NCBI GenBank assembly: GCA_016208495.1 | Contig: JACQXX010000088.1 | Span: 1 to 64,000, forward strand | DNA from: Acidobacteriota bacterium | Lineage (GTDB): Bacteria > Acidobacteriota > Blastocatellia > Chloracidobacteriales > Chloracidobacteriaceae | Direction of reading: 5' to 3' | DNA: 64,000 nucleotides | In this document: piece by piece, positions 1 to 64,000 of the stretch | How the letters are laid out: each line of letters begins with the position of its first letter | How positions within the stretch are numbered: the first letter of the stretch is position 1 | The notes under the pieces: model-generated | The model's input: only the letters and a program-made list of their open reading frames with translations | What the model was told of the DNA's origin: nothing | The model's database searches: none | Program-made: the position numbers and the translations under genes

Positions 1-30
1 AACCCACCCGCTGACGCAGGTGGTACTGAC
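1..30. repeat. 30-bp dispersed repeat, copy 1
   Basis: This 30-bp unit (core ctgacgcaggtggta) recurs at 8092-8121 and, with two or three changes, at 8062-8090. It contains short complementary arms (ccacc / ggtgg) and could form a small hairpin. This copy lies just past the stop codon of the SWIM-protein gene (whose stop is at 38-40, read on the minus strand), the same position relative to a stop codon as the copies after pheS. Confidence 0.8.
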
Positions 31-37
31 CTTGCCG

Positions 38-1726
38 CTACAACTTCCGGAATTCATCCTGCAGCGCCGGACGTCGTTTGTTTTCTTCTCGCAGCTTTGC
101 AATCCAGGTTTTCCAGGTGGTCTGGTCCTTTAACACCGTCAGGTAAACACCTTTCATCTTTTCAGCATAGGTGGCGGCGGTGTGGTAGCCTTCACGTTTC
201 TGGCGGCCAATGTACTCCGTGACCAGTTTTTCATAGAGGGCAATGGCTTCTTTGGGGAGGTGGTGCTTGATGCCATCCGCGACCAGAACTTTGAGTGATT
301 CGTGATGCTGGGCTGATTGGGCCACGCCAAGTGCTTCTGACCAGTTTTGCTCTTCCAGATGAATCCGAGCCTGAGTCTCTAAGTCTGATTTGGCAAATTC
401 AAAAAATTTCGCCCGCGCATCCGACCAGGTACCGAGTTTGGAGGCTTCGCGTTTGAGAAGTTGATACAACTCCAGCGAGGTACGGCTCCAGCGGGCCATC
501 GCCAGGAAAATCCGAACCAGATTTACCGTATCTCCTTTCTCTTCATAGTGATCAGCCAGCCGCTTGAGCACCCCATCTGGTTTGGAGAGCGCGTAACTAA
601 ACAACCAGGGGGTTGGCGAAACTGCTTGAGGGCGATTTTCCAAATGCCTGAGCCAGCTTTCCAACGTCTCGATATATTGTTTCTGATCGTCTTTCGCTTT
701 CCAGAAATCAGCCAGCTCAAGGAATTGATATTCCTCCCTCAGATTCTCAGTGCGGGTTTTGAGATACGCTTTTTCATCGCCAAGTGTCAGGTAATAACCG
801 GCAATCCAATCGGAAGCTTCATTGGAATTAAGTTTCTCGAACTTCTTGATCAGGTATTTGTAATCATTCGGTTCGGAACAGATGATATCGAGCGCGGTTT
901 TGATCCCGTTGACGGTCTCGCCATAACTGCCCAGAGTCTGGTCAAACGCTTCGCATAATTGATCGAAGAACGGTTTTTTCTCTGTGTGGGAAAGCTGGAG
1001 TTTGGCAATTGCCTCGCCGTAATATTTGAGTGCCGTTTCAATCTGGCTGGTACTCAAGCCTACTTCCTCGATCAGATCCTCCATTTCTGAAATGGTGTGC
1101 CAGAATATTTCAATTTGATCAACCGGATGCAATGCCTGAGCCTCTTGAAAGACGGTGTTAAGTTCCCCAATTTCAATGTCCCCTTCATATCCAGATTCGA
1201 TGTAGCTATAGACACCAGCCAGCAGGCGGTCAATCTGTTTGTTCAACCGTTTGACCAGCGCCGGGTTTTTGGGCTGGCTGACCAGGGCTGACGCCGGGAG
1301 CGAAATATTCTCAAGCAGTACTTTTTGAAATCCTGGATTTTCTTCCGCCAGTTTCAGGATGAGTTTGAGGAGCGCATCTCGTGAATAATCTTCCAGGGTC
1401 TGCTGGAGTGCCGAGGGGATACCTGGAATGGTAAGTTCGGCGACATCATCCTTATGATCCAGGTAATACAGCAACGCGCCTACAATGTGCTTACAAACAA
1501 CACCGTCATAGGGGCAGGTACATTCAGATTTGAGTTCGGTGCCTGCTTCACGAACATTCACGGTGTAATTTCCATAGTTGCCATGAAGTTTGGCGGAAAT
1601 TGAATTTGGAGTTGTTGAGAACTGATAGATTAGTCCTTCTTCAGCATATTCTGTGCCGCGATGAAAGATTTCTGAACTGTCGGCCAGTTGCAAAATGTCT
1701 TCCCGAGTCAGTGTTTTGAGTTTCAT
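38..1726 (-). CDS. SWIM zinc-finger domain protein
   Basis: This 562-residue protein has a clear SWIM zinc-finger signature near its N-terminus: Cys69-x-Cys71, then Cys78-x-His80, followed by the usual hydrophobic helix (IVGALLYYL). SWIM domains bind zinc and are thought to mediate DNA or protein contacts. The rest, about residues 100-562, is helical and rich in Leu, Glu and Lys, and reads like a helical-repeat scaffold similar to other bacterial SWIM proteins of about 550-650 residues. No enzymatic motif is visible. The ATG start opens directly on a well-formed N-terminus. The gene runs divergently from the thrS region and has no obvious operon partner inside the window. Exact role unknown. 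Confidence 0.8.
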   Translation of the reverse strand: MKLKTLTREDILQLADSSEIFHRGTEYAEEGLIYQFSTTPNSISAKLHGNYGNYTVNVREAGTELKSECTCPYDGVVCKHIVGALLYYLDHKDDVAELTIPGIPSALQQTLEDYSRDALLKLILKLAEENPGFQKVLLENISLPASALVSQPKNPALVKRLNKQIDRLLAGVYSYIESGYEGDIEIGELNTVFQEAQALHPVDQIEIFWHTISEMEDLIEEVGLSTSQIETALKYYGEAIAKLQLSHTEKKPFFDQLCEAFDQTLGSYGETVNGIKTALDIICSEPNDYKYLIKKFEKLNSNEASDWIAGYYLTLGDEKAYLKTRTENLREEYQFLELADFWKAKDDQKQYIETLESWLRHLENRPQAVSPTPWLFSYALSKPDGVLKRLADHYEEKGDTVNLVRIFLAMARWSRTSLELYQLLKREASKLGTWSDARAKFFEFAKSDLETQARIHLEEQNWSEALGVAQSAQHHESLKVLVADGIKHHLPKEAIALYEKLVTEYIGRQKREGYHTAATYAEKMKGVYLTVLKDQTTWKTWIAKLREENKRRPALQDEFRKL

Positions 1727-1791
1727 ACAGCCTCATTTTTTGAGAAGTTTTGAGACTGTAAATATAGCATAAAGAAGAAGATAAAGCTAGT

Positions 1792-1858
1792 TTTGGAGTG
1801 CGGCGGCTTGACGCCGCTTTCAAAACATCAAAGCGGCGTCAAGCCGCCGCACTCCAAA
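1792..1858. repeat. Perfect 29-bp inverted repeat with 9-nt loop
   Basis: Positions 1792-1820 and 1830-1858 are exact reverse complements (tttggagtgcggcggcttga... and its mirror), separated by a 9-nt loop. It lies upstream of the SWIM gene and of the tRNA promoter. The stem is GC-rich without a following T-run on the plus strand, so it is more like a dispersed palindromic element than a terminator. A degenerate relative, with matching ggagt-acggcgg and gacgccg blocks, lies at about 18814-18920. Confidence 0.85.
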
Positions 1859-1868
1859 GCGTACCCTC

Positions 1869-1897
1869 TTGACACTCCAGGAACTGTTTGCTAAGGT
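1869..1897 (+). promoter_or_regulatory. Candidate sigma-70 promoter for tRNA-Val
   Basis: A perfect -35 box TTGACA at 1869-1874 is followed after 17 bp by TAAGGT at 1892-1897. This would start transcription near 1904, about 48 nt before the tRNA. Spacing is ideal; the -10 box is only a partial match. Confidence 0.5.
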
Positions 1898-1951
1898 TGC
1901 GCGCTACTTTGGCGATTTTGGCCAAAGTAACAATGACCAACACACACGGAT

Positions 1952-2026
<75 letters not shown>

Positions 2027-2389
2027 TCCTTTTTTGCGGTGCTGGTCACTGCTGGTTCATTCTCACGTCAGCTCCAGAAGAGCTCAAGGTTTTGCACAGA
2101 TTGCATTCCGAATCTGTGTCGCTTGCCGCACTCACCCACGCGGAGGGCACACCAAACGCCACTCTCCCGGCGTTGCCACTCCACATACGCTTTCCGGCCA
2201 GGCCCGCACACTGCTTCAACCCCAGTGTTGCCCCCTTGAGACGCTGATCGAGGATCTTACCGCGTAAACGATAACTCAATTTTTGAAGCTTCAGTTTTGG
2301 AGTGTGATTGGTCGCCTTTGATGAGGTCAGGCCCGCGTTTGGGTCTAATTCATCAGGGGAGAGCCAGTCAGCAAGGAATGTAAGAGGTT
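2027..2389 (+). other. Non-coding spacer upstream of thrS
   Basis: No convincing gene is seen here. Small open frames on both strands lack family features and overlap each other. The 3' part carries a weak complementary pair (tgatga near 2318 and tcatca near 2349) about 40 nt before the thrS start, which could be part of a leader, but no T-box specifier/antiterminator motif was found. Confidence 0.5.
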
Positions 2390-4330
2390 ATGAGTTCACA
2401 GAGCGAAGTGTCTTCAGTGGTCGAATCCGGCCCTTTGACGGCGCTGGTCGTGTTGTCTCAGCGTGATCGTGAAACGGCCAAACGTGCAATTGCAGCCCGT
2501 GTCAACGGCGAAGCCGTGGACCTGACCCGGTTGGTGACAGCCACCGACACCGTTGAAGCGATTACAACAGATTCCCCAGAAGCACTCGAAATCTATCACC
2601 ACTCGACAGCCCATTTGCTGGCGGCAGCCGTCCTCGAATTGTTCCCCGGCACCAAGCTTGGGGCCGGACCGGCGCTGCACGATGATCCGAAGGGCGGGTT
2701 TTATTACGACTTTTTGCAGGCTCAAACCTTCACACCCGAAGATCTGACCCGCATTGAAAAGAAAATGCGCGAGTTGGTGAAGCGAAACCTCAAGTACGAA
2801 CGCGTTGAAATTGCCCGTGAAGACGCCTTGCAGCAATTCAGCGCCGACGAACTGAAATGTTATTTCATCAGCGAAAAAGGCGGCGAGAACCCCAGCTTCT
2901 ATAAACTGGGCGACCATTTTATTGATTTCTGCCGTGGACCGCATATTCCCAGCACCGCCAAAATCAAAGCCTTTAAGTTACTGTCGGTGGCGGGTGCCTA
3001 CTGGCTCGGCGATGAAAAAGGTCCGCAGATGCAGCGCATCTATGGCACGTCCTTCTTTTCACAGGAAGAACTCGATGCCTGGATTCATCAACGCGAAGAA
3101 GCCGCCAAGCGCGACCACCGCCGATTGGGCCGCGAACTCGATTTGTTTAGCTTTACTGAACAGATTGGTTCTGGATTACCACTCTATCATCCCAAGGGCG
3201 GCCTGATGCTCCATTTGCTGCAGGAATATATCTTTAGCGAACTCCTGGCCCACGGGTACAGCCTGGTCAAAACACCGCACGTCGCCTCGCGGGCACTGTG
3301 GCATGTCTCCGGTCACGAAGAAAACTATCAGGAGAGCATGTTCCCGGTGATGAAATTTGAAGATGAATCGGTCGAATATCGGCTCAAACCGATGAATTGC
3401 CCGTTCCATATTCAAATCTACAAATCACAACAGCGCAGCTATCGCGATCTGCCCCAGCGCTATGCCGAAATGGGGACGGTGTACCGGTACGAACGCTCAG
3501 GGGTTCAACATGGCTTGTTGCGGGTTCGCGGGTTTACCCAGGATGATGCGCATTTGTTCTGCACCCCAGAGAATTTACTGGATGAAATCGTGTCCTGTCT
3601 TGAGTTTGCCCGCACCATCTATACGACCTTTGGGTTTGACTACAAAATCGAGCTTTCGGTTCGGGATGCTGAAAAAACAGCCAAAAATTACCTTGGCAGC
3701 GACGAAGTTTGGGAAGTTGCGGAATCGGCCCTGACTGATGCGCTGAATAAAGTTGGGTTGCCCTATGTTCGTGTTGAAGGGGAAGCCGCTTTCTATGGTC
3801 CGAAAATTGACGTGAAAGTGGTGGATGCGATTCGCCGGACCTGGCAACTTGCGACCATCCAGGTTGATTTTAACCTGCCACGACGCTTTCACCTCGAATA
3901 CATCGGCGCTGATAACCAGCCGCACACGCCGATTATGGTCCATCGGGCGATTTTGGGTTCACTGGACCGGTTCTTTGGGGTGTTGATCGAGCATTTTGGG
4001 GGACGGTTCCCGCTCTGGTTATCACCTGTTCAGGCCATTGTTCTTCCGATTACAGATCGAGTCAACGATTGTGCCAGCCACATTGGTGACAGGTTGAAAC
4101 GAGCCGGCATCCGCGTCGAAGTTGATCTGCGTGGGGAAAAGATCGGCGCCAAAATTCGTCAGGCCCAGTTACAAAAAATTCCTTACATGCTGGTGATTGG
4201 TGACCGTGAAGCCGAAGACGGAACGGTCGCTGTCCGGACACGGGCACAGGGAGATCTTGGAACGATGCCGCTTGAGCAATTCATTGCCCAGGCCACTGAC
4301 GAAGTTCGGCAACGAGTGCTGACAGCGTAA
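2390..4330 (+). CDS. thrS: Threonine--tRNA ligase
   Basis: This charges tRNA-Thr in the cytoplasm. The 646-residue length is normal for the family. In order: an N-terminal TGS-like domain (about 1-65), the editing domain with an HxxxH zinc-type motif (HSTAH near residue 71) and a later PGGFYYDF-like block (KGGFYYDF), then the class II catalytic core with [14 protein letters not shown], motif 2 ([20 protein letters not shown]) and motif 3 ([13 protein letters not shown]), and a C-terminal anticodon-binding domain ending the protein. It heads the classical cluster thrS-infC-rpmI-rplT-pheS-pheT, so it is probably co-regulated with translation genes. The ATG follows gtaagaggtt, a modest ribosome site. 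Confidence 0.97.
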
Positions 4331-4338
4331 ACAGAATA

Positions 4339-4461
4339 AAGAATGAAGAATGAAGAATGAAGAATGAAGAATAAATCAGTTTTATCTGATGTCTTGCTCA
4401 ATCAACAGAGTATTTCTTCATTCTCAATTCTCAATTCTCAATTCTCAATTCTCAATTCTTA
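4339..4461. repeat. Heptamer array cassette GAATGAA ... ATTCTCA
   Basis: Tandem copies of GAATGAA (4339-4373) just after the thrS stop are followed by a core of about 40 bp and then tandem copies of ATTCTCA (4418-4461). The start of the second array (ttcttcattct, near 4414-4424) is the reverse complement of the first array, so the two can pair as a long hairpin between thrS and infC. Confidence 0.8.
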
Positions 4462-4499
4462 ATGTGGCGGCGCACCCGGAGGGGACGCTTGCCGTAGCC

Positions 4500-4505
4500 A
4501 AGGAG
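4500..4505 (+). promoter_or_regulatory. Shine-Dalgarno site that fixes the infC start
   Basis: AAGGAG sits 8 nt before an in-frame ATC codon at 4514. No ATG, GTG or TTG occurs in the frame between the upstream in-frame stop at 4460-4462 and the GTG at 4613, which lies inside the conserved N-terminal domain. Confidence 0.75.
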
Positions 4506-4513
4506 AGACGAAC

Positions 4514-5077
4514 ATCGGAACCCCATTCAATCGCGGAGGCAGACCGGGTGACCGTGGCGGTCGTGACCGTGGTCCCCAAGTTCCAATCAATGAGCGAATT
4601 CGCGCCCGGGAAGTGCGGGTCATTGACTATGACGGCGCACAGGTTGGCGTTTTGCCGATCAATCAGGCGCTCGAACTCGCCCGGTCTCGTGGTCTTGACC
4701 TGGTTGAGGTGGCATCACAGGCGACTCCGCCCGTGTGCCGCATCATCAACTATGGAAAGTGGCAATACGAGCAAAAGAAAAAACTTCACGAATCCAAGAA
4801 AAAACAAACCGTGATCGTGGTGAAGGAAATTAAATTCCGACCCAGCGTCGGCGAGCACGATTACGAATTTAAAAAGAATAACGCCGTGCGCGCTATTCAG
4901 GGGGGTGACAAGGTGAAAGCCTCAGTCCGGTTTATTGGCCGTGAAATCACCCACCGCGAATTAGGCGAGCAGTTGTTGACCCGGTTAGAAAAGGACATGG
5001 CTGAATATGCAACCGTCGAAACCCGACCCCGAATGGAAGGGATGACGATGTTTGCGATTTTCACGCCCAAGAAATAA
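4514..5077 (+). CDS. infC: Translation initiation factor IF-3, ATC start
   Basis: IF-3 binds the 30S subunit and polices start-codon choice. A standard start (GTG 4613) would give only 154 residues and cut off the conserved [10 protein letters not shown] segment. Reading the same frame upstream gives [15 protein letters not shown], then [18 protein letters not shown], back to an ATC codon at 4514 with a perfectly spaced AAGGAG. That yields 187 residues, the family norm, with the N-domain, a lysine-rich linker (about residues 75-95) and the C-domain ([18 protein letters not shown]). Non-AUG starts (AUU, AUC) are established for infC in other bacteria, where they let IF-3 repress its own translation. 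Autoregulation here is inferred from that precedent. Confidence 0.9.
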
Positions 5078-5252
5078 ACCGGCGACGGCGGCTTTTTCTC
5101 TGGATTTAGGACCGGTCTGGTACCCTGCTCCACGATTGCCAACGCCTCCTGCAGGTTTGTGGCTGAACGATTTTTTATGGCGAACAACGCCTTTTGATGC
5201 TGTTCGCAAACCACCTGGGCACTTTTTGCTCTTGTACCTGGAGTCTACTTTT

Positions 5253-5456
5253 ATGCCAAAGCTCAAAACCCATAAAGGAGCAGCCAAGCGATTCCGCACG
5301 ACTGCTTCTGGACGAATCAAGCGTGGACATTCCCACGCCCGGCACATCCTGACCAAGAAAACTTCCAAGCGGAAGCGCATGCTTGACCATGACGTGTTGG
5401 TTGCCACAGCCGACGAAGCGCGTATCAACGTGATGTTGCCATATGGTCGCAAGTAA
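5253..5456 (+). CDS. rpmI: 50S ribosomal protein L35
   Basis: This 67-residue basic protein begins [14 protein letters not shown] and ends MLPYGRK, the hallmark L35 pattern. The ATG at 5253 is preceded by a GGAG site near 5240; a longer upstream reading (from 5052) lacks family similarity and is rejected. The gene lies 175 nt after infC and 79 nt before rplT, the conserved order infC-rpmI-rplT. Confidence 0.95.
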
Positions 5457-5535
5457 TTCTTTATCAAGAATTTGAGCGATCTATACGAGTGTGTCGTAAC
5501 TTTTCAATTTGCTCTTTTCGGAACAGGAGGACGTT

Positions 5536-5907
5536 ATGCCTCGTGCAAAACGTGGAAATAAGCGCTTGCAGCGGCGCAAAAAGATTTTGGGCCTTGCCAA
5601 AGGCTATAAGATGACAAAAAGCAAACTTTACAGGTCGGCGAAAGAGTCCGTCGAGCGCGCGTTAAAGTTTGCTTATAAAGGTCGGAAGATCAAAAAACGC
5701 GATTTTCGCAGCCTCTGGATCGTTCGGATCGGTGCGGCTGCCCGCATTCATGGAATTAATTACAGCCAGCTCATGCATGGCCTGAAAGTCGCCGGCATCA
5801 CTCTGGATCGCAAAGCCCTGGCGGACCTGGCAGTGCACGATGATGCAGCCTTTGCTGAGTTAACCAATCAGGCCAAGAAAGCTTTGGCAGCCCGCTCTGC
5901 TTCTTAA
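5536..5907 (+). CDS. rplT: 50S ribosomal protein L20
   Basis: This 123-residue basic protein starts [18 protein letters not shown] and contains [20 protein letters not shown] and [18 protein letters not shown], typical of L20. It is an early-assembly 23S rRNA-binding protein. The ATG at 5536 is chosen because AGGAGG lies directly upstream (5526-5531); a longer frame from 5509 would run over that ribosome site. A strong terminator follows at 5938, so transcription of the infC-rpmI-rplT unit probably ends here. Confidence 0.96.
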
Positions 5908-5937
5908 TTGTTGACCAATTTTTGCGAAGACCTTTAG

Positions 5938-5982
5938 AAACTGGCGAACGGCTCATTAATTAGCGGCTGTTCGCCAGTTTTT
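5938..5982 (+). terminator. Rho-independent terminator after rplT
   Basis: The arms aaactggcgaacggc (5938-5952) and its imperfect complement gctgttcgccagttt (5966-5980) enclose a short AT-rich loop, and the downstream arm runs into a T-tract. This is a classical intrinsic terminator 30 nt after the rplT stop. Confidence 0.85.
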
Positions 5983-6043
5983 GTTGGCGGGAAGCGTGTC
6001 TAGTGTCTTTCACGTGTTGGTTTTTGGTTTTGCATCGCGAAGC

Positions 6044-6234
6044 GCTGCCGTTCGGATAGCCGGTTGGTTGGCCGCTTTGGGCCTACCACCGGACCCAATC
6101 GTCACATCCTTGTTTCTCCCCGCTTCGCCCGCGCCCCACGGGGTGCGGGCGAAGCGGGGAGGGATCAGGGGAACGAACCGTTTCCCGGTGGTAGCTCCCA
6201 AAACCTCGCAACCACCGGCTATCCGAACGGCAGC
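6044..6234. repeat. Nested palindromic element between rplT and GNAT gene
   Basis: The outer arms gctgccgttcggatagccgg (from 6044) and ccggctatccgaacggcagc (to 6234) are complementary, with further pairing between cctaccaccgg and ccggtggtag. Inside lies a second strong hairpin: ctccccgcttcgcccgc (from about 6116) with gcgggcgaagcggggag (to about 6161). No protein is encoded. The structure resembles a REP/MITE-type non-coding element. Confidence 0.75.
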
Positions 6235-6380
6235 CTTTCAGGATGCTCAATCCAAATGCCTGCCTCCCAAATGAAAACAGGAAATTGTTTTTTAATGCTC
6301 CTTGGTAACCAGTACTTTTCAGGAACAAAGCACGAGGCACCAGGCACGAAAACTAGGAACCAGGTATTCAGAGACCCATT

Positions 6381-6839
6381 ATGACTACTCCTCTTCTCAT
6401 CCGTCGAGCCCAAAAACAGGACGCCGCCGCCCTGGTGGAATTCAATCGGGCGATGGCCCAGGAAACTGAAGGCAAAGACCTGCCGCTGGAGATTATCACC
6501 GCTGGTGTTGACGCTCTGTTTGATCGGCCCGAATACGGCTTCTATCTGGTGACTGAGCTGGAAGGTGAAATCGTTGGCGGGTTAATGGTGACATTTGAGT
6601 GGAGCGACTGGCGCAACGGGCTTTTTTGGTGGATCCAAAGCGTTTATATCCGGCCAGCCCATCGCCAGCGCAAGATTTACGCCCAGATGTACACCCACGT
6701 CAAGCAACTGGCTGAGCAGCAGGGAAATGTGTGTGGCTTCCGGCTCTACGTTGAAAAAGAAAACGAGCGTGCCCAACGGGTGTATGAACGTCTCGGCATG
6801 CAGGAAACTCATTACAAGATGTATGAAGAAACCATATAG
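6381..6839 (+). CDS. GNAT family N-acetyltransferase
   Basis: This 152-residue single-domain protein has the GNAT fold layout: an N-terminal strand IRRAQKQDAAALVEF, central strands with GEIVGGLMVTFEW, the acetyl-CoA motif region SVYIRPAHRQRKIYAQM (a variant of the Q/RxxGxG/A loop, with Lys where Gly is usual), and the C-terminal YVEKENERAQRVYERLGM block that is diagnostic for GNATs. It most likely transfers acetyl from acetyl-CoA to a small molecule or protein N-terminus; the substrate is not predictable. The pyrophosphate-binding loop departs from consensus. Its stop codon TAG is part of a following tagtggttag repeat. Confidence 0.88.
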   Translation: MTTPLLIRRAQKQDAAALVEFNRAMAQETEGKDLPLEIITAGVDALFDRPEYGFYLVTELEGEIVGGLMVTFEWSDWRNGLFWWIQSVYIRPAHRQRKIYAQMYTHVKQLAEQQGNVCGFRLYVEKENERAQRVYERLGMQETHYKMYEETI

Positions 6840-6925
6840 TGGTTAGTGGATAGTGGTTAGTTTGGGTTTTTGGTTCTGCCTCGAAAGTATTGATTTCCAA
6901 CCACTAACCACTAACCACTAACCAC
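6837..6925. repeat. Heptamer cassette GTGGTTA / AACCACT
   Basis: Imperfect copies of GTGGTTA begin inside the stop codon of the GNAT gene (6837-6866) and inverted copies, AACCACT, lie at 6898-6925, around a core ending attgatttcc. A related cassette with the same array unit and a similar core end (attgatttct) is at 21288-21420. Confidence 0.8.
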
Positions 6926-6966
6926 ATTCTTCATTCAAAAAATTCTCCTTTCAGAAGGAATTGACC

Positions 6967-8058
6967 ATGTCTGAATCATTAGCAACCCTTCGGGCCCAAA
7001 TTTTGGACCAGCAGCAGCAGCTCTCCCGGCGGTTTTGTGAAACCTTTGGCGAAACCGCTTTGCCACCTTTGCCAGTCGAAGATGGAAAGGGAACGGTACG
7101 TGACCTTCTGCAGCGTGTTTCAGAATACTGGCTGGCCCGGAAAAATGGACTGATCCCGTTGCGGATGAAAGAATTAGGCAAACTGTCAGCCGAAGAGCGT
7201 CCTCGCCGCGGCGCCATGCTCAATACCTTCAAAGGCGAAGTTGAGCAATTGCTTGGTGACGTTGAAGGGCATGTCAAAGCGGCTGAACTGGCTGAAACCG
7301 CTGCCCGTGACCGGGTTGATATTTCCTTACCTGGACTTGCCATGCCCTATGGGCGGTTGCACCCAATCACGCAAATCCGCCAAAAGATTGAAGATATCTT
7401 TGTCTCGATGGGCTATAGCGTTGAAGACGGTCCCGAAGTGGACACCACGTTTTACAACTTTGACGCGCTCAATATTCCTCAAGGCCATCCGGCTCGCGAG
7501 TCACAGGATACGTTCTATCTGTCACCGGAGTATGCCTTGCGTTCTCAGACATCCAATGTGCAAATTCACGCCATGCAGCGTCGCCGGCCACCGTTGCGTG
7601 TCATTGCGCCGGGTCGTGTTTTTCGCCGTGATACACCTGATCCCACCCATAACCCGATGTTTTTCCAGGTCGAAGGCTTAAACGTGGCCGAAGGCATCAC
7701 CATGGGCGATTTAAAAGGCACATTACAGGTGTTTCTGGAACGGCTGTTTGAGAGTCCAGTGACGCTTCGGTTTCGCCCAAGCTACTTTCCATTCGTTGAG
7801 CCCGGTGCTGAAACCGATTGCCTGTGTGTCTTTTGCAACGGTTCTGGGTGTCGGGTCTGTAAACAATCCGGATGGATTGAAATGGGTGGCTCCGGGATGG
7901 TTCATCCCAATGTCCTGCGTGCCTGCAACATTGACCCGGATGTGTATTCCGGCTTTGCCTTTGGCTTTGGTCTGGACCGTCTGGCGGCGATGCTCTACAG
8001 CATTGATGACATTCGCAACTATTTCATTAACGACCTGCGGTTTTTAGAACAGTTTTAA
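6967..8058 (+). CDS. pheS: Phenylalanine--tRNA ligase alpha subunit
   Basis: This is the catalytic subunit of the alpha2-beta2 synthetase. The 363 residues include an N-terminal coiled-coil region (about 1-95), then [31 protein letters not shown], the class II motif 2 region [20 protein letters not shown] and motif 3 [19 protein letters not shown] 6967 is preferred over TTG 6961 because agaaggaa lies 7 nt upstream of it. pheT follows after 82 nt that hold two copies of the 30-bp repeat. Confidence 0.97.
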
Positions 8059-8061
8059 GAT

Positions 8062-8121
8062 CCCCACCCACTGACGCAGGTGGTACCGACAAACCCACCC
8101 GCTGACGCAGGTGGTACTGAC
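8062..8121. repeat. Two tandem 30-bp repeats between pheS and pheT
   Basis: Copies at 8062-8090 and 8092-8121 match the unit at 1-30. The first differs by a few bases (ccact for ccgct, ccgac for ctgac). They begin a few nt after the pheS stop codon and end about 20 nt before the pheT start, so they occupy nearly the whole pheS-pheT spacer. Confidence 0.85.
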
Positions 8122-8140
8122 ATTTGTACTCTGAAGAAAT

Positions 8141-10189
8141 ATGAAAATTAGTTACAACTGGCTGCGCAATTACGTCAAAACGGAACTTTCTCCACGGGAA
8201 CTGGCAAACAAGCTGACCAATGTTGGTCTGGCCGTGGATTCAATTGATCCGCACGAAGCAGACTTCATTTTGGACTTTGACCTGACTTCAAATCGTCCAG
8301 ATGCCCTGTCACATATCGGCATGGCGCGCGAAGCGGCGGCAGTGTCGGGGGTTCCGGTCGAATATCCAGCGGTTTCAATCCACGAATCAGAGACCAGGAT
8401 TGAAGACCTGACATCAGTCACGATTGAAAATCCGGAATTGTGCCCGCGCTATACGGCGCGAATGATTCGCGGCATCAAGGTTGGTCCCTCTCCGGCCTGG
8501 CTGGTTGAGCGGCTGGCAGCCGTTGGTCAACGCAGCATCAATAATGTGGTGGATGTAACCAATTTTGTGTTACTCGAACTTGGTCACCCGCTCCATGCTT
8601 TTGATTATGACCTGCTTGGCGAGCATCGGATTGTGGTTCGCACGGCTCGCGAAGGCGAAACGCTGACCACGCTTGATGGGACTGAACGTCAGCTCACCCC
8701 CCAGATGCTGGTGATTGCCGACGGAAAAAAAGCGGTGGCGATGGCTGGCGTGATGGGCGGTGCCAATAGCGAAATCGGAGATGAAACGGTCAATGTGTTG
8801 ATTGAAAGCGCCTACTTTGAACCGGCTCAGGTTCGGCGGACGTCCCGCGCCCTCGATTTGCACACCGAAGCGTCCCATCGGTTTGAACGCGGCGCGGATT
8901 GTGAAATGCCGGTTCTGGCCCTCAATCGGTGTACCCAGTTGATCCAGGAAGTTGCGGGTGGGGAAGTTGTCGCTGGTGTGATTGACGCGTACCCGAATCC
9001 TCCAGCCCGAAAATCAATTCAGTTGCGACGAAGCCGTGTCCGTACCCTGTCTGGCGTTGATGTCAGCGCGGAACGCGTCGAATCGGCACTCAACGCGCTT
9101 GGATTTGTCTTTGAAACCGTCACGCCGGGCGAAGCGTGGCAGGTGGTTGGCCCGACCTACCGGGTTGATATCAATATCGAAGAGGATCTGGTTGAAGAAG
9201 TGATCCGCATGGTTGGCTACGCCGAGATTCCGACCACGCTGCCAGGTTGGGGTGGGGCTGGAAGTTACCTGACCGGTGAAACACAACGCCGTTGGATTCG
9301 CCAATGTCTGGTTGGGCAGGGATTTTCTGAGGCCATTTCCTTCAGTTGGGCCAGTGATGCCGATGTGCGGGCACTGGGGGCTGATGGGCCGCTGGTGATT
9401 ACCAACCCGATTGACAAAACTGAAGATCGAATGCGCCCGATTTTGCTTTCTGGCCTGGTCAAAGCTGTGGCGCACAATTTCAACTATGGCACTGACAACG
9501 TGCGACTGTTTGAAATTGGGAAGGTTTTTGAAGGCTCGCTGGATGGATTTCAGGAAGCTGAACACCTGGCTCTGGTCGTGACCGGTGCTCCCAATACCCG
9601 AGACTGGAGCAACCAGGCCCGAACCGAAACCTTCCACACGCTCAAAGGCATTCTCGAAAGTATTTTGGCGGCACTCCAAATTCAAGGCGCACGGTTTGTT
9701 CTTCCAGAAGGTGATCTTCCGCAAGCCTATTTCCCAGGTCAGACCGCGCAGGTCGTTGTGGATGGAAAAGCGATTGGCTGGCTTGGCCGGATGAGTGTGC
9801 CGGCTACGGAACATTTCAAGCTCAAACAGCCGGTGTACCTGTGTGAAGTCACACTGGGTGCGCTCCTGCAGCGTCCGCAAACATTTGCACCATATCGGCC
9901 ACTTCCGAAATTCCCAAGCGTCGAGCGTGATATTTCGGCTCTGGTCGGAATGGATGTTGCCTATGGGACTATTGAGCAGACCGTTTTTGGCCTGGGGTTG
10001 CCGGCCTTCAAATCCATGACCTTGAAAGAGGTGTTTACCGGGAAACAGGTTCCGTCGGGGAAGCGTTCGCTGACGTTGAATTTATGTTACCGATTGGAAA
10101 ATCGCACCTTGACAGATCAGGAAGTAAGCGCGCAGCATGCGCAGGTACTGGCCGCCTTACAAAGCCAACTTGGTGCTGAAATCCGCTAA
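8141..10189 (+). CDS. pheT: Phenylalanine--tRNA ligase beta subunit lacking the tRNA-binding OB domain
   Basis: The beta subunit carries the editing site and tRNA contacts. At 682 residues it is about 110-120 shorter than the usual bacterial form. The N-terminal piece [12 protein letters not shown]...[11 protein letters not shown] is joined almost directly to [20 protein letters not shown], so the EMAP/OB-type tRNA-binding domain that normally sits between them is missing. The B3/B4 editing domain ([22 protein letters not shown]), B5 domain (about 290-360), core (about 370-570) and C-terminal FDX-ACB anticodon domain ([18 protein letters not shown], about 590-682) are present and look intact. 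The frame is continuous, so this is a domain absence and not a frameshift. Confidence 0.96.
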
Positions 10190-10252
10190 AAATCCCAAAA
10201 AACTGCATTAACGCATCTCGAATCCCATTCGAAGCGCGGTTGTATCAAGACT

Positions 10253-10288
10253 TTACAGTGTAACCTGACTGTAACGCCGTGTTACAGT
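10253..10288. promoter_or_regulatory. Palindromic operator-like sites before the zapB-like gene
   Basis: Two small perfect palindromes lie side by side: ttaca-g-tgtaa at 10253-10263 and actgtaac-gccgt-gttacagt at 10268-10288. They share the half-site ttacagt. The pair lies 55-90 nt before the GTG at 10343, a natural place for a repressor site. No cognate regulator is identified. Confidence 0.45.
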
Positions 10289-10342
10289 GTGCCGAAATTC
10301 CACTTTTTTGATCGGGCAAGGGGAGTCTCAGGGGAGGCAAAT

Positions 10343-10627
10343 GTGACTGTACTCACTGGAATGGAAAAATTTAACCACCTTGAAGATAAGCTGTATCGCA
10401 TTGTGGAGCAGTTCAAAGCCACCCGACAGGAAAAGGAAAGCCTGGACCGGGAGGTAACCACGCTCCGCCGTGAGATGAACTATCTGGCTGAGGAAAACGA
10501 GCGCTTGAAAGAGCGCATCGAGCAGATGATGAGCGAGCGGGATACCATTAAACTCAAAGTCGAGGCTATGCTGGATGCCATCGCATTGGTTGACCCTGAG
10601 ATTGCAGAAACCGCAAAGCGCATGTAG
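10343..10627 (+). CDS. Small coiled-coil protein, ZapB-like
   Basis: This 94-residue protein is predicted to be almost entirely coiled coil: heptad-like runs such as EKESLDREVTTLRREMNYL and EENERLKERIEQM cover residues 10-80. It lies immediately before zapA, and small coiled-coil partners of ZapA (ZapB type) are known division factors, so a role at the Z-ring is inferred from size and neighbourhood. GTG 10343 is chosen because GGGGAGG at 10330-10336 is 6 nt upstream; the earlier ATG-less frame from 10289 has no ribosome site. The synteny pheT - coiled coil - zapA is the strongest support. Confidence 0.75.
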   Translation: MTVLTGMEKFNHLEDKLYRIVEQFKATRQEKESLDREVTTLRREMNYLAEENERLKERIEQMMSERDTIKLKVEAMLDAIALVDPEIAETAKRM

Positions 10628-10687
10628 GTAGCCGGCCCTCAACATTGAGCAATTTTCACTCAGAGCCAATTATGAGGACTCACGCCT

Positions 10688-11026
10688 ATGCCTATATCGA
10701 GTGACGGTCAAAATCGAAATGAAGTGGTTTCACAAACCGTAGACGTCCGCATTTACAATCAAACCTATTCCATTCGCGGTGGAAACAGCGTCTATATCAA
10801 AAAACTGGCCAGTTATGTTGACCAGCGAATGCGCGAAGTCGCTCAGGCTACGCATACCGTAGACACCCTCCGGGTGGCAATCCTGGCGGCGCTCAATATT
10901 TCCGACGAACTCTTTAAAACTCAAGAGAAGGTTGACGAACTCGACAGCAAAATTGCCGAACGCAGTTCGGAATATGCCAATCTGCTTGATAGTGTGCTCA
11001 AGAAAACCGGACCGCCGACTCCGTGA
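10688..11026 (+). CDS. zapA: Cell division protein ZapA
   Basis: This 112-residue protein has the ZapA layout: an N-terminal beta part (VDVRIYNQTYSIRGG), then YIKKLASYVDQRMREVAQ and VDTLRVAILAALNISDELF, then a C-terminal coiled coil. ZapA crosslinks FtsZ filaments. Its position close behind pheST is a widely conserved arrangement. It follows the ZapB-like gene by 60 nt, probably in one transcript. The proline-rich tail TGPPTP is unremarkable. Confidence 0.9.
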   Translation: MPISSDGQNRNEVVSQTVDVRIYNQTYSIRGGNSVYIKKLASYVDQRMREVAQATHTVDTLRVAILAALNISDELFKTQEKVDELDSKIAERSSEYANLLDSVLKKTGPPTP

Positions 11027-11069
11027 GTCATTCAAGCCCTGAGCCCGACTTCTTCAGCCCTGATTCCTT

Positions 11070-11972
11070 ATGTTTGTTTCTTATTCACCAGGCTACTTTG
11101 TGGATATCGGGGAAGTTCATGTTTTTCCGATGCGTAAGTTTCCTCTGATTTATGAACAGCTTACGGCTGAAGGGACTGTGGATCTGGCCCGAGTTGTCGA
11201 ACCCACCCTGGCATCGCCGGATGATATTTTGCTTGTCCACACCCGAGATTACTGGACACGGCTCGCCGCAGGTGAGCTGACAGCGCGGGAACTTCGCAAA
11301 TTAGGGTTTCCCTGGTCGCCAGCTCTGGTGCGGCGTTCGCAACTGGCTGTGCAAGGAACCCTGACTGCAGCCCGATATGCGCTGGCTGAAGGCATTGCCG
11401 GAAATATTGCCGGCGGCACACATCACGCTTTTCCTGGTCATGGCGAAGGGTTTTGCGTGCTCAATGATGTTGCGATTGCCATTCGGGTGCTGCAACGCGA
11501 TGGTGATCTTCATCGGGTGGCAATTGTGGATTGTGATGTGCATCAGGGAAATGCCAACGCCGTCATCTTCGAAGGGGAATCAGATGTCTTCACGTTTTCA
11601 ATGCACGGGGAAGGGAATTATCCGTTACAAAAAATGCGCAGCACCCTCGACCTGCACCTTCCCAACGGAATGACGGATGAACCATATCTGGAATTACTGG
11701 AGCGTCATGTAACCCAAATTTTGGTCGAATTTCAGCCCGATCTGGTCTTTTATCTGGCGGGTGTTGATCCTTACCACAAGGACCGTTTCGGAAAACTGGC
11801 GTTGACACTTGACGGGCTCAAGCGTCGTGACCGGCTGGTATTTGAATTGTGTCAGGCCCGATCAATTCCTGTAACCATCACACTGTCGGGCGGTTACGCA
11901 ATCCCAACTGAAGATACCGTCAACGCTCATTGCAATACCTTTCGAGCCGCCAGGGAAGTGTTTGAGGATTGA
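11070..11972 (+). CDS. Histone deacetylase family (HDAC-like) amidohydrolase
   Basis: This 300-residue protein belongs to the arginase/deacetylase fold. Visible are GGTHHAFPGHGEGFCVLND (the paired active-site histidines near 117-118), VDCDVHQGN (zinc ligands Asp and His near 154-156), FSMHGEGNYP and AGVDPYHKD (third zinc-ligand Asp), plus the C-terminal TLSGGYA tyrosine loop. Bacterial members remove acyl groups from polyamines, acetoin-related or unknown amines; the short size and HxxxHQGN pattern resemble the class IV (HDAC11-like) branch. It starts 44 nt after zapA on the same strand, but no functional link is evident. Confidence 0.9.
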   Translation: MFVSYSPGYFVDIGEVHVFPMRKFPLIYEQLTAEGTVDLARVVEPTLASPDDILLVHTRDYWTRLAAGELTARELRKLGFPWSPALVRRSQLAVQGTLTAARYALAEGIAGNIAGGTHHAFPGHGEGFCVLNDVAIAIRVLQRDGDLHRVAIVDCDVHQGNANAVIFEGESDVFTFSMHGEGNYPLQKMRSTLDLHLPNGMTDEPYLELLERHVTQILVEFQPDLVFYLAGVDPYHKDRFGKLALTLDGLKRRDRLVFELCQARSIPVTITLSGGYAIPTEDTVNAHCNTFRAAREVFED

Positions 11973-12320
11973 CGGGTTCCGGGTTCCGGGTTTTCGAACT
12001 GATTACCTTTCCGTTTTTTCTATCGTTTCTGTCCTTTTCCTACTCTCCTCCCTCATCCCCATAAGCGCCAGCCTTGAGCCCTCCTCCTCAACTATCTTCA
12101 CTTTCAGCGTGAAGAACCACTTTGTTTGCACTCAACAAGCGTGATATTTTAAGCTCTCATCGCACAGGGAACACAAACGAATCTTTTTTTCCACCACGCT
12201 ACTAATTTCGAAGGATGAGTTTTGAATGATGAAACAGCGAACCATTTGATACTCAATCAGATGGCTTCTTCATAATTCATAATTCGGAATTCATAATTTT
12301 ATCGAGCGCAGCCGCATCGC
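11973..12320. other. Spacer before the IscB locus
   Basis: No gene is seen. It begins with three copies of ggttccgg after the HDAC stop and ends in an AT-rich stretch with near-repeats of aattcataattc (about 12270-12298). If the omega RNA begins near 12320, the guide would be read from the last 15-20 nt of this segment, but the exact left boundary cannot be set by eye. Confidence 0.5.
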
Positions 12321-12660
12321 CAACTGGTTGTCAACTCCCCGGCCCTCAAGGGCCAGGTTTGAGTCGTGCCAAGGCCCGACGCCACGCTTGGAGTGGCCGA
12401 AATGTTTTGGTCTGGTTCAAGCCTCGGTTGACCAGACCCCCTGGCGAAATCCAGGGAACCGATAGGGAAGAAATTAGGTACCGGCGAATGCCACCTCAGT
12501 CCGCCGCTCTACGGTGACGTGTTAAAAGGGACGGGAGGGAGTTCCAGTGCGCGTCACGTCAAACCTTCCCATATCCGGTCGAGAGGAGGACGGATTCAAC
12601 CAATGGTCACAGTTGGTTGATACGCATACCTCTCCACAAGGAGAAGAGAGAACATTTTTC
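12321..12660 (+). ncRNA. Candidate omega RNA (guide scaffold) of IscB
   Basis: About 340 nt directly upstream of iscB lack an ORF but hold a string of stable hairpins: GGCCC-TCAA-GGGCC at 12341-12354, GGTCTGG (12409-12415) with CCAGACC (12432-12438), CCCTGG-cgaaat-CCAGGG at 12439-12456, gacgtg with cacgtc (about 12517 and 12555), and CAACCAA (12597-12603) with TTGGTTG (12613-12619). Omega RNAs of characterised IscBs occupy exactly this place, 200-400 nt upstream and co-oriented, with the guide at their 5' end. Structure and position are seen; function is inferred. Confidence 0.65.
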
Positions 12661-12662
12661 TT

Positions 12663-13931
12663 ATGTTCGTTTTTGTCTATGTGTTGAATTGTGATGGGAA
12701 ACCGTTGATGCCGACGTCGCCGGCCAAGGCGAGGTTGTTACTCAAAGAGGGGAAGGCGAAAGTGGTTCGGAAAACACCGTTCACGATCAAACTGCGGTTT
12801 GGTTCATCGGGATACAAGCAAGAGGTTGTGGCTGGGATGGACACGGGAAGCACCAGGGTGGGAACGGCGGCGGTGGCAAACGGGAACGTGGTCTACCAGG
12901 CGGAAGTCACCGTGCGTACTGATGTTTCGCGCAAGATGGAACAACGAAAGATGTACCGCCGCAGCCGAAAAACACGCTATCGCCAGGCGAGATTTGAGAA
13001 TCGGGGAGCATCGCGCCGCAAAGGCCGGTTGCCGCCGTCAATCCAAAGCAAAGTCGAGTCGCACCTGCGGGAACGCCGACAAATTGAATCGATCTTGCCG
13101 GTCACGCGTTGGAAAGTTGAATTGGCTGCCTTTGATATTCACAAACTGGTCAACCCGGAGGTGGCCGGAGTTGCCTATCAAACCGGACCGCTCAAAGACT
13201 GGTACAACACCAAAGCGTATGTGCTGCACCGTGATGGACATCGCTGCCAAAGCGGACAAAAGATCCAGCACAGCGTCAAACTCAATGTCCATCACGTCCA
13301 GTTCAAAAGCCGCCAGGGTGGCAACCGGCCTGAGAATCTCCTGACCTTGTGTCTGACCTGCCACACGGATTTGCACGACGGAAAGTTTGAAATCAAACCC
13401 AGGCGAAATGTCACCAAACCAGCCACCGAAGTCAGTGTGATTGCCGCCCAACTCAAGCAGTCGGATTGGGAATTTGAACCGACTTTCGGCTCCGAAACCA
13501 AATACAAGCGGGAGCAGTTCCTCAAGTTACCGAAGTCTCACACCACCGATGCGATGGCCATTTGTTGTGAGGACGGCGAAGTGGTCGAAGTCGGGAAGGA
13601 AAATGTGTACCTCAAACGTCATGTCAACCAGGGTGACTATCAGCAAACCACCGGCCAACACAGCCAGAAACGGATTCCAACCGGCAAGCTGTTTGGACTC
13701 CGCAAGTTTGATTTGATTCAAACCATCAAAGGAACCGGGTTTGTCACCGGCAAGCGCCGGACCGGATATTTTGCATTGGGCGCGATTGACGGCTCTCCAT
13801 TGACTGGCAGCGTCAACATTAAAACCAACTGTGTCCGGTTGAGGGCCAGAACCACAACCTTAGTTCAAAGCAGGAGCGGCGTTTCCTCCCGGCCCAGCAA
13901 AGGCCGGGTCTCCACGCCGAAGATAGGATGA
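12663..13931 (+). CDS. iscB: IscB RNA-guided nuclease (PLMP-RuvC-HNH)
   Basis: This 422-residue protein shows the full IscB order. An N-terminal PLMP domain has the name-giving Pro14-Leu-Met-Pro17. RuvC-I has Asp60 (GMDTGSTRVG). An Arg-rich bridge helix covers about 90-125. RuvC-II has Glu153 (VELAAFD). The HNH insert (about 184-240) has His210-His211. RuvC-III has His293 and Asp296 (KSHTTDAMAI), followed by a C-terminal target-interaction region (about 335-400, GLRKFDLIQT and GFVTGKRRTGYFALG). RuvC catalytic residues and the HNH His are intact, so it may be active. One zinc-ribbon cysteine is missing: Cys195-Gln-Ser-Gly in place of CxxC, against the intact Cys230-x-x-Cys233. The last 25 residues are translated from the element's right-end hairpin. 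Its stop overlaps the ATG of the sigma factor gene (ATGA). Confidence 0.92.
   Translation: MFVFVYVLNCDGKPLMPTSPAKARLLLKEGKAKVVRKTPFTIKLRFGSSGYKQEVVAGMDTGSTRVGTAAVANGNVVYQAEVTVRTDVSRKMEQRKMYRRSRKTRYRQARFENRGASRRKGRLPPSIQSKVESHLRERRQIESILPVTRWKVELAAFDIHKLVNPEVAGVAYQTGPLKDWYNTKAYVLHRDGHRCQSGQKIQHSVKLNVHHVQFKSRQGGNRPENLLTLCLTCHTDLHDGKFEIKPRRNVTKPATEVSVIAAQLKQSDWEFEPTFGSETKYKREQFLKLPKSHTTDAMAICCEDGEVVEVGKENVYLKRHVNQGDYQQTTGQHSQKRIPTGKLFGLRKFDLIQTIKGTGFVTGKRRTGYFALGAIDGSPLTGSVNIKTNCVRLRARTTTLVQSRSGVSSRPSKGRVSTPKIG
13877..13919 (+). repeat. Right-end hairpin of the IscB element
   Basis: The arms CGGCGT (13877-13882) and ACGCCG (13914-13919) enclose an inner stem CCCGGCC (13888-13894) and GGCCGGG (13902-13908), with ttcct and tctcc bulges between. 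Bulged hairpins with cctcc / ggg-tctcc sequences are typical of right ends of IscB and TnpB elements. It lies inside the 3' end of the iscB reading frame. Confidence 0.65.
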
Positions 13932-14668
13932 ACGAGAATCTCAATGAGGATGTGAAACCCCCGGTTTCGGCTGAACCCGAGCCGGGGGCTGAGCCAGAAC
14001 CGGAAGCCGAATCAGGAATTGATCCTGAATTGGATGCTGTGTCTGCATTGGCAGCGAAAATTGAAGCTGATACCGAGCCTCTTCCTCCAAGCACTAACCC
14101 AAAGGGAGACCAGGATCTGGTACTGCGCTGCCGGGCTGGGGATGCGGCTGCCTGGGAAGGGCTGGTCCGGCTATATTCCCGACGCATCTACAATCTGGCC
14201 TACCGGTTTGTCAGCCGCCACGAACAGGCTGAAGATCTGACCCAGGATGTGTTTATGCGGATTTACAAATCGCTCGAACAGTACAACCCGGAAATGGGCG
14301 ATTTGAGCAACTGGTTGATGCGTCTGGCCCGCAATCTGATTATTGATGATTATCGCCGCCGCCAACGTCAGCCACTTGATGGTGGTGATGATTTAGAAGA
14401 CCACACCCATTACCTGCGCAGCCGAACCGACAATCCCCACCATACTATTGAACGCAAAGAACGCCGACTTCAGGTCTTTGACGCCATCAATAAGCTCTCG
14501 CCTGACTTGCGCCAGTGCGTCATCATGCGTGACATTGATGAACTGACCTATCAGGAAATTGTAGACCGGTTGCAAATCCCAGAAGGAACCGTCAAATCGC
14601 GAATCAATCGGGGACGGATTGAGCTGGCAAAAGTACTCCGGCGAATGAAAGTCGTGAGCATTGATTGA
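13928..14668 (+). CDS. ECF-type RNA polymerase sigma factor
   Basis: This 246-residue sigma-70 family protein has an acidic, proline-rich N-terminal extension (about 1-55, PEPGAEPEPEAES) before the domain pair. Sigma region 2 spans about 60-140 (CRAGDAAAWEGLVRLY, EQAEDLTQDVFMRIYKSL, NLIIDDYRRRQ). Region 4 spans about 185-240 (LSPDLRQCVIMRDIDELTYQEI, IPEGTVKSRINRGR). No anti-sigma factor gene is next to it. The ATG overlaps the iscB stop by 4 nt, and the ribosome site is weak (gatagg), so translation may be coupled to iscB or the natural start may have been altered by the insertion. The acidic extension is not part of the ECF core. Confidence 0.9.
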   Translation: MNENLNEDVKPPVSAEPEPGAEPEPEAESGIDPELDAVSALAAKIEADTEPLPPSTNPKGDQDLVLRCRAGDAAAWEGLVRLYSRRIYNLAYRFVSRHEQAEDLTQDVFMRIYKSLEQYNPEMGDLSNWLMRLARNLIIDDYRRRQRQPLDGGDDLEDHTHYLRSRTDNPHHTIERKERRLQVFDAINKLSPDLRQCVIMRDIDELTYQEIVDRLQIPEGTVKSRINRGRIELAKVLRRMKVVSID

Positions 14669-14926
14669 AAAACCTGGGACTGAAGAAAACGGGCTGAAGA
14701 AAATGGGTTGAGACCCACCTTCTTCAGCCCGATGTCTTTCAGCCCCCAACCCTCAGCCCCATAAGCGCCAGGATAAGGAAATGAGAGCCTGGTTGAGACA
14801 AGGAGATCCTCCTCCCGACGGTGGGAGCGGGAGAATATTTTTTCTCCTTGTCCGCTTGTCCCCTTGTCCAGATCGGGTTCTGTTGGCGCTTATGGCCCCC
14901 AGCCCCAAGCCCGAAGTCTTCAGCCC
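14669..14926. repeat. Spacer with inverted gctgaag / cttcagc repeats
   Basis: After the sigma stop, gggactgaagaaaacgggctgaag is followed by inverted copies (cttcttcagcccgatgtctttcagccccc), and near 14760-14900 two copies of cataagcgcca-type sequence flank a gap in inverted order (ccccataagcgccagg, near 14757, and ttggcgcttatggcccc, near 14883). This is a palindromic cassette between two convergent genes. Confidence 0.65.
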
Positions 14927-15808
14927 CTAATTGGTTGGCACCCACAGCACGCCTTTGCGCAAAATATGGATTTGATTGCGCTGCAAGCCAATTTCAAACA
15001 AGTCACATTCCGAAACTTTTTGAATGCACTGGGTGCAGAGTTCATTGAGTTCGCGTTTGGTTTCGTCTTCGATCAGTTGCAGCGTTTCCATCATTTCAAT
15101 GTATTCCGGATCATTAATCGGAAAACTGGCAATGCCGTCACTACTGGTGACCAGCAATTTTTCACCGCTGGAAAACAGGGCTTCAAGTCGGTATTGACTG
15201 GCAAACAACTCGTGCCGACGTTCTATCAGAATGTCATTGATGAAGGTTTCAGGGATTTCGAGTTTGCGACCACGGCGTTCCTGGGCTTCCCGAACCTGAG
15301 AAATTTTCATATTGACCCGTCTGATCAGACTATTCAGGTCATTTTCAATGCTGTCGGGCGCCTTTTCGGCAAGTCGGGTGATGAAGTGGTCACGGGTTTC
15401 GTCCGGTTCGGAAAAAATATCAAAGTGTGCATTGTGAAAAACTTTCAGCCGAGCGGTGCGCACCAGCTTGTTAAGTTTTTCTTCAATAAACTCGCGGAAG
15501 TTTTGGTCAGAGAAATCAAAGCCTTCAGTTTTATGGGGTAGGGGATGGGTCGGCCCCATGGCGATGTTCAGAATGGCGGTATCAGCAAAAGCCGGAATAT
15601 CCCAATCTACTGAAGCTTGCCCGCGGGGATACCACGCCGTATAGCGTTTTTCCGCTGTATGTTTGATGTGGGCACGCAGGTGATGAAATCGGAGCTGACA
15701 CTCTAAAAAGACCGCCGGGCGATAGTGGGTAAAGGTTGCCGTGGCTGTTGGCTCAGGGCAAAGCCAGTGCTGCCCGATGTTGAGTTGCGGCGCATCTGTT
15801 GACCCCAT
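14927..15808 (-). CDS. Uncharacterised cytoplasmic protein
   Basis: I do not recognise a family. The 293-residue product has an N-terminal aromatic part (HWLCPEP, HYRPAVFLECQLRFHHL), a middle rich in charged residues (FREFIEEKLNKLVRTARLKVFHNAHFD) and a helical C-terminal half (about 165-275) with Asn/Asp-rich EIPETFINDILIERRHELF and a Cys pair (CTQCIQKV). No signal peptide or membrane segment is seen. ATG 15808 is preferred over TTG 15871 because aaggaatt precedes it. It converges on the sigma factor gene; no operon partner. Confidence 0.6.
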   Translation of the reverse strand: MGSTDAPQLNIGQHWLCPEPTATATFTHYRPAVFLECQLRFHHLRAHIKHTAEKRYTAWYPRGQASVDWDIPAFADTAILNIAMGPTHPLPHKTEGFDFSDQNFREFIEEKLNKLVRTARLKVFHNAHFDIFSEPDETRDHFITRLAEKAPDSIENDLNSLIRRVNMKISQVREAQERRGRKLEIPETFINDILIERRHELFASQYRLEALFSSGEKLLVTSSDGIASFPINDPEYIEMMETLQLIEDETKRELNELCTQCIQKVSECDLFEIGLQRNQIHILRKGVLWVPTN

Positions 15809-16390
15809 AATTCCTTGCTCACTCCTGGTTGAAAGACCAGATGCGGATACACTAATCCCGCTCTCGATCAATTAAAATTTTTGGTTCGTTTGCGCGATCC
15901 AGGTTTTAAGATTAAAACCCTTTTGATTTCAAATAGATGGAGGCCACTCATTTGGGTTCGCCTGGGTGAAAGCGCGAGGGGAAGAAGGCTTTAAGTGGCA
16001 AGAGAAGAAACAGAAACTACCTTCAGTTTGGCGACTCCGGGCAATTATTGCAAGTTAATAAAGTCAGTAGTCAGTAGTCAGTAGTCAGTAGACAAAACCC
16101 GGATCGTTGAATCCAGGGAACTCTTGAAAAGAATTGTTCATAACTGACTCAAATAGAATAAAATACACTTGACAGGCAGTTCAAAATCCCAACACTCGAC
16201 TACTGACTACTGACTACTGACTACTGACTACTGACTACTGACTACTGACTACTGACTACTGACTACTGACTACTGACTACTGACTACTGACTACTGACTA
16301 CTGACTACTGACTACACTGACTACTGACTACTGACTACTGACTACTGACTACTGACTACTGACTACTGACTACTGACTCCTGACTCCTGG
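15809..16390. repeat. Spacer dominated by a 7-bp tandem array (CAGTAGT / CTACTGA)
   Basis: Four copies of cagtagt at about 16062-16092 are followed by a core, then a nearly unbroken run of ctactga units from about 16195 to 16385, roughly 26 copies, with a one-unit irregularity (gactacactgact) near 16313 and variant units (gactcct) at the end. The short first array is the reverse complement of the long one. The array ends 2-5 nt before the argS stop codon (read on the minus strand). No gene is seen in 15872-16060. Confidence 0.9.
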
Positions 16391-18430
16391 TCACATTTGC
16401 TCTGGCACATCAATGCCCATTACGTGCATGGCGGTCTGTAACTGGCGACGAACCAGGGCGAGGAGTGCCAGATAAAACTGCTGGCGGACGGGGTCGGCTT
16501 CGCCCAGAACGTGGTATTTGTTTAAAAAGCTGCTCATGGTTTGAGCAATCTGGAAGGCATATTTGGCAATTTGGGCCGGCTCCAGAAATTCAGCCGCCTG
16601 AACCAGAACTTCATTCAACTGGAGCGAAAGACTGGTCAATCCCCAGAAAAACTGGCCGTCTTCACCAGTAAAGAAGGTTTGGAGCTTTTCAGGATTGGCT
16701 TTTAACACTGACAGCGGGTCGTCGGTGGAAATTCCACGGCGATTGGCTTTGCGATAAATGCTGTTGATTCGGACAGCGGCAAATTGCAGGTAAATGCCGG
16801 TCTCGCCCTGTTCTTTGAGGGCTTCTTTAAAGTCAAAAGCAATCACTGTTCCACGGGTGTATTTGAGCAGAAAGTATCGGAGCGCACCAACGGCCACTGT
16901 GTGGGCCATGGCCTGTTGGGCTTCAGGAGATTTTTGCTCCTCGGGCGGCAGCGTCGCCTGATGCTCGGTCACGTGGACCAGCGCGCTGGTTTCCAGGCGG
17001 TCCAGCAGGTCATCGGCTTTGACACCAAGTCCTTTGCGACCACTCATGCTCACAATGGTTCGTTTGCGTTCCTCTTCGTCCAGTTCAAACCCGAGCACAT
17101 CGCAACTATTCGGAGTGAGCGCCACTTTTTCATAGCTCAGGTGGGCGCTTCGCTCAACGCGATGCGTATCCATCTGATTGACCAGGGCCGCCAGAACACC
17201 TTTTTTGACATATTCCTGGGTATAGCTCTGGCCGACATCAATCACGTTAAAATAAGCCGAGCCATTGCCAAATGCCGGTCGTGATGGAAGTTCTGCTGCG
17301 TTTTCTGGCACCGTCGGAGTTGTAATCCAGACCACTTTGCCGTCCGGGTAGGTATGAAACGGCTTGTAATGGAACTCAAGGTCAAGTTGCCCCAGCTTCC
17401 AGAGATGGTAGGCAATATCTTTCCCCGTGTAGTTGACCGTGCCGTTTGATCGAACCAGGATTTTGTCGGCATCGTGTTCTGATTCTTCGTCTGGCGTGGT
17501 CTCTGTCTGATCGGCTTTCATTACCCAGCAGCCCTGATTCCGGCCACTGGTTTCATAAATAATTGAACCTGAAGCTTTTAATCGCTCGAAAGCTGCATCC
17601 CAGAGGTGCATGTGCAGGACTTCGCTTTCACGCGGCATCACGTCATAGCGAATCCCTAGCCGTTCCATTGTGTCGAGGTGGCATTGCAGAACGCGCATCG
17701 CCACATAATCGGCAATCCCGGCAATTTCACCCTGGCCGGATTCAATTTCGTGGAGCACCTTTTCACGCAGCTTTTTTCGTTCGGGGTCCGCTTCGTAAAA
17801 CTGGCCAACCCGGGCATAGAGGTCCCAGCAGTAGTAATCAAATTTGCCTTGGATTTGCTGAATATCCGCCAGCGATTTTTCTTCCAGAAACACAAAGCCG
17901 ATGACGACATCCACCACCTGCACGCCGGTATTATCAATGTAATTCTGGGTCTCGACGTCTTCACCACAGGCTTTCAGCAGCCGAACGAGCGTGTCGCCAA
18001 GCACTGCATTGCGGATGTGACCAATGTGAGCGGCTTTATTGGGGTTGACGCTGGTGTGTTCGACGATGAGTTTCCCGCCGATTTGTGGTTGGAGCGGCGG
18101 CTCGCCTTCTGGGGAGAGGCTGCGCAAAAACACTTCGTCGCGCTTGAGAAAGAAATTGAGATACCCGGCCCCGGCGACTTCAACCCGGTCAAGTTCGGGC
18201 AGGTCCAGAACGTCAGTTTTGAGCTGTTCGGCCAGTTGACGTGGGTTGTGCTTGGTGCCGGTGGCCTGTTTGAGTTGTTTGGCGAGTTCAAACGCCAGTG
18301 GCGCTGCCAGATCACCCAGTTCCAGCTTGGGCGGGTGTTCCAGCACGATGGTCGGCAGGCTCAGGTGAAAGTGTTTCTGGATGCTGTCTGAAAGCCTGGC
18401 GCGCAGTTTTTCCTGGATATGCAAAAACAT
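16391..18430 (-). CDS. argS: Arginine--tRNA ligase
   Basis: A class I synthetase. The 679 residues start with the Arg-tRNA N-terminal domain (about 1-115), then the catalytic core with the HIGH-type motif HIGHIRNAVLGD near 138, preceded by VEHTSVNPNKAAH. The KMSKS counterpart is MSGRKG near 470. A C-terminal DALR-type anticodon domain ends GIDVPEQM. It is longer than many ArgS proteins, partly because of an acidic insertion around residues 305-325 (ETTPDEESEHDADK). The frame is intact. The 3' end is directly bordered by the long heptamer array, and a short array (agtagtc) lies upstream of the start. Confidence 0.95.
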   Translation of the reverse strand: MFLHIQEKLRARLSDSIQKHFHLSLPTIVLEHPPKLELGDLAAPLAFELAKQLKQATGTKHNPRQLAEQLKTDVLDLPELDRVEVAGAGYLNFFLKRDEVFLRSLSPEGEPPLQPQIGGKLIVEHTSVNPNKAAHIGHIRNAVLGDTLVRLLKACGEDVETQNYIDNTGVQVVDVVIGFVFLEEKSLADIQQIQGKFDYYCWDLYARVGQFYEADPERKKLREKVLHEIESGQGEIAGIADYVAMRVLQCHLDTMERLGIRYDVMPRESEVLHMHLWDAAFERLKASGSIIYETSGRNQGCWVMKADQTETTPDEESEHDADKILVRSNGTVNYTGKDIAYHLWKLGQLDLEFHYKPFHTYPDGKVVWITTPTVPENAAELPSRPAFGNGSAYFNVIDVGQSYTQEYVKKGVLAALVNQMDTHRVERSAHLSYEKVALTPNSCDVLGFELDEEERKRTIVSMSGRKGLGVKADDLLDRLETSALVHVTEHQATLPPEEQKSPEAQQAMAHTVAVGALRYFLLKYTRGTVIAFDFKEALKEQGETGIYLQFAAVRINSIYRKANRRGISTDDPLSVLKANPEKLQTFFTGEDGQFFWGLTSLSLQLNEVLVQAAEFLEPAQIAKYAFQIAQTMSSFLNKYHVLGEADPVRQQFYLALLALVRRQLQTAMHVMGIDVPEQM

Positions 18431-18470
18431 AGACTTCTTCGTCCGTAGTCAGTAGTCAGTAGTCAGTAAT

Positions 18471-18748
18471 GCCAGTTAAGGTTTGAAGTGGTGGTTGGTC
18501 CTCATCCCCGTTGGGATGGAGCGAGGTGAGCCGGTGGTCAGCGTCGCTTTGGACGCGCCACCACCGGATGTGGGTCAGTTCCAGGTTACCCCCGCCCGGC
18601 CAACCGCCGCCATAGGCGGCGGCTGGCCGGGCGGGAAAAAGGTAGGGAATGATCCGAATTCCCAGGGCTCGAAGACTCGCCCTGGGCTACGAGCCGTCAC
18701 CTACTTCGTAGGTTAAAAACCAAAACTGCTTCAACCCTTAATTCACAT
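18471..18748. mobile_element. MITE-like structured element, copy A
   Basis: About 278 bp, homologous over most of its length to copy B at 48091-48386. The ends form imperfect terminal inverted repeats (gccagttaaggtttgaag and cttcaacccttaattcac). Inside are three hairpins: ccggtggtcagcgtcgc with its mirror (gcgccaccaccgg), cccggccaaccgccgcc with ggcggcggctggccggg, and cccagggctcgaag with the partly complementary cgccctgggctacgag. It has no ORF and is preceded by cagtagt repeats, as is copy B. Confidence 0.8.
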
Positions 18749-18947
18749 CAGTCGTCAGAGATGGAAATGAAGCCCGCTTTTATAGCTTACTTGGCAGTGG
18801 CGAACAAGCACATGTGGAGTACGGCGGCTTTGCAATCTGGCAACTTGACGCCGCAAGTTCAACTCTCTTAAATGTGTACCGTCACTTTTCAAATGCTACG
18901 TCACGCCGTAGCACTCCCAAATATTATGTTGCTCAGAGGTTGAAACT
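18749..18947. other. Spacer with a decayed palindrome
   Basis: Between copy A and the cyclophilin gene, 18814-18920 contains blocks related to the perfect palindrome at 1792-1858 (ggagtacggcgg, cttgacgccgc, cgccgtagcactcc). The arms no longer pair fully, suggesting a degraded member of the same family. No gene is seen. Confidence 0.45.
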
Positions 18948-19682
18948 ATGCGAACGCTACTGTGTGCCGGAATGTGTGTCTTTGTCGTGTTGGTTGGATG
19001 TGGTGGGTCGGGGATGGCGCAAAACCAGAAATTGCAAAAGCGCCAGCCGCCAGCCGAAAAGGCCGCACCGCCAGCGCAACAGCCGCCGTCAAAGAAACCG
19101 GTGAAAAAAAATCCAGCTCCACCTCCGGCGCTGACAAAGCCCAAGCCAAGCCTGGTGGAAGAACTGAGCCCAAAGCAGCTTGAAAATCTGCAGGCCGTGA
19201 TTGAAACCTCAATGGGGAACATCACGCTTGAGTTTTTTGGACAGGTGGCACCCAACCACGTGCGCCAGTTTTTGCGGCTGGCTGACCAGGGGTATTACAA
19301 CGGGACGACCTTTAGCCGGATTGTCAAAGGGTTTGTGATCCAGGGAGGCAATGCCGGAACGTGGCTTGATACCAACCCAAATCAGAAGGTGGATTTTGCA
19401 ACACCAACTCTGAAAGGGGAATTCAGTGTGATTCCCCACGAACGAGGCACTCTTTCGATGGCTCGGGCAGGCGATGATGAAAATAGCGCCACCACCCATT
19501 TTTTCATCTGTCTGGGGCGACAATCATCGCTCGATGGAAAATACAGCGCGTTTGGACGGGTGATTGAAGGAATGGACGTGGTTGATGCGATTGCCGCCGT
19601 CAAAATCAAAGGTGGTACTGAAGAACCCGAAGACCGGGTCGAGGTGAAGGCCATTCGGATCATTTTCCCACCGGAAAAATGA
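18948..19682 (+). CDS. Cyclophilin-type peptidyl-prolyl isomerase, lipoprotein
   Basis: This 244-residue protein begins with a lipoprotein signal peptide (MRTLLCAGMCVFVVLVGC, lipobox cysteine 18), then a Pro/Lys/Ala-rich linker (about 25-75), then a cyclophilin domain with ETSMGNITLEFFGQVAPNHV, FSRIVKGFVIQGG, GTLSMARAGDDENSATTHFFI and LDGKYSAFGRVIEGMDVV. It probably accelerates proline isomerisation in exported proteins. The catalytic Arg and Phe positions of the family (F-SRIVKGFVIQ) look preserved. Its TGA stop is the first part of a tgacaagg tandem array. Confidence 0.92.
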   Translation: MRTLLCAGMCVFVVLVGCGGSGMAQNQKLQKRQPPAEKAAPPAQQPPSKKPVKKNPAPPPALTKPKPSLVEELSPKQLENLQAVIETSMGNITLEFFGQVAPNHVRQFLRLADQGYYNGTTFSRIVKGFVIQGGNAGTWLDTNPNQKVDFATPTLKGEFSVIPHERGTLSMARAGDDENSATTHFFICLGRQSSLDGKYSAFGRVIEGMDVVDAIAAVKIKGGTEEPEDRVEVKAIRIIFPPEK

Positions 19683-19890
19683 CAAGGTGACAAGGTGACA
19701 AGATGACAAAGTAACTTGATAGCCGGATGATAAAATGAACGGGAAACGGCTCACAAAACTGATTTGGCTGTGCTAAACCGTTGAAAGCAAGATGAGATTT
19801 TGTCACCCTGTCACTTGTCATCTTGTCAATTTGTCACTTGTCACTTGTCAATTTGTCACTTGTCACTTGTCAATTTGTCACCTTGTCACT
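19680..19890. repeat. tgacaagg arrays in opposite orientation
   Basis: From the cyclophilin stop, 8-bp copies of tgacaagg run to about 19712; after a core, inverted units (ttgtcac, ttgtcaa, ctgtcac; mixed 7 and 8 bp) run from about 19799 to 19890 and end at the stop codon of the convergent lipoprotein gene. Both genes' stop codons touch the arrays. Confidence 0.8.
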
Positions 19891-20767
19891 TATTCAGGTA
19901 CCGCTGCAGGGCTTCATTTTCCCAGTCAATCTGCCCGAGTACCGTTTCCCCAAAGATCAAATTCCGGCGACCATATTTCAGCGGAAGAGTGAGTTTTTCA
20001 CCAGCATCGCTTTCAAGCTGAACTTGTTCGTCTTCCTGCACGTGATAGCGTCCCCAAATCGCGGTGACGTTGCCTTCGCGAGTCGTGTAGGTATGAGGGT
20101 ACTGGACTGATTTAAAGAAAAATCGGCCATTGGTGAAAAAGTAATACTTCATCGTGCTGCGAAGCTCACCCCATTCTGGGTGGTCCTTCACCACAATCGG
20201 AAAAGCCGACATCCAGTGGTAAAGCTGTTGATTGGTGAAAACAGTTGGCTGGCTGAAGATCCGACGAGGATTGGGATCAGCGGGGACTTCGCCAACTGGG
20301 ACCTGGGGCGGCTGGCTGGTCAATTTGGCAACTCGGATGCGTGCCCGCCATTGATCATCTTCTGACATCTGGGAGGTGTTGGCTGGTTTGGCCCCGGTGC
20401 CCGCCGTTTCTTCTGCGCCTGACACCTTTTCGAAGACGAGCGTGGCATTGGTGCCAGTCAAGGTCATTTGTGTTCCACGCAGTGAAACAAGATATTCACC
20501 TGGTGTGTCGCCTTCCGGTTCAAATCGGAGGGTTGTCCCACGAACCACATACCGGCCTGTTTCACGCACCGGGGTATTTTCGACCACGATTTCAGCGCTG
20601 TACCGGCCATCCGGTAACAAAAGAATGGTCATTTTCATCTGTTCGGTTTCAGCAACCCATTGTCCGACCAGACTATTTTGCGCAGCGGCGGGTTCGACAC
20701 CGCAGGCAACCAGCAAAAATAGGGTGAGCACTATCAGCACGAGGCGGGAAACGAACGTGTCAGCCAT
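19886..20767 (-). CDS. Putative lipoprotein of unknown function
   Basis: This 293-residue product has a lipoprotein-type signal (LVLIVLTLFLLVACG) and then a beta-rich region, LVGQWVAETEQMKMTILLL and GRYSAEIVVENTPVRETGRY, resembling lipocalin-like domains that report small-molecule content. The C-terminal half is also beta-rich (FFTNGRFFFKSVQY, IWGRYHVQEDEQVQLE). I cannot name a family. ATG 20767 is chosen over 20794 because GGAGAAG precedes it. It lies 48 nt after the marR-family gene on the same strand, so the two are probably co-transcribed. Confidence 0.7.
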   Translation of the reverse strand: MADTFVSRLVLIVLTLFLLVACGVEPAAAQNSLVGQWVAETEQMKMTILLLPDGRYSAEIVVENTPVRETGRYVVRGTTLRFEPEGDTPGEYLVSLRGTQMTLTGTNATLVFEKVSGAEETAGTGAKPANTSQMSEDDQWRARIRVAKLTSQPPQVPVGEVPADPNPRRIFSQPTVFTNQQLYHWMSAFPIVVKDHPEWGELRSTMKYYFFTNGRFFFKSVQYPHTYTTREGNVTAIWGRYHVQEDEQVQLESDAGEKLTLPLKYGRRNLIFGETVLGQIDWENEALQRYLNK

Positions 20768-20815
20768 AATCTTCTCCGATTGGGACTGAGCCAATCAGAA
20801 TGAGAGCTGGCTCAG

Positions 20816-21250
20816 TTAAGTAGATTTGAATTCAAGGTGTTCCAGCGTGGCCAGTGTCAGTTCCAGGGCAGTTCGGTCAGCTTCGTTCAACTGGGCAAAC
20901 AGTTCAGTTTCAATTTTCTCTGCTGCCGCAAGCCACGATTTCAGCCGTTTTTTGGCTTCTTTGTGCAAATAGACCCGTTGTACTCGACGATCTGCCGGAT
21001 CCGCGATGCGTTCGACCAGTTTGAGTTCGATCATGCGCTGGATAAACCGGGTCATGGTGGTTGAATCAAACCCAAGCTCGTCGGCCAGTTCACCAATTGT
21101 GGATGCATTGCGGTGGTTGAGCGCACTGAGCACCAGAAGCTGGACTGGGGTTACTCCTACATCGCGACATCGGCGCTCATAATGGCTCATGATTTTTCGA
21201 GAAATTCGCGCAATGCGAAATGAAGCTTGATCTGAGACTTTGTCAGTCAT
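20816..21250 (-). CDS. MarR family transcriptional regulator
   Basis: This 144-residue winged-helix protein has the MarR core VTPVQLLVLSALNHRNASTI, GELADELGFDSTTMTRFIQR and the wing region ERIADPADRRVQRVYLHKEA, then a C-terminal dimerisation helix. MarR proteins usually repress neighbouring genes until a ligand binds. The lipoprotein gene downstream on the same strand is the natural target, by inference. No palindromic operator was picked out because the upstream spacer is filled with repeats. Confidence 0.9.
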   Translation of the reverse strand: MTDKVSDQASFRIARISRKIMSHYERRCRDVGVTPVQLLVLSALNHRNASTIGELADELGFDSTTMTRFIQRMIELKLVERIADPADRRVQRVYLHKEAKKRLKSWLAAAEKIETELFAQLNEADRTALELTLATLEHLEFKST

Positions 21251-21287
21251 TTTTGAATGAAGAATTGAGAACTGAGAATGAAAAAAG

Positions 21288-21420
21288 TGGTTAGTGGTTA
21301 GTGGTTAGTGGCTAGTGGTTAGTGGTTGGTGGTTAGTGGTTAGTGGTTAGTGGTTAGTGGTTGGCATCTGAGGCTTGGAGCTTGGAACCTATTGATTTCT
21401 AACCACTAACCACCAACCAC
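21288..21420. repeat. Heptamer cassette GTGGTTA / AACCACT, second copy
   Basis: About ten imperfect GTGGTTA units (21288-21363) are followed by a core of about 35 bp and then inverted AACCACT units (21400-21420). Array unit and core end (attgatttctaacc) match the cassette at 6837-6925. Confidence 0.85.
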
Positions 21421-21425
21421 TTTCT

Positions 21426-23264
21426 TCATTCTTCATTCTGCTTTGCTGCTGGACGTTCCTTGCCTTCAAGTGCCTGCTTATAGGCGCCATTTGGAACATC
21501 CCCGATAGCAATTGCCTGGGAATAGGCTTCGATGGCGCTTTCACGCAGTTCAGCAAAATCATAAATGCGGCCAATCAGGAAATAGGCTTGCGAAACCAGC
21601 CATTTTTCTTCAGCCGAGGCAAGTGAGATTGCCTGCCGGTACATTTCGACGGTGTGGGCGAGTCGTTCTTCCTGGGCGGCAATCCGGTCACCTTCTTCAA
21701 CATTTTCGTCCAATTCATCTTTTGAAGGCGTGTTGCTCAGGATTTGAGCCAGGCCAAAGACAGCACGGGCATTTTTCGGATCTTCTTTCAGGATGGCTTC
21801 CAAAATGGGTTTGGCATCCTTGTACTGACGCGTGCGAAGCAGGGCATCAGCATCCGTCAGTCGGCTGGCTATGGTGGGTGCGGCAGGGAGGCTGCTGGTT
21901 TCACCCCGCCGTTTTTCAACCCGGGCCCGTAATGTGCTGTTTTCTGCAACCCGCTTCTTTTCGCGTTCGACGTCAAAGGAGGCAAGCATTTTTGGAATCA
22001 AATCGTCAATTTCCACGCCGACCCGTTCCAGTACGTCCATTTCTTCATAAAAATGGTAGGCCAGCACGGCTCCGCGCTCATAGGCGGTTCCAACATCATA
22101 GCGGGCATCTTCATCGCCATAGGGCTGGGTTTTGGTAGCGGCTCGTCGTCGAAGACGGGCTTCCGAGGCGCGAATGAGTGATTCGCGAACGATTTCATAC
22201 ACACTGCGCTGGAGCTGGCTGTCAACTCGATCTTTGTTTGGCAGGGTGTCTTTCACCATGACGATTTCAGGTCGTCTGAGGGCCACGGCCACACCCGAAC
22301 GGGCCACAATTGGCTCCAGGACAAACCGCAACAGGGTGAGTCGAATGGCGGAAAGCGGTGGCGCTGTGTGTGGGCCAACCACCATCAGGTAATCATCACC
22401 TGCCCGGCGAAGGGTGATGGTATCAACCCCGTTCAGCACATCATTGCGGGTATAGACGCGGTTGGCGGGACCAAGCAAGTCAGGCAATACAAACAGCCGT
22501 CGGACTCGATTCTGTGGCTTTTGCGGGGCGGGTTGTTCGGTTGGCTTCTTTTTATCGGCTGATTTGTCTTTCGATGGATCGGTATAGCCTGGCGATGTTT
22601 GGGCGTACCGGTCAGCCGGAGTCGAATCGGCTGGTAAGAGCAGAATTGGCCGGGTATGGAGCAGCGACAAAACCTCAACCATTTGGGTATCAACGGCTTC
22701 GATGAGCGAAAGCGCTGACTGTTGATACAATGGTAAATATTTAGGAATAAGTGATTTAACTGGGGTTTTAGTGTAAAACTCAGCGACCAGCGGTGCAAAT
22801 TCAAAGAGTTCGTTGACATCGTTTGCCAGAAACTCGCGATCAGCCGGCGGAGTAAACGTCGGCGGAGCACCAAGCACAAAAGCCAGTGCAATATAACCGG
22901 TTGCCTGTGCTTCGGGTTCACGTTCCAGTTGAACGTGAACTTTAAAAAAGCTCTGGAGCTTGATCAGGAGTTGCGGATCAATGGTACCCAGATCTTTGCG
23001 GAGTTGTGCCCGAACGCTACTGGGCGGCATGCCTGGGGTTTCAACGTCAAACCCAGCGGCATTGAGGGCGGCCATGACCACAAACATGCGTTCGTCTACG
23101 CCGACAAACGTGTTGTATTGCTGAAGCTCGCGAATAGATTCAACCAGTTTGGCAACCTGGGGGTCAGTTTGGGTTGGTTGGGAGGATGGTGGTTGTTGAG
23201 CCAGCAGGGACGCTGAACTCGTCAGAACACACAGGAGGAGGGCAAAACAAAGAGAAATACGCAT
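21426..23264 (-). CDS. Exported tetratricopeptide-repeat protein
   Basis: This 612-residue protein has a signal peptide (MRISLCFALLLCVLTSSASLLAQQ) and a long helical body. The C-terminal part (about 460-600) reads as TPR units: DADALLRTRQYKDAKPILEA, NARAVFGLAQILSN and WLVSQAYFLIGRIYDFAELRE-type helix pairs. The central part (about 280-450) has no family I recognise. ATG 23264 is preferred over 23279 because of its tacaagg site. The last codons (AAKQNEE plus stop) lie inside a gaatgaag repeat, so the C-terminus and the stop are repeat-derived. Confidence 0.75.
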   Translation of the reverse strand: MRISLCFALLLCVLTSSASLLAQQPPSSQPTQTDPQVAKLVESIRELQQYNTFVGVDERMFVVMAALNAAGFDVETPGMPPSSVRAQLRKDLGTIDPQLLIKLQSFFKVHVQLEREPEAQATGYIALAFVLGAPPTFTPPADREFLANDVNELFEFAPLVAEFYTKTPVKSLIPKYLPLYQQSALSLIEAVDTQMVEVLSLLHTRPILLLPADSTPADRYAQTSPGYTDPSKDKSADKKKPTEQPAPQKPQNRVRRLFVLPDLLGPANRVYTRNDVLNGVDTITLRRAGDDYLMVVGPHTAPPLSAIRLTLLRFVLEPIVARSGVAVALRRPEIVMVKDTLPNKDRVDSQLQRSVYEIVRESLIRASEARLRRRAATKTQPYGDEDARYDVGTAYERGAVLAYHFYEEMDVLERVGVEIDDLIPKMLASFDVEREKKRVAENSTLRARVEKRRGETSSLPAAPTIASRLTDADALLRTRQYKDAKPILEAILKEDPKNARAVFGLAQILSNTPSKDELDENVEEGDRIAAQEERLAHTVEMYRQAISLASAEEKWLVSQAYFLIGRIYDFAELRESAIEAYSQAIAIGDVPNGAYKQALEGKERPAAKQNEE

Positions 23265-23279
23265 GGAAACCTTGTACAT

Positions 23280-23437
23280 CAGGGGTCAGGGGTCAGGGCA
23301 CTTTCAAGGGATGAGGGATGAGGGATGAGGGATGAAAAAAATCCGATTGTCCCATTGTCACCTTGTCATCTGGTTCAGGGACTTTGAATTTATGTCCTTT
23401 ATGTCCCTTATGTCCTTTTTTCCTGTCCCCCGGAACC
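23280..23437. repeat. GGGGTCA and GATGAGG short arrays
   Basis: Two units of ggggtca directly upstream of the TPR gene are followed by about three of gatgagg (23311-23332), then ttgtcac/cttgtcat units and tatgtccttt repeats up to the CapA stop. No gene is seen. Confidence 0.75.
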
Positions 23438-24568
23438 CTAAAACGAAATAGCTCCGTCGTCGCTGATCTTGACGCTTGTGTCGCCAAAATCGCTTTCAGA
23501 CAGTTGTTTCACAATTGGAATAATGGCTTTGGTCGAATCAGCGAGTGGTCCGCCCGGTTTGATTTGCTTGAATGGATGGATTTTCCCACCTCGAAAAGCC
23601 CCGTCTTTGGGATCAATATGGACTTCCAAAATCATGGTTTTCCCAAGTTCTTCAGCCAGATTGAATTTGCCATAGGTGGCAAAATTGCCCAGGGAATAGG
23701 CAATGAGGCGATCTTTGTAAACTTCCATGCCCCGGCAGACGTGGGGCCCGTGTCCAATGACCAAATCGGCACCGGCATCAATCACGGTCCGGGCAAACTT
23801 GCGGAGGTGTCCGCGGGTCTCGCCCAGAAAGATTTCCACCTGGTCTGGAACGTGCAGATTCGCTGTGCCTTCGGCACCGCCGTGGAACGAGACAATCACC
23901 AAATCGGCTTTTTTGGTGGCGTCCGTGACCACCCGGCGGGCAATTTCAATGTCGTTCACGTTGTAGGAAACTGCGTTGGTGGCAAACCCGATAATGGCAA
24001 TTTTGCGACCTTTGACCGTCATATAGGCGATGTCACCGATTTCACCAGCATGGGCAATGCCGAGTTCATCGAGTACCTTTTTGGAGCTGGCCATTCCCTG
24101 GGAACCAAAATCATTGGCGTGATTATTGGCCAGGCTCATGATGTCAATTCCAGCGTCTTTGAGATGTTTTCCATACCGGGTTGGCACTCGAAAGGCAAAG
24201 CAGCGGGTTGATTTGGGACCGCATTTTGTGGTGGTGCCGCCTTCGAGCATCGGGCCTTCGAGGTTCCCAAATGCAAGGTCTGCCGTGGTCAGAATCGGTG
24301 TGGCTTCCTTGAGTAAATCAGCCCCATCGTTGGGCGGCAGCCCTGATTCATCCGGGTAGGTTGACCCCAACATAATATCGCCCACACCCATAAACACGAT
24401 GTTGGAAGCCGATGTCGCTGCCGGAGCCGGTTGGACTGGTGGTTCCTTCGGCGCTGGAGCCGGGGTTGATGCTGGTGACTGAGCCGTGGTGGGTTGACCT
24501 TCGACCGTGCAGGCGACGACCAGTCCGAGAAAACAAAATCCAAGCGAAAGTAAAATTCGTGAGTTCAT
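23438..24568 (-). CDS. CapA-family metallophosphoesterase, lipoprotein
   Basis: This 376-residue protein begins with a lipoprotein signal (MNSRILLSLGFCFLGLVVAC) and a Pro/Ala-rich linker to about residue 55. The rest is a CapA (PGA_cap) domain with its conserved blocks: GVGDIMLGS, AFGNLEGPM, ANNHANDFG, VSFHGGAEG and IGHGPHV...SLGNFATYG. Members sit with poly-gamma-glutamate or capsule synthesis genes, but none is nearby here, so the function is unassigned. ATG 24568 is chosen over 24589 because the signal peptide starts there. The stop TAG reads into gggttccgggg. Confidence 0.85.
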   Translation of the reverse strand: MNSRILLSLGFCFLGLVVACTVEGQPTTAQSPASTPAPAPKEPPVQPAPAATSASNIVFMGVGDIMLGSTYPDESGLPPNDGADLLKEATPILTTADLAFGNLEGPMLEGGTTTKCGPKSTRCFAFRVPTRYGKHLKDAGIDIMSLANNHANDFGSQGMASSKKVLDELGIAHAGEIGDIAYMTVKGRKIAIIGFATNAVSYNVNDIEIARRVVTDATKKADLVIVSFHGGAEGTANLHVPDQVEIFLGETRGHLRKFARTVIDAGADLVIGHGPHVCRGMEVYKDRLIAYSLGNFATYGKFNLAEELGKTMILEVHIDPKDGAFRGGKIHPFKQIKPGGPLADSTKAIIPIVKQLSESDFGDTSVKISDDGAISF

Positions 24569-24767
24569 ACAGTTCCAGTGGGAAGGCATTGGGCCGAGGG
24601 CATTGGGCTGAAAACCAGGGCTTGGGGCTGAGAAAACCAGGGCTCAGGGCCAAGCCCCAGGCCCGATGTCTTTACATTCATAAACACACAAACAGCGAGG
24701 CAGGAAAATATCTCCCAAGCCCCGCTGTCTTAGTCGCCGTGAAAATGAAATGTGATGCCTGGCGTGG

Positions 24768-25115
24768 TTACTGCGGAAAGCTGGCCAGGGCTTTTTCTTC
24801 GTCGTCAAAGGTTTCGAAGACGGTCAAAAGCTTGGTAATGGCCAGAAGGTCCTGAATCTTTTTGGTAAGCTTCAACAACTTCAAATTGCCTTGTTGTTTG
24901 TTGACGGTGGTATAGCTGCTGACGAGTTCACCGATTCCGGAACTGTCAACATAGCTCACATCGCCAAGGTTCAGCAGGATGTATTTCGAGTTTCCATCGA
25001 GCAGGTTCCGAATCGCTTCACGGAGTTGGACACTGCCCTCGCCGATTGTGATTTTCCCACTCAAATCGAGGATTGAAACGTTGCCTGAGGTTCGTTGTGT
25101 GATCTTCAGAGACAT
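24768..25115 (-). CDS. STAS-domain anti-sigma factor antagonist
   Basis: This 115-residue single STAS domain is like SpoIIAA/RsbV: a beta-rich N-terminus ([13 protein letters not shown]), then the phosphorylation loop VDSSGIGEL (candidate phospho-serines 58-59) and a C-terminal helix. When dephosphorylated such proteins bind the anti-sigma kinase and free a sigma factor. The kinase is encoded 104 nt upstream on the same strand (25220-25684), making a partner-switching pair. The target sigma is not in this block; the ECF factor at 13928 is not the usual kind of target. Confidence 0.92.
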
Positions 25116-25219
25116 GGGCGCTGCTCCTTAAAAAGGTTGAGTATGTGTTAACTTCTTTGAAAGCCCTCTGACCAGTACTCAGACTGGGTGAGAACAGACC
25201 TGAGTCCATTCTACCTTTC

Positions 25220-25684
25220 TCAATCGGCTGAAAGGCCGTCGGAGTCGGCGTCTTGAGGCGTTTCGGGCTTGCGTTTAATCATTCTGACCACCGTTCCACC
25301 TTGCGGATGAGTCGAAAAATTGACTTCGTCCATAAACGTCCGCATGTAGAAAATACCGCGTCCATTGGGGTTGAGAAGGTTTGATGGATCGAGTGGATCC
25401 GGTAAATGGCTTGCATCAAACCCCCGGCCACGGTCCCGGATGGAGACGTCAATGTGCTGTTCAAAAATCGTAAACCGCACATCGACTGGCTTGTGTGAAT
25501 CAAGTTGATTGCCATGTTTGATAGCGTTAATGACTGACTCACGCACCGCAAGCCCTACCCAGTGTGCTTCTTCTGGGGGAAACCCGACAATCTGCGTGAT
25601 GTTGTCAGTGACGGCGGCCACCAGTTCGATAAAACGATAACTACTGTCAATTGTGAGTTCTATCACATTTTCCGCCGTATTCAT
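25220..25684 (-). CDS. Anti-sigma serine kinase (RsbW/SpoIIAB-like)
   Basis: This 154-residue GHKL-type ATP-binding domain shows the N-box (RESVINAIKHGNQLD, near 70), the G1 box DRGRGFD and a G2 region NGRGIFYMRTFMDE. These enzymes phosphorylate the STAS antagonist and hold a sigma factor in the free state. It is followed by the STAS gene, so the pair forms a complete switch minus the phosphatase. The tail after about residue 135 (KRKPETPQDADSDGLSAD) is acidic and probably disordered. Confidence 0.92.
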   Translation of the reverse strand: MNTAENVIELTIDSSYRFIELVAAVTDNITQIVGFPPEEAHWVGLAVRESVINAIKHGNQLDSHKPVDVRFTIFEQHIDVSIRDRGRGFDASHLPDPLDPSNLLNPNGRGIFYMRTFMDEVNFSTHPQGGTVVRMIKRKPETPQDADSDGLSAD

Positions 25685-26177
25685 TGTTAAGTAATTGCCC
25701 TTTCACGGAGAGTTTTTTCGGTAGGCTGACAGAACCCGTTGCCGCCAGTCGAGACCTTGGATGTCGGACCTTTTTTTCCAGAAGCCAATCGTCAACGAAA
25801 ACGACGTGGAAGGCAACTGTTTATTGCTGGCCAGCCAGCTCTGGGAAAAAGACACGATTCTGGGGAACTCTGACGGCCAACTCGCCCTGGGCGGTACACG
25901 AAACCAATGCTCGGGGTAAATTGACTGCAGCAAAAGTGCGTTGTGCGTGATTGCTGGGTGCTGAATGTCTTTGACTGAACGGATGTTGGGAAAAATTACG
26001 CCAACTTGTCTAGCATAGGCGCCCGGTTAAGTCAAGAAATGTCACTTGAGGGCTGAGGACATCGGGCGGAAGACTCGCAAGCTCGGAGCAAAGGAAGGGA
26101 TGAGGGATGAAGGCTGAGGGCTGAAGAAAGCGGCTGAAGAATTGGTTTTATTTTATCCCTCATCCCTTCGATTGCCC
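25685..26177. other. Spacer upstream of the anti-sigma kinase
   Basis: No supported gene. A 76-codon open frame at 25703-25933 on the minus strand lacks family features. The distal half (26050-26175) holds ggatgag/ggctgag repeats and their inverse (catccctcatccc), ending inside the stop of the amidohydrolase gene. Confidence 0.5.
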
Positions 26178-27026
26178 TCAGCCCTGGTTTTCAGTCCCCA
26201 ACTTAAAGACTCGCCGGGCATTTTCGGCAAAAAATTTGGCTTGAATCTCAACCGAAAGCCCAAGCTCCTGAACTTGCTGGACACATTTCTCAAGCGACAA
26301 CTGTGGAAAGTTTGTCCCAAAGAGCACTTTATCCTGGCCGTACGTCTTCATATATTGAAGCAGTTGCGGTGGATAGTAACGAGGCAGGTAGGCTGAAGTA
26401 TCAATGAAGACATTTTCATGTTTCCAGGCCACGCCAATCATTTCATCGGTCCAGGGAAAGCCGATGTGCCCGGCTACAATTTTCAATTCAGGAAATGTCA
26501 GGGCGACTTCATCAAGATAGGGCACTGGTCGTCCGGTTTCAGACGGCATCAAGGGGCCGGTATGCCCGACCTGAGTGCAGAATGGAATATCCAGTTCAAT
26601 ACATTTGACATAGAGCGGAAAGTAGAACTTGTCGTTCGGCGGACGATTCCACAACCATGGGACAACGCGCAACGCTTTGAATCCAAGCTCTTTCACGGCG
26701 CGTTCCAGTTCACGAACTGCTTGAACGGGCTTTTCCAGATTGACCGCCGCCACACCGCAAAAACGATCTGGAAACTGGTGAATCATCTCCGCAATTTCAT
26801 CATTGTGGTAAATCCATTGTCCCGGACGATGCCAGGCGGAGAGCATCAATGTCTGGATTCCAGCCCGATCCATCGCCATCACGATTTGCTCAGCCGTGAG
26901 CCCTGTTTCCAGGAGTTTGGCCGAACCAGATTGCTGAAACAGGCGGGTAACTTCGGGCATTTTTTCAGCCGATTGCCGGGTTAACGGCTGCGCCCAGGCG
27001 TCAATGATGAGTTGGTTTTGGGTCAT
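26178..27026 (-). CDS. Amidohydrolase-2 family metal hydrolase
   Basis: This 282-residue TIM-barrel protein resembles the ACMSD/amidohydrolase_2 family: an N-terminal IDAWAQP (in place of the usual DxHxH metal motif), AVNLEKPVQAVRELER, VVPWLWNRPPND, then VAGHIGFPWTDEMIGVA and VFIDTSAY, ending with VLFGTNFPQ. The His/Asp at VAGHIG and GTNFP correspond to late metal-binding positions. The first metal site appears altered (Asp3-type IDAW without HxH), so activity is uncertain. Its stop TGA lies within a gggctgaggg repeat. Confidence 0.8.
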   Translation of the reverse strand: MTQNQLIIDAWAQPLTRQSAEKMPEVTRLFQQSGSAKLLETGLTAEQIVMAMDRAGIQTLMLSAWHRPGQWIYHNDEIAEMIHQFPDRFCGVAAVNLEKPVQAVRELERAVKELGFKALRVVPWLWNRPPNDKFYFPLYVKCIELDIPFCTQVGHTGPLMPSETGRPVPYLDEVALTFPELKIVAGHIGFPWTDEMIGVAWKHENVFIDTSAYLPRYYPPQLLQYMKTYGQDKVLFGTNFPQLSLEKCVQQVQELGLSVEIQAKFFAENARRVFKLGTENQG

Positions 27027-27160
27027 AGGGGTCAGAGGTCAGGGGTCAGGGGTCAGGGGTCAGGGGTCAGGGTTTTCGAAGTTTTGTCCTTTTTGTCCTT
27101 TTTGTCCTTTTTGTCCTTTTCGTCTTTTCAAACCCTGAACCCTGACCCCTAACTGGAGGA
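27027..27160. repeat. GGGGTCA and TTTTTGTCC arrays
   Basis: Six or seven copies of ggggtca (27028-27068), then about five copies of ttttgtcct-type 9-mers (27082-27122), then inverted ccctgac units up to 27150. These link the amidohydrolase gene and the NHL protein's stop codon. Confidence 0.85.
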
Positions 27161-30100
27161 TTACTTAATGATGACGGTTCCGCTGGTGGCTGTACCCAGG
27201 TTCCCAGCGGCATCGCGGGCGGTGATCTGTACCCGACCAGATTTGGTTTTGGCAACACTGGTTGGAACAGTCCAGGTGAAGCTCTGGGCATTCCCTGGCA
27301 ATCCGGAAACAATAGTGGTTGAAAAAGTGGTGCCGTCTCCGGCAAAGCTGAGGTCGTGGCCTGTGACGCCGATGTCGTCGGCTGAAGTCCACGAAATCCC
27401 CAGCGACGCATCTTTTTTGCGTTTCACTTTGGTTTTTGAAAGCGTGACGCTGGCCACGGTCGGATTTTGGGTATCTGGATTTCCGCCTCCGCCTGGAATC
27501 GCACCTTCTTTCACAATCCGAATGGCATTGTTGCCGGTATCCAAAATGATCAGATTTCCACGCTGGTCTATGACAACGCCCTGGGGGGAAGCCAGCAAGG
27601 CCATGTCGGCTGGTCCCTCATCGCCGCCATAGCCTGGAATTCCATTGCCGGTAATCGTTGAAGTGAGCCTGGTTTCAGCCTCCACCCGGCGGATACGTGA
27701 TGCGTAAGCTTCAGAAATAAAAAGATTTCCACTTGCGTCAACAGCAAACCGGTGTGGTCCGTAGAGCACGGCATTCGTGGCGGTAATCCCGTCTTCGTCT
27801 TCCGTGCCGCCACCAGCCACGGTGGTGATGATGCCGGTTTGGGCATCAACCCGGCGAATCCGGCCTGCATCGCGGTCAGCTACAAACAGGTTTCCATTGC
27901 TGTCAATCAACACGCTTCGCGGATATTGCAACCGGGCCTGTGTGGCCAGCCCGCCATCGCCGCTGTCCGCTGGTTGCCCTGCCGGTCCGCTTCCGACCAC
28001 GGTGGTGATGATGCCGGTTTGGGCATCAACTTTGCGAATTCGGTTATTGTTTGAGTCAACGACATAGATATTTCCAAGCTGATCAACTCCCACATCAGTT
28101 GGGAAATTCAAGGTCGCTTCCAATGCCGGGCCGCCGTCGCCGTCAAAGTCAAATCCACCATTACCAGCGACCGTGGTGATGATTCCGGTCCGGGCATCAA
28201 CCCGGCGAATGACCGAATTGCTTGAATCCGCGATCAGGATGTTTCCCGCCGCGTCAATTGCCATTCCGGATGGATCATTGAGCGAAGCCTGAGTTGCCGG
28301 GCCACCATCGCCGGAATACCCGTTTCGGCCATTTCCGGCAACGGTCGTGATACTGCCGGTTTGGATAGTCACTTTGCGAATTCGGTGATTTCCGTCATCG
28401 GCAAAGTAAATATTTCCTTGCTGGTCAAGGGCAATTCCAGTGGTGTCCTGCATGCTGAGATTGGCTGTGGCGGCTGGCCCATTATCACCCAGATTCCCAC
28501 CACCGCCGCCAATGGTTGTGATAATGCCGGTTTCGGCATCAACTTCACGAATGAGGTTTTGGCCGTCGTCTGAAATGTAGAGATTCCCAAACCCATCAAC
28601 GACCACGCCGCACGGCACCAGGCCCGCATCAAGCGCCGGACTGCCGTCTCCGCCACCGTTTTCGCCATTGCCGGCGATGGTCGTGATAATGCCCGTTTCA
28701 GCATCCACCCGACGGACGCGATTATTACCCAGGTCTGCAATCAAGAGGTTTTGGTCTTCATCCAGCGCCAGAGCAATCGGAACATTGAGTGCGGCTTCAG
28801 TGGCTGGTCCATCGTCACCGTCAAATGTCCCATTAAAGCTGCCAGTTGGACCAATGCCAGCCACCGTGGTGATGATGTCGGTATCAGAATCAACCCGCCG
28901 GATCCGGTTATTAAAAGTATCAGCAATTACCAGATCATCGTCATCAGCAATTCGGATGGCGCCAGCAAACTGGAGTGCCAGTTGAGCTTCGTCAGCCGGG
29001 CCATCATCACCATCAAACCCAAAGTCTCCATTTCCGACGGCTGTGGAAATAATACCTGTTTGGGGATCAATGCGTCGGATGCGATTGTTTCCACTATCAA
29101 CAATAAAGATGCTTCCTTCCGAATCAACGGCCACACTGGTTGGTTGCGCAATGGCGGCCTGGGTGGCTGGACCGTCATCTCCGCTAAAATTGTAATCACC
29201 TGTGCCGGCAATCGTACTCATCAGACCAGTTACGGCATCCACCCGGCGAACACAGTTATTGGAAGAGTCAGCAATAATGATGTTTCCCTGGCCGTCAATT
29301 GTGGCGCTCATCGGAAAATTGATACCTGCGCCAAGCGCCGGACCGCCATCCCCGCTCAAACTGGGGTTTCCACTGCCGGCGACGGTGGTGATGATTCCGG
29401 CCTCGTTGATTTGGCGAATGCGATGGTTCCCCGGATCGGCAATCAGCAGGTTTCCTTCACCATCAATTTCCACGACCCCACCGCCAAAGGCATTGAGGTT
29501 GAGACTGGCATTGACGGCCAGTCCGCCATCCCCAATAAACGCCACGCCTCCGGCCACGGTCGTAATGTCGCCTTTCGCAATTGAATCAAGCGAGCGAGCC
29601 AGAATCCCAAATGAACTTTGGGCAACACCGCCTCGGGTTTGAATTGAAAGCGTTCGATTTCCAGGGGCGTTTTGAGAGGGAACCCGAAACCGGATTTGAG
29701 TGGCACTGAGGACTTCCGCATCCAGGATGACCCGGTCACCCAAAATGACCACGCTTTCCGGCGCAAAGTTTTTACCGTTGATAATGACCTCAGAACCTCC
29801 TGCCAGAGTATCCGACGCCCGGCTGAGATTGCTAATGAGCGGTGCCCCGACGGTTACAACTTTTAAAGCATTGCTTTCAGCCTGCGCCTGGGTATCCAGC
29901 ACAAAGCTGTCTGTCCCCCGTACCTGAACACTGGCTGCCTGTTGAAAGCTGCCATCTTGAGCCAGTTGAACCTTTTGCGGAATATCACCAAAGGCCCGTG
30001 TCACCACTGAAGCCCCAGTTTGGTCAACCACATAAATATTCCCGACGGCATCAGCACTGACTGACTGTGGATTGGCAAAGATCAACTCGTTCGCAGCTTG

Positions 30101-31222
30101 TGCCGGGATCGCTGCCAGTCGCCGGATGAGGATCTGGTGTTCTTCAGGTCTCAAAAACGAAGGCGAGGCGCTGGATTCCAGCACGCCACGAGCACTCGAT
30201 TTTCGACCCAGGGTCGCCACCGTGCCATTGCGAGCAATGAGTCGCACGCGATTATTTCCGGTATCAGCCACGATCAGAAGTTTGCCATCTGAACTCAGGG
30301 CCAGGCCGCTGGGCCGATTAAACCGGGCGGCTCGCCCGCGTCCATCAGCGATACCGCTTGTACCAGGTTGCCCGGCGAGCAAAATGACCTGTTTGGATTC
30401 AAAATCAACCTGATAAATTGCGTGATTGTCGGTGTCAGCGACAAACAAATTTCCACCTGAATCAGTCACTACACCCCGCAATCCATTAAAAACTGCCTGG
30501 GCAAATGGCGTGACATCATTGGGCATCCGCCCCGGTGAACCTGTTCCAAGAATTGTGGTTACGTTGTCATCAAAATCAATCTGACGCAGGCTGTGGTTCA
30601 GTGTGTCAGCCACGAAAATTCCACCGTCTGCACTGTTGTTGACGGTGACTGCGGTGGGACCGGCAAACCGGGCCTGGAGACGGTTCCCGTCAATTCGTGC
30701 CCCGGCGCCGCGTTGTCCGGCAAAGATCGAAGCCGGCATGGTCAGGTTTTCTTTGCGGAAAATAATATTTCCCAGCGGATCGCTGATGTACAAATGGCCA
30801 GCGGTATCGGTTTTGGTATCACCTGGGACTTTTGCTCCTTGCGCATTGGCCACACGGGCTACCACAACAAAAACAGACGTTGAATCACTGCCACGACGAG
30901 CGGTAATCGTGGCAAATCCACGCTGGACTCCACTTATCACACCCGTGGTCGGGTCAATACTGGCAATGTCGGGGCTGCCTGATTCCCAGGTCACACCGGT
31001 GATCGGCTGACCACTGGCATCAGTCGCGGTCAATGGTAGCTGACGTTGTTCGTTGACCACGGGATTGGGTTGTTGAATACGGATATTGCCAGCTTGTCTG
31101 GGCTGCGTACGTGTCTGGCTGACGGTTGGATATGACGCTGAGTGGGTTGGAAATGGGTGAAATGAGAGTGTGGAAATAGTCAGAGCACCAATAATAAGTA
31201 GGGAAAACCAGCGATACTTCAT
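27161..31222 (-). CDS. Giant secreted NHL-repeat protein with BIG2 and TIG domains
   Basis: A 1353-residue exported protein (signal MKYRWFSLLIIGALTISTLSFHPFPTHS). Order: a BIG2 Ig-like domain (about 50-125), NHL beta-propeller repeats (about 130-345, units with VADTLNHSLRQID), a linker, a TIG/IPT domain (about 455-545, GSEVIINGKNF), a long second NHL block (about 550-1255) whose units end in TGIITTVAGNG, and a C-terminal Ig-like domain (about 1270-1353). NHL propellers are usually binding surfaces; no enzyme motif is seen. It lacks a cell-wall anchor signal, so it may be secreted or bound at the surface. The adjacent serine hydrolase is transcribed the same way 331 nt upstream. Confidence 0.88.
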   Translation of the reverse strand: MKYRWFSLLIIGALTISTLSFHPFPTHSASYPTVSQTRTQPRQAGNIRIQQPNPVVNEQRQLPLTATDASGQPITGVTWESGSPDIASIDPTTGVISGVQRGFATITARRGSDSTSVFVVVARVANAQGAKVPGDTKTDTAGHLYISDPLGNIIFRKENLTMPASIFAGQRGAGARIDGNRLQARFAGPTAVTVNNSADGGIFVADTLNHSLRQIDFDDNVTTILGTGSPGRMPNDVTPFAQAVFNGLRGVVTDSGGNLFVADTDNHAIYQVDFESKQVILLAGQPGTSGIADGRGRAARFNRPSGLALSSDGKLLIVADTGNNRVRLIARNGTVATLGRKSSARGVLESSASPSFLRPEEHQILIRRLAAIPAQAANELIFANPQSVSADAVGNIYVVDQTGASVVTRAFGDIPQKVQLAQDGSFQQAASVQVRGTDSFVLDTQAQAESNALKVVTVGAPLISNLSRASDTLAGGSEVIINGKNFAPESVVILGDRVILDAEVLSATQIRFRVPSQNAPGNRTLSIQTRGGVAQSSFGILARSLDSIAKGDITTVAGGVAFIGDGGLAVNASLNLNAFGGGVVEIDGEGNLLIADPGNHRIRQINEAGIITTVAGSGNPSLSGDGGPALGAGINFPMSATIDGQGNIIIADSSNNCVRRVDAVTGLMSTIAGTGDYNFSGDDGPATQAAIAQPTSVAVDSEGSIFIVDSGNNRIRRIDPQTGIISTAVGNGDFGFDGDDGPADEAQLALQFAGAIRIADDDDLVIADTFNNRIRRVDSDTDIITTVAGIGPTGSFNGTFDGDDGPATEAALNVPIALALDEDQNLLIADLGNNRVRRVDAETGIITTIAGNGENGGGDGSPALDAGLVPCGVVVDGFGNLYISDDGQNLIREVDAETGIITTIGGGGGNLGDNGPAATANLSMQDTTGIALDQQGNIYFADDGNHRIRKVTIQTGSITTVAGNGRNGYSGDGGPATQASLNDPSGMAIDAAGNILIADSSNSVIRRVDARTGIITTVAGNGGFDFDGDGGPALEATLNFPTDVGVDQLGNIYVVDSNNNRIRKVDAQTGIITTVVGSGPAGQPADSGDGGLATQARLQYPRSVLIDSNGNLFVADRDAGRIRRVDAQTGIITTVAGGGTEDEDGITATNAVLYGPHRFAVDASGNLFISEAYASRIRRVEAETRLTSTITGNGIPGYGGDEGPADMALLASPQGVVIDQRGNLIILDTGNNAIRIVKEGAIPGGGGNPDTQNPTVASVTLSKTKVKRKKDASLGISWTSADDIGVTGHDLSFAGDGTTFSTTIVSGLPGNAQSFTWTVPTSVAKTKSGRVQITARDAAGNLGTATSGTVIIK

Positions 31223-31553
31223 GTGGAGTAATCCTCCGAAAATTCAGTTCAATAGATTTTGAGTTAAGCAATGGAAAAAGCAGGCTTTGAGAAGTCCTCA
31301 CTTTACATCTATTCCTTTAAACTCGCTTCTGTTTCTACCTGAACTTTCGGAGTGAATCCCCTTGAAAACCGGTTGAAACCCAGGGCTGAAAATACCAGGG
31401 CTGAAGACTCGCAAGCTCGGGGCACAGAAAGGGATGAGGGATGAAGGATGAGGGATGAAATAAAACCAATTTCTTTAGCCCATTGTCTTCAGCCCTTAGC
31501 CCTCAGCCCGTTTTCTTCAGCCCCAAGCCCTGGTTTTTTCAGCCCTGATATGT
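31223..31553. repeat. Spacer with inverted gctgaag repeats
   Basis: Between two genes on the minus strand. After an AT-rich first third, gggctgaaa/gggctgaag units with gactcgcaagctcgg and ggatgag (31380-31460) face inverted copies (cttcagcccttagccctcagccc, 31488-31540), which end at the serine hydrolase stop codon. Confidence 0.7.
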
Positions 31554-33320
31554 TCAATCGGTTTTTTTCGCTGTGACTTCTTTCTCTCCGGCAAAGATCA
31601 GCTTTGTTGCGGCACCAGAGGCGTCGGTTTCAAACCGAATTGTCAAGCTGTCTCCTGACATCACGTCATAGATGGCAAAGGTACTGGGCGAGACTGGCAA
31701 AAATGCTTTTCCGGTCATCTGGGGAAGTGGTCGGATGCCAATGAGCTGGCCTTCTTCCCAGGCATAGCGCATCAGAATTTCTCCGCGCTCAAAGCTCAGC
31801 CGGGCGGTGGTGGCCATCCGTTCCTCCATCGGCAACGTGCCCAGGACGGTGCAGCTTTTGAATTCGCCAAACCGCTCACGCCAGTCTTTCCACATTTCGG
31901 TTTCACGGGCTTTGACGCTAGCCAGCGGGATATTTCCGCCAAACGCCTGATGAATCGGCTCGAAGTTTCCTTTGCTGGCCTGTTCAACGATTGCAGCCGT
32001 GCGGGTATTGATCTCGTTTAATCGAGGAGAAACGGCTGGATTCCCAGTGGCAAGCAAGGAAAAGGCTTCCTGGCCTTCAGGTGAAATCACCAGCCGGTCT
32101 GGTTTGGCGGAAACTGCCAGTTTGGCTCCTGACGGTAAGGTGTAGGTCCCTCCGAGTCTGGCAAGTTTCGCTGATTCAGCTTCAACAACTTTGGGTGGAA
32201 ACGTTGGGTTCATGCCAAACAGAATCCGGGCGATGTGCTGCGACGCTGGAATGGCTTTCACATCAGCATTTGAAGCGATAAAAACCACCACGTTTTCATC
32301 CACATAGCGCCGGAAATCAGCGGCAAAAATACCGTTGCCGCCATTGTGCGTCACCAGTTTGGTACCCCGTGGTGTCTTCATAATCGCCCAACCATAGGCG
32401 TAATGTGAAAATCCTTGCGGTCCTTCGGCAATGTACGGCGTCTGAAATTTGCGTCTGGCTTCGGCTGAAAGAATGGTGTTTCCTTCCAGCGCCTGATGCC
32501 AGCGGTACATATCGCCGACAGTGGCCTGGATCCCACCGTTGCCACGCAATGCCCAGTACGGGCCTTCACCAACACAGGCTTTTTCGACCACGGTGCCCCA
32601 CGCTCTTCCGTCAAGATAGCCGTGGGCCTGTTTGTCTGCGGACCACTTGGGGAGGCAATATCCGGTGTGGAGCATCCCGGCGGGTTTAAACAGATTGTTG
32701 TACAAAAACTGTTCGTAGGACTGGCCTGAAATCATTTCAACAATCGCAGCCAGCAGACTGTACCCTGAATTGGCGTATTCAAACCGCTCTCCGGGAGGGC
32801 TTAACAGTGGTTCCGCCATTGCCCGTTTGACATATTCTTCACGCCCAACCGGTTCGTAATCCGTTTCAGCATAATCACTTCGCAGCCCGGCGCTGTGAGT
32901 CAACAGGTGATGGATTGTAATACCGGCTTTGTCTTTTGGCACACCCGGCAGGTATTTGTTGATCGGGTCTTCAACCCGAAGTTTGCCCTGCATTTCAAGC
33001 TTCAAAATAGCAGCCGCCGTAAACTGCTTGGTAATTGAGCCAATATTGAAAACTGTGTCCACCGCATTTGGAATATTTTGTTCGCGGTTGGCGAGGCCAT
33101 ATCCTTTTTCCAAAATCACGGCGCCATCTTTGGCGACGAGGATTCCACCAGCAAACCCAAATTTCTCAAGTCGCGTGAGATAGTCATCCAGTTTTTGACC
33201 AGTTTCCGTGCGAACCGTCGCGGCGGGTGATTGTTTTTCAGGTTTTTCCTGGACTCCATATCCGGTGATTCCAAACACCATCAGAACCAGTAGCCCAAAC
33301 ACAAATTGGCGCTTTTTCAT
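31554..33320 (-). CDS. Serine beta-lactamase-like hydrolase
   Basis: A 588-residue protein of the class C beta-lactamase / DD-peptidase fold. It has a signal peptide (MKKRQFVFGLLVLMVFGITGYGVQ), the SxxK motif Ser95-Ile-Thr-Lys98 (NIGSITKQF), a Tyr-Ala-Asn motif near 184 (FEYANSGYSLL) and a HNGG motif near 340 in place of KTG. A C-terminal domain (about 400-588) of beta structure follows, as in large esterase-like members. It probably acts on peptides or esters outside the cytoplasm; resistance is not implied. Confidence 0.88.
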   Translation of the reverse strand: MKKRQFVFGLLVLMVFGITGYGVQEKPEKQSPAATVRTETGQKLDDYLTRLEKFGFAGGILVAKDGAVILEKGYGLANREQNIPNAVDTVFNIGSITKQFTAAAILKLEMQGKLRVEDPINKYLPGVPKDKAGITIHHLLTHSAGLRSDYAETDYEPVGREEYVKRAMAEPLLSPPGERFEYANSGYSLLAAIVEMISGQSYEQFLYNNLFKPAGMLHTGYCLPKWSADKQAHGYLDGRAWGTVVEKACVGEGPYWALRGNGGIQATVGDMYRWHQALEGNTILSAEARRKFQTPYIAEGPQGFSHYAYGWAIMKTPRGTKLVTHNGGNGIFAADFRRYVDENVVVFIASNADVKAIPASQHIARILFGMNPTFPPKVVEAESAKLARLGGTYTLPSGAKLAVSAKPDRLVISPEGQEAFSLLATGNPAVSPRLNEINTRTAAIVEQASKGNFEPIHQAFGGNIPLASVKARETEMWKDWRERFGEFKSCTVLGTLPMEERMATTARLSFERGEILMRYAWEEGQLIGIRPLPQMTGKAFLPVSPSTFAIYDVMSGDSLTIRFETDASGAATKLIFAGEKEVTAKKTD

Positions 33321-33444
33321 ATGATGAGACCTTCCTGTTGTTCAATGGGAGATACCACCTCACCTCTGGCGTTGTGCTTTGACCTGGTGATGGCCATTTT
33401 GGTGAAGTGTGTTTGGAGAAAAGTAGCGCTGAATCTTGAAGAAC

Positions 33445-34878
33445 TTATGAAGGTGTCGAGACAATCGGCAACGTCACGCGAAAGATGGTGCCGACGTTTT
33501 TCTGACTGGTTACCGTGATGTGTCCGGTGTGCATCTGCACCAGTTGTTTAACAATGGCCAGCCCAAGACCGGCACCCCCTTGCGCACGGGCGCGCGCCGG
33601 GTCAGCCCGGTAAAACCGATCAAAAATAAAGGGAAGGTGTTCAGATTCAATACCTTCCCCGGAATCAGCCACCTGAAGTTCAACCTGGTTTCCGTTTTTT
33701 GAGGCCCCAATGCAAATCGTCCCACCCGTCGGTGTATGTTGGAGCGCGTTCACCAGCAAGTTGCGCAGAATCTGGCTGACCCGTTTGGCATCAGCCCAAA
33801 CCGCAGGCAGGTCAGGCGGCACATTCGAAGAAATTGTAATCCTTCTGGCCGTGGTTTGTGGGGAAAGTGAAACCAGTGCCTGTTCGATCAAAATTTGAAG
33901 CTCAACTTCGGCAAAGGTCAATTTGATCTGATTGGCTTCAGCCAGCGCCAGGTCCTGTAAATCATTGACAAGCTGGCTGAGCAGCAGCACTTCTTCGTGA
34001 AGCGATGCCACCACTTGAGCATCAGCCGAGAGCAACCCATCCTGAATGGCTTCAAGCTGGCAGCGGATATTGGTGAGCGGAGTGCGGAGTTCGTGGGCAA
34101 CATCATTGACCAGTGTTCGCCGGAGTTGTTCGGATCGGGCAACAGAATCAGCCATTCGGTTGAAGGCCGTGGCAAGCTGGCCGATTTCACCAGATGAATG
34201 GATTGTCACGCGTTGCGCCAGGTCGCCTTGCTCCATGCGGTGCGCAGCGGCGGTCAACGCCTCAACCGGCCCCACGATTCGGCGGGAGACAATCGCGGTT
34301 GCCACCAGGGCCAGGAGTCCAATGCCACTCACCGCCCAAAACAGTGAACGATTGACTGCTGCCACGCGGGTTCGAGGCGGGATGGGTTCTGCTTCAGGGC
34401 GTGGCAGGAGAAAGAACATCCCGAGCCGTTTCCCCGTGGCATCAACCAAAACGGTACGTGGCGGGCGAATCAGAACCTGTTCATTGGCAATCACTTCGCG
34501 CCTGACTGCCCCTGGGAGTTCTTCAATGATCTGCACCACCAGTTTGTCGGGTTCGGGAAACGTGATGCGTGCCTGGGTCAACACTGGCACCGAAGCCGCA
34601 ATCACCTGATTTTCAGTATTTACCAGCAATCCGTCCCGCTCTGTTACCTGGGCAATGTGCTGCAGAAGCGGGGTGATGTGATCCCACGACTGGTGTTTTT
34701 GAAAATGCTCAAGGAGTTGCACCCGATAGGGTTCCAGATTGAGTGGTTCCAGGCTGGTCACCACCTTGTTTAATTCAATAGAGGTAATCTGACTCGACGC
34801 AAACCCAACCGCCAGCACTGCCACCACGGAAATCGCCACCGTCATCAAAAATAAGCGCCAACGCAGACTATGGATCAT
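33445..34878 (-). CDS. Membrane sensor histidine kinase
   Basis: This 477-residue protein has a first membrane segment (LFLMTVAISVVAVLAVGFASS), an extracytoplasmic sensor part (about 35-175), a second segment (AVSGIGLLALVATAIV), a HAMP linker (GPVEALTAAAHRMEQGDL), a HisKA helix with the phospho-acceptor His (VAHELRTPLTNIR) and a HATPase domain (GEGIESEHLPFIFDRFYR, GGAGLGLAIVK). Its ATG overlaps the response regulator's stop by 4 nt, so the pair is translated together. The stimulus is not predictable. Confidence 0.95.
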   Translation of the reverse strand: MIHSLRWRLFLMTVAISVVAVLAVGFASSQITSIELNKVVTSLEPLNLEPYRVQLLEHFQKHQSWDHITPLLQHIAQVTERDGLLVNTENQVIAASVPVLTQARITFPEPDKLVVQIIEELPGAVRREVIANEQVLIRPPRTVLVDATGKRLGMFFLLPRPEAEPIPPRTRVAAVNRSLFWAVSGIGLLALVATAIVSRRIVGPVEALTAAAHRMEQGDLAQRVTIHSSGEIGQLATAFNRMADSVARSEQLRRTLVNDVAHELRTPLTNIRCQLEAIQDGLLSADAQVVASLHEEVLLLSQLVNDLQDLALAEANQIKLTFAEVELQILIEQALVSLSPQTTARRITISSNVPPDLPAVWADAKRVSQILRNLLVNALQHTPTGGTICIGASKNGNQVELQVADSGEGIESEHLPFIFDRFYRADPARARAQGGAGLGLAIVKQLVQMHTGHITVTSQKNVGTIFRVTLPIVSTPS

Positions 34879-35570
34879 GGTTTTGCTTCGGAGAGGGAAT
34901 AGCCGATTCCGTAAACCGTCACAATCAACGGCGGCTTCCCGGTGGGTCGGGTCATTTTTTTGCGGAGATTCATCACGTGCGCATCAACCGTGCGTTCCTG
35001 GCCTTCAAAATCCCAGCCAAATGCCCGTTCAACCAGTTCCTGGCGTGAAAAAACACGTCCCGGCGCCCGAACAAACGTTTCCAGAATCTTGAACTCAGTT
35101 GGTGTGAGCGGGATTTCCTGCCCGTCGAGCCAGACATCGTGCCGTGCGGTATCGAGCAGCAGTCCGTTGAATTGCAACACGGATGGGCGCGGATCAAGTG
35201 GTTGAATCGTCCGTCTGAGCACGGCGCGGACGCGGGCCACTAACTCGCGTGGACTAAAAGGCTTGGCAATATAATCATCTGCTCCCAGATCAAGCCCGTG
35301 CAGGGTATCGGCTTCGGTTGTCCGGGCGGTCAGCATCACAATCGGCACGGTGGATTCAGCTCGCAAGATCCGACACACCGCCATTCCATCCAGCTCGGGC
35401 AACATCAAGTCGAGTACAATCAAATCTGGATGCGCCGTCCGGGCAAGTTCCAGTGCTTCGCGACCCGTGCGGGCAATCAAGACATGAAACCCGTTGTGCT
35501 CCAGGTAAAGCTGGATGGATGCGACGGTTTTGGGTTCATCATCAACGATGAGAATGGTGCGGTCAGGCAT
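34875..35570 (-). CDS. OmpR-family response regulator
   Basis: This 231-residue protein has a receiver domain with the phospho-acceptor Asp in VLDLMLPELDGM and conserved acidic pocket IVDDEP, followed by a winged-helix DNA-binding domain (LTPTEFKILETFVRAPGRVFSRQELVERAFG and RTVDAHVMNLRKK). It is the first gene of a two-component operon with the kinase at 33445-34878 (4-nt overlap). An extensive GGGTTCA array lies directly upstream. Confidence 0.96.
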   Translation of the reverse strand: MPDRTILIVDDEPKTVASIQLYLEHNGFHVLIARTGREALELARTAHPDLIVLDLMLPELDGMAVCRILRAESTVPIVMLTARTTEADTLHGLDLGADDYIAKPFSPRELVARVRAVLRRTIQPLDPRPSVLQFNGLLLDTARHDVWLDGQEIPLTPTEFKILETFVRAPGRVFSRQELVERAFGWDFEGQERTVDAHVMNLRKKMTRPTGKPPLIVTVYGIGYSLSEAKP

Positions 35571-35576
35571 AAGAGC

Positions 35577-35696
35577 AGGGGTCAGGGTTTAGGAGTCAGG
35601 GTTCAGGGTTCAGGGTTCAGGGTTCAGGGTTCAGGGTTCAGGGTTCAGGGTTCAGGGTTCAGGGTTCAGGGTTCAGGGTTCAGGGTTCAGGGTTTC
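35577..35696. repeat. GGGTTCA heptamer array
   Basis: About 14-15 tandem copies of ggttcag (equivalently gggttca), the first two imperfect, lie immediately upstream of the response regulator start and therefore within or next to its promoter region. Some ttttgtcc units follow. The repeat is not the telomere-like GGGTTA; the unit is 7 bp. Confidence 0.9.
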
Positions 35697-35922
35697 GAAT
35701 TTTTGTCCTTTTTGTCCTTGTCGTCCTTTTCTTATCGAGAGCCCAGAACTCAAATTTAAAAGTCAGTCTAGCGGGAATTGTGAAGAACCTGTGAAGACCC
35801 GTTTTTGAGCGGAAACAAAAATTCACCACAGAGGACACAGAGGACACAGAGGAATTGACCAATTCTTTGATCTTCCTCTGTGTTCCTCTGTGTCCTCTGT
35901 GGTGAAAAAAGTAGTTGCCAAA

Positions 35923-37251
35923 TTAAGCAATTCCGGCGCGCACGAGCAGCGATTCAAATTCACGCTGTACATCACGCAACACGCTTTCTTCACTCAGGGT
36001 TTTGAGTTCGCGACCGCGCATGACAATTTGTCCGTCAATAATTGTGTCGCGAACGTCACTGGCATTGGCTGAATACACCAGCGAGGAAACCGGGTCTGGA
36101 TGCGGCGCCGCGTGGAGTGTATTGAGGTTGACAATCACAACGTCCGCCCGTTTGCCGACTTCGAGGCTGCCCAGGTCATCTTCCTGACCAATTGCCCGGG
36201 CGCCTTCCCAGGTCGCCATCCGGAAGGCTTCGGCGGCAGCCAGATGGCGCGAACCCTTGCGCATTTTCTGCAAAATCGCGGCCAGTCGCATTTCAGTGAA
36301 GGCATCGAGGCGGTTATTGCAGGGCGCTCCGTCAGCGCCAATCGAGACCCGAATACCGCGTTCGTGCATTTCGACAATCGGGGCCACGCCTGAACCAAGT
36401 TTCAGATTTGACGATGGACAATGCAGCACGTGGGTCTGTGTACGGGCGAGGATGTCGAGTTCCGAGTCATCCAGCCAGACACAGTGAGCCAACCCAACGT
36501 GAGTGCCAGTCAGCCCGACACTATCAAGATAGGCAATGTTGCGTTGACCGGTTTCAGAATACACGAGGGCGACTTCGTCACGATTTTCCGAAGCGTGGGT
36601 ATGGATAATCAAATTTCGTTCGCGCGCCAGTTTCCCGACTTCACGCAGCAGCCCATCGGTGCACGAAACCGCAAATCGTGGGGCAAAGCACATCCGGACC
36701 CGTCCATCATCGCGTCCGTGCCATTTTTCAATCAGACGGATTGATTCTGCGATTGAAGCATCGGTTTTCTCCTGAAGCCCAACCGGGACCTCCGTTCCCT
36801 TATCCATCATGCACTTGCCAACGACGGCCCGAAAGCCACTTTCTTCAACCACTTGCAAGGCAGCTTCGGTGTGGTTCACGGTTTCCATCGTCAAGGCGGC
36901 GGTGGTGCCACCCCGGATCATCTCCGCAATCGAGAGTTGGGCTGAAGCCCGGAGGCTTTCCGGTGTATGTGAGGCTTCCATCGGCCAGATTCGCAATTTC
37001 AACCAATCCAGCAACTCCAAATCATCTGCCGAACCACGAAATAAGGTCTGACACAGGTGAATGTGAGATTGAATAAACCCTGGCATCACCACACAACCCG
37101 TGGCATCAATTGTCTCGTCTGCCGTTTCCGGAACGGTGCCGATATGACTGATGCGGCGATCTATGATGTACAAATCTCCTTTGATCACTTGATGTTGGGG
37201 GCCAGACGTGAGCAAGATGCCGTTGGTAATACGAATCGTTGAAGAAGCCAT
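35923..37251 (-). CDS. Adenosine-type deaminase (MtaD/SsnA-like amidohydrolase)
   Basis: This 442-residue metal hydrolase has the first metal motif GFIQSHIHLCQTLFRG (His-x-His), THASENRDEV, AHCVWLDDSE and SIGADGAPCNNRLD. These are typical of the S-adenosylhomocysteine/5-methylthioadenosine deaminase and related cytosine deaminase-like group; the length fits. It would deaminate purine nucleosides or related heterocycles. The exact substrate is not fixed by sequence alone. Confidence 0.85.
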   Translation of the reverse strand: MASSTIRITNGILLTSGPQHQVIKGDLYIIDRRISHIGTVPETADETIDATGCVVMPGFIQSHIHLCQTLFRGSADDLELLDWLKLRIWPMEASHTPESLRASAQLSIAEMIRGGTTAALTMETVNHTEAALQVVEESGFRAVVGKCMMDKGTEVPVGLQEKTDASIAESIRLIEKWHGRDDGRVRMCFAPRFAVSCTDGLLREVGKLARERNLIIHTHASENRDEVALVYSETGQRNIAYLDSVGLTGTHVGLAHCVWLDDSELDILARTQTHVLHCPSSNLKLGSGVAPIVEMHERGIRVSIGADGAPCNNRLDAFTEMRLAAILQKMRKGSRHLAAAEAFRMATWEGARAIGQEDDLGSLEVGKRADVVIVNLNTLHAAPHPDPVSSLVYSANASDVRDTIIDGQIVMRGRELKTLSEESVLRDVQREFESLLVRAGIA

Positions 37252-37273
37252 GCGAAATATCCTTTGGAGGCAA

Positions 37274-37501
37274 TCCGGGTTCCGGGTTCCGGGTTCCGGT
37301 TTTTTAAGATTTAGGGGGTGATTTCCCTGGTTTGGTATGAACGAACGTCAACTCTTGAAAACAAAAGATTTGATTGATCTCCGTTTTGTTTGACACAGTG
37401 AGAATGAGCAAAAGGTTCAATTCGAAGAACCCGGAACCCGGAACCCGGAACCCGGAACCCGGAACCCGGAACCCGGAACCCGGAACCCGGAACCCGGAAC
37501 C
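37274..37501. repeat. Heptamer cassette GGGTTCC / GGAACCC
   Basis: Four copies of gggttcc (37276-37300) are followed by a core and then about ten inverted ggaaccc units (37427-37500). The last unit touches the stop codon of the shortened Hbd gene (37502-37504). This is the clearest example of an array that borders a truncated gene. Confidence 0.9.
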
Positions 37502-38266
37502 CTATTTTGAATCCTGGAAGCCGTCATAGAGCACTTCCATAATCGCCAGACAGACATCCAGCCCGATAAAGTCGGCCAGGGTGAGTGGGCCCATGGGGTG
37601 ATTCATCCCAAGCTTCATAATGCCATCAATCGCTTCTGGTGTGGCGACGCCTTCATAGAGCGCAAAAATTGCCTCGTTGATCATCGGCATCAGAATGCGG
37701 TTTGAAATAAATCCAGGTGAGTCCTGGCAGGAAATGGCGGTTTTGCCCATTTTGGCGCACAGGGCTGTGACCTGGTCGTTGGTAGCGTCATCGGTGGCCA
37801 ATCCACGGATAATTTCAACCAGCGTCATCACCGGCACCGGGTTCATAAAGTGCATTCCGATGACTTTCTCCGGGCGTTTGGTGGCGGCGCCAATCCGGGT
37901 AATGGCAATTGACGAGGTATTGCTGGCCAAAATCACGCCGGGTTGGGTTAATTCATCAAGCTGGGCAAAGAGTTTGGTTTTGACGTCAACATTTTCAACC
38001 ACCGCTTCAACCACAAACTCAGCTTCAGCCAGAGCGGCCAGGTCAGTGACGGGTCGAATGCGAGCCAGGATTTCCTGCTTGCCTTCGACGGTGAGACGTT
38101 CTTTTTTCACATCACGCTGCAGACTGGAATCAATCGCCGAAAGACCGCGATCCAGGTAAGCTTGCGCGATGTCGTGCAAAATCACATTCATTCCGGCACG
38201 AGCCGCAACCTGGGCAATGCCGTTGCCCATGGTGCCCGCACCAATAACTGCAAATGTTTGAACCAT
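37502..38266 (-). CDS. 3-Hydroxyacyl-CoA dehydrogenase (Hbd-type), C-terminally shortened
   Basis: This 254-residue protein begins MVQTFAVIGAGTMGNGIAQ, the Rossmann NAD-binding start of 3-hydroxybutyryl-CoA dehydrogenases, and continues through SSIAITRIG, GMHFMNPVPVM and the second-domain block DSPGFISNRILMPMINEA. It ends after LDVCLAIMEVLYDGFQDSK. Family members usually go on for about 28-30 residues (a LLRKMV..G..GRKTGRGFY tail), which is absent. The stop is directly joined to the ggaaccc array, and no remnant of the missing tail is seen beyond it. ATG 38266 is chosen because the upstream 90 residues lack family similarity. Confidence 0.85.
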   Translation of the reverse strand: MVQTFAVIGAGTMGNGIAQVAARAGMNVILHDIAQAYLDRGLSAIDSSLQRDVKKERLTVEGKQEILARIRPVTDLAALAEAEFVVEAVVENVDVKTKLFAQLDELTQPGVILASNTSSIAITRIGAATKRPEKVIGMHFMNPVPVMTLVEIIRGLATDDATNDQVTALCAKMGKTAISCQDSPGFISNRILMPMINEAIFALYEGVATPEAIDGIMKLGMNHPMGPLTLADFIGLDVCLAIMEVLYDGFQDSK

Positions 38267-38329
38267 AAAAGATGATGACTCCTGTGTGGATTCAGTATGA
38301 AAAGGGGCGCAAGTGTAGAAAAGAAGCCT

Positions 38330-38911
38330 ATGCTCATCAAGATGATTTCTTGTTTGGTTCCACGTGAACAAAGACGAGCTTTTGAACAAGCGCAGGAACG
38401 CTGGCGGGAACTGCAAACTGTACCGGGGTTTGGCGGCCAAATCGGCGGTTGGACTATGAGTTTGAAAACCCATGCCTGCATTCTGGCTTTTTGGAAAAGC
38501 CAGCCATTGTACCAGCAATTTATGGAACATGACCACGACCGAATTTTAGAAATCAGTGGTCAATCCGGCACCTATCAGTCAATCACTATTCAATTTTTTG
38601 AGCAAAAATTCGACATTCCAGGTCGCCATGACTATATTCTCGCGGCGCTGACCGCAGGAAAGTGGCTGCAGATAACCAAATTGACAGTGGCTGATCTAGC
38701 TGTGACTCAATTTTCTGACTGGCGCCATGACCCGGATTTTCTGGCTGGAGTGGTCGGCTGTCGCTCAACCACTGCTGAAGATTGGCTGGTGGCAACACTG
38801 TGGACCAAACCAGAACCTCCTGATGTGAACTGGAATCACTTACTTCCGTCCGAAACAACCACCATTGCCCTGGCGCCAAGCTGGCTGGTCATTCCAAAAG
38901 TTGAAGGATGA
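38330..38911 (+). CDS. YdbC-like protein (DUF4937 type)
   Basis: This 193-residue product starts MLIKMISCLVPREQRRAFEQ, an opening like Bacillus YdbC/DUF4937 proteins, with GFGGQIGGWTMSLKTHACIL and QQFMEHDHDRIL. These are small, probably dimeric alpha-beta barrel proteins of unknown role. The C-terminal half (about 95-193) is beta-rich with no recognised motif. ATG 38330 is preferred over a GTG-less upstream extension from 38297. Confidence 0.7.
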   Translation: MLIKMISCLVPREQRRAFEQAQERWRELQTVPGFGGQIGGWTMSLKTHACILAFWKSQPLYQQFMEHDHDRILEISGQSGTYQSITIQFFEQKFDIPGRHDYILAALTAGKWLQITKLTVADLAVTQFSDWRHDPDFLAGVVGCRSTTAEDWLVATLWTKPEPPDVNWNHLLPSETTTIALAPSWLVIPKVEG

Positions 38912-39208
38912 ACATTCCAGGATATTTTTAACCACGAAAGACACGAAAAACACGAAAAAAATCAAACACTTACAACATCCAAAATCAAAGGACGGAAGGG
39001 ACGGAAAGGACGAGAAGGACGGGGCGGAATCACGGCTCAACGAGATTCCTGGTGCGAGTCGTATCCCGAACTGGTCGGCACTGATCTTTTGGCAAGGCAA
39101 TGCTATTTGGTGCGAAATTCAGGTCCTTCGCATCACTAACCACTAACCACTTTTTTCATTCTCAGTTCTTGATTCTCAATTCTTCATTCTTGCATTCAGA
39201 GGTGGGTT
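38912..39208. other. Spacer with short repeats before the flippase
   Basis: No gene is seen. It holds an acgaaagacacg / acgaaaaacacg repeat (38933-38960), ggacggaaaggacgagaagg (38990-39020), and near 39130-39195 actaaccactaacc followed by attctca/ttcttgattctcaattcttcattctt units. The last array runs right up to the flippase ribosome site. Confidence 0.6.
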
Positions 39209-40729
39209 ATCTACGAGAAGTTAAAAACAACCGCCAAGCACACTTTGATTTTTGGCGTCGGAGGCATCGTCAACCGGGCATTGGGCTTTTTGTTGTTGCC
39301 GCTCTATTTGACTGAAATTCGCACCCGCGAATATGGCGTGTTGAATTTAATGATGATTGTCCTGCAGATGGTGAATCTGGTGCTGGCGCTTGGGTTGGGG
39401 AATGCATTGATGCGTTCCTACTACGATTTTGAAGAAAGTGAGCGCCCACTGATCACAGCCACTGCGTTCTTTTTTCTGCTCATTCTGTGTCTGGTGGTGC
39501 TGACACCCATGTTTTTCCTGGCACCGCAGTGGGCGGCACTGGTGCTGCAAGATCGGTCAGGACGCTTTGTCCCGCATTTTCAACTGTTGTTTGTGATTGC
39601 GTTCTTCCAGATTTTGAAGCTGATTCCAGACGCGGTGCTTCGGATCAAAATGGAATCAATCCGCTATACCTCAACCGTCACGGTCGCATTTTTGCTCCAG
39701 CTTTTGACGATTATTTACTTTGTCAAAATTGAACAGATCGGCATTTACGGCATCTTGATTGGAACGCTGGTCGGCTCAGTCGGGGAAACCCTGGGGCTGT
39801 TTTACTGGATGCGATATGACTTGAAATGGGGCTTTCACTGGGCAGAACTCAAACGAATGCTTGGCTTTGGCAGTCCGTTGATTTTCGGGCGGTTATCGGC
39901 AATGAGTCTGCAGTCAATTGACCGATTTTTGCTCCAGATCTTTGCCACGACGCCCAATGCCGGCCAGCGTGAAATCGGTCTGTACGGAATGGCAAACAAT
40001 GTTTCTGGTGCCATCACAATGCTGGTCACGACGCCATTTGGGGCAGTGTGGCCTTCAATGCAGGTTTCGGTGATGAAAGATCCGGATGCGCCGGAGTACT
40101 ACGCCCGGATTTTGACTTATGTGCTCTACATTGCGAGCGTTCTGGCATTGGGCGCCGCCTGTGTGACTGGCGACATCTTCCGCTATTTTGGCTCTTATGT
40201 CGAATCAGCCTCAGTCGTTCCCATGCTGGCCATGGCTGCTGTGCTGGATGCTGCCAGTCAGGTGCTCAGCGTCGGCATTAATATCAAGCGTAAAACATTT
40301 GTGAATCCAATGATTTACATTTCAGCAGCGCTGGTCAATATTCTGCTGAATTTGTATTTTATTCCCCACCATGGAATGCGCGGCGCCGCGTTTACCACGG
40401 TGGTTGGCTTTGTCGTGCTGTGCTTTTTGCGCGGCTATGTCTCACACGCCTACTTGCCGGTGCCGTATGAATGGAAACGCCTGATTCACTTATTTCTGAT
40501 CAGCATTGGCTTGTACTGGGCCAGTACCTTCATTGTGACTGGTCGAACCGTGGTTGATTTTATGTTACATACTTTGGTGGCGCTCAGTTTGCCGCTTTGC
40601 CTGTGGCTGACCGGCTTTCACGATGAAAAAGAAGAGCGAAAACTTCGTGAATATTGGGCTCGTTTCCGACACCAACCCGAAGCTGTGGATTCTGAGCGAA
40701 GTAGCGAACCAAAAGCGAGTAGCGAGTAG
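39209..40729 (+). CDS. Polysaccharide flippase (MATE/Wzx-like), non-ATG start
   Basis: A multi-pass membrane protein, about 506 residues from the ATC at 39209, with roughly 12-14 hydrophobic segments (IVNRALGFLLLPLYL, LGLGNALMRSYYDF, and so on), typical of O-antigen/exopolysaccharide flippases. The only standard start in the frame near the N-terminus is TTG 39245, which would remove residues (IYEKLKTTAKHT) that match the normal family opening and lacks a ribosome site. The ATC at 39209 is preceded by gaggtg. This is either a rare ATC start or a mutated ATG. The final residues ASSE and the stop come from a gagtagc repeat. Confidence 0.85.
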   Translation: MYEKLKTTAKHTLIFGVGGIVNRALGFLLLPLYLTEIRTREYGVLNLMMIVLQMVNLVLALGLGNALMRSYYDFEESERPLITATAFFFLLILCLVVLTPMFFLAPQWAALVLQDRSGRFVPHFQLLFVIAFFQILKLIPDAVLRIKMESIRYTSTVTVAFLLQLLTIIYFVKIEQIGIYGILIGTLVGSVGETLGLFYWMRYDLKWGFHWAELKRMLGFGSPLIFGRLSAMSLQSIDRFLLQIFATTPNAGQREIGLYGMANNVSGAITMLVTTPFGAVWPSMQVSVMKDPDAPEYYARILTYVLYIASVLALGAACVTGDIFRYFGSYVESASVVPMLAMAAVLDAASQVLSVGINIKRKTFVNPMIYISAALVNILLNLYFIPHHGMRGAAFTTVVGFVVLCFLRGYVSHAYLPVPYEWKRLIHLFLISIGLYWASTFIVTGRTVVDFMLHTLVALSLPLCLWLTGFHDEKEERKLREYWARFRHQPEAVDSERSSEPKASSE

Positions 40730-40860
40730 CGAGTAGCAAGTAGTCAATCCAGGGAAAAAGCGAAGTAGCAAAATCACCCAGTCACCCAGTCACTCAGTCC
40801 CCTTGTCCCCTTGTCACCCAGTCACCTTGTCATCTTGTCATCCCATCACCTTGTCACTCT
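40719..40860. repeat. GAGTAGC array and cttgtcac/cacccagt arrays
   Basis: Three or four gagtagc units begin inside the flippase reading frame and supply its stop codon (40727-40729). After some agtcaatcc sequence, 8-bp-type cacccagt, cccttgtc and ccttgtca units continue to about 40860. No gene. Confidence 0.85.
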
Positions 40861-40979
40861 GGCATTCCACGTGCACAAAGCCGCTTCAGACGAGTCGAAC
40901 ATTGAAAAACTCAATTCAATGTTGAATTTAACTTTAATTGCATTGGTCTGAATGCTTTCAATACACGATGGAGGTCGGA

Positions 40980-42545
40980 ATGCCATTATTTAAGACAATC
41001 AGTGCGGCTGTGTTTGGAATTGATGCCTACACAGTGCAGGTCGAAATTGATTTATCACCCCGCCTGGAATCCTCTGAAAAACAGCCACCGGTGACGATGG
41101 TCGGGTTGCCGGATGCGACGGTTCGTGAAAGTCGCGAACGGATTCGGGCCGCGATTCAAAACTGCGGATATTTCTTTCCATTTCAACGAATTATCGTCAA
41201 TTTAGCCCCAGCGGACATTCGCAAGGAAGGTTCGGGTTTTGATCTTCCGATTGCGGTTGGGATTTTAGGTGCTGTCGGTGACATTAAAGATCGGCGGATT
41301 GAAGAGTCGCTGCTGGTCGGCGAACTGTCGCTTGACGGACGGTTGCGTCCGGTCAAAGGAGCGCTTTCGATGGCGCTCAAAGCACGTGACCGGGGGATCA
41401 AATATCTCTTCATGCCGCGCGAAAACAGCCATGAAACAGCGGTTGTGACTGGCATTGATACCTATGCCGTGGAGTCACTTCCCGAAGTGGTGTCGCTGCT
41501 CAATGCTGATGAACTCCCACCACCGCTCAAAATTGATGTCACGCACCTGATCGAAGAAACCAACAGCCATCACCCGGATTTTCGGGATATTCGCGGCCAG
41601 TTTCACACCAAACGGGCACTTGAAGTGGCGACAGCGGGAGGTCACAACATTCTCATGATTGGGCCTCCGGGATCTGGCAAAACCATGCTGGCCAAGCGGA
41701 TTGCGGGCATTTTGCCGGCGCTTTCCTTTGAAGAAGCCCTCGATGTGACGCGCATTCACAGCGTTGCCGGGCTAACCGGAGCGCAAGGGCTGGTGACGAC
41801 ACGTCCATTCCGGGCACCCCACCACACAATCAGCGATGCTGGATTGATTGGGGGCGGCAGTGTTCCTCGACCCGGAGAAGTCAGTCTGTCGCACAACGGC
41901 GTGCTCTTTCTCGATGAACTCCCTGAATTTGAACGCAATGTGCTGGAAGTGATGCGTCAGCCGATTGAAGACGGCAAAGTCACAATTTCGCGGGCTGCGG
42001 TGTCGCTGACCTTTCCGTCGCGCTTTATGCTGGCAGCGGCGATGAATCCCTGTCCTTGCGGGTTTTACAATGACCCGACGCGCGAGTGCAGTTGCTCTCC
42101 GGTGCAGATTCAACGCTACATCGCCCGCATTTCAGGGCCATTGCTGGACCGGATTGACATCCACGTCGATGTGCCAGCCGTGAAATTTCAAGACCTGGCC
42201 GGTGAAACTCCGGGTGAGCCATCAGCTCCGATTCGGGAGCGAGTCACAGCGGTTCGTGATCGTCAGCTCAAGCGATTTGCCAAAGAGAGAACTGGTACTG
42301 AACGAGTTTTCTGCAACGCCCAGATGCCACCGCCGTTGATTCGCAAGTTTTGTCGAGTATCTGAAGAAAGCAAAAAACTGCTCGAAAACGCCATTACCCG
42401 CATGGGGCTTTCGGCGCGGGCCTACGACCGGATTCTCAAAGTCAGCCGCACGATTGCCGACATGGAAGATGCCGCCGACATCGCGCCATATCACGTTGCG
42501 GAGGCGATTCAATACCGCAGTCTGGACCGAAGTTACTGGATGTGA
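40980..42545 (+). CDS. comM: ComM/YifB-family AAA+ ATPase
   Basis: This 521-residue Mg-chelatase-like ATPase starts [17 protein letters not shown], with a GxPD-type N-domain ([18 protein letters not shown]), Walker [14 protein letters not shown] (near 235), Walker [11 protein letters not shown] and a sensor/arginine-finger region, plus a Cys-rich insert ([15 protein letters not shown]). In naturally competent bacteria it promotes branch migration of incoming DNA. ATG 40980 is chosen because GGAGG sits just upstream; the extension to 40938 is rejected. No competence genes are nearby. Confidence 0.93.
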
Positions 42546-42651
42546 TGCAGCTTGCTGGTTGCCATCACGATTGATGAACTGTAGTGTAGAAAAATTACGG
42601 GGCTATCCTGGTAGAGCAAAGTCAATAAAAGTGTGTCAACTTTTAAAATAT

Positions 42652-42658
42652 AAAGGAG
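42652..42658 (+). promoter_or_regulatory. Ribosome site of the AccI-like operon
   Basis: aaaggag 7 nt before the ATG at 42665 is the strongest ribosome site in this part of the window; just upstream is an AT-rich stretch (acttttaaaatataaagg) that could hold a -10 element. Confidence 0.5.
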
Positions 42659-42664
42659 TTCAAC

Positions 42665-43627
42665 ATGCATTGCTTTGAATTAGATCTATGTGTGGCTACA
42701 GAAGACATTAAGTTAGATTTCACAGGTTTTCCTTTCCTTCCATGGTCAGACTATCTGTTAAACCCACGTCGTCTTCGGGGAAGTGATTTTCTAATGCGTT
42801 GGTCACAAGGCGTTTGGAGTGAAGAGCGAGTCACACAGGCGGTCAATCAAACAGAACATTATTTTGCTTTACCATATGGCCCTAGTGGAACTGCACCTGA
42901 CGATGATCCACGAAAGTTTGAACTTTATTTTGAACGATTGGAGGAAGCTGGGCTTGGAAAAGTTAAACGACCAGACCTGTTGATTTTTCCAAAAGCAGAA
43001 GCACCGTTGATTAATTCGGTTGTTACTGATCTTGGAGGAGTCAAAGAACTCCCATTTATTCCTGAAACCAATGAGAGGATAAAAACAATTCTCTCCAAAG
43101 CACTGATTGCCATTGAGTGTGAAAACAGTCTGTGGCGGGCAAACAAGATGCCCAATTACAATACTCCCTTGACCCCTCAACGTCGTTTGGCTGGTAAACC
43201 AGGATTAAAGAAAGCGGCTGTTTTACCAACTGTAATTGTCAAGGGTGAAGATCTTCATCCTTTGCGAAGTTGGCAGGACCAAACAGGGGTGAATATCCAT
43301 ATCTGGCATATTTTCTATGATTTGGCGTTTGGGATAAGTTTGAATAGAGTGAATGAACTAATTGCTGATGGGTTGATTGAGCCCACAACCCAGGTTTTTC
43401 AAGCACCAGGCGGGGCAACGACGAAGAAGACAATCTACAAAATCTACCATCACTATGCTTACCTTCTTGGTCAGGCAGAACAAGAGCCTGAACTAAAACC
43501 AATGCACATTGAAGATTCAAATGGACATATTTTGCCGTTTGTGAAATTTGAGGGAGGTAGTTTGGTATTAAGTCAGGAATGCTTGCAGGTCCTGGGCGGT
43601 ATAAGAGAGGAAAAAGCAAATGGGTAA
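42665..43627 (+). CDS. AccI-like type II restriction endonuclease
   Basis: This 320-residue protein carries features of the AccI family: SDFLMRWSQGVWSEERVTQAV, NQTEHYFALPYGPSGTAP, KRPDLLIFPKAEAP and IAIECENSLWRANKMPNY. The Asp of RPDLLIF and the ECENS segment probably supply the PD-(D/E)xK nuclease centre. AccI itself cuts GTMKAC; whether this homologue does is inferred only from family resemblance. It overlaps the start of the methyltransferase gene by 8 nt (ATGGGTAA), so the two are translated together. The region is AT-richer than its neighbours, consistent with acquisition. Confidence 0.72.
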   Translation: MHCFELDLCVATEDIKLDFTGFPFLPWSDYLLNPRRLRGSDFLMRWSQGVWSEERVTQAVNQTEHYFALPYGPSGTAPDDDPRKFELYFERLEEAGLGKVKRPDLLIFPKAEAPLINSVVTDLGGVKELPFIPETNERIKTILSKALIAIECENSLWRANKMPNYNTPLTPQRRLAGKPGLKKAAVLPTVIVKGEDLHPLRSWQDQTGVNIHIWHIFYDLAFGISLNRVNELIADGLIEPTTQVFQAPGGATTKKTIYKIYHHYAYLLGQAEQEPELKPMHIEDSNGHILPFVKFEGGSLVLSQECLQVLGGIREEKANG

Positions 43628-45224
43628 GTCTCATCAAAAGCTTCCAGCATCTGGCCCTGAGCGTGAAGCTCTCAGGCAAAAAGGGCAGTTCTGGACGCCT
43701 ACCTGGGTTGCCGAGGCCATGGTCAGTTATGTTGTCGGCCCCGAGAGCCGATCCATATTTGATCCAGCGGTGGGGGCTGGTGCTTTTTTTCGAGCCGCAC
43801 AAAAAATTGCTTCTGAACGTGGTCAACCCATTACTTTTTTAGGAACCGAAATTGATCCAGATGCTTTGCAGCTTGCCAGGCAAACAGGTCTTTCTGAAGC
43901 TGACCTGGCCGGAGTTCAAATCAGGGATTTTGTTTTGGATCCTCCATCAATGACTGTGCCTTCAATCGTCGGGAATCCACCTTATATCCGACATCATCGG
44001 TTATCTGCTGAGGTGAAGTCAGAGTTGCGTCAACTGGCAATTGAGGCAATCGGAACTCCACTCGATGGCCGGGCCGGGTTCCATGTCTACTTTCTTATTC
44101 AAGCCCTCCGGCATTTGTCACCAGGTGGGAGACTCGCCTTTATTGTCCCGGCTGATATTTGTGAAGGAAAGTTTGCTTCAACGTTGTGGAACTGGGTGAC
44201 TCGCCAATATTGCCTGGAGGCGGTGATGACCTTTGCCTCAGAAGCATCACCTTTTCCTGGGGTCGATACCAATCCGCTGGTCTTTTTAATTTGCAACCAA
44301 CCACCTCAAGATCATTTTTCCTGGGGGATGTGTTTATCAGCTCAAACCAGTGATTTGAAACAATGGGTTGAATCCGGTTTTTCACGTGCTGGTCAGAATT
44401 TAAAGATTGAGCGCCGACAATTGACGGAAGCTTTGGCCACTGGATTTTCAAGGCCACCGCAAGCTAAAACGGAAGGTCCAGTTCTGGGTGATTTTGCTCG
44501 GGTTATGCGCGGAATTGCGACTGGGGCCAATGAATATTTCTTTCTGACCCGAAAACAGGCTATTGAATTTGGGCTGCCTGACGAATTTCTTATTTCAGCC
44601 ATTGGACGTACCCGTGATGTCCTGGGGGACGAAGTCACGGATGAACATTTGCAACAGCTTGACCTGGCTGGTGTTCCGACGTGGTTATTTTCTCCTGATG
44701 GTCGTGACTGGGAACAGTTTCCGTCTGCCGTCAAAGCCTATTTGAAGCGTGGTGAAGAATTAGGAATTGATCATCGAACACTGATTGCCACTCGTCGCCC
44801 GTGGTACAAAATGGAAACCCGGGTTGTTCCTCCATTTTTGTTTGCTTATTTGGGGAGGCGAAGTGTGAGGTTTATCCGAAATTCAGCCGGAGTTCTGCCA
44901 TTAACTGGATTTTTGTGTGTCTACCCATATTGCACCGAGGCTGAGTTTTTGGCGAAATTCTGGAAAATCCTCCAACATCCTGAAACGATTGCTCATTTGG
45001 CTCTGGTAGGGAAATCATATGGATCCGGCGCGATCAAAGTTGAACCACGTGCTTTGGAAAAGCTTCAACTCCCAACCAATGTCATGAAGCAATGTGGATT
45101 GCCGATTTCGAGTCAGACACAAGCAGTACGCAAAGCTCAATCTCAAGTACTGGAAAACACCAGAGAAGCAGTTCAGTTGTCGTTATTTGCAGTCGGGGAT
45201 GAGGAAATGGCAACGTGGAGATGA
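43620..45224 (+). CDS. DNA adenine methyltransferase of the RM pair
   Basis: This 534-residue N6-adenine methyltransferase has motif X/I features KGQFWTPTWVAEAM and IFDPAVGAGAFF, a SAM-site acidic residue after LGTEIDPDALQL, and the catalytic motif IV NPPYIRHHRL. A large C-terminal target-recognition part follows (about 270-520). It protects the host DNA from the nuclease encoded just upstream; co-translation through the 8-nt overlap keeps the two in step. Frame intact. Confidence 0.85.
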   Translation: MGKSHQKLPASGPEREALRQKGQFWTPTWVAEAMVSYVVGPESRSIFDPAVGAGAFFRAAQKIASERGQPITFLGTEIDPDALQLARQTGLSEADLAGVQIRDFVLDPPSMTVPSIVGNPPYIRHHRLSAEVKSELRQLAIEAIGTPLDGRAGFHVYFLIQALRHLSPGGRLAFIVPADICEGKFASTLWNWVTRQYCLEAVMTFASEASPFPGVDTNPLVFLICNQPPQDHFSWGMCLSAQTSDLKQWVESGFSRAGQNLKIERRQLTEALATGFSRPPQAKTEGPVLGDFARVMRGIATGANEYFFLTRKQAIEFGLPDEFLISAIGRTRDVLGDEVTDEHLQQLDLAGVPTWLFSPDGRDWEQFPSAVKAYLKRGEELGIDHRTLIATRRPWYKMETRVVPPFLFAYLGRRSVRFIRNSAGVLPLTGFLCVYPYCTEAEFLAKFWKILQHPETIAHLALVGKSYGSGAIKVEPRALEKLQLPTNVMKQCGLPISSQTQAVRKAQSQVLENTREAVQLSLFAVGDEEMATWR

Positions 45225-45379
45225 TTTGAGATTGAGGGATCGAAATTTAAAAGTTTGATAAATTCGGTCGAGAGAGCATTTCCAATTGCATTTTATCTCC
45301 AGACAGTGAAAATCCCCTCCGCACATCAGTTCATTTACTTATTCACAAATCACGTCAATTGAATAACTCCCGAGGTCGT

Positions 45380-46171
45380 ATGGAAGGCACTTCTCCTTTT
45401 ACCCATATTCAGTTTGCCGTTTCCAATCGTGTGGCCTATATCGTGCTCAATCGCCCGCCAATGAATGTGCTGACGATCAAATTGATGCGCGAAATCAATA
45501 ATGCCCTGGATCTGATCAGCAAGATGCGGCCTGGGGAAGTGTGCGCCGTGGTGTTTGTGGCAGCGCCTGGGTCAACCGCTTTTTCAGCCGGGGCGGCGGT
45601 CGAAGAGCATCGCCCCGAGATCGTCTATCAGATGATCCAGGAATTTCACAACATTTATCGAAATTTGAATTTTTTGGGGAAACCCGTGGTTGGGGTCGTC
45701 AACGGTCAGGCACTCGGTGGTGGATGTGAACTGGTGGCATTTTGTGATCTGGTACTGGCTGTGCCAACCGCCAAGTTTGCCCAGCCCGAAATTCGGCTTG
45801 GCGTGTATCCGCCGATGGCTGCGATTCTGCTTCCTAAAATTATTGGGGTTCGGCGGACGGCACAGATGCTTTTAACTGGAGAAGTGCTGGATGCCCAGGA
45901 CGCTCAACGACTGGGCCTGATCAATTACATTGTCGCTGAAGATCAATTGGCCACTAAAACCGAAGAACTCCTCAATGTCCTGCGCAATTTTAGCGGGCCG
46001 GTGCTCGAAGCCACCCGCCGGGCGATCCATACGGCTACACATCACGATGTTGAGGAAATTATGGAAAAGCTCGAAGACCAGTATTTAAATCAGTTGATGA
46101 ACCTCCACGATACCCGCGAAGGACTCGAAGCCTTTCTCAACAAACGCAAACCGGTCTGGCAGCACAAGTAA
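45380..46171 (+). CDS. Enoyl-CoA hydratase/isomerase family protein
   Basis: This 263-residue crotonase-fold protein has FAVSNRVAYIVLNRPPMNVLT, the oxyanion region AFSAGAAVEEH and GVVNGQALGGGCELVAFCDL, then AKFAQPEIRLGVYPPMAA and TGEVLDAQDAQRLGLINYIV. The catalytic Glu positions of true hydratases are not both obvious (EIRLGVYP holds one), so it could be a hydratase or another crotonase such as an isomerase. ATG 45380 is chosen over TTG 45359 because cgagg lies just upstream. Confidence 0.85.
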   Translation: MEGTSPFTHIQFAVSNRVAYIVLNRPPMNVLTIKLMREINNALDLISKMRPGEVCAVVFVAAPGSTAFSAGAAVEEHRPEIVYQMIQEFHNIYRNLNFLGKPVVGVVNGQALGGGCELVAFCDLVLAVPTAKFAQPEIRLGVYPPMAAILLPKIIGVRRTAQMLLTGEVLDAQDAQRLGLINYIVAEDQLATKTEELLNVLRNFSGPVLEATRRAIHTATHHDVEEIMEKLEDQYLNQLMNLHDTREGLEAFLNKRKPVWQHK

Positions 46172-46174
46172 AAC

Positions 46175-46619
46175 CTTTAGGGTTCAGGGTTCAGGGTCTT
46201 GTCATTACCCAAATTTTTTCTGCTCTCTAAAATTGGGCCTCAATTGCCTTCGTAAGTTGTTGATTCTGGGTTCTGGGATTTTCAGGATAATCAGTGGTCA
46301 ACTCAGACAATAGCCGAAAAACAATTTCAGTAACTCTTTAAATTTGCTGAGGTTTAGAGGCAAGTCAAAAAAATTCCTTCTGTCACAAATCCTGTGATGA
46401 CAAACTTAAGAGGAAGCATTTGAACCAATAAACCCTTTCGTTTTGGTTCAGAGAAGTTCCCAAATCAATTCCATCACAGGATTTGTGACAGAAAGAAAAA
46501 ATTTGGGTAATGACAAGGTTCAGGGTTCAGGGTCCAGGAAAAAGACAAAAAGGACCAAAAGGACATAAACCCTGAACCCTGAACCCTGAACCCTGAACCC
46601 TGAACCCTGAACCCTGAAT
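46175..46619. repeat. GGGTTCA / AACCCTG cassette around a MITE
   Basis: Two or three gggttca units follow the enoyl-CoA hydratase stop. After the MITE-like insertion, aaggttcagggttcag (46514-46533) and then about seven inverted aaccctg units (46567-46618) follow. The last unit touches the stop codon of the convergent lipoprotein gene at 46621. Array, insert and inverted array suggest the MITE landed inside a heptamer cassette. Confidence 0.8.
46198..46517. mobile_element. MITE-like element with 23-25 bp terminal inverted repeats
   Basis: The left end cttgtcattacccaaatttt (from 46198) and right end gaaaaaatttgggtaatgac (ending 46517) are reverse complements. Inside, a second exact 22-bp pair exists: ttctgtcacaaatcctgtga (from 46378) and tcacaggatttgtgacagaa (to 46493). 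There is no ORF. Size (320 bp), ends and lack of coding content fit a non-autonomous transposable element; no transposase in the window is an obvious partner. Confidence 0.75.
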
Positions 46620-46620
46620 T

Positions 46621-47676
46621 TCAGCTTCGCTTCCGGATGTTATTTTCCCAGTGCTGCATCCAGTTTTTCACTTCTTTTTGAAGCAGGTTGTAATCCATCG
46701 GTAGTTCTTTAATGTCGGTGCGCATTGATTCAGGCAACTGGTTCAGATCGATATCACTACGGCGAACCGGGACGCGAGCAAACTGGTTGGCGGCAAAGAT
46801 GAGACTTTCGGGGGTGGTGACAAATTCGTAGAACCGTTTGGCGGCTTCCAAATTGCGAGTTCCTTTCACAATTCCAATCCCATCCGTCACAATCGGCGTC
46901 CCGCTTTCCGGGTAGCGGAAGGCAAGCGGCAATTTTTTCTGTTGATGCAGGATCACGTCCGGCAGGTTCCAGAGCGTGACGAGTCCTTCGCCGCGCCCGA
47001 TTTTCTGCATAAGTTGAGTGCCATCCGTGGTGTAGTCTTTGGTGTTGGCATCCAATTTTTTCAGCCAGTCATAGCCACCCTGCGGACCATTGGTCGTAGC
47101 CCAAAATCGCAGAATCATCGCCCCGAAGATTGTCCGCATGGTGTCGGATTGAAGTGGTTGCCGGATCAAAACTTTACCTTGCCAGCGTTCGCCCAGCAGG
47201 TCATCCCAATCTTTTGGAGCCTCAGTTTCGGGAACTAATTCTTTGTTGTAGACAATCACTTCCGGCGTCAAATAGGTGGCATACCACTGATCCTGCGCAT
47301 CGTGCATGGTCGGTTTGACGAGCCCGCCCCAGGTCGGTTTATAGGCTTCAAGTACTCCTTCCTGGACACCAAGGTCAAAAGTAAGCGACGACGCCCCCCA
47401 CCAGACGTCAGCCTGTGGGTTGGCGCGTTCCAACGTGAGCCGGTTCAGAATGTCCTGAGACGCCAGATCCTGAAACTGGACATCAATCGTTGGGTTCGCC
47501 GCTTCAAATCGTTTTTCAAACTCTTTCAGGAGTTCTGGTCCGTGCGGAGTGTAGACCAGCAAGGTTGTTTTCCCGTTTCCACCGCAGGCAGCCAGGGCGG
47601 CAAGAGCAAGGCCAAGCACCACTGCCAGGCTAAGGTTTCGAACAGGTCGCCAGTCTAATTTCCAAAGTCGTCTCAT
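46621..47676 (-). CDS. ABC-type solute-binding lipoprotein
   Basis: This 351-residue protein has a lipoprotein signal (VRNLSLAVVLGLALAALAAC) and a periplasmic-binding fold of the family 1 extracellular type: LLVYTPHGPELLKEFEKRFE, DVWWGASSLTFDLGVQEGVL, DQWYATYLTPEVIVYNKEL and NLEAAKRFYEFVTTPESLIF. It may bind iron, thiamine, phosphonate or polyamine-like ligands; the ligand is not set by sequence. No permease or ATPase gene is adjacent, so the transporter is encoded elsewhere or absent. ATG 47676 follows AGGAGA and is preferred over 47736. Confidence 0.85.
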   Translation of the reverse strand: MRRLWKLDWRPVRNLSLAVVLGLALAALAACGGNGKTTLLVYTPHGPELLKEFEKRFEAANPTIDVQFQDLASQDILNRLTLERANPQADVWWGASSLTFDLGVQEGVLEAYKPTWGGLVKPTMHDAQDQWYATYLTPEVIVYNKELVPETEAPKDWDDLLGERWQGKVLIRQPLQSDTMRTIFGAMILRFWATTNGPQGGYDWLKKLDANTKDYTTDGTQLMQKIGRGEGLVTLWNLPDVILHQQKKLPLAFRYPESGTPIVTDGIGIVKGTRNLEAAKRFYEFVTTPESLIFAANQFARVPVRRSDIDLNQLPESMRTDIKELPMDYNLLQKEVKNWMQHWENNIRKRS

Positions 47677-47945
47677 TTTTATGTCTCCTCTTTGTGGTTG
47701 GGGCAATTGAAGGGATGAGGGATGAAAGAAAACCAATTCTTCAACTCGATGTCTTCAGCCCGACGTCTTCAGCCTCAAGTAAATGTCAATTGCAGACCGC
47801 TTGTCGAATCATAGTGCCGGATGTCACCAATGACTTTTCAGATTGCACAGGCTGGCGGCATTATGGCAGCGCATTGTGAACAGTGATTTCCTCTGAATTG
47901 ATTGTTTCAGGTGTAATGCTTGTGAGTTAGTGTGAGAAAGCTACG

Positions 47946-48045
47946 AGTGTAACAGCGAGTTCTCCTCTCGGTTCTACACTGTCAATTTTATAGACCTGCC
48001 ACTTCCAAACAGGTAATGGAAAGCTGGCAGGTCTCATTTTTTTTT
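47946..48045 (+). ncRNA. Candidate small RNA with terminator
   Basis: Two successive hairpins, AGTGTA...TACACT with inner CGAG/CTCG (47946-47980) and AGACCTGCCA...TGGCAGGTCT (47992-48034), the second followed by a run of nine T (48037-48045), have the look of a short structured transcript ending at an intrinsic terminator. No gene precedes it on the plus strand, so the terminator does not serve a visible CDS. Start point unknown. Confidence 0.45.
47992..48045 (+). terminator. Strong intrinsic terminator
   Basis: The 10-bp arms AGACCTGCCA and TGGCAGGTCT enclose a smaller stem (ttcca / tggaa) and are followed after two bases by nine T residues. On the plus strand this is as good a terminator as any in the window. 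Confidence 0.8.
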
Positions 48046-48090
48046 GGATGAGTCAATCGTCATACCAGTTTGTAGTCAGTAGTCAGTAAT

Positions 48091-48386
48091 GCCAGTTAAC
48101 GGCTGAAGTGGTTCGTTGGTCCTCATCCCGAAGATACCGTCTTGAATGTCAAGCAAGGGATAGTGCCAGGTTAGCCGGTGGTCAGCGTCGCTTTGGACGC
48201 GCCACCACCTGCGGGTCAGTTCCAGATTGCCCCACCCGGCCAGCCGCCGCCATAGGCGGCGGCTGGCCGGGTGGGAAAAAAGTGGGGAATGACCCGAATT
48301 CCCAGGGCTCGAAGACTCACCCTTGGCTACGAGCCGGTGTCTACTTCGTAGACTGAGAACCAAAACCAATTCAACTCTTAACTGGC
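48091..48386. mobile_element. MITE-like structured element, copy B
   Basis: About 296 bp, with the same order of blocks as copy A: terminal gccagttaacggctgaag and cttaactggc, the ccggtggtcagcgtcgc palindrome, the cccggccagccgccgcc / ggcggcggctggccggg hairpin, and cccagggctcgaag with cttggctacgagccgg. It differs from copy A by scattered substitutions and about 20 extra bp near the start. cagtagt units flank it. Confidence 0.8.
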
Positions 48387-48534
48387 ATCAGTAGTTAGCG
48401 GTCAGGATTAATACATTCCAGGCAATCGTATTTTGTTCAAATAACTCAGTTTATGACTGGTTGGCTGGATGAGAACTGTTCGTGGGAAGCAGTTGTCGTT
48501 GTCTACTGACTACTGACCACCAGCAAAAAACTGT

Positions 48535-48540
48535 TATAAT
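48535..48540 (+). promoter_or_regulatory. Possible -10 box for the M16 gene
   Basis: TATAAT about 125 nt before the M16 gene start is a perfect -10 sequence, but only a weak -35 lies 17-18 bp upstream, inside ctactgac repeat sequence. Confidence 0.3.
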
Positions 48541-48662
48541 TCACAACCTGCAAGTCATCATTGAAATCCAAGTCCGTGAGTTTATCTCCAACTCTGAACT
48601 CTGAACTTTTCATTCCGAACCTCCAACTCTGAACTCCAGGCCCTATTCCGAGGTTAACGCCC

Positions 48663-51542
48663 ATGTTTCACAAATTGCTTGTTTCACTGTCATTGTCGTT
48701 GCTGCTGGTATCAGTTTCATTTGGTCAGAGCGGGCGTGGCCGACCTCAACCACCACAACCGAAGCCACCGGCCTCGACGAAGCCGACAGCCACATCTCCC
48801 ACTGGAACAGCACCTTCCGCAGATGGAAAAATTGCACCAGGTGGGCAGCTTTCTGACATTTCCCAGGTTGGGTTGACCAATCGGTATGTGTTTCGCAATG
48901 GATTGACGGTGATTTTGAGCGAAGACCACAGCACGCCGATTGTCAGCTTGCTGGCTTTTGTGAAGACCGGAACGGCTGATGAGCCGGAGGCTACTCGCGG
49001 CGTGGCCCGCGTGACAGGTGAAGCCTTGCTGCGTGGTACGACCGCGCATCCAGGCGATGGCTGGCGACAACAGGCGGATTTGGCTGGAGCGCGATTTCAG
49101 GCTGACGTTGATCTGGTCAGTACCCGGATTGGCGCCAGCGGGCCAGTCGAGAGCGCAGCGACGATGGTGCAGTTACTGGCTGAAACCCTGATTCGTCCAG
49201 GGTTTACCGAAGCTTCTATCGCTCAAGCAATTCAAACGGTTCAGCGACAACTGGCCATTCAGGCCGAAGATGCCGCCCGTCTGAGTGCGGGTCGCTGGTT
49301 AAGCACGGCATACCCTCAGCATCCACTGGGTCGGGCCGAAGTGACTCCGGAGCAACTTTCCGCCCTCAAGCCCGACGTGGTGGCGCAATTTCACACAGCG
49401 CACTTTACTCCCAAAAACACAGTGATTTGCCTGACGGGAGATATGATTGCTCCGGTGGTGCTCCGGACGTTCCAGCAAAGCTTCGGCGCCTGGGCGAGTA
49501 CGGCGGTAAGTCCAAAATTGCCGGAACCAGGTCAAACGGCGCTCCACTATCAAGAAGAACGTGGGGCAACCACGGCCTCCTGGGTCCATATCGGCTATCC
49601 GGTCGTGTTAAATGCTGAAGAATCAGCGGCTTTTGAAGTGCTGTGTGCCGTCCTTGGACGTGGGCGCGGGGCACGCCTGGTGCAAAGCCTGCGCGATCAG
49701 CGGGGAATTGTGTCCGACATCCAGGTGGACTATGTGACCAATCGCAATCTGGCTCATTTTCTGATTGGGTTGCGAGTCAAACCGGAATCAATTGATCGGG
49801 CCGAAGCCCTGACGTTTGAAATCATTGAGCGGCTCCGGCGTGAGCGAATTTCAGAAGCTGATCTACAACGGGCTAAATCTTTGCTGGAAAAGGATTTTCT
49901 GACGCAAATCGAATCAAGCCAAAATCAGGCCCGGACGCTGGCAAAGGTTGAAGCCACGGTTGGGTTTAAAGCCTGGACAACATCGCAATCGCGCATCAAT
50001 CAGGTGACAGCGGAGCAAATTCGAGCTGTTGCCGCTAAATATTTAATGTTGCCGAAAGCAACCGTGCATGAATTCCAGTCGCCAACGGCGCCGCTCCGAA
50101 CATTCACGCCGGAAAAATATGCCGAGACCGTCAACATTCTAGTTCCAGCTTCAGCTCAAACGGAAATTCCATCCGAAGCCATTACCGATGCCAAAGCCGT
50201 TCCGATGATCAAACAGGGAACGTCCCGTCAGAAACAACAGGAGGTTGGAAAATTCATTGTGATGGCTCAGGCAGAACCGGTGAAGGACTATTCGACGCTT
50301 CGTGGGCCACGCGCTTTTGTGCGGGTTGACCCCAATCGGCAATTACTGGTGATGGGGCTGTTTTTTCAAGGTGGGCGCACACTGGAAGATGAAACCACGA
50401 GTGGCATGACCGAATTGATGTTGCGGTCAATGTTACAAGGGACGGCCAAACAGCCAGGTGATACCCTGGCGTCGGAACTGGAGCAACTCGGCGGGGAAAT
50501 CCGAATTGTCAACGACCCTGATTATTTTGGATTGGAACTGGAAATCCTGTCGCGAAATGGTGAAGAAGGGCTCCGGCGGCTGGTGGATGTAATTGAAAAT
50601 CCGACCTTCGATAAAGAAGCCGTCAAGCGCGAACGCGAACGCCTCCTGGCTGATCAACAGGCGCTGGCCAATGCGGGAGGCGAAACAGCTTTGGATCTGG
50701 CCCGATCAAGTCTGTTTGGCCAGCATACCTATGGATTTCCTCGATTGGGTACCAACGTTGTGGCGAAAATGACTGAAATTGATGTCCAGCGATGGTTGGA
50801 GCGCACCGTCAAACGACAGTACCCGCTGGCGGTTATCGTCGGAGATACCGAAGGTTCGGTATTGGTGTCACGTGTGCTGGTGGATGGGTTCAATCGGGAT
50901 GAAACTGACCGCTCGATCAAAGTTCGAGTCACCGAGCCAAATTCAAAACCAGTTGAGCAAGGTGGAACCAGCCTGCGTCCGGTCAGTCATCTGAATCTGG
51001 TCTGGCTGGCCCCCGAAGGTCAAAAATCAATGGCCGCCGAATGGCGGGTCGTCGCCGAAGTGATTGCCTCACAGTTAACCCGCCAGGCTGAAGCTTCCAA
51101 ACTGGGCAGCGCTATTTTTGACAGCCGGTATCTGCCACATCTGCAGTATGGCGAATTGATGCTGACTGCTGGAAGCACGGTTGCTGAAGCATCCAAACTC
51201 CAGTCAATGGTGGAGACCTTTATCAAGGGAATGGCCACTTTTGAAATTTCCGAGCCTGAGTGGCAAGGCGCCTGCCGCCGGGCTGCGACCCGCGAAGCTC
51301 AAGGGATTGAAACATTTTCAGGTCGCGCCCGAGCCTATGTGACGGCTGCATTTATGGCGTTGCCGGTTGCCATTGTGGAGCGCAATATTGAAAATGCCCT
51401 CCGAGCTGGGAGCGAAGATGGCAAAAACGTCTTTTCAACGTTGGGACAAAGCCTGCCTGGACGCGGGGTCATCCGGGGCACAGCCCTTCCCGCAACACCT
51501 GCCGCCGCTCCACAAAAAGAAACACCCACTTCTGGAAAGTGA
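48663..51542 (+). CDS. Exported double M16-domain pseudo-peptidase
   Basis: A 959-residue protein with a signal peptide (FHKLLVSLSLSLLLVSVSFGQ), a Pro-rich linker and two M16 (pitrilysin/insulinase-like) halves: about 65-510 and about 535-945. Active M16 enzymes carry HxxEH. In the first half the matching segment reads TRGVARVTGEALLRGT; in the second, TSGMTELMLRSMLQGT. Neither has the histidines or the glutamate in place, so both look catalytically dead. Such proteins are often the inactive subunit of a pair, but no active M16 gene is nearby. It could serve as a chaperone-like or binding scaffold in the periplasm. Confidence 0.87.
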   Translation: MFHKLLVSLSLSLLLVSVSFGQSGRGRPQPPQPKPPASTKPTATSPTGTAPSADGKIAPGGQLSDISQVGLTNRYVFRNGLTVILSEDHSTPIVSLLAFVKTGTADEPEATRGVARVTGEALLRGTTAHPGDGWRQQADLAGARFQADVDLVSTRIGASGPVESAATMVQLLAETLIRPGFTEASIAQAIQTVQRQLAIQAEDAARLSAGRWLSTAYPQHPLGRAEVTPEQLSALKPDVVAQFHTAHFTPKNTVICLTGDMIAPVVLRTFQQSFGAWASTAVSPKLPEPGQTALHYQEERGATTASWVHIGYPVVLNAEESAAFEVLCAVLGRGRGARLVQSLRDQRGIVSDIQVDYVTNRNLAHFLIGLRVKPESIDRAEALTFEIIERLRRERISEADLQRAKSLLEKDFLTQIESSQNQARTLAKVEATVGFKAWTTSQSRINQVTAEQIRAVAAKYLMLPKATVHEFQSPTAPLRTFTPEKYAETVNILVPASAQTEIPSEAITDAKAVPMIKQGTSRQKQQEVGKFIVMAQAEPVKDYSTLRGPRAFVRVDPNRQLLVMGLFFQGGRTLEDETTSGMTELMLRSMLQGTAKQPGDTLASELEQLGGEIRIVNDPDYFGLELEILSRNGEEGLRRLVDVIENPTFDKEAVKRERERLLADQQALANAGGETALDLARSSLFGQHTYGFPRLGTNVVAKMTEIDVQRWLERTVKRQYPLAVIVGDTEGSVLVSRVLVDGFNRDETDRSIKVRVTEPNSKPVEQGGTSLRPVSHLNLVWLAPEGQKSMAAEWRVVAEVIASQLTRQAEASKLGSAIFDSRYLPHLQYGELMLTAGSTVAEASKLQSMVETFIKGMATFEISEPEWQGACRRAATREAQGIETFSGRARAYVTAAFMALPVAIVERNIENALRAGSEDGKNVFSTLGQSLPGRGVIRGTALPATPAAAPQKETPTSGK

Positions 51543-51660
51543 CCCAACCGTGTATTCTTTGAAAATTCTTTTTGAAGACCGTGTTCAACGGCTGGAACAA
51601 CAATCTTCCCAAAACTAAATCGTGCACTGATTTGAGGGGTATTTCGCAGAGGAACGGGAT

Positions 51661-52506
51661 TTGAAACACGAATTATCAACTTTTGAGTTTGAAGTAGTGG
51701 TGTTGGATGCTGAAGGCAGTCCAATTGAACAGGGAACAGGTATTTCACGCCAGTTTGTCGAACGAATTTCAAGCACCGCATCGCTCGATATGGTTGAAAT
51801 TCCAGGCGGTTCTTTTCTGATGGGGTCACCTGAATCCGAAGGTGATATTGACGAACGGCCTGTCCATTGGGTCTCGATGCCATCATTTTTCATGGGGAAA
51901 TATCTAATCACTCAGATGGTGTGGCGTGCAGTTGCCGGCCTTCCAAAAGTCAATCATGACCTTGTACCGTCACCGTCGCATTTTGAAGGTGAGTTGCTCC
52001 CGGTTGAAAACATCAACTGGTTTGATGCGATGGAGTTTTGCGCCCGACTGACACAAGCCACCGGGCGTACCTATCGCCTGCCGAGCGAAGCCGAATGGGA
52101 ATATGCCTGTCGTGCCGGTACCACGACGCCGTTTGGTTGTGGTGAGACCCTCATTTCCGATCTGGCCAATTTTGATGCCAGTTGCCCATATAAAGCCGAA
52201 CCCCAGGGAATTTATCGCGCCAGAACCGTGCCGGTCGGGGCGTTTGGTGTGGCAAATGAATTCGGACTCTATGATATGCACGGCAATGTTTGGGAATGGT
52301 GCCAGGATGTGTGGCACGACAATTATGAAGAAGCTCCAACTGACGGCAGTGCCTGGCTTGAAGGTGGGAATCAGGAATTGCGGGTGCTGCGCGGTGGTTC
52401 GTGGGATTATGCCGGTTATGGCTGCCGGTGTGCGTTCCGGGATCGGGGGAATCCGAAAATCGCCAGCCCATTTAATGGCCTGCGAGTCGTTGCCAGTGTG
52501 GAGTAA
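51661..52506 (+). CDS. SUMF1/FGE-domain protein, probably non-catalytic
   Basis: This 281-residue protein has a SUMF1 (formylglycine-generating-like) domain (about 42-281): MVEIPGGSFLMGSPESEGD, YRLPSEAEWEYACRAGTT and GLYDMHGNVWEWCQDVW, with LRGGSWDYAGYGCRCAFRD. Real FGEs need two cysteines in the GGSxxC...C region; here GGSWDYAGYGC has only a late cysteine cluster, so it is more likely a binding or non-FGE member of the superfamily. Start is TTG with agagga upstream. It lies 118 nt after the M16 gene. Confidence 0.82.
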   Translation: MKHELSTFEFEVVVLDAEGSPIEQGTGISRQFVERISSTASLDMVEIPGGSFLMGSPESEGDIDERPVHWVSMPSFFMGKYLITQMVWRAVAGLPKVNHDLVPSPSHFEGELLPVENINWFDAMEFCARLTQATGRTYRLPSEAEWEYACRAGTTTPFGCGETLISDLANFDASCPYKAEPQGIYRARTVPVGAFGVANEFGLYDMHGNVWEWCQDVWHDNYEEAPTDGSAWLEGGNQELRVLRGGSWDYAGYGCRCAFRDRGNPKIASPFNGLRVVASVE

Positions 52507-52802
52507 TGAAAACCAGGGCTGAAGAAAACGGGCTGAAGAAAACGGACTGAAGACTCGCAGGCTCGGGGCTGAAGAAAACGGGCTGAAGACTCGCAGGCTC
52601 GGGGCTGAAGAAAACGGGCTGAAGACACTCGCAGGCTCTGGGCTGAAGAAAACGGGCTGAAGAAAACGGGCTGAAGACTCGCAAGCTCGGAGCTAAGAGC
52701 CAAAAAACACCTTGTCACCTTGTCACCTTGTCACCTTGTCACCTTGTCACCTTGTCACCTTGTCATTCAGTCACCCTGTCACCTTGTCGCCTTGTCACTG
52801 TT
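52507..52802. repeat. ctgaagaaaacggg and accttgtc arrays
   Basis: Right after the stop of the SUMF1 gene, about eight to ten near-copies of ctgaagaaaacggg (14-bp, i.e. two 7-bp steps) alternate with gactcgcaggctcggg (52514-52690), then about ten copies of the 8-mer accttgtc (52710-52795) continue to the stop codon of the convergent dehydrogenase gene. Confidence 0.9.
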
Positions 52803-53771
52803 CTACCTGGGGGCCAGCAACTGGACCTTCATTATTCCAGGTTGAGCGGCAAAGCGAAACGCGTCGAGGGCTTGAGCGAGTGGGAATTCGGCGCTGATGA
52901 GTGATGCCACTTCGATTGTTCCTGATTCCAGCAGCTTCAGGGAGTGCTCCAGCCGTCCACACCGTGACCCAACCACAGTGACTTCGGGAACCACAAAATT
53001 CTCGGCTTTGAGCGTCCAGTTTCCGTGAAGCGTTGATTTCAGGATGATGGTGCCACAAGGCGAAACCAGTTCCAGTGCCTGAGCAAAGGCTTGTGAATTC
53101 CCGGTGGCTTCAATTACCACATCAACGGCCTGTCTCAAGTCGGTATCAACGCCTCCTTCGTCCAGTATCCGGGTCTGAATTCCCACCTGTTCAGCCAGTG
53201 CCCGTTTGGTTTCATACTTACCAATCAACAACGGGTTATAGCCACTTGCCTTGAGCATCCGGGCAATCAACTGGCCAAGTTTTCCGTCTCCCAGGACCAC
53301 AACTGATTGATCTGGTTTGATTACAACCTGTTCTAAAATTCGACAGGCTGCAGCCAGAGGTTCGGCAAACACGGCAACCGAATCAGATAATGAATCTGGG
53401 ATAACGTGCAGATTTCTCAATGGAAGCGTGAGGAATTCGGCAAAGGCGCCGTCATATGACCGAATACCGAGTACCCGGCGCAGAGCACAGTGTCGGCTGT
53501 CTCCGCGATGGCATTCACGGCAGTTGCCACACCCAATATTGATGTTTCCAACCACGCGTTTGCCAATCCATTCTGGATCTGGCGATTCTTCGATAATTCC
53601 AACAAATTCGTGGCCAAGGGTTCCTGAAAAGCTGGCATAACCGCGAGTGATGGCCAGGTCCGTGGCACAAATGCCAGCGCGGGTCATTCGAATCAAGGCT
53701 GTACCGTCAGTTGCCGGCAATGAGATATCCTGCAGGGTAAGTTGATTGTGTTCAAAACGAAGTGCAAGCAT
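52803..53771 (-). CDS. Zinc-dependent MDR alcohol dehydrogenase family protein
   Basis: This 322-residue protein has the MDR layout: CATDLAITRGYASFSGTLGHEFVG (catalytic zinc Cys and GHE), the structural-zinc cysteines in GCGNCRECHRGDSRHC, and an NAD(P) site VVLGDGKLGQLIAR. It oxidises or reduces an alcohol or sugar-type substrate; which one is not clear. ATG 53771 (MLALRFEHNQ) is chosen because the upstream 48 residues are not family-like. It diverges from the Sua5 gene. Confidence 0.85.
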   Translation of the reverse strand: MLALRFEHNQLTLQDISLPATDGTALIRMTRAGICATDLAITRGYASFSGTLGHEFVGIIEESPDPEWIGKRVVGNINIGCGNCRECHRGDSRHCALRRVLGIRSYDGAFAEFLTLPLRNLHVIPDSLSDSVAVFAEPLAAACRILEQVVIKPDQSVVVLGDGKLGQLIARMLKASGYNPLLIGKYETKRALAEQVGIQTRILDEGGVDTDLRQAVDVVIEATGNSQAFAQALELVSPCGTIILKSTLHGNWTLKAENFVVPEVTVVGSRCGRLEHSLKLLESGTIEVASLISAEFPLAQALDAFRFAAQPGIMKVQLLAPR

Positions 53772-53868
53772 GGTAAATCGGTGAATGAGCGAAATAGCAA
53801 AATAGCGAGGTTGCAAACCGTGAAAGTCGTGAGGGCACGTCTTTCTCAGGTCACACGCTCTTTTCTGA

Positions 53869-54918
53869 ATGGGGAGTTCAACAATTGTGAAACACACTGA
53901 ATGCTGGAAAATCAATCCAGAGGATCCAGAACCCGAGTTGCTGGCAGCGGCTGGTCAGGCACTACGGGATGGGAAATTGGTCGCTTTCCCAACTGAGACG
54001 GTCTATGGGCTGGGGGCGAATGCTCTTGATCGTCAAGCAGTTGCCGGTATTTTTGAAGCCAAAGGTCGCCCGGCAACCAATCCGTTGATTGTTCATTTAG
54101 CTGAGGTTGAACAGGTTCACACAGTTGCTGGCGAATGGTCAACTGTTGCAGCTCAACTTGCCGCCAGATTTTGGCCGGGACCACTCACGTTGATTGTCCC
54201 CAAATTGGAAGTTGTCCCTGATCTGGTAACGGCTGGAGGGCCAACCGTCGGCGTTCGGATTCCCGCCCATCCAGTCGCACGGGCATTGATTGCGGCTGCC
54301 CAGGTGCCAGTTGCCGCGCCCAGTGCGAACCGGTTTACCCAGGTTTCGCCAACCACGGCCCGGCACGTCCTCAAAGGACTTTCCGGGCGCATTGATCTGG
54401 TGCTTGATGGTGGGCCCACCCACGTTGGTATTGAATCAACCGTGCTGGATGTCAGTGTGTCGCCGCCAGTACTCTGGCGCTCGGGGATGATTTCACAAGT
54501 TGAATTGGAGCAACATATTGGCCCGATTGTGCTTCCTTACCAGCAACACACAACCGCGAACGTGTTGCCATCACCTGGACAACACCGAAAACACTACGCT
54601 CCAAAAGCTGATGTTCATCTGGTTCCATATGCCGACCGGGTTGCCTTGCGGCATACCCTGGAGCGTCTTTTGCCCGACTCACCTCATGGTGTTCCCTCAA
54701 TTGGGTACATCGCTTTTGAACCAGCGCCGCTGGAGCATCCCGCCATGATGGTCAAAGTGATGCCAGCCAGACCCAGATCCTTTGCGCGAGAGTTATATGC
54801 CGTGTTTCACGCTATGGAAGATGCCGGAGTCGCCCACCTCATCATTGAAGATGTTCCGCCTGAATCAACCTGGAATGGCGTCCGCGACCGATTGCACCGC
54901 GCCGCCGTCCATTCATAA
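53869..54918 (+). CDS. L-threonylcarbamoyladenylate synthase (Sua5)
   Basis: This 349-residue protein makes TC-AMP for the t6A37 tRNA modification. The YrdC domain has GKLVAFPTETVYGLGANA, KGRPATNPLIVHL and AAPSANRFTQVSPTTARHV; the C-terminal Sua5 domain (about 230-349) with SPGQHRKHYAPKA follows. Length fits Sua5 rather than the short TsaC. ATG 53869 is used; GTG 53887 is an alternative with GGGGAG upstream. The next gene starts inside its 3' end. Confidence 0.95.
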   Translation: MGSSTIVKHTECWKINPEDPEPELLAAAGQALRDGKLVAFPTETVYGLGANALDRQAVAGIFEAKGRPATNPLIVHLAEVEQVHTVAGEWSTVAAQLAARFWPGPLTLIVPKLEVVPDLVTAGGPTVGVRIPAHPVARALIAAAQVPVAAPSANRFTQVSPTTARHVLKGLSGRIDLVLDGGPTHVGIESTVLDVSVSPPVLWRSGMISQVELEQHIGPIVLPYQQHTTANVLPSPGQHRKHYAPKADVHLVPYADRVALRHTLERLLPDSPHGVPSIGYIAFEPAPLEHPAMMVKVMPARPRSFARELYAVFHAMEDAGVAHLIIEDVPPESTWNGVRDRLHRAAVHS

Positions 54919-57900
54919 AGGCAGGATTTCGAATCTCCTGGTTTGGGTCGCGCCGTTGATTGCAATGATGGTGTGGGTTCACTTTTCAGTGCCGGGAAGC
55001 CTGGCTGCCCAAACACCAAAATCTGAATTACGAACCCAGAAATCTGAGCAAAAATACCCGGTAACCTCTTCTGAATACTGGTTTTCATTGAAAAATACGT
55101 CCGAGCGGTTGCGTGCTCCCGATGCACCCGACGAAGCCGAACGGTTTTATCTGAAAAAGCGAGTTCCTTCCGGTACCGTCTTTCCAGTTGAAAAGTTGAT
55201 GGCTGGAAAACGCCAGATCGTGTCGTTGCCTCTATTTTCCAGTCGCCTGGGGCGGGTGTTGTCACCGCGTGGCGATCATTTCACGCTCAAGGCGCAGGCT
55301 GGAATTTCCGGTTGGGAGCCGCTTGGACCAGGGAACATCGGAGGCCGCACCCGAGTGCTGGTGATTGATCCGGCTGAAGCTCAAACGCTCTATGCTGGTG
55401 CAACGTCCGGAGGCATCTGGAAAACCACCAACGGCGGTCAATCGTGGCAACCACTTGGGGATTTTCTGGCCAGTCTGGCGGTCAACGCACTGGCTCTGGA
55501 TGCGAAGTCATCGCCAGCGGGACGTGTGCTCTATGCCGGAACTGGGGAAGGATATTTAAACTTTGCCGCCCGGCGCGGCGCCGGAATCTTCAAAAGTACC
55601 GACAGCGGTCAAAGCTGGCATCAATTACCGGCCACGACGACCCCGGAATTTGCCTACGTCAACGATATTGTCCTGAGTCCAACCGATAGCCGGGTGCTCT
55701 ATGTTTCCACTCGAACTGGTGTCTGGAAAAGCCTGGATACTGGTGAAACCTGGCAATCAATCTTGAAAACAGATGGTTCCGGCGGCCCAACTTCGACGAT
55801 TGTTGAGACCCGGCAGGACACCGGCGCGCTCGATCTGGTGATTGAAGCTGATGAAACGACCCGGCAGGACATCCTTCTGGTGAGTTCTGGGAGTTTTCGC
55901 CCGGACGGTATCTATCGCTCAATTGACAGCGGGGCGACCTGGTCGCGAGTTTTAACGGCCTCCAATCTTGGTCGAGTTTCGATGGCCATTGCTCCGAGCA
56001 ATTCGTCTGTGATTTATGCCCTGGCGTCACGGGTTTCCGGGCTTTTGCAGAATGTGTACCGCAGCACTGACCACGGTGCGACCTGGGAAGCCCGCATCGA
56101 AGGCACCTTTGACCCTGATCGCCTGGAATGGTTGCTGCTGACCAACACGCTTTTTGCCAGTTACCGGGGATGTGCTGGATTGCCAGGAGAATTTTTAAAT
56201 CAAGGCTGGCACGACAACACGATTGCCGTTTCCCCAACGGATTCCAACACCATTTTTGTTGGTGGGATTGACCTGTTTCGATCCGATGATGGTGGTCGCA
56301 GTTTCGGATTGATCAGTTACTGGTGGCTGCCGCGAACGTCGCCAAATTTTGTGCATGCCGACCAGCACGCCTTTGTTTTTGATCCTGGATGGAATGGTGG
56401 TTCAAACCAGACGCTCTATGTTGGGAATGACGGCGGTGTGTTTCGGACGACCAATGCGCTGGCCGCCGTGGCGTCAGGGGCCAATCGGGGATTGTGCTAT
56501 TACGACCCAAGCATTCCACCCGCAATAGCCTGGACTTCGCTCAATTCGAACTACGCCGTGACTCAGTTTTATCACGGAGCGGTTTATCCAGATGCCAGAG
56601 GGTTGATCGGAGGGGCACAGGATAACGGGGTACTCGTCGGCGCCCTCTATGAACCTGAAAACTGGCGCGAGATCATTCGCGGAGATGGCGGTTTTTGTGC
56701 CGTGGATCCAACCACATCTGGTGACACAACCGTGCTCTATGCTTCAAATATTGGTCTTTCGCTCGATAAATCCACCGATAACGGCGCGAGTTTTACCAGG
56801 GTGACGCGTGGTATTCGCGATGATTTTGATTTTATTGCCACCTATGCGCTCGACCCGAGTACCCCGCGCATTTTGTGGACCGGAGGTCGTCGTCCCTGGC
56901 GAACGACCGACGGCGCTGAAAGCTGGTCAGATGCCAGGGGTTCAGATTTTGCCACGACACTGGTGTCGGCCATTGCGGTGGCGCCGTCAAACAGTGCTTC
57001 GGTGTATATGGGGCTGGGTGGCGGTCAGGTTTTTCATACCATCAACGGCCTGGATCAGAATCCACGCTGGACGGTTTCCGCCGGGCTTCCACAAGGGTGG
57101 TGTAACGGGCTGGCGGTTGACCCACAGGATCCAAATCGGGCATATGCCACCTTTTCAACCTTTGGAGTTGGTCATGTCTGGAAAACAGTTGATGGCGGCC
57201 AGACCTGGAAAAATATTGATGGCAGCCCAGGTCGAGCCATTCCAGATATTCCGGTCAACTGCATTGCGGTTCACCCGACATTGAGTGGGATGTTGTATGT
57301 CGGAACGGATCTTGGAGTGTTGGTGTCAACCGATGATGGTCAAACCTGGAGCCTGGAAAACACCGGGTTTGCCAATGCTCCGGTCGAGGTTTTGGTGTGG
57401 GAAACTACTTCGCCATCCGGGGAAGTCGCGTTGCCACCGGTGCTCTATGCTTTTACCTATGGACGCGGGGTGTTTCGGGCTGAAATCAATCTGGCGCCAC
57501 CAGTCGCACCGACCGCTTTACGTGTTGAATTTACGTCAGGCAGCCTGGAGCTTTCGTGGACTGACGCTTCAAGCGATGAAACGGCTTTTGTGGTCGAGCG
57601 GAGGATCGGGTCTGATTTGTTTCGACCACTGGCGAGTCTGCCACCTGACACCAGCCGGTTTCAGGATCAAAACCTTCAGGATGGAACCGCTTATGCCTAT
57701 CGGGTTCGGGCAAATAGTCCAGGAGGTCGGTCAGCCTATTCCAACATTGTGCAATTGACGACACCAGGGATTGCCTCGCCCACCGAATTTCGAGTGCTGC
57801 CAATTAGCGCAACTGAAGTGATGCTTGAGTGGCGAGACAACAGTGACAATGAATCAGGGTTTGTGGTCGAACGTCGTCTTGGGACAGCCAGTTACCAGCC

Positions 57901-59110
57901 GCTGGCGACACTTTCAGCCGGCACAACCCATTTTCGCGAAGTGTTGCCGGTGGCTGATGGCAATGTGACGTATCGGGTCAACGCGATTGGACCGGCGGGG
58001 GCTTCAAGATATTCCACGGAAAGTCGTCCAATCCCCATGGCGCCAGTTGGGTTGAAAGCCGGTGCGGTTTCATTTGCCCAGGTTGATTTGACCTGGGCGG
58101 ATACCAGTACCAACGAGGCTGGTTTTGTGGTGGAACGTCAGCGCGGAACAGAGAGTGCCTGGACGGTAATCACCCGGTTGCCAGAAAATTCAACCCGTTT
58201 CTCACATCGTCAGGTGTTGCCGGGAACCACGGTGAGGTATCGGGTCCGGGCCGTCAATCTGGCTTTTGCTTCAGAAAGTTCCAATGTAGTTCTGGTTGAT
58301 GTCCCAGCGGTTCCGGTGGTCCCGTTGCCGCCGACAACACTCACTGTGATTTCGGCCTCCAGGTCAGAGGTGCGTCTGGAATGGCAGGACGCCAGTTCCA
58401 ATGAAGACGGATTTGAGCTGGAACGTCGCCGGGCACGAGATACAAATTTTATCCGGATCGGCACCAGTCTGGCTGATCAACCGGTGTTTACCGACCAGGA
58501 TGTGGTTGCGGGAACTGACTATGTGTATCGGGTGCGGGCCGTCAATGGCGGAGGAACATCACCTTTTTCCAACGAAGCGACCGCAACCACACCCGGCGTA
58601 TCGCCTCCGGAAAGTCTGTCGGCCCAGGCGGCTTCGGCAACCAGGGTCAATCTGTCATGGGTTGACACCAGTTCGAATGAAACCGGTTTTGAACTCGAAC
58701 GGCGTGCAGAAACCGAGACCAGTTTTCAAAAAGTGGCGACCATTGGCGCCAATAGAACGCAATGGGTTGATGAAGAGGTGATGCCAAAAACGCTCTATCA
58801 GTATCGGGTACAGGCATTTACCACCGAGGAATCTTCAGAGTTTTCGGCGGAGGCAACTGTTCAGACACCCGTGGCACCTCCGCAGATCACTGCTATTGCG
58901 CCGAAGAAAGCCAAGCCGGGAAAACTGGTGACGATCAGCGGGAACAATTTTGAAAATGCTGTGGTCTTTTTTGGGCAACTTCGGGTAAGCTTAGCGACTG
59001 CTTCTACAACCCAGCTTCAATTCTTTGTTCCACAAACCCCACGCGGAGAGGTCATTCTCACTCTCACGACACCGGGTGGCACAGCACAAATAAACTTCAG
59101 GGTAAAATAG
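54875..59110 (+). CDS. Giant exported BNR/FN3/TIG protein
   Basis: About 1411 residues. A hydrophobic start (LLVWVAPLIAMMVWVHFSV...LAAQ) acts as the signal. The first half (about 115-880) contains BNR/sortilin-like propeller units with Asp-box-type repeats: TTNGGQSW, SLDTGETW, STDHGATWEAR, VDGGQTWKN and STDDGQTWS. Then follow five fibronectin type III-like domains (about 890-1330, units such as WTDASSDETAFVVERR and EFRVLPISATEVMLEWRD), and a C-terminal TIG/IPT domain (GKLVTISGNNFENAVVF). It is probably a surface or secreted binding protein. The start is uncertain: ATG 54875 lies inside Sua5 (44-nt overlap); an earlier frame start (54782) would not be a natural one. Confidence 0.85.
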   Translation: MASATDCTAPPSIHKGRISNLLVWVAPLIAMMVWVHFSVPGSLAAQTPKSELRTQKSEQKYPVTSSEYWFSLKNTSERLRAPDAPDEAERFYLKKRVPSGTVFPVEKLMAGKRQIVSLPLFSSRLGRVLSPRGDHFTLKAQAGISGWEPLGPGNIGGRTRVLVIDPAEAQTLYAGATSGGIWKTTNGGQSWQPLGDFLASLAVNALALDAKSSPAGRVLYAGTGEGYLNFAARRGAGIFKSTDSGQSWHQLPATTTPEFAYVNDIVLSPTDSRVLYVSTRTGVWKSLDTGETWQSILKTDGSGGPTSTIVETRQDTGALDLVIEADETTRQDILLVSSGSFRPDGIYRSIDSGATWSRVLTASNLGRVSMAIAPSNSSVIYALASRVSGLLQNVYRSTDHGATWEARIEGTFDPDRLEWLLLTNTLFASYRGCAGLPGEFLNQGWHDNTIAVSPTDSNTIFVGGIDLFRSDDGGRSFGLISYWWLPRTSPNFVHADQHAFVFDPGWNGGSNQTLYVGNDGGVFRTTNALAAVASGANRGLCYYDPSIPPAIAWTSLNSNYAVTQFYHGAVYPDARGLIGGAQDNGVLVGALYEPENWREIIRGDGGFCAVDPTTSGDTTVLYASNIGLSLDKSTDNGASFTRVTRGIRDDFDFIATYALDPSTPRILWTGGRRPWRTTDGAESWSDARGSDFATTLVSAIAVAPSNSASVYMGLGGGQVFHTINGLDQNPRWTVSAGLPQGWCNGLAVDPQDPNRAYATFSTFGVGHVWKTVDGGQTWKNIDGSPGRAIPDIPVNCIAVHPTLSGMLYVGTDLGVLVSTDDGQTWSLENTGFANAPVEVLVWETTSPSGEVALPPVLYAFTYGRGVFRAEINLAPPVAPTALRVEFTSGSLELSWTDASSDETAFVVERRIGSDLFRPLASLPPDTSRFQDQNLQDGTAYAYRVRANSPGGRSAYSNIVQLTTPGIASPTEFRVLPISATEVMLEWRDNSDNESGFVVERRLGTASYQPLATLSAGTTHFREVLPVADGNVTYRVNAIGPAGASRYSTESRPIPMAPVGLKAGAVSFAQVDLTWADTSTNEAGFVVERQRGTESAWTVITRLPENSTRFSHRQVLPGTTVRYRVRAVNLAFASESSNVVLVDVPAVPVVPLPPTTLTVISASRSEVRLEWQDASSNEDGFELERRRARDTNFIRIGTSLADQPVFTDQDVVAGTDYVYRVRAVNGGGTSPFSNEATATTPGVSPPESLSAQAASATRVNLSWVDTSSNETGFELERRAETETSFQKVATIGANRTQWVDEEVMPKTLYQYRVQAFTTEESSEFSAEATVQTPVAPPQITAIAPKKAKPGKLVTISGNNFENAVVFFGQLRVSLATASTTQLQFFVPQTPRGEVILTLTTPGGTAQINFRVK

Positions 59111-59311
59111 CAGTTCCAAAATTGGGCATTGAAGGAACTAGGCGCTCAGCGTATATTCCTTCAGCACAAATCAATCACTATTATCCAGCGTGTCAAAATT
59201 GAGTTCACTTTTGAGGAATGCGCAGTCAAGTCATTCTGGGACAGCTTTTTTCGTCAGCTTGACGGGCTGTGAGGAGCCACACACGCGCTACTGCAGGGGA
59301 TTTGGAAACTA

Positions 59312-60517
59312 ATGACTGTCGATCAACTGAAACCAGACACCATGCTCTCTGGCCGCTATCGGGTTGTCAAACGCATTGGCGGTGGCGGGATGGGGAATGT
59401 TTATCTCGTTCAGGATACGCGGCTCAATAACCGGCAACGGGCCCTCAAGGAAATGATTGGTTCGTTTGCGGACGATTCGAGCCGTCAGAAGGCAGTCCAG
59501 GATTTCCATCGCGAGGCAGAGCTGCTGGCCAGCCTGGAACATCCTTCGATTCCAACCATTTATGACTATTTTGATGCTGATGGGCGCTACTACCTGGTCA
59601 TGAAATTTGTCCCTGGTGGTGACCTGGAAGTCAAAATGCGCAAAAACGGTGGCAAGATCGAAGAACGCCAGGTGGTGGAATGGGCCGTCCAAATCTGTGA
59701 TGTCTTAAATTACATCCACAACCAGAATCCACCGATCATTTACCGTGATCTCAAACCAGCCAACCTCATGATTGATGACACCATGCAGCCAGATCGCATT
59801 GTCCTGGTTGACTTTGGAATTGCCCGGTTTGTGGCGCCAACCCAAAAAGGGGTCACCGCCATCGGGACGATGGGGTATGCGCCACCGGAATTGTTTGCTG
59901 GGAAAGTTGAACCCCGCTCGGATGTGTATTCGCTTGGGGCGACCATGTTTCACCTGTTGACCGGTGTGAATCCGCAGGACAACCCGCTTTTGATTTTTGA
60001 CTTCAATAAAAACCCGCGTCCCTGTGAATTAAACCCGGCGCTGACGCCTGAAATTGACAGTATTTTGTGCCGCTCCGTTGAACATAAAGCCTCAAAACGC
60101 TTTTCAGCGGCTGAAATGAAAGTTGCCCTTGAAGAACACTTAAAGTTTTTGGACAGCCCACGTCCAGCCAAGACCACCACCACGGCGCCGAATGCAACTC
60201 CACGGCTGGTGATGGTTGAACCGCCGATGAATGTTGCGTTCACACTGGAAAAAGAAACCCACTTGATCGGGCGCACCGATATGTATTCCGGGATTTTTCC
60301 AGAGATTGACCTCACGCCCTTTGAGAAAGAAACCAAAGTTTCGCGCCGCCATGCGACGATCTATCGCAAGGGTGATCAGTTTTATATTGAAGATTTGAAG
60401 AGTTCGAATGGGACGTATGTGGGAAATCTACGGCTGACGGCTCATCAACCCTATCTGCTTCAAAACGGCGACGAACTTCAGTTTGGCGGGACCAAACTGG
60501 TTTTTAAAACCCAATAA
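59312..60517 (+). CDS. Serine/threonine protein kinase with FHA domain
   Basis: This 401-residue Hanks-type kinase begins YRVVKRIGGGGMGNVYLVQD (glycine loop), with the lysine in ALKEM, catalytic loop YRDLKPANLM (Tyr in place of His of HRD, as in many bacterial members), DFGIARF and the APE-type motif YAPPELF. After about residue 285 it carries an FHA domain (LIGRTDMYSGI, VSRRHATIYRK, DLKSSNGTYV) that reads phospho-threonine. No membrane segment is seen, so it should be cytosolic. The FHA domain probably binds its own phosphorylated loop or a partner. Confidence 0.95.
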   Translation: MTVDQLKPDTMLSGRYRVVKRIGGGGMGNVYLVQDTRLNNRQRALKEMIGSFADDSSRQKAVQDFHREAELLASLEHPSIPTIYDYFDADGRYYLVMKFVPGGDLEVKMRKNGGKIEERQVVEWAVQICDVLNYIHNQNPPIIYRDLKPANLMIDDTMQPDRIVLVDFGIARFVAPTQKGVTAIGTMGYAPPELFAGKVEPRSDVYSLGATMFHLLTGVNPQDNPLLIFDFNKNPRPCELNPALTPEIDSILCRSVEHKASKRFSAAEMKVALEEHLKFLDSPRPAKTTTTAPNATPRLVMVEPPMNVAFTLEKETHLIGRTDMYSGIFPEIDLTPFEKETKVSRRHATIYRKGDQFYIEDLKSSNGTYVGNLRLTAHQPYLLQNGDELQFGGTKLVFKTQ

Positions 60518-60599
60518 CTGACAGGGTGACCAGGTGATTTTTTTCACCCTTCACCCTTCATCCCTCATCCCTTGAAAGAACCCTGAACTCTGGTTCTTT

Positions 60600-61274
60600 T
60601 TACGAATATCCGGTGAGGGACGGCAACCGCCCGGTTGACGATTTCAGAATTTCCATCCGCCCACGCTCCACTTCAGCCATAAACATTTGAATTTTCATCC
60701 GGTCCTTGCGACCGGGTGTGGCTGAGTCTTCGACTCCGGAAGACACATCCACGCCATAGGGTTTGACCGTCCGGAGGGCGGCTGCGACGTTTTCAGGTGT
60801 CAGACCGCCAGACAGGATGATGCGAGCATATTGTTTGGCGGCGGCGGCAATGCGCCAGTCAAAGAGCTTACCGATGGTGTTGTCTTCAGAATAGCCTTCA
60901 AGCAAGACCGCGCTGACCGGAAAGCGACGAATGTCTGAAAAATCGAAGCTTTCACTCACCCGCATGGTCTTAATGAGTCGCCACTGGCTGAACTGCTGGC
61001 AGTAGCCAGGGCTTTCGTTGCCATGAAGCTGCAGAATGCTGACCTTGGCGGTTTGGGCAATGGTGGTCACGGCTTCAAGGTTGAATTCGTTGTGAAAAAC
61101 CCCGACGAGGGGAACAAAAGGTGGGAGCTTTTCAACGATTTCGCGGGCCGAGGAGGGAGCGATATACGAGGGACTCTTGTGGTTGAAAATAAATCCAAGC
61201 GCATCCGCACCGTAATCAAGCGCCAGCGCGGCATCCTGATATGACGTAATTCCGCAGATTTTCACCTTGACCAT
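60600..61274 (-). CDS. trpF: Phosphoribosylanthranilate isomerase
   Basis: This 224-residue TIM barrel has VKVKICGITSYQDA, ADALGFIFNHKSPSYI, LQLHGNESPGYC and LSGGLTPENVAAAL...GVDVSSGVED, all signature blocks of TrpF. It converts N-(5-phosphoribosyl)anthranilate to CdRP in tryptophan synthesis. ATG 61274 is chosen over 61313 because the N-terminal strand starts there. No other trp gene is nearby, so it appears detached from the trp operon. It lies downstream of the BMC gene pair on the same strand. Confidence 0.96.
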   Translation of the reverse strand: MVKVKICGITSYQDAALALDYGADALGFIFNHKSPSYIAPSSAREIVEKLPPFVPLVGVFHNEFNLEAVTTIAQTAKVSILQLHGNESPGYCQQFSQWRLIKTMRVSESFDFSDIRRFPVSAVLLEGYSEDNTIGKLFDWRIAAAAKQYARIILSGGLTPENVAAALRTVKPYGVDVSSGVEDSATPGRKDRMKIQMFMAEVERGRMEILKSSTGRLPSLTGYS

Positions 61275-61476
61275 AGGGCCTCCGGTTGGTCGGCAGGGAG
61301 TCGAACCCGACACTGCCAGGTACAGGCATAATGGCGAGTCGCTGAAACGAATGGGTTATTCAACCAGAAAGGAACCGGCGTCAAATTCACCATCTGGAGT
61401 TGCCGTCGGCAATTTGGGTTCCCTCTGGCTGGTTGACTACTCGCTACTCACTACTCACTACTCGCTCTTCAACTGG

Positions 61477-61770
61477 CTATTTCCGCTTTGGACGGCTGTC
61501 GTGTGTGACCGGCAGTGTCTCGTTGACGCTTGAATGTGGGCGTGGAATCACATGCACGCTGATGAGTTCGCCGACCCGGCGGGCGGCTGCCGCGCCAGCA
61601 TCAGTGGCGGCTTTGACAGCGGCCACATCGCCACGAACAATGGCGGTGACAAATCCGGCACTGATTTTTTCATATCCGATCAAGGTCACGTTGGCAGCTT
61701 TGACCATTGCGTCTGATGCTTCAATGACTGCCACCAGACCCTTCGTTTCGACCATTCCAAGTGCTTCCAT
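61477..61770 (-). CDS. Bacterial microcompartment shell protein (BMC-H)
   Basis: This 97-residue protein is a single BMC-H domain: [22 protein letters not shown], then [20 protein letters not shown] and the pore/edge block [23 protein letters not shown], with [10 protein letters not shown] at the end. It forms hexamers that tile shells around metabolic cores (PduA/EutM type). Only one shell gene is present here: no BMC-P pentamer, BMC-T trimer or other enzymes, so the locus is a fragment or a satellite. The class II aldolase gene precedes it on the same strand (142 nt). Confidence 0.95.
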
Positions 61771-61912
61771 AGGTATTTTGGATTCCTCGCTACTCTAAGA
61801 TTCTCAAGAGAAAAAAAGTCGCTGGTACTGCCAAAAAAGCAATCCAGTTTGAAAAAAGATGTGTGTGATTGCACGCGGTTTGAGAAATGGAGTTGAACAA
61901 CTACAGAAAAAG

Positions 61913-62782
61913 TCACCGCGCTGTTTGATACAACCTTTGTTGTTCGAATGCAAGTCTTGTCGCGCGATCAATCAAATCAATTAATTCGCGGCGTGTCAAA
62001 GTAATTGGTTCATTGAGCTTTTCGTCTGACAGGCCAGGCGTCGCCGGTGAGGGCCGCGAGGTAGTTTCTGATGACTCACAGTGAAACCCGGGCAACTCCG
62101 CCGAATACGAGCACGACTGGCAGCGCATTTCCGGCGGCATAAACCCGCCTTTTTCCCGAACTTCAATCAGTTTGGCAATCATTGGTGGCGTGAGTGGGCG
62201 GCCTCCGCCAAGCAAATGAGCCACCAGGCTGATGCGCGCAAAATGCTCAAGCGTTTCCATTCGGTTAAACGCCGTTTCCAAATCCGGTCCATAGGCGACG
62301 GCGCCGTGATTGGCCATCAGCAAGGCATCGTGTTTGTGGCACAGTCGGCGGAGGGCATCCGGGAGTTCTTTGGTTGATGGCGTTCCATATTCGGCCAGCG
62401 GAATACAGCCCAGAGTCAGCACCACTTCTGAGACCAGAGCCTGATCAAGCGGTAGTCCGGTGGCGGCAAAACCGGTTCCCACCGGAGGATGAGCATGAAC
62501 CACGGCATACACATCAGGTCGTTCTTCATAAATCGCAATGTGCATAGCCAGTTCGGACGAAGCCCTGAGCCGACCTTCGACATGTTCGCCTTTGAGCGTT
62601 GTTTTGACGATCATGTCCGGCGTTAAAAGCCCTTTATTTTTACCTGATGGGGTAACGAGCAAAAATCCATCAGGCGTGCGAACGCTGACGTTGCCATCTC
62701 CGGCAACAATATAACTGCGTTCATAAAGTCGTTGCCCAACTTCAACAATCTGGGCGCACAGTTGCTGGTGTGTAGTGTCCAT
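61913..62782 (-). CDS. Class II aldolase with probable encapsulation peptide
   Basis: This 289-residue protein has an N-terminal class II aldolase/fuculose-phosphate aldolase fold: AGDGNVSVRT, RASSELAMH, VVHAHPPVGTGFA (zinc ligands His96 and His98) and ANHGAVAYG (His159). After a small Cys pair (Cys221-x-x-Cys224 in RCQSCSYS), a Pro/Ser-rich linker (about 237-260) joins a C-terminal amphipathic helix (TLTRRELIDLIDRATRLA, from residue 261), the layout of an encapsulation peptide that loads enzymes into microcompartments. The neighbouring BMC-H gene supports this. It would cleave a deoxy-sugar phosphate to lactaldehyde-type products by analogy with fucose/rhamnose microcompartments. Confidence 0.9.
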   Translation of the reverse strand: MDTTHQQLCAQIVEVGQRLYERSYIVAGDGNVSVRTPDGFLLVTPSGKNKGLLTPDMIVKTTLKGEHVEGRLRASSELAMHIAIYEERPDVYAVVHAHPPVGTGFAATGLPLDQALVSEVVLTLGCIPLAEYGTPSTKELPDALRRLCHKHDALLMANHGAVAYGPDLETAFNRMETLEHFARISLVAHLLGGGRPLTPPMIAKLIEVREKGGFMPPEMRCQSCSYSAELPGFHCESSETTSRPSPATPGLSDEKLNEPITLTRRELIDLIDRATRLAFEQQRLYQTAR

Positions 62783-63012
62783 TCGAATTGAGATCAGGGT
62801 TGATTACTGAAAGCTGGGTATGCAGGGGCTTCGGGATTGGTCTCAGGAGGGAAGTCTCTGCACGTCCCCATATTATACAGGCATCCGAAGGCTGGCAAGG
62901 AATCCATTCATCTGGCATTGTGCCTGATGGCGCTGGCATTTGCCATTTCCAGCAAAGATCAGTACAAGAAGGACACACCAGTTCTTCATCTTGAGACACG
63001 CTCCATTTTTCC
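62783..63012. other. Divergent spacer between aldolase and GGT genes
   Basis: About 230 bp between two divergent starts; it must contain both promoters, but no strong -35/-10 pair or palindrome stands out. Short open frames here overlap each other and are not supported. Confidence 0.4.
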
Positions 63013-64000
63013 ATGCTGCGAACCATTTGTTTTTTTCTGTTGCTTTCGCTTGGTTCAACCCAGGCACTGTTTCCACAACTACTCCGGGCTCAAACCAACC
63101 CTGGAATCAAAACCATTTCCAATCCGGTCCGGGCACGAAATGGAATGGCGGTTTCCACCAGTCCGATTGCTTCCCAAATTGGCGTGGACATCCTCAAACG
63201 CGGAGGAAACGCCATTGATGCCGCGATTGCCATGGCGTTTGGGCTGCAAGTGACCTACCCATCAGCCGGAAATATTGGTGGTGGCGGGTTTATGTTGATC
63301 CGAATGGCTGATGGCCGGGCGACTGCGATTGATTTTCGTGAAACCGCTCCGGCGGCGGCTACTCCGGAGGTGTATCTCGACAAGAATGGAAATGTGATTC
63401 CCGAAGCCTCAACGGTTGGGCTGCGGGCCGTGGCTGTGCCTGGGACTGTAGCCGGGCTGGCACTGGCCCATCAAAAATTTGGCACCCGGAAATGGGCTGA
63501 ACTGCTTGACCCGGCCTGCCGCGTGGCGAAAAAAGGCTTCCAGCTTGGCTATGGCGTGGTGCGCTCGCTGGCCCGCAAGCAAAAGACCCTGGAACGATTT
63601 CCCGAATCTCGCCGCATTTACTTGAAAAATGGACAGTTATGGAATGAATTCGACCTGTTTCAACAGCCCGAACTGGCTACAACACTGGCCCGGATTCGCG
63701 ACCAGGGGCCACGTGAATTTTATGAGGGAAAAACCGCCCAACTCATCGTGGCTGAAATGAAGCGGGGCAATGGGTTGATTACACTGGCGGATTTGAAAGC
63801 CTACAAGCCGGTTGAGCGCGATGTATTGCGCGGCACCTATCGCGGGTATGAAGTCCTCACTATGCCGCCGCCGAGTTCGGGCGGCGTGGCACTCCTGGAA
63901 ATGCTCAATACCCTCGAAAACCGCACGTTGACGCCAGATGATGCGGGTTCGTCAGAGACAATTCATTTGATGGTCGAAACCATGCGTCGGGCCTTTGCTG
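63013..64000 (+). CDS. Gamma-glutamyltransferase, partial at the window edge
   Basis: The reading frame from ATG 63013 stays open to the end of the window (329 codons). It starts with a signal peptide (LRTICFFLLLSLGSTQALF...LLRAQ) and then shows the large-subunit opening of gamma-glutamyltranspeptidases: NGMAVSTSPIASQIGVDILKRGGNAIDAAIAMAF, PSAGNIGGGGFMLIR, AIDFRETAPAAATP, VPGTVAGLALAH and MPPPSSGGVALLEML. It would hydrolyse or transfer gamma-glutamyl groups from glutathione in the periplasm. The self-cleavage threonine lies beyond the window. It diverges from the aldolase gene. Confidence 0.93.
   Translation, partial: MLRTICFFLLLSLGSTQALFPQLLRAQTNPGIKTISNPVRARNGMAVSTSPIASQIGVDILKRGGNAIDAAIAMAFGLQVTYPSAGNIGGGGFMLIRMADGRATAIDFRETAPAAATPEVYLDKNGNVIPEASTVGLRAVAVPGTVAGLALAHQKFGTRKWAELLDPACRVAKKGFQLGYGVVRSLARKQKTLERFPESRRIYLKNGQLWNEFDLFQQPELATTLARIRDQGPREFYEGKTAQLIVAEMKRGNGLITLADLKAYKPVERDVLRGTYRGYEVLTMPPPSSGGVALLEMLNTLENRTLTPDDAGSSETIHLMVETMRRAFA

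What the first reader, a model, noticed from the sequence alone, without database searches (positions are those of the whole stretch)
12300..13931. Compact IscB locus with omega-RNA-like leader and intact RuvC/HNH residues
Seen: a 340-nt hairpin-rich region directly upstream of an IscB frame with PLMP, RuvC-I Asp60, Glu153, HNH His210-211, RuvC-III His293/Asp296 and a target-interaction C-terminus. Known: IscB is an RNA-guided nuclease whose omega RNA sits upstream, guide at its 5' end. Inferred: a possibly functional, transposase-free RNA-guided nuclease in an acidobacterium.
Basis: partly seen in the sequence, partly recalled or inferred. Interest (0 to 1): 0.82.

Follow-up and report, generated by a model that had tools for sequence, protein, structure and literature searches.

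The report
IscB transposon family at start codons
The locus is an intact RNA-guided nuclease (IscB) transposon, one of 17 related elements in its genome, and about half of those sit exactly in front of a host gene's start codon, so that the element itself has probably become the gene's leader.

Summary
The finding is real. The frame is a 422-aa IscB (Pfam RRXRR, 2.7e-59) with a HEARO/omega-RNA hit directly upstream (RF02033, 90.4 bits, cut-off 83). Four intact copies show dN/dS 0.14-0.19. Seventeen HEARO elements in the genome (5 with iscB, one of those broken; 12 short) fix the ends: 12330-13927, no transposase inside. All 17 are followed by ATGAA; in the four intact copies iscB's stop codon is the TGA of that target. 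In 9 of 17 the ATG opens a long host frame (window: ECF sigma factor; another copy: gatB). Relatives in Methanosarcina (57-62% identical) do the same at leuD, NMD3 and others; 25 of 30 Methanosarcina genomes have the leuD site uninterrupted, showing clean insertion before the ATG. Control: elements aimed at GTGA precede long frames in 2 of 48. The right end reads AGGAG, hairpin, 8 nt, ATG, which suggests a portable ribosome-binding site; that step is inferred, and some results speak against it. IscB, omega-RNA, ORF-less copies and (recalled) an ATGA/GTGA target are known; I found start-codon landing in none of seven searches of open papers. New variant of a known kind.

The parts
12330..13927 (+). 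the whole transposon, 1598 bp; left end GTCAAC, right end GAAGATAGG
   Evidence: ends read from 17 elements of the same genome; no empty site for this copy itself was found
12314..12329 (+). presumed guide: the 16 nt of host flank left of the omega-RNA (length recalled from IscB work)
   Evidence: position relative to the left end; use as guide inferred
12330..12591 (+). HEARO / omega-RNA
   Evidence: RF02033, 90.4 bits, full model 1-211
12663..13931 (+). iscB, 422 aa; the stop TGA (13929-13931) is supplied by the target ATGA
13872..13876 (+). AGGAG, candidate Shine-Dalgarno at the foot of the right-end hairpin
   Evidence: function inferred
13877..13919 (+). right-end hairpin (outer stem CGGCGT/ACGCCG)
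   Evidence: fold z -2.99 for 13858-13945
13928..13931 (+). target ATGA: start codon of the host gene, overlaps iscB's stop codon; presumed target-adjacent motif (TAM)
   Evidence: ATGAA follows 17 of 17 elements
13928..14668 (+). host gene: ECF-type sigma factor, 246 aa
   Evidence: Pfam Sigma70_r2 2.5e-21 and Sigma70_r4_2 1e-15; orthologues in 10 of 10 genomes of the family

Best explanation
A complete IscB transposon of IS200/IS605 style without a transposase of its own. Shown: its ends, the omega-RNA, an iscB under purifying selection, and insertion directly 5' of ATGAA, often exactly at a host start codon. Inferred from published IscB/TnpB work (recalled): a Y1 transposase acting in trans moves it as single-stranded DNA; the host flank left of the omega-RNA serves as guide; when the element is lost, IscB cuts the re-formed guide+ATGA site, and repair from another copy restores it. 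Inferred here: because the guide is host sequence, the promoter of the omega-RNA must lie outside the element, so a landing between a host leader and its start codon supplies that promoter, and a target (leader plus start codon) that the host cannot freely mutate. The host gene stays translated because the right end brings its own Shine-Dalgarno (AGGAG, hairpin, 8 nt, ATG) and, in copies with iscB, because ribosomes that stop at TGA can restart at the overlapping ATG.
For: Omega-RNA and IscB. dN/dS 0.135-0.187 over 6 pairs of 4 intact copies. Ends and ATGAA in 17 of 17. Start codons: 9 of 17 own elements, 8 of 9 products with Pfam domains; p 5e-4 against non-genic ATGAA sites. Type C of Methanosarcina: 9 of 17, 8 with Pfam domains, p 1e-5. 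GTGA-aimed types: 2 of 48, their background. Empty leuD site spanned in 25 of 30 Methanosarcina genomes; empty alkA-ogt site in a Pseudoalteromonas plasmid. NCBI-annotated genes start at the last base of iscB or its remnant in 3 records, 2 distinct sites. Shine-Dalgarno, hairpin, 7-8 nt, ATG: own copies (GGAG in 14 of 17), L058, Pseudoalteromonas.
Against: 8 of 17 own elements are not at start codons. In the own genome GGAG does not separate start sites (8 of 9) from others (6 of 8). Archaeal type D keeps GAGG but has 0 of 6 start sites. In the window fold the ATG is partly paired with upstream bases. The window's own left flank shows no Shine-Dalgarno; a match of 4 or more bases is in 5 of the 9 start-site flanks. 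Gene calls are crude, so the background is approximate. No expression data, no empty site for this copy.
Confidence: 0.7

Rival explanations
1. An ordinary IscB element with an ATGA target. Start codons look favoured only because insertions inside genes are purged, and a start codon is one of the few ATGA places where an insertion leaves the protein whole. No portable ribosome-binding site evolved; translation recovers by coupling or by chance.
For: Target ATGAA in 17 of 17. If start codons made up 28% instead of 16% of non-genic ATGAA sites, p for 9 of 17 would be only 0.03. GGAG is not tied to start sites in the own genome; type D has 0 of 6.
Against: 9 of 17 exceeds the 16% measured for non-genic sites, and type C 9 of 17 exceeds 10%. 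An insertion between Shine-Dalgarno and ATG should harm genes such as gatB, so some replacement is needed.
Confidence: 0.4
2. The window copy is a decaying, inactive remnant.
For: One of 5 iscB copies (C56) is broken; the first HNH CxxC lacks its second cysteine.
Against: Open over 422 codons with catalytic residues kept and dN/dS near 0.14; omega-RNA above its cut-off.
Confidence: 0.08
3. The element has been taken over by the host as a regulator of the sigma factor (leader RNA control), not as a mobile element.
For: It sits directly before the sigma-factor start codon.
Against: 16 other elements with unrelated flanks in the same genome look like plain spread.
Confidence: 0.05

Closest known systems
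IscB / HEARO (RF02033) RNA-guided nuclease elements
   Same: RRXRR/RuvC/HNH protein, PLMP start, HEARO RNA directly upstream; ORF-less copies and an ATGA/GTGA target motif are known for HEARO as I recall
   Different: insertion exactly at start codons, stop codon of iscB supplied by the target, Shine-Dalgarno-like sequence in the right end
IS200/IS605 insertion sequences (TnpA/TnpB)
   Same: subterminal hairpin, no target duplication in the empty sites seen, fixed motif at one end
   Different: no transposase in the element; none with the same ends found
IStrons (group I intron plus IS605-type element; PMC4227781, abstract and passages seen)
   Same: a mobile element that makes its insertion harmless to the host gene
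   Different: IStrons splice out of the mRNA; here the element would land at the start codon and bring a ribosome-binding site

Membership tests
IscB / HEARO | HEARO/omega-RNA directly upstream of the ORF | tested here: met
   RF02033 90.4 bits at 12330-12591
IscB / HEARO | PLMP, RRXRR/RuvC and HNH with catalytic residues | tested here: met
   one zinc-finger cysteine missing
IscB / HEARO | defined element ends with omega-RNA at the left end and a fixed motif right of the element | tested here: met
   17 of 17 followed by ATGAA
IscB / HEARO | RNA-guided DNA cleavage | not testable with these tools
   no experiment possible
IS200/IS605 | Y1 transposase TnpA in the element | tested here: not met
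   only iscB lies between the ends; 9 Y1 matches elsewhere in the genome, ends not shared with the 8 loci read. I therefore call it IS200/IS605-like, not a member
IS200/IS605 | insertion without target duplication | tested here: inconclusive
   clean in the relatives at leuD and alkA-ogt; no empty site for the window copy

The most novel reading that the evidence does not exclude
A lineage of IscB elements in bacteria and archaea has made the host start codon its landing site: the target motif doubles as start codon and as (part of) iscB's stop, the guide doubles as the host's leader, the host promoter drives the omega-RNA, and the right end carries a portable ribosome-binding site (Shine-Dalgarno, hairpin, start codon), so that even essential genes can be occupied and the homing target cannot mutate away.
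Probability: 0.45. Interest if true: 0.7.

Novelty: new variant of a known kind. Interest (0 to 1): 0.52.

Why it matters
If right, it answers where the omega-RNA promoter comes from when the guide is host sequence, and shows a second way, besides the self-splicing of IStrons, for an RNA-guided transposon to occupy a gene without killing it. The homing target would be locked by selection on the host's own translation start. It is testable with reporters in laboratory E. coli and with RNA-seq. The closest relatives found for this bacterial IscB are in Methanosarcina and a euryarchaeal MAG (57-62% identity) and on gammaproteobacterial plasmids (53-60%), while IscBs in the same family of genomes are 28-33% identical, which points to horizontal spread.

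Tried and rejected
Chance hairpins rather than an omega-RNA: rejected. A single domesticated locus: rejected by 17 copies. A transposase with the same ends: own elements match none of 14 Y1 loci from four genomes; archaeal elements match one of them (L159), which holds a neighbouring HEARO element. HEARO is rare in the phylum: 6 of 396 genomes, with stricter filters; 4 of 10 in the family. Empty site of the window copy: the sigma gene has orthologues in 10 of 10 family genomes, but the deacetylase gene left of the element was not found beside the 7 orthologues read, so no empty site.

Right end as a marker of start sites in type C: the form GAGG(G/T)..TTT occurs in 10 of 17, 9 of them on start sites, and in none of the 7 others (p 4e-4). 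I chose that form after seeing the data, 4 of the 7 others still keep GAGG, and the copies are related, so I count it as weak.

Rows treated apart: G402_C51_180464 passes the length test (99 codons) but has no Pfam domain and its ATG seems to lie inside an upstream gene (read by eye), so it is not in the 9 (10 with it). The thymidylate-kinase site (type F) has another in-frame ATG 13 codons upstream, so its start is doubtful. Sites left out because the right end could not be read: 6 of 45 hits of G401, 2 of 6 of G402, 0 of 5 of G403; 29 of 63 (2 more were read by hand). Not fetched: 11 of 54 listed hits of G411 (where more candidates were left unscored), 2 of 11 of G413, 2 of 6 of G410, the 1 of G417 and the 2 of G405. 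Shewanella plasmid (L154): right end not resolved. Of 76 plasmid records with a match, 4 were opened; the 16 phage records were not.

Literature: seven answered searches list no title or abstract start on start-codon insertion, and the passages read do not mention it. The first HEARO paper and the first omega-RNA paper are not held; what I say of them is recalled.

Full report
What is there. The window holds a 422-codon IscB frame at 12663-13931 with Pfam RRXRR (2.7e-59) and HNH (3.6e-7) and solved IscB structures as relatives (9 distinct PDB sequences, best 3.5e-35). Directly upstream the HEARO covariance model matches end to end at 12330-12591 with 90.4 bits against a cut-off of 83.

One of seventeen. 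A protein search of the window's own genome finds 4 further IscB copies at 84-93% identity, one with an internal stop, and two short matches that lie in the right ends of ORF-less elements. The HEARO model finds 17 places. Reading all 17 with flanks shows clean ends: left GTCAA in 16 and GCCAA in one; right GAAGATAGG or a close variant; lengths 448-455 bp for 12 elements without iscB and 1594-1608 bp for 5 with it. The left flanks look unrelated to each other. ATGAA follows 17 of 17. In the 4 intact iscB copies the stop codon is the TGA of that ATGA; in the broken copy C56 the main frame does not reach it. Among the 4 intact copies dN/dS is 0.135-0.187 (6 pairs), so the protein is under purifying selection.

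No transposase in cis. Only iscB lies between the ends. The genome has 9 Y1-transposase matches, 7 of them above 76 bits with no stop inside. None of the 8 own loci read carries sequence like these ends. Movement in trans is therefore an inference.

Start codons. In 9 of 17 elements the ATG after the element opens a frame of 213-1008 codons, and in the empty site that frame is closed within 18 codons upstream. Pfam supports 8 of the 9 products: GatB, patatin, HAD hydrolase, histidine kinase, NHL/TIG protein, S41 peptidase, MerR regulator and the sigma factor of the window; the ninth (C79) has no Pfam match. The GatB and MerR profiles match from near their first positions, so those starts are sound. 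Five of the nine left flanks hold a Shine-Dalgarno match of 4 or more bases (C19, C103, C2, C148, C119), which the element has cut away from its ATG. The window's flank has none. Orthologues of the sigma factor exist in 10 of 10 genomes of the family; one aligns from residue 1, and in the seven read the frame starts near the same place.

More than chance? With a simple gene caller on own-genome flanks, 378 ATGAA sites fall into 261 genic, 98 intergenic and 19 start sites. Against all sites the expectation is 5-7%; against non-genic sites 16%, which gives p = 5e-4 for 9 of 17, and 0.03 if the share were 28%. The caller is crude (coding fraction 0.80).

Relatives. The one scan of genome contigs gave 12 loci, all archaeal, 57-62% identical: Methanosarcina and a euryarchaeal MAG; 11 of 12 carry HEARO. 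One Methanosarcina MAG (G401) holds 45 HEARO hits. By right end they fall into types. Type C, which includes relatives of the window's IscB, ends TGAGGGTTT or a variant before ATGA. Over three genomes 9 of 17 lie on start codons by my count (10 by the length test alone), 8 with Pfam domains: PEBP, amino oxidase, CheR, aconitase C-terminal (LeuD-like), TldD, ADP-dependent kinase, NMD3, polyprenyl synthase. The background for ATGA in that genome is about 10% of non-genic sites (some fetched stretches overlap and count twice); p = 1e-5. Other types: ATGA-flanked F 1 of 4 (thymidylate kinase, start doubtful), D 0 of 6, B flanked by ATGA or ATAA 0 of 3, the CTGA type 0 of 4. Types that use GTGA: 2 of 48, their background being 6% of non-genic sites. 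These 48 come from the same genus and serve as a natural control; own and type C together (18 of 34) differ from them with p = 4e-7.

Empty sites. The joined leuD site of G401 was searched in 30 Methanosarcina genomes: in 25 the match runs across the junction (best 97% over 255 bases, G413), in 2 (G401, G411) it is split by the element, in 2 only part of the gene matches, in 1 nothing. The 12 loci aligned show exact insertion without duplication; the closest reads GGTGATTTC-ATGAAAGG, GGTGA being a likely archaeal Shine-Dalgarno. On a Pseudoalteromonas plasmid the element sits between alkA and ogt; a related plasmid has the uninterrupted site (75% identical over the whole query), with the two genes overlapping by one base in NCBI's annotation. 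There the first G of the element completes a TAG stop for alkA. In three Pseudoalteromonas records (two distinct sites) the annotated host gene starts at the last base of iscB or of its remnant.

A portable ribosome-binding site? In the window the right end reads AGGAG (13872-13876), hairpin (13877-13919), AAGATAGG, ATG. The same order is in the own copies (GGAG in 14 of 17), in a genome of the same order (L058, a 123-codon frame without Pfam match) and in the Pseudoalteromonas elements (GGAGG, 7 nt); the hairpin is predicted in all three bacterial forms folded. A hairpin that brings a Shine-Dalgarno near its start codon is known from phage T4 gene 38 (recalled). In type C, GAGGG lies after the hairpin. 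The GTGA types A and B show no such sequence there. Against it: GGAG does not separate start sites (8 of 9) from others (6 of 8) in the own genome; type D has GAGG without start sites; in the window fold the ATG is partly paired, and the type C piece folds no better than shuffles. I hold this step at about even odds.

How it would work. The guide is host sequence, hence the omega-RNA promoter must be outside. A landing in a host leader, right before the start codon, gives transcription through guide, omega-RNA, iscB and the host gene. Loss of the element re-forms leader+ATGA, which is guide+TAM for IscB; cutting and repair from another copy restores the element. ORF-less copies would be served in trans by the intact iscB copies. 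These steps follow from published IscB/TnpB work (recalled) and were not tested.

What is known. PMC9755519 (section 9 and passages read) treats IscB and HEARO as one family, reports few TnpA neighbours and HEARO hits in 65% of 5' regions. PMC13180657 (passages) gives NTAAA and NWRGNA as TAMs of other IscBs, unlike ATGA. PMC4227781 (abstract and passages) describes IStrons as harmless by splicing. The first HEARO and omega-RNA papers are not held; that HEARO integrates before ATGA or GTGA is my recollection.

Verdict. The start-codon landing with a stop codon supplied by the target, seen in bacteria and archaea and not above background in GTGA-aimed sister types, is the new part.

Noticed in passing
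L036 and L038 (own copies C2, C85); L156 versus L155: The right-end hairpin, imperfect in most copies, has become a perfect palindrome in two own copies and in one of two Pseudoalteromonas records at the same site, as if one arm had been copied from the other.
   Followed up: no
G411 (Methanosarcina genome): At least 54 HEARO hits in one 4.1-Mb genome, with 157 first-look candidates of which only 54 were scored; most of those read are short and GTGA-flanked.
   Followed up: partly
G402:C33 near 3515: Another HEARO element, inserted before GTGA, sits some 44 bases upstream of the leuD start in G402, so the same leader was hit twice independently in the genus.
   Followed up: no
L156, 1-2400: In Pseudoalteromonas sp. 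KG3 a group II intron lies where the left end of the IscB element should be; no HEARO hit there.
   Followed up: no
own contig C88, 73757-74024 (outside the window): A second, ORF-less HEARO element lies on the window's own contig, about 60 kb downstream.
   Followed up: yes
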